A stretch of 34,138 bases of DNA. It comes from a virus. Both the position numbers and the translations under genes were made by a program. Positions 1-34,138 of this stretch are shown piece by piece (the first letter of the stretch is position 1; each line of letters starts with the position of its first letter). The stretch lies in IMG/VR virus record IMGVR_UViG_3300023179_000298, positions 1 through 34,138 of that record. One strand, written 5' to 3'. The notes below the pieces were generated by a model that worked only from the letters and a program-made list of their open reading frames with translations, searched no databases and was not told where the DNA came from.

Positions 1-1317
1 GTTTTTACCCTTTTCTAATGGATTTCGTTTATAACTAGTAATTACATTGAGATTTTCATAAAGCAATCCCAATCTATCTTCATTGAAAGAAAAAAGTCTT
101 GAAGAGATTGCATTTTTATTTTTTAGACTAATCAATGATTGGTACAAACCAAACAATTGCTTTTCATGAGCTTCTTTAAGAAAATTATTCATATTTCCTT
201 TTCTCAAGGATTGAATGTTGTTTTCAACAAGCTCAAGTGTTTCTTTAAATGATTTATATTCCACCATAGTTGGTGTCGCTGGAGCAGCACCGGGAGCAGC
301 AGGAGGAACTGCTGGTGGAACTGCTGCTGCATCCGGTGTTGGTGTAACAGGAGGTTGAGCACCGGGAGCAGCAGGAGGAACTGCTGGTGGAGCACCGGGA
401 GCAGGAGCAGCACCAGCTATTGTATTTAATGAATTTGAATCAGCAGCACCGGGAGTAGCAGGAGGAGTTGCAGGAGGAGGTGCAGCAGCAGCAGGAGGAA
501 CTGCTGGTGGAGCACCGGGAGCACCGGGAGCAACTGCTGGTGGTTGACCTGCTGCTGCTGGATCTGTAGTGGCTGGCGCAGCAGGAGGAACTGCTGGTGG
601 AACACCGGGATCAGCAGGAGGAGTTGCAGGAGGAGGTGCAGCAGCAGCACCGGGAGCAGGAGGTGCTGCTTGTGAAGCGTCTTCACGTATAGTTGCTGAT
701 TGCTCACGCAAAAGCTTTTGAACCGCACGATAAATTTCTGCCAATTGGGCTGGAGCTTCTGGTGGTGTTTCTAATTGTGCTGCTGGAGCTGGTGGGGCAC
801 CAGCGGCTGTCTCGGGTCCAGCAGGAGGAATAGCTTCTGGTGTAGGTTGTTCCATTGGAACTGCTGCTGCACCAGTTTCTGCTGGTGATGTTTCTTTTTG
901 AAAAAGACTATCAACAGGAATAACAATTTGTTGTTCACCGGCTGGTCCAATATCAATTTTGCCAGTTACGGGAGTACCGGGAGTAAGAATTGGGGGAGAA
1001 GCAGCAGCAACGGCAGGTTTCATTGTAGGCATTGCTTCAGATGGTGCTGTTTCTGTTCCAGTAGGAGGAGCAGCATCAACTGGACCTTTTGATCCTGCAT
1101 CTGGCAATGGTTTTGGGGGAACAGGAGGTGGAGCATCTGCTGATGAAGGTGGAGCCATTTCGTCTTGTTCAACGATGATTCCAGAAATTTCTTGATCAAT
1201 CATTTGTTTAATAAGAGGTGATACTGCTTCAAGAACGGCATTTTTTGCTTCTGCTGCTGCAACATCACGTAGTTTTTTTGCTTCAATTAATGCTTCTTGG
1301 AACATCGGTGTGGACAT
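1..1317 (-). CDS. Pro/Ala-rich scaffold-like head protein (C-terminus beyond window)
   Basis: The reading frame is open from the ATG at 1317 to the window edge (439 codons, no stop), so the gene is partial at its 3' end. A GGAGTAA Shine-Dalgarno precedes the start. Residues 1-45 are predicted helical and Ala/Glu-rich, and residues 10-13 read LIEA, a match to the T4 prohead-protease site (L/I)xE-A. Residues about 50-350 are almost entirely Pro, Ala, Gly and Thr, with repeated APPAVPPAA units, and should be disordered. The last 80 visible residues return to ordinary helical sequence. It is last in the portal-protease cluster, about where T4 has its gp22 core scaffold, just before the capsid protein. 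A scaffold or internal head protein is inferred from position and composition; no family was recognised. Confidence 0.7.
   Translation of the reverse strand, partial: MSTPMFQEALIEAKKLRDVAAAEAKNAVLEAVSPLIKQMIDQEISGIIVEQDEMAPPSSADAPPPVPPKPLPDAGSKGPVDAAPPTGTETAPSEAMPTMKPAVAAASPPILTPGTPVTGKIDIGPAGEQQIVIPVDSLFQKETSPAETGAAAVPMEQPTPEAIPPAGPETAAGAPPAPAAQLETPPEAPAQLAEIYRAVQKLLREQSATIREDASQAAPPAPGAAAAPPPATPPADPGVPPAVPPAAPATTDPAAAGQPPAVAPGAPGAPPAVPPAAAAPPPATPPATPGAADSNSLNTIAGAAPAPGAPPAVPPAAPGAQPPVTPTPDAAAVPPAVPPAAPGAAPATPTMVEYKSFKETLELVENNIQSLRKGNMNNFLKEAHEKQLFGLYQSLISLKNKNAISSRLFSFNEDRLGLLYENLNVITSYKRNPLEKGKN
290..660 (-). repeat. Degenerate tandem repeats encoding Pro/Ala units
   Basis: The module GCAGGAGGAACTGCTGGTGG recurs near 301, 371, 491 and 581 (plus-strand reading), separated by variants of AGCACCGGGAGC. 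On the coding strand these give APPAVPPAA and APGA units. The irregular spacing suggests expansion by slippage or unequal recombination within the host gene. Confidence 0.85.
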
Positions 1318-1372
1318 ATTTTATTACTCCTGATATAATTTTATTTTTAAGTATGTAATTCAAAAAAGAATC

Positions 1373-2014
1373 TCATGTACTACGTACTGTTGGTTGACCG
1401 GGAAATTGTCCTCTTGGATCTGCACCAGCACCAGAACCTATGCCTAATTTAAATTTACGAACTTTACCTACATTAGCAACATCTCCTGCTTCTGAAGTAT
1501 TGAGGTGAGAAGAGTTAGCTGGATTGTATTGTGGTACAGTTACTTGACCTTGATCATTTACTTCACTTGACAACACATTTGTTGAAGTTGATCTAACGGA
1601 ACGTAATCCATTTGGATCAACTCCATTTTCTGCACCGGGAGATGAAATAGTTGGAGTGTATGGAGTTCCAAGTTTTAATGCTTGAATTTGCTCGCTGCTG
1701 AGATTTTTGTTTCTTACATCTTCGTATTCTTCTGTTATCCCAGTACCTGCTGGTACAAAGTCTCTACGATATTGTGGAAACATTAAATTCTCGCCATTAT
1801 AGTCTGCCAAGTTAGCTTGTGCTTGTGCTAAAACAGCAGCTCTTTTACCTGCTGTTGTAAGAGGAGCACTATTTGGGTCTTCAGACTGACCATAGGCTCT
1901 ATCTAATGTTGCATCAGAAGAACGTACTCCTAAAGTGCCAGCTTTCGGACCTGTACCATATCCAGTGCGAGCGGTAGGTGCTTCTGTTGATTCGTAATTG
2001 ATTCTTGTTGGCAT
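1373..2014 (-). CDS. Unknown 213-aa protein of the head cluster
   Basis: A complete 213-aa frame with a strong AAGGAGTT Shine-Dalgarno before the ATG at 2014. It is polar, rich in Ser, Thr, Asn, Gly and Pro, and has no membrane segment or Cys. Residues 55-75 form one Ala-rich helix (AAVLAQAQANLADYNGEN). The remainder looks extended or disordered and ends in a basic, Gly-rich tail. No family was recognised. Its place between the Gln/Met-rich protein and the Pro/Ala-rich scaffold-like protein, on the strand of portal and protease, suggests a minor head or core component; that is inference from position only. Confidence 0.65.
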   Translation of the reverse strand: MPTRINYESTEAPTARTGYGTGPKAGTLGVRSSDATLDRAYGQSEDPNSAPLTTAGKRAAVLAQAQANLADYNGENLMFPQYRRDFVPAGTGITEEYEDVRNKNLSSEQIQALKLGTPYTPTISSPGAENGVDPNGLRSVRSTSTNVLSSEVNDQGQVTVPQYNPANSSHLNTSEAGDVANVGKVRKFKLGIGSGAGADPRGQFPGQPTVRST

Positions 2015-2081
2015 GGCCTATAACTCCTTATTGTATTATTCATACAATAACTATAGACCTTTATTGATTTTGGTGGTTATA

Positions 2082-2627
2082 TTACTCGAAACTACCTTTT
2101 TTAGCACCGGGAAGATGTCCACCACCAAATCCACCACCAGATTGTGCTGGTCGATTTGAAATAGGTTTATTGAATGCTAATCGTGCCCAATTGCTTGTTG
2201 GTTGTTGTTGCTGTTGTTGTACATGACTTGTTACAGCAGCTTGCAAAGCAGCAACAGCTTGTGGATCTCTTGGAGGAAGTGGGTTACGTCCTTGTGATAC
2301 CATCATTTGTTGTTGAGGCATCATTTGTTGCTGCATCATCATTGGATTATATGGTTGACCAATCATGTCTGGATTTAAACCATAAGGCATTGATGGTTGT
2401 TGTGGATTCATTGAATTCATAGCTGTGTCTGCAAACACTTGTTCCATGATTGGATTACCACCCGCTGCCATTTTTATTCTTGGGTCTTGAAGCAAAGTTT
2501 GTTGTTGAATAGCTTGTGAGCGTTCTGTAACAACTCCTGAGATCATGTGATCTAAAGCACCTTCGGCAACAAGTTCTTTTAGGCACTCTTTAATAATAGC
2601 TTTGAATTCTGCTTTTTGAACTTTCAT
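2082..2627 (-). CDS. Gln/Met/Pro-rich head-cluster protein, possible prohead core component
   Basis: 181 aa. Residues 1-25 form an amphipathic helix (MKVQKAEFKAIIKECLKELV) similar in pattern to the N termini of the small proteins at 17513 and 18829 and to T4 capsid-targeting sequences. IKE-C and VAE-G are possible prohead-protease sites. Residues 75-150 are low-complexity Gln, Met and Pro with Q runs. The C terminus is Gly-rich and basic. It lies directly downstream of the protease gene, where T4 places its core scaffold. Role as core or scaffold is inferred; no domain was recognised and only a weak AAGAGA ribosome site is visible. Confidence 0.6.
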   Translation of the reverse strand: MKVQKAEFKAIIKECLKELVAEGALDHMISGVVTERSQAIQQQTLLQDPRIKMAAGGNPIMEQVFADTAMNSMNPQQPSMPYGLNPDMIGQPYNPMMMQQQMMPQQQMMVSQGRNPLPPRDPQAVAALQAAVTSHVQQQQQQPTSNWARLAFNKPISNRPAQSGGGFGGGHLPGAKKGSFE

Positions 2628-2666
2628 ATTATTTCTCTTATGGTTTAATCCAAGTGTGTGATGTTA

Positions 2667-3278
2667 TTATTTTTTTGTTTTAAGAGATAGAATTTCGTTT
2701 GCAGCACGATCAACAAGATCACTTTTTGTGAATATATTTTTTGTTATACTTGCATCATATTGTTTTGCTTCAGCCATCATAAATGCACCGGGAGTTGATG
2801 GTTCACTTACAAAGTCCCAACAAATAATTTGCAAATCGTCTTGAACAACGTTTACATTGTTTTCACGTTGCAAAGAACCTAATGCTCTACTGGAAATCCC
2901 CGGTTTGCATTTTGCCTTGATAATGCTTTCAATAATCTTACCGCAAGGTGTATCAAGAATTTCCACCTTACCATAAACAACATCGCCTTCCATCCAGATT
3001 TCACGAATAACATGTGAGATGTTTTTCATGTTTACGATTGGTTCGTTAGCATGGTCAAGTTCACCGAATGCACGATTTTCTCGAATCAGTTTTTCGTAGT
3101 TACGAATCTCACGTTCAAGAATATTGCGAGGATACACACGACCGTTTTGGTTTAATGTGTTAGCTTTTTGAAGAATACCATTAAGGACTAATGGTTTACC
3201 TTCTTCACGTTTATCTAAGTCTGAATCGTTATATTCAAAGGCTGTGAACTCTTTGAGTAGAAATTTCTTGTCGGTCAT
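2667..3278 (-). CDS. Prohead core protease (T4 gp21-like)
   Basis: 203 aa, close to T4 gp21. Its role in T4-like phages is to cleave scaffold, capsid and internal proteins after (L/I)xE during head maturation. The family hallmarks are visible in order: NGRVYPRNILEREI (residues 45-58), the catalytic-His block GELDHANEP (His76), VYGKVEILDT (101-110), and the serine block KPGISSRALGS (125-135) with Ser129/130 as candidate nucleophile. It overlaps the upstream 290-aa gene by ATGA, indicating translational coupling. Position downstream of the portal matches T4 order. Family assignment is firm; which Ser is catalytic was not resolved. Confidence 0.92.
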   Translation of the reverse strand: MTDKKFLLKEFTAFEYNDSDLDKREEGKPLVLNGILQKANTLNQNGRVYPRNILEREIRNYEKLIRENRAFGELDHANEPIVNMKNISHVIREIWMEGDVVYGKVEILDTPCGKIIESIIKAKCKPGISSRALGSLQRENNVNVVQDDLQIICWDFVSEPSTPGAFMMAEAKQYDASITKNIFTKSDLVDRAANEILSLKTKK

Positions 3279-4147
3279 TTTGCTTTTACCTCACCCTCTA
3301 GTTTTGATAGACCTAAATAAAAGCTAACAAGGTCTTCACTGATCATCCTTGGATCGTTGTATTCTTTTTGCAAGGTGTTTTTAATTTCTTGCAACTTTTG
3401 AGCAAGCACTTTATCAGTTTCAAATTCATGATGATGAACAGCAAGGGTTCCAATAAAACGATTTTTAACTTTTTCTAGCTTTTCTACAAGCTTGCTTTCG
3501 ATTTGTAAATTTTCTTTACTGAAAACATAAAGTTGAATTATTTCTTTTTGCTCTGGTTCAAGATTACTATATTTCTTGTTAACTTTTTCAGTCATGATAT
3601 TAACAACCAAACGATCTACATCTTCAGTTGTCATGCTTGCTGTTTCATTTATTTTTTCTGCTGCAACTTTGCTTTCCAGCATAAATTCTATAAGACGTTC
3701 TTCTAATTGAATTGTTTCAGTTACAGCTTCTTTTAATGTTTCATCTCGCCATGTGTTAAGAAGAACTTGAATGGTTGCAAGTTCTTTATAAGTTGGAATA
3801 ACTTCTTCAAAAAAGAAGTTTGAGTTTAAATTGCTATTCACTTCATGAATAAGAGAAGTTTTTTCTAAATCAAGTCGAGCTTGACTTTGATATTTTACAG
3901 CTTCACGCACACGGTTGATAATATGAATAGCTTGTTCACGACTAGAAACGTTTGACTCCGTTAAAGCTTTAACAAGCTTTAATTCTTTATAAATGTCAGT
4001 AGATTTGTTGAAATGTTTTTTCAACAAAGTTTTTGCTTTAAGAATATCGGAATCACGATTTTCCAAAATGGCTTTGCCGATATAACGAGTAAAGAATTCG
4101 TATAAAAGTCCTGTGTTTCGTTTCTTGTTGTGTTTTAGCTTTTGCAT
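3275..4147 (-). CDS. Conserved helical protein between portal and prohead protease
   Basis: 290 aa, almost wholly alpha-helical and charged, with no membrane segment or Cys. It opens with a basic stretch, KLKHNKKRNTGLLYEFFTRY, then long Glu/Lys/Leu-rich helices that may form coiled coils (residues 140-260). The ribosome site is AAGGTA. It is coupled to the protease by an ATGA overlap. T4 has small core genes 67 and 68 at this position, but this protein is larger and no similarity to them is evident. A role in core assembly or head-size control is a guess from location. Confidence 0.65.
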   Translation of the reverse strand: MQKLKHNKKRNTGLLYEFFTRYIGKAILENRDSDILKAKTLLKKHFNKSTDIYKELKLVKALTESNVSSREQAIHIINRVREAVKYQSQARLDLEKTSLIHEVNSNLNSNFFFEEVIPTYKELATIQVLLNTWRDETLKEAVTETIQLEERLIEFMLESKVAAEKINETASMTTEDVDRLVVNIMTEKVNKKYSNLEPEQKEIIQLYVFSKENLQIESKLVEKLEKVKNRFIGTLAVHHHEFETDKVLAQKLQEIKNTLQKEYNDPRMISEDLVSFYLGLSKLEGEVKAK

Positions 4148-4210
4148 TGTTTTACCTTGCTTACAGATATATTAGATAGCTGCGTGCGGCGAGCTTGATA
4201 TTAAATAGAA

Positions 4211-6250
4211 TCACTCTTCTGATTTCAATTCTTTTTCTAGCAACATTAATGCATCTTCTTCTTCAGACGCATCTTTATCTTCTTCCAAAACTTCTATTTC
4301 TGTTGTTTGTTGGATGTTTCTGTTTGGATATAAAGCTTCATTCATTTTACGTAAGTTTGTTTGCATTTCTTTTGAAACACCAATAGGAATAACACCAGTT
4401 CCAAACAAGTCTTGCATCATATCGTTTTCTAACACAAATTTACGAATTGATTCAACATCAAATGGATCTTTGCTATATCTGTTGCTTGTGATATCTAACA
4501 TTTTTTTAAAATCTGGCATTACAAGTGCTCTATCACCTGTAAATGCTTTGCTTCTTCTAGATCGTCTAAAGCTTTTATCTAAGTTTGGTGTTGGATTAAA
4601 TCTTATTGGAGAATTACTATTGTTTGAAGTTGACCCTTCTTCTTCTTGACGTTTTCTTTCTCTTGTAGCCATGAGTTCACGTTCTTGCTCATGATTTTGT
4701 TGTTCAATCTTACGAACTTCTTTTTTATCTGGAGCAAATGGTGAAGTAGGAACTTTATAGTTGCTTGGATCAAAGATATCAATATTGCTTTCAATGCTTT
4801 TATCAAAAGGTGGATTCTCTGCAATCTTCTTAAGTTCAGCCATTGAAACTTGATCTTGTTTGGCTTGTTGACGAATAATGTTAATTTGTTCTGGACGAAG
4901 CCCTAGAATTTCTGTTTGAATATAATTGAAACTTAACAATCCTGTTTCTTTTGATAATTCCAAAGCTTTTCCTGCAATCTCAAGTTTGCTGGATATAAGA
5001 GCTAGTTTTTGTTGAACAGCAACTGTTGATGGGTTACTGAACTTTAAATCAAAATTCAAAAGATCTTCACCAGAAAACCCTAAAGCATAAAGATGAATCA
5101 TTGCAAGTTTGTTAAGTTCAGCAATTAAAATCTTTTGAAGTTGACTTACAGTTCTAGAGAATCTAATATCTTCTTGAGCTAGTGTTGCTTTGGAGCTAAT
5201 TGCTTCATCATAGGTAAGGTAAGCTTTTGGCACCATCAAAGCAGCAATAAGCTTTTTGTGAATATACTCTACGTCTTCTATAGCTGTTGCATTTTGTCCT
5301 CCAGCCAATGATTCAATTTTTGTTTGATTGTTTGGTCTGGTTGGTAGAAAGTAGTCTTCATCAATAGCAAGAGGGTTATATCTAAAGTCTTGTCTACCTG
5401 TTTGTTGTTCAATAACAGAAGCTCCACGCATGGATTCTTTTACAGCTTCCATGTAACTTGGAATATCGTTTGGATGAACAGCAGAAACATCTACATAAAA
5501 TACTCTACGTTCTGGAGAGCGTACAAGGCGATATACCAACATGCTGTCTTCCATCATTGTTAGTTGTCTCCAAGGTCTTCTTGCAGACTCTAATATGCTT
5601 GTACCATATGGAAGAAACAAATCATTTCCAAGAATACGGAAATGAAGCATTTGCCAGTTTTCTAAATACTTACCGCCTCTTGTGATAAGTCTAAATCTAA
5701 CAGCATAAGGATCATGTTTATCAAATCCTTCTTCACGTTCTACTTCGTTAACTGGAAGAGGTTCTACGTTGATTACACCGTAGTCTGGTACAACTTCAAC
5801 ATACATGAAGTAATCACCATTTTTAACAAGGTTACGAACCATTCTTCTGGCATTGAATTCAATATTTAAAACATCATAAAACAATTCTTCAAGAGCCTTT
5901 TGAACTTGAGCATTGTCGCTATAAATGTGAAAGTTTCTACCATTTTCATCTGATGCACATGATTCATCTGCATATACGTTTAATGCTGAAGCAATGTCAG
6001 CAGAGTTTTCCATCTCTGCGAACTCAGCATATCGAGACATACGATCTAATATTCCGTATGCGCCCATTACTGAGAATGGAGAAGCTTCTCGTTTAAATCC
6101 AGCAGCACCATAATAACCAAGGTTGTTTTGAACAATTTGGTTATCATAAAAGTTTTTGTAATCTTGCCCCCGAACTTTACGACGAATGGCTGGCCCGCTG
6201 CGGAACAAACGAGTTAGCCTTTGATAAAATGATTTTTCTTTCTTTGCCAT
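4211..6250 (-). CDS. Portal protein (T4 gp20-like)
   Basis: 679 aa, starting after an AGAAGAGAA ribosome site. Portal subunits form the dodecameric ring at the capsid vertex that nucleates the prohead and binds terminase. Recognisable parts are the N-terminal region with ILDRMSRYAEFAEMENSADIASALNVYADE, the wing and stem region with GTSILESARRPWRQLTMMEDSMLVYRLVRSPERRVFYVDV, and EDVEYIHKKLIAALMVPKAYLTYDE followed by a long helix with SQLQKILIAELNKLA. T4 gp20 is 524 aa; the excess is a C-terminal extension from about residue 515. It is rich in Glu, Arg and Asn, then has a small helical segment and an acidic tail. First gene of the minus-strand head operon, divergent from the gene at 6333. Confidence 0.93.
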   Translation of the reverse strand: MAKKEKSFYQRLTRLFRSGPAIRRKVRGQDYKNFYDNQIVQNNLGYYGAAGFKREASPFSVMGAYGILDRMSRYAEFAEMENSADIASALNVYADESCASDENGRNFHIYSDNAQVQKALEELFYDVLNIEFNARRMVRNLVKNGDYFMYVEVVPDYGVINVEPLPVNEVEREEGFDKHDPYAVRFRLITRGGKYLENWQMLHFRILGNDLFLPYGTSILESARRPWRQLTMMEDSMLVYRLVRSPERRVFYVDVSAVHPNDIPSYMEAVKESMRGASVIEQQTGRQDFRYNPLAIDEDYFLPTRPNNQTKIESLAGGQNATAIEDVEYIHKKLIAALMVPKAYLTYDEAISSKATLAQEDIRFSRTVSQLQKILIAELNKLAMIHLYALGFSGEDLLNFDLKFSNPSTVAVQQKLALISSKLEIAGKALELSKETGLLSFNYIQTEILGLRPEQINIIRQQAKQDQVSMAELKKIAENPPFDKSIESNIDIFDPSNYKVPTSPFAPDKKEVRKIEQQNHEQERELMATRERKRQEEEGSTSNNSNSPIRFNPTPNLDKSFRRSRRSKAFTGDRALVMPDFKKMLDITSNRYSKDPFDVESIRKFVLENDMMQDLFGTGVIPIGVSKEMQTNLRKMNEALYPNRNIQQTTEIEVLEEDKDASEEEDALMLLEKELKSEE

Positions 6251-6332
6251 TAAAGTTCTCTTCTTTCAGAAATTATAAAAGTTTGTCAATAGAATGAATG
6301 TATACCTATATTTAGAGCGTTAAACCTAAAAC
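6251..6332. promoter_or_regulatory. Divergent intergenic region between portal and 6333 genes
   Basis: These 82 bases separate two divergently transcribed gene blocks, so promoters for both should lie here. Candidate -10-like elements are TTATAA on the minus strand (about 6274-6279) and TATACCTATATT on the plus strand (about 6301-6312). No well-spaced -35/-10 pair is convincing. The plus-strand gene lacks a clear Shine-Dalgarno. Confidence 0.3.
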
Positions 6333-6701
6333 ATGTCGTTGCCTGATAATGTAAAAGAAAGAATTGAATATGTTGCTTCTTATGTGCAAGGATCGCTAAC
6401 AGATTGGTTCTTGCTTAAACAAGAAATATTAAGATCCATGCCAGCCAAGATGCGTAAAATAGTTGGATTGTCCAAACGTCATCGAAACACAAAGAAAATG
6501 CTTATCAACGATGTGGATCGTGAAGTCATAGCATATTGGGAACTAATTACAGGTATTAAACTATGGATTGATCCACAAAGATTACATGATCCAAACTGGG
6601 TTTATCGCAAAAGAGGATGGGCTTTAAATGGCAACAAAGAAAGAATTCTTGAAGAAGAAGCTAGAAGAAAAGCAAATCGAGATTCTACTTCAAATTATTA
6701 A
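6333..6701 (+). CDS. Unknown 122-aa protein
   Basis: 122 aa, basic, with mixed helical content and several Trp (WFLLKQEI, YWELITGIKLW, PNWVYRKRGW). No Cys motif, signal peptide or membrane segment. The first gene of the long plus-strand block, it starts at an ATG without a clear Shine-Dalgarno. Its last 74 bases overlap the next gene in another frame, an unusually long overlap. The tail past residue 98 (a Lys/Arg/Glu-rich helix) may therefore be constrained by both frames. It could be a small virion or assembly protein, given the neighbouring head genes, but no family was recognised. Confidence 0.6.
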   Translation: MSLPDNVKERIEYVASYVQGSLTDWFLLKQEILRSMPAKMRKIVGLSKRHRNTKKMLINDVDREVIAYWELITGIKLWIDPQRLHDPNWVYRKRGWALNGNKERILEEEARRKANRDSTSNY

Positions 6702-8235
6702 TGAAGAAGTTGAATTGGCTTACGATGAACTTTTGTTAGAACAAGAAGATGATATAAGTTATGACACTGGTAAATCTGGAGGTGGTGGTATAGCTAGATT
6801 CTGGAGAGATCGTGGACAACTTCCGGGTTTATTACTTTCTCCTATATCAGATCTTTCTGCTGCATTTAAAAAATTTGGCGCAAAAATGGGCGTGGCAGTT
6901 GCTGGTTTAATAGGCATGACCATCTCAAGTGCTATAGCTGCCTTGTTACCATTCAATGATCCAAGAACAGTAAAATATATTGGTAAAAAATTTCTTGCTT
7001 GGGAAAGCAAAAGCATGAAGTTTATTGACGAGCAATTTAAAACAGAAACAGCTCAAATGCGTCAAGGTTGGGAAACTTTTAAAACAGACTTTTGGGGTAT
7101 TGGTTTTGTAGCATCTCCATTTGGAGCTATATCTGCTGCTATAGCTACAGCAAAAGGAGTTGATGCTGCATTGTCTGTTGGTAACATTATTACTGGTGGA
7201 AAAATAGGTGCTTTGATTGACAAGATAATAACAGAAGTAGAAGATCCCGGCGATTTAAACACTTATTTAAAAAGAGGTCGTCAAGAAGAAAAAGAAAAAC
7301 GTGAAAAAAGAATGGAAAAAGACATATACAGTGCTAGATGTCTTGCACAACTGGATAATCCAAATTGGATAGATCCAGAGTGTTTAGGGTTTGCTGATAG
7401 AAAAATGTTTCCTGATGGGCCAAAGGGCCAACAAGACTTTATTAGGTTTGTTCAAGGAAATGCATATAAGATAAAGACTGCAAGACAAGACCAATATAAA
7501 ATTGAATTTGGTAAAGATCCCGGTTATGAGTTTTATCAAAACCTTAAAAGTCAACCAATTCTTAATTTGCTTAAGAACAATGGTTTAATTTCAGAAAACT
7601 ATGTACACGAACAATTAGACGAAGGTTTTTTAGATTCTTTTAAAAATTTTTTTACAGGAAAAAAAGAAACTTCTAGTCCTCCAAGTTCAACAAAAAAACC
7701 TGTTGGTGAGGGTGGGGACATAAACAGTTTATTGGATGCTGCATTGAAAGATGCTGGTTCAAGTAATGCAGGAGCAGCTATTTTAAGAATGAGAAAAAAA
7801 TTTGGGAAAGAAAAAACAGACGAAATTTTAAAAGAAATTGGGAATGCTTTAGTTAATAACCCAACAGCACAAGCTGCTGCACAATCTTGGACAAATGCTA
7901 ATTTACCTAAAGTAGCTGCTGAAACATTTGGATCATTAAACCAAGAACTTATATCGGGACAAGTTCCAAACGTAACATTACCTCAAATGAAAGCTTATAT
8001 ACCAAAAGCAGGAGATCTTGCCGTTCAAGCTATACAACAAACTGCAAACTCAAAAAAAATTAATATTCCACCTGATTCTTTAAATATTATAAAGAACGCT
8101 GTACAAGCTAACACAAATCAAACTTTAGCTCAAATACAAAATATACCAGATCAACCTGCACAGGTTCCTGCACAACAACCAACAAAAGTTCCGGCTGCTC
8201 CTGCTCCTCAAGCTCCAGCAGCACCAAAAAGATAA
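6628..8235 (+). CDS. Large virion-associated-like protein with hydrophobic segment and Pro/Ala tail
   Basis: 535 aa. The ATG at 6628 is chosen because an AGAGG ribosome site sits at 6611-6615; this gives a 74-base overlap with the preceding gene. Residues 1-40 are a charged helix with IINEE and LLLEQE. Residues 90-115 are hydrophobic (MGVAVAGLIGMTISSAIAALL), and a second Ala/Gly-rich stretch spans about 155-190. EQLDEGF near residue 330 matches the (L/I)xE-G prohead-protease consensus and may separate two parts. The C-terminal 40 residues are Pro, Ala and Gln. Its character recalls internal virion proteins that contact membranes at DNA entry. That function is inference; no family was recognised. 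Confidence 0.6.
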   Translation: MATKKEFLKKKLEEKQIEILLQIINEEVELAYDELLLEQEDDISYDTGKSGGGGIARFWRDRGQLPGLLLSPISDLSAAFKKFGAKMGVAVAGLIGMTISSAIAALLPFNDPRTVKYIGKKFLAWESKSMKFIDEQFKTETAQMRQGWETFKTDFWGIGFVASPFGAISAAIATAKGVDAALSVGNIITGGKIGALIDKIITEVEDPGDLNTYLKRGRQEEKEKREKRMEKDIYSARCLAQLDNPNWIDPECLGFADRKMFPDGPKGQQDFIRFVQGNAYKIKTARQDQYKIEFGKDPGYEFYQNLKSQPILNLLKNNGLISENYVHEQLDEGFLDSFKNFFTGKKETSSPPSSTKKPVGEGGDINSLLDAALKDAGSSNAGAAILRMRKKFGKEKTDEILKEIGNALVNNPTAQAAAQSWTNANLPKVAAETFGSLNQELISGQVPNVTLPQMKAYIPKAGDLAVQAIQQTANSKKINIPPDSLNIIKNAVQANTNQTLAQIQNIPDQPAQVPAQQPTKVPAAPAPQAPAAPKR

Positions 8236-8246
8236 ATGGAGAAAAC

Positions 8247-8528
8247 ATGAGAAAGAAAAACACTGAAGTTGAACCAGACGAAATGCCAGAAAATTTAAAC
8301 GAACTAGCTCCTATTGTTAAAGAGTTCGTTAATAGAATGAGAACATTAGAAAATGAAGAAGTAACTTTGCGTGAAGCTAAAAAAGATCTTGTTGATGAAT
8401 ATGCAACAAAGCTTGACACAAAAACTTTAAAACTTGCACTTCGTTTGGTTGATCTAAAAAAGAAAGTTCAACACAAGCATTATTTTGATTTGTTTTTGGA
8501 AATTCTTTCCAAAGATGAACTAACTTGA
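8247..8528 (+). CDS. GapR/DUF2312-like small helical protein
   Basis: 93 aa with a GGAGAA ribosome site. Residues 25-88 follow the layout of the GapR/UPF0335 family. There is a first helix KEFVNRMRTLENEEVTLREA, then a second helix with KDLVDEYATK, a short turn LDTKTLK, then LRLVDLKKKV and a closing helix HYFDLFLEIL. In alphaproteobacterial GapR the corresponding helices wrap overtwisted DNA. If related, it could bind DNA ahead of replication or transcription. The match was made from memory by pattern, the key Lys positions were not verified, and a generic coiled coil remains possible. Confidence 0.5.
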   Translation: MRKKNTEVEPDEMPENLNELAPIVKEFVNRMRTLENEEVTLREAKKDLVDEYATKLDTKTLKLALRLVDLKKKVQHKHYFDLFLEILSKDELT

Positions 8529-8618
8529 TAATCAACAAAATATTATACAATACTGCCTATAAAAATCACAAGCTTTTATCTGAGTGGTTGTTGTTTACAA
8601 CACAGAAGAGAAAAGCTA

Positions 8619-9107
8619 ATGAGTGCAGTAAAACAAAATCGTAAACTAGATTTTATTCCAGAGATTCTTTATGAATCACCAAGTTATCCCGGTGAAAAAG
8701 TTTCTCCTATTCCTTATATGGTTATTCCAAAAGACAAGGATATGCCTGTAGGATTGTTTCTTATGCGTTATACGCAAACTGGGGAATATGAAGTGGGAGA
8801 CTCTGGGAAGCCGGAAGAAATCATGGATGGACCACATCCACATATGTTTGTTGATTTCAAGCATCTTGAAGAAGTTTTGAAAGATACATTTCCAAATCTT
8901 CATATGGGAGATGCAATAGATAAGATTCGTATTGGTTTGGGTCTTAAGCCACTTGCGAAAGCTCGTAAAGATGGAAACGATCTTCTTGACCGTGTTGTTG
9001 CTAAAGCAAACGACATTGCTAGCGTTGCTTTTGAAAAACAACAAGAACGTAAAAATCAATATGAAAATCAATTGAAGAAAGATATGGAAGAGGATCAAAA
9101 ACAATGA
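8619..9107 (+). CDS. Unknown 162-aa protein
   Basis: 162 aa, start preceded by AGAAGAG. The N-terminal 100 residues look like a compact alpha/beta domain (IPYMVIPKDKDMPVGLFLMRYTQ then HPHMFVDFKHLEEVLKDTFP). The last 45 residues form a charged helix (Lys, Glu, Gln). No recognised motif. It heads a three-gene set joined by ATGA overlaps with 9104 and 9511, so the three products are probably made in similar amounts and may act together. TATAAAAA at 8558-8565 is a possible upstream promoter element. Confidence 0.6.
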   Translation: MSAVKQNRKLDFIPEILYESPSYPGEKVSPIPYMVIPKDKDMPVGLFLMRYTQTGEYEVGDSGKPEEIMDGPHPHMFVDFKHLEEVLKDTFPNLHMGDAIDKIRIGLGLKPLAKARKDGNDLLDRVVAKANDIASVAFEKQQERKNQYENQLKKDMEEDQKQ

Positions 9108-9514
9108 AATTTCATGCCAGTGTTGTTGAAGACATTATTTTGAATTGTAGAAACTTTGGTGGTCATGCATCAGAGCGTAAACTACGTGAAGTTCTTGGAG
9201 CCAAACGTTATTCCATTTATGTTGGTGACCGAAGAGACATGGTGTTGGTTGATGCTGAACGTTATATGAAAGAAGCTTTTCAACGTGGACAACCAACAAA
9301 CCAAATTGTGCCAATGACTCTTCATCCAAAAGCATTTGAAAAGATTATGTACTTTTTTGACTTGTATTCTGGATATGATACAGAAGCAAAGTTGAGACAA
9401 TCTTTGGTTAATATGGATTTTACTCCATATGAACGAAAAACTGGTTATGGTGCTGGTGAAAATATTTTGGTGCTTACAGAAGATTATACTAAAGCTTTAC
9501 AAGGTAAACCATGA
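9104..9514 (+). CDS. Unknown 136-aa protein
   Basis: 136 aa, start overlapping the previous stop (ATGA) and stop overlapping the next start (ATGA). A mixed alpha/beta soluble protein with one Cys. The opening KFHASVVEDIILNCRNFGGHASERKLREVLGA could include a small helix-turn-helix-like unit, but the spacing is not diagnostic. No membrane segment. Function unknown; expression is tied to its two neighbours. Confidence 0.6.
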   Translation: MKFHASVVEDIILNCRNFGGHASERKLREVLGAKRYSIYVGDRRDMVLVDAERYMKEAFQRGQPTNQIVPMTLHPKAFEKIMYFFDLYSGYDTEAKLRQSLVNMDFTPYERKTGYGAGENILVLTEDYTKALQGKP

Positions 9515-10011
9515 GTTTTTCTATTGGACAAGTAATATACGTTTTATCCGACAAGTCACAAACAGTGTTACCCGGCATTGTTCGTGAAGAAATTCATCAT
9601 CGTTCAATTGATGGTGAAAAAGTTTCTTATCGTGTTGTTATTGGCCCACAAGGCAAACAAAGAGTTATTGACTTAGCAACTGTTGACGGTGAAGTTTATG
9701 GAGATTTGTCAGAAATAAGAGAAGTTCTTGTTTCAAGATTAACAGCTTTTGTTGATGATTTGTGTAATACAACAAACGAACGTGTAGGTCAATGGTATGG
9801 TGGAATGGGTAAACCTGCTTCTTCCGTTTCTAATGGCGAAAAACTTGATCCAAGTGTTTTGATGAACGAAATAAGTTCAAATCAATTTGTTCAACAACCC
9901 CAACAAAAACCAACAGGACTTAATGGTCTTAGAAACGCATTGGCAGATCCAGAACTAACTGCCCGTGAATATGTTGATGCTGATGGTACAATTCGTAAAC
10001 TTAACCAATAA
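9511..10011 (+). CDS. Unknown 166-aa protein with beta-rich N-terminus
   Basis: 166 aa. Residues 1-70 are beta-rich and look like a small barrel (IGQVIYVLSDKSQTVLPGIVREEIHH, then VSYRVVIGPQGKQRVIDL). A helix at 73-95 (LSEIREVLVSRLTAFVDDL) follows, then a polar Gln/Asn-rich linker and a short C-terminal helix. No catalytic motif seen. Third gene of the coupled trio, ending nine bases before the GroEL start. A structural or adaptor role is possible but unsupported beyond fold impression. Confidence 0.6.
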   Translation: MSFSIGQVIYVLSDKSQTVLPGIVREEIHHRSIDGEKVSYRVVIGPQGKQRVIDLATVDGEVYGDLSEIREVLVSRLTAFVDDLCNTTNERVGQWYGGMGKPASSVSNGEKLDPSVLMNEISSNQFVQQPQQKPTGLNGLRNALADPELTAREYVDADGTIRKLNQ

Positions 10012-10020
10012 GAAAATAAA

Positions 10021-11751
10021 ATGAACAAAACAACAAGCAATGAATCTCAACCTATTGAAGTAACTTTTGGTCAAGACGCACATGAACAATTGTTAGCAGG
10101 AGCTGAAATCCTTTATAAAGCTGTTAAAAGCACAATGGGTCCAAGTGGTCATAACGTTATTATTGATAACGGACAAACAGCCCCAATAATCACTAAAGAC
10201 GGTGTTACAGTCGCAAAAAGCATAAATCTCAAAGCTAAACTTCCTAGTATTGGAGCAGAACTTATCAAAGAAGTAGCTAGCAAAACAAATGAACTTGCTG
10301 GTGATGGTACAACCACCGCTACTGTTCTTGGTTATGCTATGCTTAAGCAAGGAATCAAAATGACTGCCACAGGACGTTCTGCGATTGAAATCAAACGTGG
10401 AATGGAATGGGCAACAAGCAAAGTTATTGATTGGTTAAAAGAACGTTCTATTCCAGTTCGTAACAATGAAGACATTATTAACATTGGAACTATTTCTGCT
10501 AACGGAGATAGATCAATTGGAGAATTACTAGCACAAGCAATTTCTAAAGTTGGTCAAGATGGCATCATTACAGTTGAGCCAGCAAAAAGCATTAAAACAA
10601 CTTTGGATGTTGTTGAAGGTATGCAGTTTGAAAGTGGATTTGTTGCTCCTTACTTTGTAACAAACCAAGAAAAACTTTCATGTGAACTCACTGATCCATA
10701 TATCTTAATCACAAACAAAAAGATTTCTTCAATTCAAGAAATTCTTCCAGTTCTAGAACTTGCAACAAACTCTAGTCGTCCTTTGCTTATAATTGGAGAT
10801 GAAATTGAAGGAGAAGCTTTACATACTTTAATTGTTAACAAAATGAAAGGTATTCTTTATTCTTGTGCAGTTAAAGCTCCAAGCTACGGTGAAAATCGTA
10901 CAGATATTCTTTCTGATATTGCCTTGGTAACTGGTGGAACCGTTTTTGATGCTTCATCAGAAAAGCAAATCAAGAAAGCAACTGTAGCAGATTTTGGTCA
11001 ATGCAAACGTGTGATTGTTACCAAAAACTCAACAACAATTATTGGGCATGATCAAACACGCAAGGAACTTATTGATGAACGTGTAACTCAACTAAGAACT
11101 GTACTAAGCTCCAACATTGGTATTGATGATCTTAAGCGTGAGAACACCAAGAAACGTCTTGCTAAACTTGCTGGCGGTATTGCTGTTGTTAAAGTGGGTG
11201 GCAGTACCGAGGTAGAGATATTCGAAAAGAAAGATAGAGTTGATGATGCTTTGAATGCAACAGTAGCTGCCGTACAAGAAGGTATTCTTCCCGGTGGCGG
11301 CACTTCATTGTTTTATGCATCTGAATGGCTACAAACTTTAATAAATGATGGAAAAATAACAAAAGACTTAACAGAAGATGAAGTAGCTGGTGCAAGAGTT
11401 ATTGTTGAAGCTTGTCGTCAACCATTAAAAGTTATTGTTGAAAACTCAGGTAAGAGTTCTGATGTTGTAATGAACGAACTTCGTATCTACGAAAAAAAGA
11501 AAGCTGTAGAAATACTACATGATATTGCTGGAGATACTTACCGATCTCCAGAATTTGTTGAGAAAAAAGTTGAAACATTACTTTCAAGACGTATTCGACA
11601 AGGATATGATGCTTCAAAACATCGTTACTGTGATTTGATTGATTCCGGTATTGTTGATCCGCTTAAAGTTGAAAGATATTCTCTTGAACATGCTTGTTCA
11701 GTGGTGGGGTTGTTACTTACCACAAATTGTGTTGTAGTTGTAGAAAATTGA
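10021..11751 (+). CDS. groEL: Phage-encoded GroEL-type chaperonin
   Basis: 576 aa against about 548 in bacterial GroEL. ATP-binding elements are intact: KSTMGPSGHNV (residues 36-45), the DGVTVAKSI block (60-68) and GDGTTTATVL (94-103). In the intermediate domain VDDALNATVAAVQEGILPGGG keeps the Asp equivalent to E. coli D398. The apical domain retains the substrate-binding pattern (SGFVAPYF, KKISSIQEILPVLE, EGEALHTLIVNKM), so it should bind unfolded protein. The extra length is spread over small insertions, and the GGM-rich tail is replaced by LLLTTNCVVVVEN. No GroES or gp31-type co-chaperonin is evident in the window. It probably folds the capsid protein or another large phage protein. Confidence 0.95.
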   Translation: MNKTTSNESQPIEVTFGQDAHEQLLAGAEILYKAVKSTMGPSGHNVIIDNGQTAPIITKDGVTVAKSINLKAKLPSIGAELIKEVASKTNELAGDGTTTATVLGYAMLKQGIKMTATGRSAIEIKRGMEWATSKVIDWLKERSIPVRNNEDIINIGTISANGDRSIGELLAQAISKVGQDGIITVEPAKSIKTTLDVVEGMQFESGFVAPYFVTNQEKLSCELTDPYILITNKKISSIQEILPVLELATNSSRPLLIIGDEIEGEALHTLIVNKMKGILYSCAVKAPSYGENRTDILSDIALVTGGTVFDASSEKQIKKATVADFGQCKRVIVTKNSTTIIGHDQTRKELIDERVTQLRTVLSSNIGIDDLKRENTKKRLAKLAGGIAVVKVGGSTEVEIFEKKDRVDDALNATVAAVQEGILPGGGTSLFYASEWLQTLINDGKITKDLTEDEVAGARVIVEACRQPLKVIVENSGKSSDVVMNELRIYEKKKAVEILHDIAGDTYRSPEFVEKKVETLLSRRIRQGYDASKHRYCDLIDSGIVDPLKVERYSLEHACSVVGLLLTTNCVVVVEN

Positions 11752-11764
11752 AAGGGATATAATC

Positions 11765-12118
11765 ATGGCTAAAGGAGATCATGTTAGAGTAGGTCACGGT
11801 AGTACAGTTCATGGAATAGCTCCTGATAATGTACCAGTTTATGATCTTGAAAAAGATGAATGGGGAAATATTCGTTGTGATATAAACGGTTGTGCTTTTC
11901 CAAGACCTGTAGGTGGGGTAAAAGGAGGATCAGCAGCTACAATTGCTGGTGACCCAATTAAAGTTCAACGTGGATATGTTGAACGTATGACGGAAAGCAC
12001 TAAATCATTTGGTGGTGCTGATTTTATAATGCTGTTTCCTGTTTACTTTCCTCATTATCAAAAAACAGCTTATATTCAAGCCAATCATATGCATTTAACT
12101 CATGGACAACTTACGTAA
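11765..12118 (+). CDS. Unknown 117-aa Gly/His-rich protein
   Basis: 117 aa, start after an AAAGGG site. Rich in Gly, His and Val with short beta segments: GDHVRVGHGSTVHGIAPDNV, then GGVKGGSAATIAGDPIKVQRGYV, and a His-rich end (ANHMHLTHGQLT). The repeated GST/GSAAT turns and valines recall PAAR-type spike-tip proteins, and T4 has such a small protein (gp5.4). However, the family's metal-binding pattern is not convincing. It is not a GroES despite lying next to groEL: no mobile loop and the wrong layout. Confidence 0.5.
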   Translation: MAKGDHVRVGHGSTVHGIAPDNVPVYDLEKDEWGNIRCDINGCAFPRPVGGVKGGSAATIAGDPIKVQRGYVERMTESTKSFGGADFIMLFPVYFPHYQKTAYIQANHMHLTHGQLT

Positions 12119-12120
12119 AC

Positions 12121-12417
12121 ATGGAAAAAGATTGCAAGCTTTGTCAATATGCTCCAGTTATATCTTTGGTTGCTTTAGATTTTGTTGGAGCTTTTAATGG
12201 TTTGTCAAGAAACGTTTATTGGTATTTGTTTGAAATGATGTTTGCTCTTCTTTACTTAAGAAACGTTCAATCAATGAACGAACTTTATGTAAAAAAATTA
12301 AATGGAACAGTTCAATTTAAACCATATGGAATATTGCTTGCTATTATGTTTGGAATAACAGTAAGAGAATTATTTATGTTATTCTCTTCTTCTATTGGTT
12401 ATGTTCCACAAGGTTGA
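12121..12417 (+). CDS. Small membrane protein
   Basis: 98 aa, beginning two bases after the previous stop. Two to three hydrophobic segments are visible: residues 11-26 (VISLVALDFVGAFNGL), 31-46 (VYWYLFEMMFALLYL), and 68-90 (YGILLAIMFGITV into LFMLFSSSIGYV). The short N-terminal section has a CxxC (CKLC). It should sit in the host inner membrane. Small multi-span proteins of this size can be holins or host-takeover proteins. The nearby genes give no lysis context, so it is left unassigned. Confidence 0.55.
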   Translation: MEKDCKLCQYAPVISLVALDFVGAFNGLSRNVYWYLFEMMFALLYLRNVQSMNELYVKKLNGTVQFKPYGILLAIMFGITVRELFMLFSSSIGYVPQG

Positions 12418-12425
12418 TAATAAAC

Positions 12426-12692
12426 ATGTTACCTCCAATAACTGAACAAGAAAAAGCAATGTATACAATAAAACTTCAGTTAGAAAAAGCCACTGAAGAT
12501 TTATTAGCTGAAGCTTATGAGTCTGGATATAGCGGGTACATTGATATTTGGCCTATTGTTTCCAACAATAAAAACCAATTGATATTAGAAGTATCCAGCA
12601 AGAAAGTGTTAACCGCTTCTTCTTTTTTAAGTCATAAAGAAGCGATGCGATATCATGTGCAACAAGGCAAAGGCTGTAAGCGCATTAAATAA
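12426..12692 (+). CDS. Unknown 88-aa protein
   Basis: The ATG at 12426 is preferred, with AAGG twelve bases upstream. A TTG at 12414 that overlaps the previous stop would add four residues. Small mixed alpha/beta protein: a helix EKAMYTIKLQLEKATEDLLAE, then IDIWPIVSNNKNQLILEV strands and a basic C-terminus (QQGKGCKRIK). No recognised domain. It precedes the primase and may share its transcript. Confidence 0.5.
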   Translation: MLPPITEQEKAMYTIKLQLEKATEDLLAEAYESGYSGYIDIWPIVSNNKNQLILEVSSKKVLTASSFLSHKEAMRYHVQQGKGCKRIK

Positions 12693-12708
12693 TTCTTGAC
12701 TTTTTATT

Positions 12709-13695
12709 ATGTTGTTTATACCCTATGGGTATATGCATACTCAAGGTCAAGCTATAACATTTATTGAGCGTTGCTTTGGTTCAGCTAAACTTACAAATGC
12801 TGGATTAAACGCTAACGTTTGTTGTCCGGTTTGTAATGAAACTGATAAAAAGAAACTTGCTATTCGTACAGACAACTGGCTAACAAAATGTTGGGTGTGT
12901 GGATATAAAGCAAAAACCATTTATGGTTTATTAAAGCGTTATAAGCCTTTATACGCCGAAGAATTTATTTCTCAGTTCAATGTTGCATCTCTTGTTACAG
13001 ATGCCGAAGAAAATGCCATTAAAAAGGAACTAGAGCTACTTCAACCACCCACAGGATTTCAATTGCTAGCTGAATGGTGGCATGACTTAGATGATGCTCC
13101 AACTTATATTCGTCAAGCAACAAAATATCTTAAAGATCGTGGATTAACAGAACGTGATTTTTGGTATTTCAAATTTGGTGTAACAGATTTAGATAAAGCA
13201 TACAAGAACCGTGTGATTATACCTTCTCATGATTTAGAAGGTAACTTAAACTTCTTTACAGCAAGAACATATAAAAGCTTTATTAAACCAAAATATTTTA
13301 ATCCAAGGTTTCGTAGAGAAACTGTTGTGTTTAATGAAATCAATATCGATTGGGAAGAAGAACTAACAATTGTTGAAGGACCATTCGATATGTTTAAAGT
13401 AAATGATAATGCAACTTGCTTACTGGGAAAAGAACTTACAAAGCAGTGTGCATTGTTTCAAGCTATAGCAACTCACAATACTCCTGTTCTTCTTTGTTTA
13501 GACAATGATGCAAAACGTTCTACGCTTGATATAGCAAAGCTGTTATATGATTATAACATTTTTGTTAGAATATTGGAGTTGCCAGAAGAAATAAAAGACC
13601 CCGGTGAAATAACAAAAGAAAAATTCTTAGAGTTACGTGAAACAAACAGTATAGAGTTTGATGAAATGTATTACTTGAGAAATATTATCAAGTAA
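12709..13695 (+). CDS. DNA primase (DnaG/T4 gp61 type)
   Basis: 328 aa. It should synthesise RNA primers for lagging-strand replication. An N-terminal zinc-binding domain is seen as CPVC (residues 39-42) and CWVC (61-64) about 20 residues apart. A linker with FWYFKFGVTDLDKAYKNRVIIPSHD leads into the RNA-polymerase core. The TOPRIM part has LTIVEGPFDMFKV (from about 218; conserved Glu) and VLLCLDNDAKRS (from about 259; Asp-x-Asp). It is about the size of T4 gp61 and has no helicase domain. There is no good Shine-Dalgarno at 12709; the ATG at 12733, eight codons later, is an alternative start. Located directly before the recombination nuclease gene. Confidence 0.88.
   Translation: MLFIPYGYMHTQGQAITFIERCFGSAKLTNAGLNANVCCPVCNETDKKKLAIRTDNWLTKCWVCGYKAKTIYGLLKRYKPLYAEEFISQFNVASLVTDAEENAIKKELELLQPPTGFQLLAEWWHDLDDAPTYIRQATKYLKDRGLTERDFWYFKFGVTDLDKAYKNRVIIPSHDLEGNLNFFTARTYKSFIKPKYFNPRFRRETVVFNEINIDWEEELTIVEGPFDMFKVNDNATCLLGKELTKQCALFQAIATHNTPVLLCLDNDAKRSTLDIAKLLYDYNIFVRILELPEEIKDPGEITKEKFLELRETNSIEFDEMYYLRNIIK
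12717..12733. promoter_or_regulatory. Perfect 17-bp inverted repeat at primase start
   Basis: TATACCC-TAT-GGGTATA has seven-base arms with a three-base centre. It sits between the two possible primase start codons (12709 and 12733). It could be an operator, or an RNA hairpin limiting initiation at the downstream ATG. Confidence 0.4.
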
Positions 13696-13710
13696 AGTAG
13701 GATTTAATAC

Positions 13711-16700
13711 ATGACAAGAATAGCATTTATTTCTGATTTGCATTGGCGAGGTATTACCCGCCACGAAGAATATACAAAAGTTTTTAATACTTTGTTTGTT
13801 CAATTAAGAGAACAAGTTAAACCAAATTATATTCTTTGTGGAGGAGATATTTTCCATACTAAAACTCAAGGCATTACACCAGAAGTAATTGATAAAATTA
13901 CATGGATGTTCAAAGAACTGGCAGCAATTGCACCAGTATATTCCATTCTTGGAAATCATGACGGAAACCTAACTAATGACAACCGTCAAGATACTATCTC
14001 TCCAATCATTTCAGCAATGAATGATCCAAGAATTGTGTTGTTCAAAAAAAGTGGCAACTACATTATTCCAAACACAAACATTAATTTGTGTGTGCTTTCA
14101 TGTTTTGATGAGGATGGATGGAATCATGTTCAAGTTGATCAAGACTTGATTAACGTTGCAATGTTTCATGGTTCTGTTAGAGGGTGTTTAACTGATAGTG
14201 ATTGGATTCTCTCTCATGGAGAAGTGGATATCTCTATGTTTGAACGTTTTGATTTTGCACTACTTGGAGACATTCACAAGCCACAATTTTTGGATTATCG
14301 CTCTCATGAAGGCATCACAAGAGATATGAAGCCTTGGATTGGGTATCCCGGCTCCCTTATCCAGCAGAACTATGGAGAAGATATTGTTAAAGGATATCAC
14401 GTTTGGGATATTCGATCTGCTGATGATTGGGATGTAAACTTTCATCAAGTTCCTAATGATTATCAATTTGTTACAATTCAATGGCAAGGTTCTGTAAGTT
14501 CAACAACAGAAAAAGCTTTGCAACAATGCAACAATAATCTAACCAACAAACGTATTCGTATTTCTTCTGATCAAACAGTTTTTGATTTACAGAAAAAAGA
14601 ACTATATGATTTGTTGAAAAACAAATTTTCTGCTTCAGAAGTTGTGTTTAAAGCTGATAAAGAAAATGTATCAGAAACTGGATCTGATACTGACACACAA
14701 CAAAAAACTGTTAGTTTGAGAAATTCACCAGAAATACTTTCTGAACTTTATGATTCCTTTGTTAAAAAGGATTATAAGATTGAATTAACTGAAGCACAAA
14801 AAACTCAAGCTAAAAACCATATTAAAAAATCTTTGGAGAAAGTGCGTCAAGCTGAAGATGATGTTGCAAGAGATATCGTTTGGTCTATCAAAGATATGGA
14901 GTTTTCTAACCTTTACCGATACGGAGATAATAACCGTGTTGACTTTTCTTCTCTTTCTGGCATTACTGGAATTTTTGGTCCCAATAAAATAGGCAAAAGT
15001 TCTATTGTTGGTTCTCTTATGTTTGGGTTGTTCAACACAACAGATCGTGGACCAGTAAAAAGTGCTTATGTCATCAACAAAAACAAAAGCAAAGGATACG
15101 CAAAAGTCACATTAAACGTATCTGGTACAGATTATATTGTTGAACGTTTTGTTTCCAAGGCTTCAAAACGAGGAGGAAAGTTTGATGAAGAAAAAGCTAA
15201 CACCAAACTAAGCTTGCAACGTGTTGACAAAGATGGAACAACAGAAGAGCTTATTTCTGAAAACAGTGAATCCAGAACAGACACAGATAAAGTTGTTCGT
15301 AAGCTTATTGGCACATCACAAGACTTCTTGCTTACTGCCTTCTCTAATCAAGGTGGTATGAATCGTTTTATCGATGAAGGTGCAACTCAACGTAAAGCTA
15401 TTCTTAATAGATTTCTCGATCTTGATATCTTTGAAAAACTTTATAAGATGTCAAATGAAGAGCTTCAAGCGTTTAATGCTATTGGTAATAAATTGCGTAG
15501 CGTAAATTGGAATGAAGTTAAGAATGAATGTGAAGCTTTTATTTCAAGCTACAACTCGGATATTATTCTTTCAAAAGAAGAAATTGAAAGAAATCAAATT
15601 AAACGTGATAAGCTTCGTGGCTGGCTCCAACAACATGGAGTAGATAAGCAAGCTGATCTACGGCAAAAAATTACAACATCATTAGCGAAACAAGAACGTA
15701 TTCAAAATAAAATTGTAATGCGTCAAGTTGAACTTGATGGACACAAAAATACTTATGTTAATCTTCGTAATCGTATTCAAGAACTAAAAGATCAAATGGC
15801 AGTTGTTCAACTTGTTGAACTAGAAACTAAATCAGCTAAACTTAAAAAACTTGGGCAAGACTACAACGATTTAAAAATTGAAGTTTCTCAAGAACAACAA
15901 AAGCTTGCATCTCAAGAAAAAAGCATTAAGAAGCTTGATGTAGTTCCTTGTGGAGATTCATTTCCAACTTGTCATTATATCAAAGATAGTCATGCAGACA
16001 AAGCTACTTTTGAAACTCAAAAGAAACTTGTAGAAGATATTCTTTCAGCTTATGAATCTGTAAAAGCAGACTTTAATTCTTTGCAAAAAGAAAAAATCGA
16101 AGAACAAATCAAATCCTATAATCTTTGGGAAAAAGAAATTGAAAACAAAAATCAACAACTTGTTTTTTCTGAAGCGTTAATGGGAACTTGTGCAGAAACA
16201 ATTACTTCCTTGCAGCAAGAAATTGAACTAGCAAAAGTAGAACATGATTCTCTTGTTGAAGAACTAAGCAAGCAAGAAGATTTAGGTGCAAGCATTGAAG
16301 AAGAACGTAATCTTTCAACTTCAATTCGTGATATGGAATCAAAGCTTCAACAACTTTATGTAAAACTTGGAGGGTATACAAACAAGCTTGAGCAACTAAA
16401 CAAAGAAGCAGAAGAAGCAGCAAGAATAATTGAAGAACAAAAAGTTTATGATTCAGTTGTTCAAGCATTCTCCAAGAATGGAATTCCAGCTTATGTGTTG
16501 AAAAACAAATTGCCAGAAATCAATGCAGAGCTTAATAACATTCTTGCTGGAATTGTTTCTTTTAGAATCTTTCTTGAAACAGAAGTAGGAAGTAATACCC
16601 TTGATGTATTCATTGAAGACAAAGACTCTAGAAGGGTTATAGAGCTCGCTAGCGGTATGGAAAAGATGATTGCCTCACTTGCACTTAGAGTAGCTTTAAT

Positions 16701-16920
16701 AAGCCTTTCTAGCCTTCCTAAACCAGATTTGTTTATTATCGATGAAAGCTTTGGAGCTTTGGATCAAACAAATTGTTCAAAAGTAATCGAGTTACTTCAA
16801 ACAATTAAAAATCGGTTTAAAAGTATTTTGATTATTTCTCACGTTGAAGAAATTAAAGAAGCTGCAAGTAACATCATAACAATTTATGATAATGGAACAG
16901 AAAGCAATGTTAATTGCTAA
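13711..16920 (+). CDS. SbcD-SbcC (gp47-gp46/Mre11-Rad50) fusion nuclease-ATPase
   Basis: 1069 aa in one uninterrupted frame with a TAGGA ribosome site. Residues 1-340 are the Mre11/SbcD phosphoesterase: SDLH (8-11), GGD (44-46), GNHD (81-84), MFHGS and GDIH. From about residue 390 comes the Rad50/SbcC ATPase. It has Walker A GPNKIGKSS (about 422-430), long coiled coils with a hook carrying CGDSFPTC (about 747-754), signature ELASGMEKMIASLALR (about 977-992), and Walker B/D-loop LFIIDESFGALD (about 1006-1017). The complex processes DNA ends for recombination-dependent replication. T4 encodes the two parts as separate genes 47 and 46; here they are one polypeptide. Confidence 0.95.
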   Translation: MTRIAFISDLHWRGITRHEEYTKVFNTLFVQLREQVKPNYILCGGDIFHTKTQGITPEVIDKITWMFKELAAIAPVYSILGNHDGNLTNDNRQDTISPIISAMNDPRIVLFKKSGNYIIPNTNINLCVLSCFDEDGWNHVQVDQDLINVAMFHGSVRGCLTDSDWILSHGEVDISMFERFDFALLGDIHKPQFLDYRSHEGITRDMKPWIGYPGSLIQQNYGEDIVKGYHVWDIRSADDWDVNFHQVPNDYQFVTIQWQGSVSSTTEKALQQCNNNLTNKRIRISSDQTVFDLQKKELYDLLKNKFSASEVVFKADKENVSETGSDTDTQQKTVSLRNSPEILSELYDSFVKKDYKIELTEAQKTQAKNHIKKSLEKVRQAEDDVARDIVWSIKDMEFSNLYRYGDNNRVDFSSLSGITGIFGPNKIGKSSIVGSLMFGLFNTTDRGPVKSAYVINKNKSKGYAKVTLNVSGTDYIVERFVSKASKRGGKFDEEKANTKLSLQRVDKDGTTEELISENSESRTDTDKVVRKLIGTSQDFLLTAFSNQGGMNRFIDEGATQRKAILNRFLDLDIFEKLYKMSNEELQAFNAIGNKLRSVNWNEVKNECEAFISSYNSDIILSKEEIERNQIKRDKLRGWLQQHGVDKQADLRQKITTSLAKQERIQNKIVMRQVELDGHKNTYVNLRNRIQELKDQMAVVQLVELETKSAKLKKLGQDYNDLKIEVSQEQQKLASQEKSIKKLDVVPCGDSFPTCHYIKDSHADKATFETQKKLVEDILSAYESVKADFNSLQKEKIEEQIKSYNLWEKEIENKNQQLVFSEALMGTCAETITSLQQEIELAKVEHDSLVEELSKQEDLGASIEEERNLSTSIRDMESKLQQLYVKLGGYTNKLEQLNKEAEEAARIIEEQKVYDSVVQAFSKNGIPAYVLKNKLPEINAELNNILAGIVSFRIFLETEVGSNTLDVFIEDKDSRRVIELASGMEKMIASLALRVALISLSSLPKPDLFIIDESFGALDQTNCSKVIELLQTIKNRFKSILIISHVEEIKEAASNIITIYDNGTESNVNC

Positions 16921-16928
16921 CATAGCTT

Positions 16929-17513
16929 CTATCTTATTTTCGATACATCAGGGTCAATCTCTTCTGCAACTTCTATGAAATCTTCTGCGGTAAAACCGGG
17001 ATAATACTTTTTCATTTGATCCAGACTAAGCCCATGTTCATCTTGTAGGATTACATTGTATTTTGTTTCCCCTGCCATAGCTTTACCGGCTGCATACATT
17101 TGTTGTGCCTTTTCAGAGTCACCTTGAAATTTATTAATAGCTTGCTGTTTAACGGTTTCTTTATTAAACATTGGTTTTGAAGCGATTCTTTCTGTGGAAA
17201 GCACTGCGTTTGCAACTTCTTTGAAATCTTTTGCGGTAAAACCGGGATAATACTTTTTCATTTGACCCAGATTAAGCCCATGAACGCTTAGGCCACTTTC
17301 GTCACCAGTTTCCATAGCATTACCTGTGTCCATCATTTGTTGTGCCCATTCAGAATCTGACATTCCATTCTTGTTACCGGAACCTGCCCATTTCTTAATA
17401 AGCTCTTGTTTTCTATTTTCTACATCAGAAGCTTGTTCATGAATTTGTCTTGTTTTAACTTGACGAACAGATTCCCGAATCAAACTTTTTAATTGTTTCA
17501 CTGTAATACGCAT
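16929..17513 (-). CDS. Duplicated-domain protein with capsid-targeting-like N-terminus
   Basis: 194 aa with a strong AAGGAGAT ribosome site. Residues 1-18 (MRITVKQLKSLIRESVRQ) are nearly the same as the start of the 73-aa protein at 18829. IRE-S fits the (L/I)xE prohead-protease consensus. The rest is two copies of a domain of about 70 residues (33-104 and 119-186). Each ends in HGL-x-L-x-QMKKYYPGFTA-x-DF-x-EVA. No known domain was recognised. It is the last of three minus-strand genes with such N termini and converges on the sbcCD fusion gene. A packaged virion protein is the working inference. Confidence 0.65.
   Translation of the reverse strand: MRITVKQLKSLIRESVRQVKTRQIHEQASDVENRKQELIKKWAGSGNKNGMSDSEWAQQMMDTGNAMETGDESGLSVHGLNLGQMKKYYPGFTAKDFKEVANAVLSTERIASKPMFNKETVKQQAINKFQGDSEKAQQMYAAGKAMAGETKYNVILQDEHGLSLDQMKKYYPGFTAEDFIEVAEEIDPDVSKIR
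16965..17282 (-). repeat. Intragenic direct repeat, two 72-base copies
   Basis: Bases 16965-17036 and 17211-17282 agree at about 68 of 72 positions. They encode the QMKKYYPGFTA ends of the two protein-domain copies. The flanking parts of the two domains have diverged far more, which implies recent gene conversion or strong constraint on this segment. Confidence 0.85.
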
Positions 17514-17541
17514 TTATAATCTCCTTAAAATTAAGTATTTG

Positions 17542-18600
17542 TTAAACAAACAAACTTTTAACCATTTCAAGTCCAGAACGAACTTTTTCCTTATCACTCT
17601 CTGCTCTAGCAATAGCTTCTGGCGTTTCTGCTTTATCTCTTTTTGCTGAGTTAATATCTTTTTCAGCTTTGTTTTGATAAATTCTCATGAATTCTATCAA
17701 GAAGTCTTCTGGTGAATTGTATTTGGAAAGACTTGCTTTTCCATACATATCATTCATTTCAAAGCTTGCAGCTAATCCTTTTATAGCTTTTACTAAAGTT
17801 GCAATTTTAACATCGTTGATGTTAACACCGGGGTTTTGCAACAAAGCTTTATCTATTTTAGCTGCGGTTGGATTCTTGCCGTAGATAAGATTATACTCGT
17901 GATCAAAAATATCTTTTACAAACGTTTCGGGATTAATTGTCACAGTGATTAAATCATAATCTTTACGTGTTGTAGAATATGGTTTTCTTGCTTTGTCTTT
18001 TGTTCCAAGCTTGTATTGAGCTCCAGCATGTTGAATGCTCATGTCAAGAAGAGAACCAAGAGTAGAAAACATGTTTCCCATCAATAAACCTTTAACACCT
18101 CTTTCTGGTGTTGTTCGGTATCTGCCCCATGTTTCTAAAGATTTTGGATGAATGATCATATCAACTTGCACCCATTGATTTTCTTCAACTTTCAAGATTG
18201 GATGCCCCGGTTCAGAATCTTCATGAACAAATTCTAAATTAGAATTTTTGATATATTCTTCTAATAGCTTCCACCAATAAGATTGAACTTGACTTGGTGT
18301 AAGTTTTTCATTTTCTGGAAGTTCTGGAACAACAAGTTGTAAATCAATATCTCCATAGATTTTATCTTCTGGATCTACTTCATGATATGAAGAACTACCC
18401 AAAGGACTTCCAATTCTTACTTTTGGAATATCTTTTTCTTCAAGATAAGAGTTAAATCCATCAACCAACACATTAGCGACTTTTAATGCTTTTTTAACAA
18501 TTGATGGACGAATTACTGTTGATTGTGTTGCAACAGTATCCCATCCACCTTCTAAAAGGCTTTCCCAAAGATATTTCAATGAATGTAAGGTTGATTTCAT
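17542..18600 (-). CDS. Pol-beta-superfamily nucleotidyltransferase, probably capsid-packaged
   Basis: 352 aa. The nucleotidyltransferase core is visible: GSPLGSSSYH (residues 64-73), then YGDIDLQLVV with Asp84 and Asp86, and the third carboxylate in WVQVDMII (Asp147). This is the hG[GS]...DxD...D arrangement that binds NTP and two metals. The start MKSTLHSLKYLWESLLEGGW looks like a T4 capsid-targeting peptide with an LLE-G protease site, and similar LLEGGW starts are familiar from phage nucleotidyltransferases. The C-terminal 200 residues are helical and basic. Substrate unknown: it could modify RNA, protein or a nucleotide. A canonical poly(A) polymerase or CD-NTase identity is not supported. 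Confidence 0.75.
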   Translation of the reverse strand: MKSTLHSLKYLWESLLEGGWDTVATQSTVIRPSIVKKALKVANVLVDGFNSYLEEKDIPKVRIGSPLGSSSYHEVDPEDKIYGDIDLQLVVPELPENEKLTPSQVQSYWWKLLEEYIKNSNLEFVHEDSEPGHPILKVEENQWVQVDMIIHPKSLETWGRYRTTPERGVKGLLMGNMFSTLGSLLDMSIQHAGAQYKLGTKDKARKPYSTTRKDYDLITVTINPETFVKDIFDHEYNLIYGKNPTAAKIDKALLQNPGVNINDVKIATLVKAIKGLAASFEMNDMYGKASLSKYNSPEDFLIEFMRIYQNKAEKDINSAKRDKAETPEAIARAESDKEKVRSGLEMVKSLFV

Positions 18601-18607
18601 TATTCTA

Positions 18608-18829
18608 TCATTTCTTTTTAGATGATTTTTTATCTCGCAATTTTTTAAAATCTGCGGCTGTTATTTTGCTTTTTGGTTCAGCAACTGTTGCAATTTTATA
18701 TTGGTTGCCTTTTAATTTTTTTCCTTTTTCTTTATCGTCTTCTTTTTCTTCTGCTTCTTTTTTTTCTTCTATTACTTCTTCTACAGCTTCACGAATAAGT
18801 TCTTTAAGTTGCTCTATGGAAATTCTCAT
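18608..18829 (-). CDS. Small charged protein with capsid-targeting-like N-terminus
   Basis: 73 aa with a GAAGGAGT ribosome site. Residues 1-20 (MRISIEQLKELIREAVEEV) match the start of the 194-aa protein downstream. IRE-A is an exact fit to the T4 prohead-protease consensus. The middle is a Glu/Lys-rich helix, and residues 40-73 are strongly basic (ending DKKSSKKK). If cleaved after Glu15 it would leave a small basic peptide resembling T4 internal head proteins or peptides. It is first in a minus-strand set with the nucleotidyltransferase. Function is inferred from the N-terminus only. Confidence 0.6.
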   Translation of the reverse strand: MRISIEQLKELIREAVEEVIEEKKEAEEKEDDKEKGKKLKGNQYKIATVAEPKSKITAADFKKLRDKKSSKKK

Positions 18830-18952
18830 GTGTAATACTCCTTCAAATATATAGTTTTGAATTACCTTTACTTTGGATTATTAGCATGACATTATGGTTA
18901 TGTAGCCGATAAGAGCTACGTTACTTCAACCTCTCAAGAAAAGATATTAATA

Positions 18953-19237
18953 ATGGCAAAGTCAGTTCGTCTATCAGAATCAGATCGTTTTCTACTTGAA
19001 ACCCTTGGTAAGTTTTGTGTTCGTGCCCGTCATTCAAACTGGGAAAACGTAACGCATAACAACGATACAGAAGCAATGTCGTTTATGCGAGAAATGTCTA
19101 ACATGCTCACCTTTAACGAATATCGTGGCCTTATGCAAGGTTGGGGAGATATTCGTCTTCATGGAAATGATGCTCAACTTAACAAAGCGGTAGAAGATAT
19201 TACACAAAGGCTTCAACAACGTGTAGAATCTTACTGA
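18953..19237 (+). CDS. Unknown 94-aa helical protein
   Basis: 94 aa, soluble and mainly helical. The N-terminal stretch SDRFLLETLGKFCVRARHSN is followed by EAMSFMREMSNMLTFNEYRGLM and a final amphipathic helix (NKAVEDITQRLQQRVESY). It is isolated between a divergent minus-strand cluster and tRNA-Ala. Only a weak purine stretch (AAGAAAAG) serves as ribosome site. Codon use has more GC than its neighbours. No recognised family; a hairpin terminator follows the stop. Confidence 0.6.
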   Translation: MAKSVRLSESDRFLLETLGKFCVRARHSNWENVTHNNDTEAMSFMREMSNMLTFNEYRGLMQGWGDIRLHGNDAQLNKAVEDITQRLQQRVESY

Positions 19238-19262
19238 TCATAGTAGATAATTAACACATACG

Positions 19263-19289
19263 CAAGGGAACGTAACAATTCCCTTGTTT
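19263..19289 (+). terminator. Hairpin terminator before tRNA-Ala
   Basis: CAAGGGAA (19263-19270) pairs perfectly with TTCCCTTG (19279-19286) across an eight-base loop and is followed by TTT. It lies between the 94-aa gene and tRNA-Ala. The short T tract makes it a modest terminator, or a processing signal for the tRNA. Confidence 0.55.
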
Positions 19290-19290
19290 C

Positions 19291-19364
19291 GGGCCTGTAG
19301 CTCAGTTGGGAGTAGCGCAAGCTTTGCAAGCTTGAGGTCGTCGGTTCGATCCCGTCCGGGTCCA
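19291..19364 (+). tRNA. tRNA-Ala (anticodon TGC)
   Basis: The acceptor GGGCCTG pairs with CGGGTCC (two G-T pairs). The anticodon stem CAAGC/GCTTG is perfect, with loop TTTGCAA giving anticodon TGC. The T-loop is TTCGATC with stem GTCGG/CCGTC, which holds one T-T mismatch. The D-arm carries one extra base (GAGTAGCG where GAGAGCG-like spacing is usual), leaving an irregular stem. Discriminator A; CCA is not encoded. The two defects suggest reduced quality or early decay, though folding may still succeed. Confidence 0.85.
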
Positions 19365-19365
19365 C

Positions 19366-19878
19366 TTAAATTTTCCATTTACCAGTTTTATTCATATAGT
19401 GGTGTTTAGAATGACAAATAGGACAGAGAATTTCAAGATTATCTGCCTTGTTGTTTTTACGATCACAATCTATATGATGCACTTCTAGGATATCGGTAAT
19501 CTCATTCCAGTTGCAACGATTGCATTTATGGGGATAAACTCTAAATGCAATGGCACGATAACTGTGCTTGCCATCACCATAATGATCTGGGTGAATAGCT
19601 TTAATGTTACTCTCAATCCGTTGGGCTTTATCTTTGCATATACGAGAGCAAAACTGCAAACCAGATTTTGATATTTCTTTTTTGGTTTTGCCTCGATAAA
19701 ACTCAACATCACAAAAAGCACATTTACAGTTTGGTATTAAAGCTGATTTTATTTTTTGTCCAGAAGCTTTTGCGCTACAAGTTCTTGTGCAGTATTGTCC
19801 GTTGCCACGTTTTACCTCATGAATAGAAGCTTCAAAAATTTTTTTGCAAAACAAACATTCTTTTTCTACAACCTTCAT
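19366..19878 (-). CDS. HNH homing-type endonuclease with zinc-binding repeats
   Basis: 170 aa. The C-terminal HNH domain (about residues 116-160) shows KCNRCNWNEI, then LEVHHIDCDRKNNKADNLEILC, then PICHSKHH. This gives the His-His...Asn...His catalytic pattern with two CxxC pairs holding a structural zinc. The N-terminal half has two further four-Cys units (CLFC...YCTRTC and CAFC...FCSRIC), probably DNA-recognition zinc fingers. Such genes are mobile in phages and spread by cutting intron- or gene-free alleles. It lies antisense between two tRNA genes, its stop two bases from the tRNA-Ala end, which suggests insertion into a tRNA cluster. Confidence 0.88.
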   Translation of the reverse strand: MKVVEKECLFCKKIFEASIHEVKRGNGQYCTRTCSAKASGQKIKSALIPNCKCAFCDVEFYRGKTKKEISKSGLQFCSRICKDKAQRIESNIKAIHPDHYGDGKHSYRAIAFRVYPHKCNRCNWNEITDILEVHHIDCDRKNNKADNLEILCPICHSKHHYMNKTGKWKI

Positions 19879-19920
19879 ATAAACCTCTGTATATAGCTAT
19901 TATAATGGAGAGGGATTACT

Positions 19921-19951
19921 TTGGGCAAAGTAAACTAAAACAATATACAAT
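19921..19951 (+). promoter_or_regulatory. Possible sigma-70-type promoter for tRNA-Thr
   Basis: TTGGGC (19921-19926) and TATACAAT (19944-19951) are separated by 17 bases, upstream of tRNA-Thr. The -35 match is weak, so this is a tentative call. Confidence 0.3.
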
Positions 19952-19984
19952 CTATTTTATTTATGATATAGTTATGATCACTAA

Positions 19985-20059
19985 GCCCACTTAGCTCAGT
20001 GGTAGAGCCCCTCACTTGTAATGAGGGGGTCATCCGTTCAAGTCGGATAGTGGGCTCCA
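19985..20059 (+). tRNA. tRNA-Thr (anticodon TGT), CCA encoded
   Basis: All four stems are well formed. Acceptor GCCCACT/AGTGGGC is perfect, as are D-stem GCTC/GAGC, anticodon stem CCTCA/TGAGG with loop CTTGTAA (anticodon TGT), and T-stem ATCCG/CGGAT with loop TTCAAGT. The discriminator is T, followed by encoded CCA (20057-20059). TGT reads ACA, a codon favoured in this AT-rich genome. Confidence 0.95.
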
Positions 20060-20069
20060 TTTCTATTAT

Positions 20070-20093
20070 GAGTTCGAATCCCACACTCGGCTC
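20070..20093 (+). pseudogene. Orphan 3' end of a tRNA
   Basis: GAGTTCGAATCCCACACTCGGCTCA contains a T-loop (TTCGAAT), a T-stem 3' strand (CCCAC), and what should be the 3' acceptor strand (ACTCGGC) plus T and CA. No matching 5' half (expected to begin GCCGAGT) precedes it; the tRNA-Thr end lies directly upstream. It is either a deletion remnant of another tRNA gene or a tRNA-derived attachment-site-like sequence. Confidence 0.6.
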
Positions 20094-20100
20094 AGGAATG

Positions 20101-20122
20101 CTTGAAAGAATTTTCAAGTTTT
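20101..20122 (+). terminator. Hairpin with T tract after the tRNA region
   Basis: CTTGAAA (20101-20107) pairs with TTTCAAG (20112-20118), followed by TTTT. It is AT-rich and so only moderately stable; it plausibly ends the tRNA transcript. Confidence 0.45.
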
Positions 20123-20151
20123 GAACCATATATATAAAAGTTCAAAATCAT

Positions 20152-20193
20152 TTTAATTTCAAAAAGCGTTTTAAACGCTTGAAATTAAATTAA
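20152..20193 (+). promoter_or_regulatory. Long imperfect inverted repeat in the leader of the lysozyme-like gene
   Basis: TTTAATTTCAA-AA-AGCGTTT and AAACGCTTGAAATTAAA pair over about 17 bases with a two-base bulge. The hairpin ends 16 bases before the start codon at 20210 and just before the AAAGGAAAT ribosome site. It could be a factor-independent terminator, an mRNA-stabilising leader or a translational control element. Confidence 0.45.
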
Positions 20194-20209
20194 CCAAAAG
20201 GAAATAGTA

Positions 20210-20695
20210 ATGATTACAGCAGCAGAAGTAATAACTGCAATTCTTGTTTTGTATCCACACATGTCAGGAAATAACCGACAATGTATTATTGAACGTCGTT
20301 CACAAATCGAACAAGTGCTTGTGGAAGCTCAACGTCAATATCCAGCAATGCCAACAGAAATTTTTGCCACCATTGGTTTTATGGAAACTCATCTTGGTTG
20401 CGATCAAGGTGAAGCTGGTAATTGGGGAGCACCATTATCTCCGCAACAAAGACATATAGCTGGAGCCCCTATCCAAGCCGCTACAGCATTATGGCGTTCA
20501 TATCAAGTATGCGGAACATGGGATGGTGCTGCACGTAGGTTTAGAACAGGTTTGTGCAGACATACAGTTGTAGGCACAAGATATTCCAGAATAGCAGAAA
20601 ATATTACCAATAGAATTCGTTTGCGTGTTGATGCTTCAAAACATCATGCACAAAGAATTTGCTTAAATACCGCAACAATCTGCCGTAGCCTATAA
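20210..20695 (+). CDS. Lysozyme/transglycosylase-like protein
   Basis: 161 aa with an AAAGGAAAT ribosome site. The core resembles the lysozyme-like superfamily. IFATIGFMETHLG (residues 51-63) supplies a candidate catalytic Glu59. It is followed by GNWGAPLS (70-77) and AATALWRSYQVCGTWDGAARRFRTG (90-114), the layout seen in small transglycosylase-type hydrolases with a GCWGAP motif. There is no signal peptide, so it would need a holin or act from the virion. Conserved Cys residues (25, 64, 101, 116) may matter structurally. Peptidoglycan cleavage is an inference from motif order; confidence moderate. Confidence 0.5.
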   Translation: MITAAEVITAILVLYPHMSGNNRQCIIERRSQIEQVLVEAQRQYPAMPTEIFATIGFMETHLGCDQGEAGNWGAPLSPQQRHIAGAPIQAATALWRSYQVCGTWDGAARRFRTGLCRHTVVGTRYSRIAENITNRIRLRVDASKHHAQRICLNTATICRSL

Positions 20696-20743
20696 ATTAA
20701 AAATTAATTTTATATTCAACAAGTAAATTGTTATTATAAGATT

Positions 20744-21673
20744 ATGAGTCTAGGTGTTTGTTGTCAATGGTTGGAGCCACGCACCAAGCGTGATGGTTCC
20801 GTTGTTTACGAAAATGCTATCAATGAACGTTCACTTCAACTTGGACGTTTTCAACAAGGTGCATATACCAAATCTTTTATTCGTGAATGTTATGTTAATA
20901 ACATCAACGAAATCATTAAGCTTGTTCCAAAACTTGTAGCTAACAACATTAAGTTGTTTAGGCTATCTAGCAATTTGTTTTCATTGTCTGAGTACAACAA
21001 GGATGTACTTCACAATGATGAGCAGATTAATCTATTGCTTACCAAAGCTGGTAAGGCTTTTATGGATGCTGGCATTAGAGTAACTACACATCCAGATCAA
21101 TTTGTTGTTCTTAGTTCAGATAACCCTGTTACGGTTGAGAACGCCATTAAAGAACTATCTCATCATGCATGGGTGTTTGATCGTATGGGTTTCCCAACGT
21201 CTCCACATGCTGCAATCAATATTCATGGCGGCAAGTCTGATCGGTTGAATCAACTTATTCAAGTTGTTGGTAGTCTACCAGATAATATTCGTTCTCGTCT
21301 TACGTTTGAGAATGATGAAAGTGCATATAGTTTGGTAGATTTGCTAAATGTTAATGCAAAAACAAATATTCCTCTTGTTTGGGATTCGCATCATCATACG
21401 TTTAATGACGGTGGTTTGTCACTTGAAGATGCCTTTAGTTTGTCTGTGTATACGTGGAAGGCTAGCGGCTGCAAGCCATTGCAACATTTGTCAAACACTA
21501 CACCGGGACTAGAGAATGGAAACTTCATGGATAGAAGAAAGCACAGTGATTACATTCACTATATTCCAGATTGTCAACGTGAAGGTTTGTTGATTGATGC
21601 AATTGATGTTGATGTTGAGGCTAAGATGAAGAACTTGGCTGTTAAAAAACTAAGTGGATTAATTTCAAAATAA
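20744..21673 (+). CDS. uvsE: UV DNA damage endonuclease (UvsE/UVDE)
   Basis: 309 aa, the usual family length. UVDE nicks DNA 5' of UV photoproducts and starts an alternative excision repair. The TIM-barrel metal-site residues are recognisable: THPDQFVVLS, NIHGG, LTFENDESAYS, PLVWDSHHH and LQHLS. The opening GVCCQWLEP and LFRLSSNLF blocks are also typical. No Shine-Dalgarno precedes the ATG; TTATTATAAG just upstream could be a -10 element giving a leaderless or very short-leader mRNA. Its 3' end overlaps the convergent 517-aa gene by nine bases. Phages more commonly carry T4 endonuclease V; UVDE is an uncommon choice. Confidence 0.93.
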   Translation: MSLGVCCQWLEPRTKRDGSVVYENAINERSLQLGRFQQGAYTKSFIRECYVNNINEIIKLVPKLVANNIKLFRLSSNLFSLSEYNKDVLHNDEQINLLLTKAGKAFMDAGIRVTTHPDQFVVLSSDNPVTVENAIKELSHHAWVFDRMGFPTSPHAAINIHGGKSDRLNQLIQVVGSLPDNIRSRLTFENDESAYSLVDLLNVNAKTNIPLVWDSHHHTFNDGGLSLEDAFSLSVYTWKASGCKPLQHLSNTTPGLENGNFMDRRKHSDYIHYIPDCQREGLLIDAIDVDVEAKMKNLAVKKLSGLISK

Positions 21674-23218
21674 TAAGTTACCCAATTTTAGCTTTCCAAG
21701 TTTATGGAAACTTTCATCCGTTGGATGTCTTTCAATGAGAAAACCTTGATTTTCGGCATAATCACTCCAATATATATTAAAATCACACCAAGGTTCAATT
21801 ACGAAATCTTTATTTTTTGCTAAGTTAACTTTAACAACTCTAACATTACACTGTAATGAGTTTATGAAGTTTTCAGCAGTAACATTTCCATCTTGTCCAC
21901 CAGCAGTGCTCCTTAATTCTATATCGTAGTTTGCTGTAGTTGTTATTACTTTAATTGTACATTGTTTTGATGACTTATGTTCATCCATATAATATGGATA
22001 TGTAATAACACTACCATCTGACACGAAGTCACCAGTAACATTTTTAATAGCATCTGGTGTATCCAAGTTAAAAATTCTATACCCACCAGAAGGTGTTCTT
22101 CTAAAGTAGATATATCCATAACCAAGCGAAGCATTTATCCAATCCATTATTTGAGGGTTAGCACTTCCTGTTTCCTGCTTGTAATTAGGGTTATTACCCA
22201 AAAGACCGTTGCCATAAGCTTCAAATCCAGCTCTTACTAACTCAAGGTCAACACCTGCATCATTCAAGAAACTAAAAATTTGACGTTGACGATTCGCATC
22301 TATTGTAACTTTGCATATTTTTTTTTCTGTTTCTGTAGTTGGATCTTGATCAACGGTAGATACAAAAGAGCCGCCAGCACCGAGGTTGGCAAATGTGGCT
22401 CCTTCTTCACCCTTTAAACTGACATAAATTTTATTCATGACGTTCTTACCGGGTATACCATAAACGTCTAAAGTTAAATCAGAGATTTTTTCTCCAACGT
22501 TCTGGGTTTTATTAACCAGTGGCCTTCTAACTTTTTGACCTTTGGTTGCCATTTTATAACCGCTAAAATCACGAATATCTGTTATTAATTGTTTTTGTAA
22601 CAAAAAACAAATTAAATTTCGCCAATTTGGTCCTCTTCGGACAGTAAGTTCGTACTCAACTTCAGCTTCAAAATCATGACCTTTATTACCTCCAGCAGCA
22701 AAAACAATTTTAATTTCTAAGTTATGAAACTGTGATTTGTCATTTGTATCTGTTATTATATAAGTAATATATTTGCCACTTGCACAACCTTTTGATTTTG
22801 GAAGTATTTCTGTTACTGTCAAATCAGCAAGCATTTTATTTTTTGCATTAGCTAATGTAGCTTTAAACTCTTCTTTGGTGATTTCTTTAGCAACTAATTG
22901 CTTTTTAAGGTCTTCTGTTGGTTTAACTCTAAAAATACCTTTTTTAATTTGGATTGATTGTATTTCATATACATTTTGTTTTTTCAAAAGAGAAAGAAAA
23001 AATTGTTCTTTATTTGAAATTTTTCTTTCTTTTTTTGCTTCAAATAATTTGTTACCACCAATAGTATCAGCTTCAAAATCTTCCAAGCCTTGTTTTTCCA
23101 CATCAAATTCTAAATCTTCTGGATCTGTGGATTTTTCTATTCCTAGAACAACATTTGCTATAGTTTCTTCGTTGCTTTTTTCGGTAGTTTCTTCAAACAA
23201 AAAACTTGAAAGTTTCAT
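21665..23218 (-). CDS. 517-aa protein with capsid-targeting-like N-terminus and possible PD-(D/E)XK core
   Basis: 517 aa with a GAGG ribosome site. MKLSSFLFEETT resembles the T4 capsid-targeting peptide. LFE-E at residues 7-10 and LFE-A (58-61) fit prohead-protease sites, so residues 1-60 may be a removable, acidic pro-segment. The middle shows HDFEAEVEYELTVRRG (181-196), DLTLDVYG (247-254) and KIYVSLKGEEGATFANLG (263-280). An E...D...SxK arrangement like this recalls PD-(D/E)XK nucleases with a changed third motif. The last 200 residues are beta-rich. A packaged nuclease is attractive but unproven; no family was securely recognised. Confidence 0.6.
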   Translation of the reverse strand: MKLSSFLFEETTEKSNEETIANVVLGIEKSTDPEDLEFDVEKQGLEDFEADTIGGNKLFEAKKERKISNKEQFFLSLLKKQNVYEIQSIQIKKGIFRVKPTEDLKKQLVAKEITKEEFKATLANAKNKMLADLTVTEILPKSKGCASGKYITYIITDTNDKSQFHNLEIKIVFAAGGNKGHDFEAEVEYELTVRRGPNWRNLICFLLQKQLITDIRDFSGYKMATKGQKVRRPLVNKTQNVGEKISDLTLDVYGIPGKNVMNKIYVSLKGEEGATFANLGAGGSFVSTVDQDPTTETEKKICKVTIDANRQRQIFSFLNDAGVDLELVRAGFEAYGNGLLGNNPNYKQETGSANPQIMDWINASLGYGYIYFRRTPSGGYRIFNLDTPDAIKNVTGDFVSDGSVITYPYYMDEHKSSKQCTIKVITTTANYDIELRSTAGGQDGNVTAENFINSLQCNVRVVKVNLAKNKDFVIEPWCDFNIYWSDYAENQGFLIERHPTDESFHKLGKLKLGNLLF

Positions 23219-23251
23219 TACATACCTCGTAACTTACATATAATATATAGC

Positions 23252-23545
23252 ATGAAAGCATTGATCCACAACGGTAAGCAAGTAAATATTTTACACGATG
23301 GGAAACTGGTTGTTATGTTTCCTGTAGACAACAATAAAATCATTGTGCCTTTTCATTGTCCTATGTGCGAATATCCAATGAAAACAGCAGAAGATGCTCA
23401 AAGTTATAGAGAAGTAGAATGTTGCAGTATGTGTCAGTTATACTGGGCTAGCAGCAAAATAGTTCCAGACAAAACAAGTGAGCGTTGGAAAACATACATG
23501 GAACGCAGACATTTAGCGTTCTTGCCACAAATACAGTTGAAGTAA
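23252..23545 (+). CDS. Small zinc-ribbon protein
   Basis: 97 aa. An N-terminal beta hairpin (residues 1-32) leads to a four-Cys zinc site: CPMC (36-39) and CSMC (58-61), 18 residues apart. A basic helical tail (SERWKTYMERRHLAF) follows. No clear ribosome site; TATAATATATAG lies directly upstream. Zinc ribbons this small often bind nucleic acid or RNA polymerase, but nothing specifies the partner here. Confidence 0.6.
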   Translation: MKALIHNGKQVNILHDGKLVVMFPVDNNKIIVPFHCPMCEYPMKTAEDAQSYREVECCSMCQLYWASSKIVPDKTSERWKTYMERRHLAFLPQIQLK

Positions 23546-23569
23546 ATACTTATTTCAAAAGGATAAGTT

Positions 23570-24028
23570 ATGCCTATTCAACAAAAAGCACGTTATAGAC
23601 TATTAACCAACTTATTGGATACTTCGTTTGGTAAATCTTCTGAACGTCAATATCCAAATCATTTTATCAAAATGACAATGCCGCTAGAAAACACCATTTT
23701 GGTTAAAAGCCAGATTCTTATTAATTTAGGCGGCACACAAAATGCTTATATAACAATGCGTCCAAAGTTTCGTGAAGAACTTTTGGAAATGATTCAAAAG
23801 CGTTTAGAACGTATTTCAGATGAATATAAACGTGCAGCAGAAGCAGCAACAGATGAATCAATGCTTTCATATCGTAAACAACCTTACGAAGAAGCTCCAG
23901 TTAAAACTGTTAAACTATCTGTTGACAATCACACAATTCAAGAATGGCTTGAACACATTTCAATGAGTGCATACCGTACAAATAAAACATGCATTTACCA
24001 TCTACATTGTTTGGTAACCGTGTCATAA
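23570..24028 (+). CDS. Unknown 152-aa protein upstream of terminase
   Basis: 152 aa after AAAAGGATAAG. A beta-rich start (MTMPLENTILVKSQILINLGG) is followed by a long charged helix (EELLEMIQKRLERISDEYKRAAEAATDE) and a second beta section. In T4 the small terminase gene 16 precedes gene 17. Position and size would permit that role, but no DNA-binding helix-turn-helix or coiled-coil pattern typical of gp16 is clear, so it is left unnamed. Confidence 0.55.
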   Translation: MPIQQKARYRLLTNLLDTSFGKSSERQYPNHFIKMTMPLENTILVKSQILINLGGTQNAYITMRPKFREELLEMIQKRLERISDEYKRAAEAATDESMLSYRKQPYEEAPVKTVKLSVDNHTIQEWLEHISMSAYRTNKTCIYHLHCLVTVS

Positions 24029-24038
24029 TACTGTTGTC

Positions 24039-25688
24039 ATGGCTTTAACCAAAAAAGATCAAGTTGATGAAATAATGAAGTGTGGGGAAGATCCCATCTA
24101 CTTCATCAAGAAATACTTGTATATTCAACATCCAACAAAAGGACGTTTACCTTTTGAACTTTATCCGTTTCAAGAAGAATGTATTAGTTCATTCTTGGAT
24201 TATAAGTTTAATATTGTTTTGAAATCTCGTCAGTTAGGTTTGTCTACAACTACGTCTGCTTATTGTCTTTGGATGGCAATGTTTAGACAAGACGCTAACA
24301 TTCTTGTTATGGCAACCAAATTAGAAGTTGGAAAGTTCATGATTGATAAAATCAGAACAGCATTTAAAATGCTTCCAGCTTGGATGCTTAACATCTTAGA
24401 CTTAAAAGAACCAGAAGCAGAATCAGTAAAATATATTAGATTTAACAATGGTTCAAAGATTACAGCTATTCCAACATCAAAAGATGCAGCCCGTGGTGAA
24501 GCTGTAACTTTGCTTATTGTTGATGAAGCTGCACATATTGATAACTTAGAAGAATTATGGTTGGGTCTTTATCCAACGTTATCAACTGGTGGTAGAGCTA
24601 TTGTGTTTTCTACTCCAAGAGGTAAAAACTTTTTCTATCAATTATGGACAGGTGCAGAAACTGGAGAATGGGAAGAAAACCAAGTTGGACAACATTGTAA
24701 AGGTGTTGGCAAAAACGGTTTCCACGGAATTAAACTTCCTTGGTTTGTTCATCCAGAACGAGATGAAAAATGGTTTGAAGATCAATCAAAACCAATGGAT
24801 GCCCGTGGGATCGCTCAGGAGCTTTTGTGTGGCTTTGAAGGTTCAACATTAACCTTTTTCTCACAAGCAGATATTGATTACGTTAGAAACCTTTCTATGG
24901 CTCCTATTGGCTATACTGGGCCTAATGGTAAAGGTCAAGATTTACATATTTGGAAAACAAGCATACCAGATCACAAATATATTATTGCTGCTGACGTTGC
25001 AAGAGGTGATGCAGAAGACTATTCAACTTTTCATGTGTTTGATGTAAATCAAAGTGAAGTTGTTGCTGAATACATGGGTAAAATTCCTCCAGATAGATTT
25101 GGAGAATGGCTTATTGATATTGGTAAAAGATATAACGATGCTCTTATTGTAAATGAAAAAAACACAGTAGGTATTGCTACAGCTATTAAGTTAAGAGATG
25201 CTGAATATCCAAACTTGTATTATGAACCTGATTTACAAGAAAAAATGATTGGAATGTTGCCGGATGAAAAAAAAGATATTCTTCCCGGCTTTACAATCAC
25301 TCCCAAAAACCGTGAAAAGATTCTTGAAAACTTAGAACAAGTTATCAGAAACCATCATCTTAAAATATATTCATTACGCTTTGTTGCTGAAATGGAAACG
25401 TTTATATGGAACGGTAAACGTGGTCAAGCATTAAAGAAACGTCACGATGACCTTATTATGGCAATGGCTATTGGTTTGCAAACCTTTACGCCAATGGCAC
25501 ACCAAGAAGGTTATCTTGGTTCTTTGGAATCAAACAAAAGCATGGCAATGGCATTGTTATCTGGAATGACAAGAGGCTATCGTGACGTTAGACAAAAAGT
25601 TGACGGCAAAAAAGTTCCCGCTGGCGTAAGTCCAGAAAAAATAAAATCAGAAGTAGAGTTCAGAAAAGAATTTTGGTGGCTTTATTAA
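24039..25688 (+). CDS. Terminase large subunit (T4 gp17-like)
   Basis: 549 aa (T4 gp17 is 610). The motor that packages DNA into the prohead. ATPase: Walker A SRQLGLSTT (residues 63-71), Walker B LLIVDEAA (158-165) and coupling motif STPRG (191-195). The RNase H-like nuclease has AADVARGD (Asp319), VNEKN (Glu373) and RHDDLIMA (Asp470/471), the expected triad. No inteins or interruptions. The Walker A Leu-Ser in place of the usual Lys-Thr (SRQLGKTT-type) is notable but is seen in some relatives. Start at 24039 has no strong Shine-Dalgarno; CATAATAC lies at 24024-24031. Confidence 0.95.
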   Translation: MALTKKDQVDEIMKCGEDPIYFIKKYLYIQHPTKGRLPFELYPFQEECISSFLDYKFNIVLKSRQLGLSTTTSAYCLWMAMFRQDANILVMATKLEVGKFMIDKIRTAFKMLPAWMLNILDLKEPEAESVKYIRFNNGSKITAIPTSKDAARGEAVTLLIVDEAAHIDNLEELWLGLYPTLSTGGRAIVFSTPRGKNFFYQLWTGAETGEWEENQVGQHCKGVGKNGFHGIKLPWFVHPERDEKWFEDQSKPMDARGIAQELLCGFEGSTLTFFSQADIDYVRNLSMAPIGYTGPNGKGQDLHIWKTSIPDHKYIIAADVARGDAEDYSTFHVFDVNQSEVVAEYMGKIPPDRFGEWLIDIGKRYNDALIVNEKNTVGIATAIKLRDAEYPNLYYEPDLQEKMIGMLPDEKKDILPGFTITPKNREKILENLEQVIRNHHLKIYSLRFVAEMETFIWNGKRGQALKKRHDDLIMAMAIGLQTFTPMAHQEGYLGSLESNKSMAMALLSGMTRGYRDVRQKVDGKKVPAGVSPEKIKSEVEFRKEFWWLY

Positions 25689-25748
25689 TCTATCTGTTTT
25701 AGATCCTTTTTATGCCACTTTATATTAAACACAGGAGAACTATTAGTT

Positions 25749-26504
25749 ATGGCTAACAAAATCAATGTAGGTAACCCAAAAGTTACAACCAAAACAAACA
25801 TTTTAGATATTGATTTACCAACAGAATTAGAAAATGCAATTTCAACTGGATGGGATCATTTTGATGCTCTTTGCGCTGGAGATGGTATGATCCCTTCTAC
25901 CGTCGCTATTCTTACAGGTCTTCCCGGTTCTGGTAAAACAACTTTTGCACTACAACTAGCTGACTCAATTACAAGAACTGGTAATCTTGCTCTTTACAAC
26001 ACTTGTGAAGAAAGCATTTATCAAGTAAGACGTACAGCTAAACGTATGCAACTCCAACATGGGTTTATTCCATCATATTACAATGATGTAAATGACATTC
26101 TTAAACATGCTGATGAAATTCGTGCAGAAAATCCCGGCAAGCAATTGTTTTTGTTTGTTGATTCACTTCAAACTATTGAATGTAATGAAATTGATCCAAA
26201 AACAAACAAGGTATATTCTCAACAAGCTCAAACTATCCAATCAGCTTGGAGACTTGCTGAATGGTCTAAGAAAAATTATACCAACGCTATTATTATTGGG
26301 CAAGTAACCAAAGACGGTACTTTTGCCGGTAAGCAAGAAGTTAAACACGCTGTTGATATGCATATCTCTCTACATCTAGATACAGATCGTAGAAGTGAAA
26401 CATATGGTGATAGAGTTGCAATGGTTGAGAAAAATCGCTTTGGTACAGGTGGTCTTTACTTCCCCTACGAGGTTACTAGTAGAGGAATTCAATTTAAAGA
26501 TTAA
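25749..26504 (+). CDS. RadA/RecA-family ATPase
   Basis: 251 aa with an AGGAGAA ribosome site. Walker A GLPGSGKTT at about residues 57-65. LYNTCEESIYQVRRTAKRM matches the RadA/Sms motif (LYVSGEES-Q-R-R), and LFLFVDSLQTIECN is Walker B. A C-terminal segment includes HISLHLDTDR and ENKNRFG-like KNRFGTGG (RadA KNRFG motif). There is no zinc finger or Lon-like domain, so it is a minimal RadA/KaiC core. It probably acts in branch migration or strand exchange alongside the SbcCD fusion. T4 UvsX is longer and a different subtype. Confidence 0.85.
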   Translation: MANKINVGNPKVTTKTNILDIDLPTELENAISTGWDHFDALCAGDGMIPSTVAILTGLPGSGKTTFALQLADSITRTGNLALYNTCEESIYQVRRTAKRMQLQHGFIPSYYNDVNDILKHADEIRAENPGKQLFLFVDSLQTIECNEIDPKTNKVYSQQAQTIQSAWRLAEWSKKNYTNAIIIGQVTKDGTFAGKQEVKHAVDMHISLHLDTDRRSETYGDRVAMVEKNRFGTGGLYFPYEVTSRGIQFKD

Positions 26505-26505
26505 A

Positions 26506-28149
26506 TTAAAGACTTTCTAATCCTTTGATTTGTTTCAATATTTCATCTACTTGACCAAGAAAATTTGCTGTCTCAAAAGATCTGAAAAAATCCTCACTTG
26601 CTTTTTTAAGTTCTGCTGCTTTTACAGGGTCAGTTACAGTAGGTAACAACACAGAAGTAATTTTCGTTTTTGCCTCTACTAGTTTATTAGTAATTTTTTC
26701 TATATTGGCTCTACTGTTCGTTAATTCTGTTTCAATAGACTTTATACTTTCATAAGTTGCTGCAACTTCTTTACCATCGTCACCAATTAATTGACCAGTT
26801 GGACCCAAACCAGCATTCAAGCCACTCAACAAAGTTGCTGCTATTTTTTCTTGTTCAGTTGGTGATTTAATCTGATTATAGCCAGATGGCTGTATATGAT
26901 TGCCACTAAAGTATCCACCAAATTTTTTTGCTGACCACCTACCTGCAAACCATGAAGCAACAGCGGCTAAAGCAGCCAAAATAAAAGGCAAAGAAATGAC
27001 AATTTCGTTCAATGGTTCTTTCTTTGACTCATTAAGTGATCCTCTGACTCTTGTTAAACCATCTTGAAGCAAAACAGCTAATGTACCAAGTGGCTTAAGC
27101 GTATATTCTATGCCTTGAAAAAATTCTTTTATTCCTTTTATTGCTTCTTGAATAGCAGGAGTAGTACCAGCAGGAGCAGGAGCATTAGCAGGAGCATTAG
27201 CAGGAGCATTAGCAGGAGCATTAGCAGGAGCATTAGCAGGAGCAGGAGCAGGAGCAGGAGCATTAGCAGGAGCAGTACCAGCAGGAGTAGTAGGATCTAC
27301 TTCCATTAGAATATTTCTAACTTCCAACAAAGCTGCCATATATTCTGATCGGGTAAGCAAATCATGTTCATAAAGCTTTTTTGTTACTTTGAACCGATTT
27401 ATAACTTTTCTTTTTTGATTGTTTATGTTTCTTACAGAAGGAACAATAATTGTTGGAGCAGCTCCAACAACGGCATTTTTTAATTCTAAAATTAAATTTT
27501 TTGTTTTTACGAGCGAAGCCAAATATTCAGATCGATCAATTAACAGATTTTCATAAAGCTTTTTGTCAAGCATATATTGCTTTTTCACTGACTGTAAATT
27601 TCTGGATTCTGACAACGATGAACCAAAGCCAGCATCATTTAATGCTTTTGTAAACGCTTCTGTTAAAGGAGCAAGATTACTAATATCCTCTTGAAGTTTT
27701 TTATTTAAATTTGCAATATTTGTAAAAGCTTGTTGCCTTTTTTGTCGATATTGTTTTGCTTCTTCTTCAACGTTTTTTAAATTATATTCATCTGAAGCAG
27801 TTAATAAAGCTTGCCAGATGATATTTGCTTGATCTGTAACTTTGCCTTCAAACGGATATAAGAAACAAGCAAAAAGGCGAGCTTGTTGTGTGTTTGCGAA
27901 ACTTGAAATATTGGCATCTAGCTCTTTAAATTTTGCTTCTAATCTTTTATATTCTTCTGTACCTTCTTTGAGAAAACTATATTTGGCATCTTTGTCCAAT
28001 TTTTCTTCGGGTATGCCTTGTTCTGTAAGAACAACTCGTATTTCTTGTGCCAATTCAGGATAACTTCCAAACTTGTTATTGCCTGCAAATTTTTTAAGAA
28101 CTGGAACTGGGACCAGTATATCTTTTTTTGGATCTAACGCCAGTGTCAT
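26506..28149 (-). CDS. 547-aa repeat-containing protein with hydrophobic segment
   Basis: 547 aa, starting after AAGG at 28159-28162. Residues 1-170 are helical. Residues 188-224 and 248-284 are two copies of a SHOCT-like unit, KKLYE-x2-LL-x-RSEY-x-A-L. Residues 289-330 are Ala/Pro/Asn repeats. LNES (372-375) and PLNE-I (379-383) fit the prohead-protease consensus. Residues 383-403 are a hydrophobic, possibly membrane-inserting helix followed by a basic stretch. The C-terminal 100 residues are coiled-coil-like. The Pro/Ala linkers, cleavage-like sites and hydrophobic helix resemble the 535-aa protein at 6628, suggesting internal or ejected virion proteins. It converges on the RadA-like gene with one base between stops. 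Confidence 0.65.
   Translation of the reverse strand: MTLALDPKKDILVPVPVLKKFAGNNKFGSYPELAQEIRVVLTEQGIPEEKLDKDAKYSFLKEGTEEYKRLEAKFKELDANISSFANTQQARLFACFLYPFEGKVTDQANIIWQALLTASDEYNLKNVEEEAKQYRQKRQQAFTNIANLNKKLQEDISNLAPLTEAFTKALNDAGFGSSLSESRNLQSVKKQYMLDKKLYENLLIDRSEYLASLVKTKNLILELKNAVVGAAPTIIVPSVRNINNQKRKVINRFKVTKKLYEHDLLTRSEYMAALLEVRNILMEVDPTTPAGTAPANAPAPAPAPANAPANAPANAPANAPANAPAPAGTTPAIQEAIKGIKEFFQGIEYTLKPLGTLAVLLQDGLTRVRGSLNESKKEPLNEIVISLPFILAALAAVASWFAGRWSAKKFGGYFSGNHIQPSGYNQIKSPTEQEKIAATLLSGLNAGLGPTGQLIGDDGKEVAATYESIKSIETELTNSRANIEKITNKLVEAKTKITSVLLPTVTDPVKAAELKKASEDFFRSFETANFLGQVDEILKQIKGLESL
27168..27275 (-). repeat. 12-bp tandem repeat encoding Ala-Pro-Ala-Asn
   Basis: The unit GCAGGAGCATTA occurs about five times head to tail, flanked by shorter GCAGGA units. 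On the coding strand it gives APAN/APAP. It has no spacers and is entirely in frame, so it is a coding microsatellite and probably varies in copy number between relatives. Confidence 0.9.
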
Positions 28150-28170
28150 CGATTAATACCTTGTTCCTAC

Positions 28171-28184
28171 AGTATATATATACT
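28171..28184. promoter_or_regulatory. 14-bp AT palindrome in a divergent promoter region
   Basis: AGTATATATATACT is a perfect palindrome between the divergent 547-aa gene and the peptidase-sigma operon. It could act as a shared operator or -10 region for both directions. AATAATAC at 28229-28236 is another -10-like element for the operon. Confidence 0.35.
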
Positions 28185-28253
28185 TACTGATTAGGTTAAG
28201 CAGCAGATAAAATATTACTTGTCTATTTGAATAATACGTGTTATCATCACAAC

Positions 28254-28670
28254 ATGAATGATATTGCACTTATTGATAAATTAGTTGGTTATTGTAATTT
28301 GATAGGTATTGACGTTTGTTTTAAACGTGGATGCCAAGATGCATATATTATAGAAACCCAACTTATTAAAATCAATAGCAATCGAACAAAGCAAAATCAA
28401 GTTTATATTTTGCTTCATGAAATTGGTCATCACAAAGTTGTTAAAAACAAAAAGCTTGCAAAAAAGTTTTCAACATTAAATCAAGCATATTCTCGTAATT
28501 TGTCCAACAAGATTTTAAATCTTGAGGAAGAAGTTATGGCATGGCATTATGGAGAAAACCTTGCGGCAGAACTTGGAATTGAACTTGACTCAAGATACCA
28601 AGTGCTTAAATCAAAATGTTTGAAAACTTATATTGAATCAATCAATACAAAAAAAAGGAATCAACGATGA
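28254..28670 (+). CDS. ImmA/IrrE-like zinc metallopeptidase
   Basis: 138 aa from the ATG at 28254; a TTG at 28227 would add nine residues. The zinc motif is LLHEIGHH (His55, Glu56, His59), followed by a downstream Glu-rich helix LNLEEEVMAWHYGENLA that can give the third ligand. This is the compact DUF955/ImmA-IrrE layout, without the HTH domain some relatives carry. Members usually cleave regulators such as repressors. It overlaps the sigma factor gene by ATGA, so the two are co-translated. A substrate among anti-sigma, repressor or host transcription proteins is inference from this pairing. Confidence 0.78.
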   Translation: MNDIALIDKLVGYCNLIGIDVCFKRGCQDAYIIETQLIKINSNRTKQNQVYILLHEIGHHKVVKNKKLAKKFSTLNQAYSRNLSNKILNLEEEVMAWHYGENLAAELGIELDSRYQVLKSKCLKTYIESINTKKRNQR

Positions 28671-29395
28671 AAACAAATCAAAGCGAAGAAGACATTGAAT
28701 TATTCAAACGTTATCAACAAACAAAAATTCTAGATGAAAATGGAAAAATTTTAAGAGCTGATGTGAAGCTACGAAATGATTTAGCTGAACGAAATGCAAA
28801 GCTTGTAACGTTTGTTATCAATAAGTTTTATAGCAAGAAGCAACGTCACAAAGAACTTAGAAATGATTTACTTCAAGAAGGTCATCTTGGTTTGTTTGAT
28901 GCTATTGATGGGTTTAAGCCAGAGCTAGGGTTTAAATTCAGTACGTATGCAACTTGGTGGATTCGTCAAAGTGTGCATTCATATTTGCTGGATAGAGAAC
29001 CTATGCTTCATGTTCCTAGTCATGTAAGAACCGCAAGAAACAAGTTATATAATGCAGCAAAAGAAAGATCAATATCAATTAAAGACGTTAACAAATCTTT
29101 TCTTACAGAAATTAGTATGACTGAAAAAATGTTTGCATCTGTGAATGCTGCATTAAAAACTAAAGATTGGAATTTTCAATCGTTAGATGAACCATTGTCA
29201 GCAAGTATTGACAAATCTTTAAGAGAGATTATTCCAAGTAATGAACCTGAGTTAAACGTAATTGTTGACAATAAAAAAATTATTGACGCAGCAAAAAAAG
29301 CTTTTTCAAAACTTTCAATCAGGGAAAAATGTGTGTTACTTGAAAGATATGGTATTGATTGTAAATCAATTTTAACAAAGGACAATAGCAAATGA
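28667..29395 (+). CDS. Phage sigma factor lacking region 4.2
   Basis: 242 aa of the sigma-70 family. Region 2 spans residues 66-108 (NDLLQEGHLGLFDAI, then KFSTYATWWIRQSVHSYL), including the aromatic -10 melting face. Region 3 follows (MLHVPSHVR, later QSLDEPLSAS). Residues 203-230 give region 4.1 (AFSKLSIREKCVLLERYGID). The protein then ends (CKSILTKDNSK) exactly where the region 4.2 helix-turn-helix should begin. It should bind host core polymerase and recognise a -10-type late promoter, like T4 gp55. It overlaps the peptidase gene (ATGA) and the next gene (ATGA), whose product has an HTH resembling the missing piece. Confidence 0.9.
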   Translation: MKTNQSEEDIELFKRYQQTKILDENGKILRADVKLRNDLAERNAKLVTFVINKFYSKKQRHKELRNDLLQEGHLGLFDAIDGFKPELGFKFSTYATWWIRQSVHSYLLDREPMLHVPSHVRTARNKLYNAAKERSISIKDVNKSFLTEISMTEKMFASVNAALKTKDWNFQSLDEPLSASIDKSLREIIPSNEPELNVIVDNKKIIDAAKKAFSKLSIREKCVLLERYGIDCKSILTKDNSK

Positions 29396-29679
29396 GTCAG
29401 AAGTATATAACTATTGAAGAAGGTGAAGACTATCGCACCATCGCATCTAAGATGACAGCATTAGGATATAAGATGAATCACGCAACAGCAAGAAACATTC
29501 TTTTATCTGGTATGCGTAATTTCATGCATAATATGTCTGAAGAAATAGAAGGCTATTTATCAGAAGATCAAGTTGATCAACTTATCATGAGACAAGACAT
29601 ACATGAAATATTGGGCGATATTCTTCCTCTGTGTATTGAAGAGGAAAAACAAAAATGCCCGGTGGTAACCCAACAATAA
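29392..29679 (+). CDS. Small HTH protein resembling detached sigma region 4.2
   Basis: 95 aa, starting inside the stop of the sigma gene (ATGA). Residues 5-45 read ITIEEGEDYRTIASKM, then ALGYKMNHATARNILLSGMRNF. This follows the sigma region 4.2 pattern (LT-x-EEI-A-x-x-LG-x-T/S-x-x-R-V-R-x-I...AL-x-x-L) with a three-residue longer turn. Residues 46-95 are acidic and helical. It may be the separate -35-recognition or co-activator subunit, functionally like T4 gp33. Coupled translation would keep the two at similar levels. The HTH match is by eye; a generic small HTH regulator is the alternative. Confidence 0.6.
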   Translation: MSQKYITIEEGEDYRTIASKMTALGYKMNHATARNILLSGMRNFMHNMSEEIEGYLSEDQVDQLIMRQDIHEILGDILPLCIEEEKQKCPVVTQQ

Positions 29680-30005
29680 ACGAATCTCCTTTAGATTTAG
29701 GTGGATTTTTAGCTCGCAGACGAATTCCTATTGAGCTTTGGTTGCTTCAAAAGAACATTGTTACTGTTGAAGCTTTTGAAGCTTTTATGAAAGAAGAACC
29801 AAACTGGACTTATACGAGCGAGTTCGTCAACGAAGTCACTGAAGTTTTAAAATCTATTAAAAAAGAAATAACAGTTGTTGAAGTTAAACCTGTTGTTCTT
29901 GCTGTTGAAGAATTAAAAACATCTTCAGAAGAAGGTTCGGAAGAAAATTCCGAGCCTTTTTTTGTTTCTGCAACCAAAGAAAGGAAAAAATCAAAGCAAT
30001 CATGA
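29655..30005 (+). CDS. Unknown 116-aa protein containing an embedded terminator
   Basis: 116 aa, overlapping the previous gene by 25 bases, with GAGG in that gene serving as ribosome site. Residues 15-75 are helical (LGGFLARRRIPIELWLLQKNIVTVEAFEAFM). The tail is Glu/Ser-rich (SSEEGSEENSEPFF) and then basic (TKERKKSKQS). The SEEGSEENSEPFF stretch is encoded by a perfect intrinsic terminator hairpin. Polymerases that stop there would give a message lacking the stop codon and the downstream small gene. No family was recognised. Confidence 0.6.
   Translation: MPGGNPTINESPLDLGGFLARRRIPIELWLLQKNIVTVEAFEAFMKEEPNWTYTSEFVNEVTEVLKSIKKEITVVEVKPVVLAVEELKTSSEEGSEENSEPFFVSATKERKKSKQS
29934..29963 (+). terminator. 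Intrinsic terminator inside a coding region
   Basis: GGTTCGGAA (29934-29942) pairs with TTCCGAGCC (29948-29956; one G-T pair) across a GAAAA loop and is followed at once by seven T (29957-29963). This is a textbook Rho-independent terminator, 42 bases before the stop codon of the 116-aa gene and in the sense direction. Confidence 0.75.
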
Positions 30006-30178
30006 GTTCTCGTCATCAAAAGGAAAAACGTCTTCGTCCCCGTCACGATCCTTATAAAAGAGATCATTTCAATCAATCTCATTATTTGAGAATTGATCCA
30101 AATAAAAAACCTGACAACAAAGATGTGTTACAAGAAAACGAAGAATATGAAGATTTTTACGACGAAGACGATTTGTAA
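30002..30178 (+). CDS. Small protein with basic start and acidic aromatic tail
   Basis: 58 aa (MSSRHQKEKRLRPRHDPYKR to EEYEDFYDEDDL), starting within the previous stop codon by ATGA. The first 25 residues are strongly basic. The last 18 are acidic with Tyr/Phe. That polarity and the position at the end of the sigma operon would suit a small polymerase- or DNA-contacting accessory protein, but there is no motif to confirm it. It lies downstream of the embedded terminator, so its expression depends on read-through or a separate start. Confidence 0.6.
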   Translation: MSSRHQKEKRLRPRHDPYKRDHFNQSHYLRIDPNKKPDNKDVLQENEEYEDFYDEDDL

Positions 30179-30275
30179 GAAATACTTTTAGAGGTTGAAT
30201 ATGAAATGGCATTCTATGATCACGGAAGGCGGTGAGCAAACAAACACCGCAAAAAGTGAAAAGGAGAAAAACAAA

Positions 30276-30560
30276 ATGTCAATTCGTACATCAAATACAT
30301 CATACACTCGTCTCGCAGGTATCGGCACAGGAACCAATCCACGCAACTCTCTAGTGTTCGATGATACTCCAATGGATAGTATTGGAGTTACTCTCTCACA
30401 GGAAGCAGCTAAGAAGGCTGTATCAATGGAACTAGTTGTTCCAATTCGTCGCAGCCGGAAGGGTTCTCGTCGCACAGCTAAGTTTATGCTTTCTGGTCGT
30501 CAAGCTCGTGAACTTTATGAAACTCTTGATCGGTTTTATACCGAGCGTGATGATCGCTGA
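30276..30560 (+). CDS. Small basic protein with strong expression signals
   Basis: 94 aa from the ATG at 30276, chosen for its strong AAAAGGAG ribosome site. The ATG at 30201 (AGAGG site) would add 25 hydrophilic residues. The centre is basic (VVPIRRSRKGSRRTAKF), then a helix SGRQARELYETLDRFYTERDDR. GC content is visibly higher than in neighbours, with codons such as CGT, CGC, CTC and ATC. A strong terminator follows. These features suggest an abundant nucleic-acid-binding or virion protein, or recent acquisition; no family was recognised. Confidence 0.65.
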   Translation: MSIRTSNTSYTRLAGIGTGTNPRNSLVFDDTPMDSIGVTLSQEAAKKAVSMELVVPIRRSRKGSRRTAKFMLSGRQARELYETLDRFYTERDDR

Positions 30561-30586
30561 TACAAATCACAGATTAACCTAATCTG

Positions 30587-30617
30587 AAGGAAGGAATGGA
30601 AACGTTCCTTCCTTTTT
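30587..30617 (+). terminator. Strong intrinsic terminator
   Basis: AAGGAAGGAA (30587-30596) and TTCCTTCCTT (30605-30614) form a perfect ten-base stem with an eight-base loop. The T run is TTTTT when the last stem bases are included. It ends the 30276 transcript. Confidence 0.85.
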
Positions 30618-30643
30618 CATTTTAATTTGCCATACTTACAGTT

Positions 30644-31321
30644 ATGGCAAAAAAAATAACGCTTAATGATTTTGGTAGGTTGGTAAAACCTAAAATCTTA
30701 ACTGAAGCGTTTATTCTTTGCAATCAAGACAAAGTTGATCCATATAATTGGTGGTATCATTCACTTCATTTCAATCAATTATATCCATCTTATAAACGTG
30801 ACATGCTTATTAGCATTTACGGTGAAAGACTTGAAAAGCTTTTTGTAAACTTGACGTTAAACTCATACACAGCTTCAATAACTTCTTTTCTTGTTTTCTT
30901 TCAACGAAAATATCACTTTGTAACAAATCCAGTACAAGCACAACAAATTATGCAAAGTGGTAAAAAATGGAGCATAAGAGCTATTGGAGTAAAACTTTAT
31001 AAGAAATATAATTCTACAACCAAAACAGTTAATGATGTTTGGGAGTATGACAGTCCATCAATATGTTGGTATTTTAGATTGAAACACGTTATACCAATTG
31101 AAGAAGTTGATTTATATAACTCAATCGAAGTTGGTGATATGGTGTTCTTCAAAAAAACACAAGCATTTGTTACAAATGTTAAAACAGTTAACAGACGTAA
31201 ATGGTGGAACAAATGCAGTTGGACAGATAAACAAATAACAGTGTTAAGTGGAAATTTAGGTCATCAATTTAAATTGAACACAAATCGTCCATATCAAATT
31301 GTTAAAACCAAAAAAATCTAA
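30644..31321 (+). CDS. Unknown 225-aa aromatic-rich protein
   Basis: 225 aa, rich in Tyr, Trp, Phe and Lys (NWWYHSLHFNQLYPSYKRD, RRKWWNKCSW). An N-terminal helical half is followed by a beta-rich section around VGDMVFFKKTQAFVTNVKTV, which looks like an SH3- or OB-like strand set. No catalytic motif or membrane segment. The start lacks a Shine-Dalgarno; CATACTTACAG precedes it. Its stop codon interlocks with that of the convergent gene at 31318. Confidence 0.55.
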   Translation: MAKKITLNDFGRLVKPKILTEAFILCNQDKVDPYNWWYHSLHFNQLYPSYKRDMLISIYGERLEKLFVNLTLNSYTASITSFLVFFQRKYHFVTNPVQAQQIMQSGKKWSIRAIGVKLYKKYNSTTKTVNDVWEYDSPSICWYFRLKHVIPIEEVDLYNSIEVGDMVFFKKTQAFVTNVKTVNRRKWWNKCSWTDKQITVLSGNLGHQFKLNTNRPYQIVKTKKI

Positions 31322-31500
31322 TCAACAGATTCTTCATCTATTGCTTCAGATTCTTCTTCTAAATCTGTTTTAACTCTATCAATGACGCTTATTGCCTCAT
31401 CAAGTGTAACAGCTTCATCAGCTTCCAGCATAAGCTTGTATTCATCAACAAACTCTTCTAATCTTTCAATCAATCTTTCTAACATTCTTGTGTTTGACAT
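31318..31500 (-). CDS. Small acidic coiled-coil protein
   Basis: 60 aa with an AAAGGA ribosome site. It is a single predicted helix rich in Glu, Asp and Leu (LERLIERLEEFVDEYKLML, then ISVIDRVKTDLEEE) and very acidic at the end. The first 22 bases overlap the end of the upstream minus-strand gene. It could be an inhibitor or DNA-mimic-like protein by charge, but this is conjecture. Confidence 0.55.
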   Translation of the reverse strand: MSNTRMLERLIERLEEFVDEYKLMLEADEAVTLDEAISVIDRVKTDLEEESEAIDEESVD

Positions 31501-31817
31501 AGTTTTCCTTTATTCTCAATTATATCAAAATGTTTTTTGCTGCCGATAATCCATCCGTAAGTATCTGAGTATAAACATTTATAATAACAACCCCCGTTTT
31601 CATCTTTTAATTCATTTAATAAAACAAAGGTTTCATTGGTTGATTTCATTTTTGCATTCAAAGCTGGTCTGGATAACTCACTTGTTAGTATAGAAGGTAA
31701 CCAATTATTGTACTTGTTTCTTTCTTTTAACACTGCATCAATATCTGGATATAAAACAACAAACGATTGTAAAGCATTCTTTTTGCTTTTAATATAACAC
31801 ATCGATCCAAGCTTCAT
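31479..31817 (-). CDS. Unknown 112-aa protein
   Basis: 112 aa with a GGAGT ribosome site. TATAAATA, identical to the T4 late promoter core, lies between that site and the ATG (31817-31824 on the minus strand). Soluble, mixed alpha/beta: a beta start (LGSMCYIKSKKNALQSFVVLYP), a helix DIDAVLKERNKYNNW, then ETFVLLNELKDENGGCYYKCLYSDTYGWIIG. Pairs of Cys near residues 75-80 are not a clear zinc site. No family was recognised. Confidence 0.55.
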   Translation of the reverse strand: MKLGSMCYIKSKKNALQSFVVLYPDIDAVLKERNKYNNWLPSILTSELSRPALNAKMKSTNETFVLLNELKDENGGCYYKCLYSDTYGWIIGSKKHFDIIENKGKLCQTQEC

Positions 31818-31860
31818 TATTTATACAACTCCGTAACATAATCGCTAACTAGATAATAAT

Positions 31861-32115
31861 ATGCAAACAAATGATACAAAAACCTTTCTTGGTGAAGAAA
31901 GATATTCCTTACACACTTTTATGTCAAGTTCCAACTTAGCATTTTGCAAATATGATCATATTCATTCTCTTCTACTGGTTATGTTCCACAACGGTAGTTG
32001 CTATGAATATTATGGTGTAGATTCAAACACTTACAATGAATTAATTGCTTCTCCTTCTGCTGGTAGCTATTTTAACAAGGTAATAAAATCCTTCAAATGT
32101 GAACGAGTAAAGTAA
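31861..32115 (+). CDS. KTSC-domain protein
   Basis: 84 aa, nearly all KTSC domain: SSNLAFCKYD, then SLLLVMFHNGSCYEYYGV, YNELIASPSAGSYFNKVIKSF. This matches the family pattern (SSN-x-YD...L-V-F-x-G-Y-Y-V...S-x-G-x-YF...I). KTSC domains occur alone or fused to lysyl-tRNA synthetase and other proteins and are common in phages; their role is not established. The start has no Shine-Dalgarno. Confidence 0.88.
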   Translation: MQTNDTKTFLGEERYSLHTFMSSSNLAFCKYDHIHSLLLVMFHNGSCYEYYGVDSNTYNELIASPSAGSYFNKVIKSFKCERVK

Positions 32116-32128
32116 CATACTTATTCAT

Positions 32129-33355
32129 ATGCGTAAACTTTTAGATATTCTTTACACCAATGAAAATACTGGTGACTTTTCTGGTGCTGGTACTTTTCAA
32201 GGTGGACCGTATGGTTTTGGTAATCGTTACCAATTAGCCAATTCACAAGTATGGCCGGGACTAGCAGACCAAGAAGATAAAGACAATCCAGATAATCCTT
32301 CATTATGGCCTGCAATTGAAGCTCAACGTGATCCAAAAGACACCGAATATCAATCTCTAGAAAGCTCTGAAATATATGATAGTCGTCCACATCTTCTTCC
32401 CGGTGAAGATGTTGTAAGAGATAAAATTCTTGACAAAGAAGAAGATATAGAACCTTCTTACTTTTATGAAAAAGATTCAGATATGATTAATGAACGAGGA
32501 CCAAGCGACATTCTTTATCGTGACATGTATGGCTGGCCTCCAATGAATACACTGGCAGATCCAGTGGATCATGTTCCAGAAGATGAAGACCAAGACAGAG
32601 AATCACCAGAAGAAGAACGTTACAACATTCCTAAACTTCTTCCTTCACCAAGAGAAGGAGAACGTGGTATTCCATTTGGTAAAGGACCAGTTAATACTCC
32701 CGGTGAAGGTTTGTTAGAATTAGAACCGGGAGATATGATTACTCAAGGTAGTATGTACAATCCAATGGAACCTGATGATGGGTTAAAACTAACAAAAAAA
32801 CGTAATCAAACCCTTAATCGCTGGAAAGAAACAGAAGAAATAGACAAGGGTCACACCAATCGTGATGAGATTTTTAATCATCTTGTTAAGCCAGTTAACT
32901 ACATTAAAAAAGAGTTTGGTCAAAATGATTACGTAAAAGACTTGGATAGTCCTGATGATGTACCTTTACAAGTTGGGGGCCAAGGAGTAATCGCACATCC
33001 TGTTAAGCATGTTCCCGGTAACGTTAATATCTATAAGAAAGGAAATCCCGGTTATTCTCTGGGCGAATCTAAGGAACCTAAAATGGCAAACAAAACAAAA
33101 AAATCTAAAGAACGTGATTTGGTAGATTACCTACCAAAAGATCTAGACAAGAAATTCCCAGAGGAAACATATGGAAATGGTATGGGACAAATCATGACAC
33201 CATATAAATTTCCTCGTGAAGATAGAAAACTCAAAAAGCATGAGCCATTAAAGCATGACGAAAGATATATTCCATACTCATATCCAGATGCTGTTGAAAC
33301 AATCATATTAACAAAAGTTTTTGAAAAACTTGAAAAACTTTCAAAGAAAAAATGA
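32129..33355 (+). CDS. Unknown 408-aa Pro/Asp/Glu-rich, probably disordered protein
   Basis: 408 aa, dominated by Pro, Asp, Glu, Gly and Lys with few hydrophobic clusters, so mostly extended or disordered. Short motifs recur loosely: LLPGED, LLPSPREGERG, GPVNTPGEG, DPVDHVPEDED and HPVKHVPGNV. The first 12 residues (MRKLLDILYTNE) form a short amphipathic helix similar to capsid-targeting starts. The last 25 residues are a Lys-rich helix. ACATACTTATTC precedes the ATG, with no ribosome site. No family was recognised; an internal or scaffold-type virion protein is possible. Confidence 0.6.
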   Translation: MRKLLDILYTNENTGDFSGAGTFQGGPYGFGNRYQLANSQVWPGLADQEDKDNPDNPSLWPAIEAQRDPKDTEYQSLESSEIYDSRPHLLPGEDVVRDKILDKEEDIEPSYFYEKDSDMINERGPSDILYRDMYGWPPMNTLADPVDHVPEDEDQDRESPEEERYNIPKLLPSPREGERGIPFGKGPVNTPGEGLLELEPGDMITQGSMYNPMEPDDGLKLTKKRNQTLNRWKETEEIDKGHTNRDEIFNHLVKPVNYIKKEFGQNDYVKDLDSPDDVPLQVGGQGVIAHPVKHVPGNVNIYKKGNPGYSLGESKEPKMANKTKKSKERDLVDYLPKDLDKKFPEETYGNGMGQIMTPYKFPREDRKLKKHEPLKHDERYIPYSYPDAVETIILTKVFEKLEKLSKKK

Positions 33356-33432
33356 GTTTACAACAATACATCGCTGCTGGATTAATTCTTTGCTTTTTAG
33401 TTTTTATTATTGTTGATAAGCCTTTAGAGTAA
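33352..33432 (+). CDS. Single-span membrane micropeptide
   Basis: 26 aa (MSLQQYIAAGLILCF and onward to DKPLE), beginning inside the previous stop codon by ATGA. Residues 6-21 are one hydrophobic span, with an acidic/basic cytoplasm-type tail. The ATGA coupling argues that it is translated. Its last nine bases overlap the end of the convergent reductase gene. Such peptides can be holin or antiholin-like, or modulate a host membrane protein; no assignment is made. Confidence 0.5.
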   Translation: MSLQQYIAAGLILCFLVFIIVDKPLE

Positions 33433-34092
33433 GGCATCAAGAAAACTTTTAAGTTGCATTTCACCTTGTTCTGTGTCCATGTAATCTTTTACAAACTTAT
33501 CATTTGAACTATTACCTTGTTCCTTGTTTAAATCCAATGTTTTTTGCCACACAAACATTGCATCGTCAGGAACTTCAAAGCCCATGAATCTCATTACTTC
33601 CATAATGTGTTCGGCAACTTGTTGCGCTTTGTAATGTTGTCCAACAGTTACAACACCACATTTCTTTCCTTTTAATGGATTTTTTTCTTTAAAAACACTA
33701 ACTCTGTTTTCAAGAGTATTCATACGTTCAATAATAGTTTGCATTATTGCTGAATGACTCATCCAACGAACAGATGTACAAAAGATAACAATGTCAGATT
33801 CTTCAAATGCGTCATACAAAACTGACATTTGATCTTTACCTCCGTACTCTTCTGGATTTTCATGGGAAAGTTTATGAGCCCAACAACGATATTCGCCAGC
33901 TTCTTTTGAAGCACAGTTTTTTGCACCACCAGAATAACAAGACAAGTTTTTAACAATATGTAACTTGTCAGCGTTTATTATTTTTACTTCATGACCTTTA
34001 CGTTTACATTCTTTTAAAATTGCTCGTAAAGCAACTGCTGAAGCAGATTCATCGAACTTGTGTGTTGTTGTGCTGATTGCTGTAATAATCAT
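33424..34092 (-). CDS. Flavodoxin-fold NAD(P)H-dependent reductase
   Basis: 222 aa with the flavodoxin-like pattern of the NADPH-dependent FMN reductase family. The opening strand MIITAIST leads to a phosphate-binding loop and helix ESASAVALRAILKECK, and then VKIINADKL. ESDIVIFCTSVRWMSHSAIMQTIIERM is the central flavin-site block, and KKCGVVTVGQHYKAQQVAEHIMEVMRFMGF the C-terminal part. The loop at residues 52-70 has three Cys (CYSGGAKNCASKEAGEYRC), as in iron-sulfur flavoproteins, but a cluster is not assured. It would supply reduced flavin or reduce a small molecule. CATAATAC lies 17 bases upstream of the start on the minus strand. Confidence 0.8.
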   Translation of the reverse strand: MIITAISTTTHKFDESASAVALRAILKECKRKGHEVKIINADKLHIVKNLSCYSGGAKNCASKEAGEYRCWAHKLSHENPEEYGGKDQMSVLYDAFEESDIVIFCTSVRWMSHSAIMQTIIERMNTLENRVSVFKEKNPLKGKKCGVVTVGQHYKAQQVAEHIMEVMRFMGFEVPDDAMFVWQKTLDLNKEQGNSSNDKFVKDYMDTEQGEMQLKSFLDALL

Positions 34093-34138
34093 GTATATAT
34101 TTATCTGTGTATTATGATCCTACATTCAAAACTTGTTC
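34093..34138 (-). promoter_or_regulatory. Upstream region of the reductase gene
   Basis: The minus strand carries CATAATAC (34109-34116) and ATAAATATATAC immediately before the ATG. Both are -10-like, with no clear -35 or Shine-Dalgarno. The window ends here. Confidence 0.3.

Follow-up and report, generated by a model that had tools for sequence, protein, structure and literature searches.

The window analysed here is the whole of a virus record of 34,138 bp that also encodes a T4-type portal, a prohead protease and a terminase. It contains a sigma-70 factor gene that stops where region 4.2 should start, followed by an overlapping gene for a small protein that we call the partner (Table 1). 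The coordinates, lengths and frames given in the preliminary description were right, including the ATGA junction and the -1 frame of the partner relative to sigma. Elsewhere in the window, at 10021-11751, lies a full-length GroEL-type chaperonin gene (576 aa, phrog_5725, E 1e-144).

Table 1. Features of the sigma-partner cassette, in window coordinates.
Feature	Position	Strand	Basis
Putative metallopeptidase, upstream neighbour, 4-bp overlap with sigma start	28227..28670	+	phrog_87, weak
Sigma-70 factor, 242 aa, regions 2 to 4.1 only, putative large subunit	28667..29395	+	Pfam, PHROG, phmmer; cut point conserved
Sigma region 2, aa 39-110, core-binding/promoter-melting motif DLLQEG...KFSTYATWWIRQ	28781..28996	+	PF04542 E 1e-12; invariant columns
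Region 4.1, aa ~212-230, KLSIREKCVLLERYGI; last conserved element ahead of the cut	29300..29356	+	phmmer, invariant columns
Shine-Dalgarno site of the partner, AAAGGA, within the end of the sigma gene	29377..29382	+	sequence
ATGA stop/start overlap, translational coupling	29392..29395	+	sequence; -4 overlap retained in closest relatives
Partner, 95 aa, predicted four-helix helix-turn-helix protein, putative small subunit, conserved motif GxxMNHxTARN	29392..29679	+	conservation, AlphaFold2
Predicted helix-turn-helix of the partner, aa 14-51, NHATARN in second helix	29431..29544	+	AlphaFold2
Gene C, third cassette gene, W/F..F..RRR domain and low-complexity charged tail	29655..30005	+	profile E 2e-17, window copy

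Membership of the larger protein in the sigma-70 family is indicated by its match to PF04542 (Sigma70_r2), which scored 48.2 bits against a curated cut-off of 24. The protein also matched PHROG 351 (phrog_351, E 2e-37) and did not match phrog_234, the gp55 family. Alignments obtained with phmmer against RpoS, RpoD and SigA chains ran through region 4.1, in which L216, E220 and R227 are invariant, and ended at query residues 230-236 of 242. The helix-turn-helix (HTH) of region 4.2 was absent from these alignments and no region-4 Pfam model matched the protein, confirming the earlier view of a sigma with regions 2, 3 and 4.1 that ends where region 4.2 should begin. Both genes are under purifying selection: where synonymous changes were numerous enough for the comparison, dN/dS was 0.08-0.15 for sigma and 0.19-0.39 for the partner. 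In all or nearly all split sigmas, the equivalents of sigma-70 Q437 and H455 are retained and those of T440 and E458 are altered. From the known contacts of sigma-70, we take the latter two to be the positions that read the -12 and extended -10 elements; their alteration, with Q437 and H455 kept, suggests that the split sigmas have a promoter element or specificity of their own. The sigma gene of the window is in addition mosaic: within 28667-29679, dS relative to the relative L001 is 0.63 in sigma and 0.02 in the near-identical partner, while the N-terminus of the sigma resembles that of another relative, L003. This pattern suggests that a recombination point lies within the sigma gene.

A Shine-Dalgarno-like site precedes the partner not only in the window but in 59 of 70 distinct relatives. 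In the partner frame, a TAG at 29386 lies two codons upstream of the partner ATG, and the only in-frame slippery heptamer, AAAAAAA at 29293, runs into a stop 14 codons later. Given also the partner's own Shine-Dalgarno site and the variable gap to sigma among relatives, production of a full-length fusion by frameshifting, as the preliminary description had contemplated, is unlikely in the window. A sequencing error as the cause of the split is ruled out by the recurrence of the same stop and partner in relatives on many independent contigs. The distance between the two genes was determined at 69 distinct loci; they overlap or are separated by at most 60 bp in 62 of these and by more than 200 bp in 6. 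At three loci (L010, L013 and L016) whole genes are inserted between sigma and partner and the pair is still retained. The insertions in L010 and L013 are GIY-YIG-like endonuclease genes, as judged by sequence motif.

When viral contigs were searched with the sigma as query, all eight close relatives (74-90% identical) shared both the stop and the overlapping partner; in distant relatives, the partner adjoined sigma or lay one gene away. About 70 distinct more distant loci also show both the stop and the partner. A search for the partner motif that was blind to sigma yielded 80 viral loci, 79 of which had a cut sigma ORF, ending after region 4.1, immediately or a short distance upstream on the same strand; the sole exception, L120, had a partner and no sigma within the flank examined. 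The reverse test, blind to the partner, was based on 80 loci fetched via sigma, and here the partner accompanied 27 of 31 cut sigmas but not a single one of the 49 intact sigmas (Fisher P = 2e-17; near-identical contigs were counted separately). No partner was found beside sigma in about 50 further fetched loci, nearly all of which had an intact region 4.2. The pairing of sigma and partner is therefore real, widespread and near-obligate, which bears out the description of a sigma cut between regions 4.1 and 4.2 and joined to a neighbouring gene. The four cut sigmas whose contigs showed no partner, whether close by or farther away (L051, L054, L055 and L066; two of the contigs are shorter than 13 kb) form a branch of their own in the sigma tree, and the two long contigs among them lack the T4-type portal seen in the others. 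These four sigmas stop exactly after region 4.1 (..RFGIK). The carriers of the pair are a large, mostly uncultured group of T4-related phages; among cultured phages, no protein matched the partner over half its length, and a distant version of the partner was likewise unmatched.

The pair is embedded in a wider cassette. Gene C, for which no Pfam or PHROG family was found, nearly always follows immediately behind the partner. It was present no more than 1.3 kb away in 84 of 107 partner loci, and fetched loci that lacked a partner never contained it. A fourth gene, gene B, is present in 35 of the 107 partner loci. In the more distant group, this gene, which has the motif ExTxLLExxxWDE, is often inserted.

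The preliminary description had suggested looking for homologues in which the two genes are fused, and a search of a genome collection returned two matches, one of which, L194, is a natural fusion. It resides on a contig of 157,908 bp (VFKM01000012.1) from a metagenome bin assigned to Flavobacteriales, which also carries a T4-type portal gene. In a single ORF of 357 aa, a match to the sigma profile (E 3e-51) is followed by one to the partner profile (E 3e-25). Inspected by eye, the stretch that links region 4.1 to the conserved KYVT of the partner has no start codon in frame, and the junction has no Shine-Dalgarno-like site. The flanks correspond to those of the window, with a similar metallopeptidase-like gene before the fusion and gene C and the next genes after it. 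In a phylogeny calculated with IQ-TREE, a supported branch (99/94) sets all split sigmas and the fusion apart from the intact and the partnerless ones; the fusion itself has a long branch and nests beside the subfamily of the window (95/92). Because of this nested position within the split-sigma clade, the fusion, a single record from a metagenome bin, looks like a secondary re-fusion, although a one-base assembly error could have had the same effect, and sequencing reads would be needed to exclude it. No additional fusion was found among 53 further viral loci. The occurrence of both pieces in one polypeptide in a relative suggests that sigma and partner work as a unit.

The second element of the preliminary description was that the partner begins with an HTH resembling region 4.2. 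An AlphaFold2 model based on 70 distinct partner sequences (pLDDT 83.5) predicts helices at residues 14-23, 30-51, 58-65 and 68-88, the first two of which form an HTH: six residues make up the turn between them, and the second, a long helix, opens with an invariant polar motif. The motif GxxMNHxTARN is common to all 70 sequences, with G25, M28, N29, H30, T32, A33, R34 and N35 invariant. The HTH thus stands as a structure prediction, whereas the resemblance to region 4.2 found no support in the HMM and profile comparisons. No meaningful match of the partner was obtained in Pfam, PHROG or the PDB, and Pfam region-4 models matched none of 19 partner members. Comparison of the partner with region 4.2 by hhalign gave a probability of 0.3% and a score below those of column-shuffled controls, which is noise level and lends no support to the partner being a surviving region 4.2. 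Searches with hmmsearch in both directions between partner and region 4 gave no significant similarity either, the only effect being a shift in rank among partners that are not independent of each other. Although NHATARNILLSGMRNF of the partner can be overlaid by eye on the sigma-70 recognition helix TRERIRQIEAKALRKL, we regard this as a lead and not as a test. Structure searches of the PDB with Foldseek and VIA-align returned nothing significant; no gp33 structure was among the matches, and a SigA region 4 chimera (7kuf) appeared at Z scores of merely 2.7-2.9. In a viral structure library, one uncharacterised phage protein of 72 aa was found (A0A6J7X3V2, TM 0.62/0.79, E 0.02). An HTH is what would be expected at this position of a sigma factor, and in the fusion the partner occupies just the place of Sigma70_r4. 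However, compared with Sigma70_r4 its turn is longer (six residues), a KYxT element is added at the N-terminus and two helices at the C-terminus, and HMM or profile similarity is absent. As neither profile-profile comparison nor Pfam revealed a region-4 match, descent of the partner from region 4.2 is unproven, and replacement of region 4.2 by an unrelated HTH protein fits the data equally well.

Sigma factors divided between two proteins are already known from Bacillus subtilis SigO-RsoA and T4 gp55/gp33. SigO and RsoA are two small proteins that jointly constitute one sigma and share the sigma domains between them (PMC8103513), as is proposed here, but this bacterial sigma is cut between sigma-2 (RsoA) and sigma-4 (SigO), whereas the phage sigma described here is cut inside domain 4, between regions 4.1 and 4.2. 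In T4, gp55 and gp33 have been termed a 'split sigma', in which gp33 is a small protein bound to the flap where sigma domain 4 binds, with no sequence similarity to sigma (PMC2988020). The parallel with T4 drawn in the preliminary description is valid as an analogy: in both cases a phage of the T4 superfamily encodes a sigma without the DNA-reading part of domain 4 and a small separate protein that is not sigma-like, and host RNA polymerase is the target, or is presumed to be for the pair of the window. An equation of the two systems was not supported. T4 gp55 retains only region 2-like sequence, whereas the window sigma retains regions 2-4.1, and the gp55 and gp33 genes are 'invariably encoded by widely separated' loci (PMC2988020), in contrast to the adjacent genes and the one fusion found here. 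The partner did not match the gp33 family (phrog_254), for which there was no convincing match in 14 long contigs either. At least 9 of these 14 long relatives encode, far from the pair, a separate protein of ~245 aa with weak but repeated similarity to phrog_234, so the window sigma is unlikely to be the gp55 orthologue, and the promoters served by the pair may belong to a different class. The gp55-like protein (L176-L184, e.g. G001:67996-68265) has a C-terminal helical part, and its gene stands in a conserved neighbourhood of glycosyltransferase, membrane protein, gp55-like protein, a protein of ~120 aa and a large protein. Bacillus phage SPO1 (NC_011421) has 4-bp-overlapping genes, gp33 and gp34, that are annotated as sigma factor and sigma accessory. 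Their order is reversed, with the accessory first, gp34 is a full-length match to the SPO1-type sigma family phrog_1025, and SPO1 gp33 (phrog_13510) is unrelated to the partner. Searches of open-licence papers on phage sigmas without region 4 or 4.2 brought up no account of the present pair, and the cut point between 4.1 and 4.2, the adjacency, the breadth of occurrence and the natural fusion appear to be new.

Adjacency, the cut point and the L194 fusion place sigma domains on two proteins from linked genes, as in a two-subunit sigma, and we consider it likely that the two genes encode one such factor in which the partner functionally replaces region 4.2. The large subunit, comprising regions 2 to 4.1, would dock on the host core RNA polymerase via region 2 and would recognise and melt the -10 element. 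The small HTH subunit encoded by the coupled gene would substitute for region 4.2. At the beta-flap, this subunit and region 4.1 would probably make up a complete domain 4, and the subunit would probably contact DNA upstream of the -10 element. In this way, host polymerase would be redirected to a single class of phage promoters. The conserved cut point, near-obligate pairing, exclusivity, single split-sigma clade and one natural fusion were computed directly; physical contact, flap binding, DNA binding and the promoters used are inferences. Several observations count against this model: HMM and profile-profile comparisons gave no significant similarity of the partner to region 4, four cut sigmas are partnerless, the L120 partner has no sigma in the flank examined, and the fusion is a single record on a long branch. 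In addition, a search for -35-like promoter motifs in 154 kb, composed of the window and six 20-kb stretches of its relative G001, found none and returned merely weak AT-rich palindromes and tRNA-like words. More tentatively, and with somewhat less confidence than doubt, a branch of the T4 superfamily might have swapped region 4.2 for an unrelated HTH subunit that forms a composite domain 4 in trans with region 4.1, constituting a second sigma system beside the gp55-like late sigma, with one lineage having re-fused the two parts.

Other functions of the partner have to be weighed against the two-subunit sigma. It might be a coactivator or clamp-like tether that, like T4 gp33, attaches to the beta-flap or region 4.1 and reads no DNA; sigma would then depend on another activator. 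The partner would resemble gp33, a small flap-binding protein, in lacking sigma similarity, here to region 4 (PMC2988020), but it is outside the gp33 family, which had no convincing match in the 14 long contigs; the T4 sliding-clamp family had none there either, although the clamp controls also matched nowhere. Moreover, the most conserved motif, NHxTARN, opens the second predicted helix of the HTH, as expected of a DNA-reading helix, and we regard a tether as unlikely. Anti-sigma genes commonly overlap the gene of their sigma factor, and four cut sigmas exist without a recognisable partner, both of which would suit an anti-sigma or accessory regulator that is co-expressed with a sigma acting on -10 elements alone. 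However, the partner is restricted to sigmas without region 4.2 and never accompanies intact ones, and in L194 it forms the C-terminal domain of the sigma itself, a position ill suited to an inhibitor, making a regulator less probable still.

That sigma and partner are unrelated operon neighbours travelling together is very improbable. Gene order is kept in phage operons and gene C also travels with the pair, but the pairing follows the presence of the cut and not merely the phage group, it outlasts the insertion of genes between the two, and a fusion exists. The least credible alternative is one broken sigma gene, due to sequencing error or programmed frameshifting. The -1 frame relation and the 4-bp overlap in the window would be compatible with it, but as a general account it is already refuted: the arrangement recurs across numerous independent contigs in which gap sizes differ and genes may be inserted, the partner frame has an upstream stop, there is no usable slippery site and the partner carries a Shine-Dalgarno site of its own.

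A standard review on late transcription in T4 asks why gp55 and gp33 are encoded apart in every case and why a fused form does not occur in nature (PMC2988020). With an adjacent pair and a natural fusion at hand, this question can be addressed in experiments with natural proteins. In addition, the two-subunit sigma proposed here suggests a probable function for a family of small proteins that is not recognised by Pfam or PHROGs and is present in many large uncultured phages.
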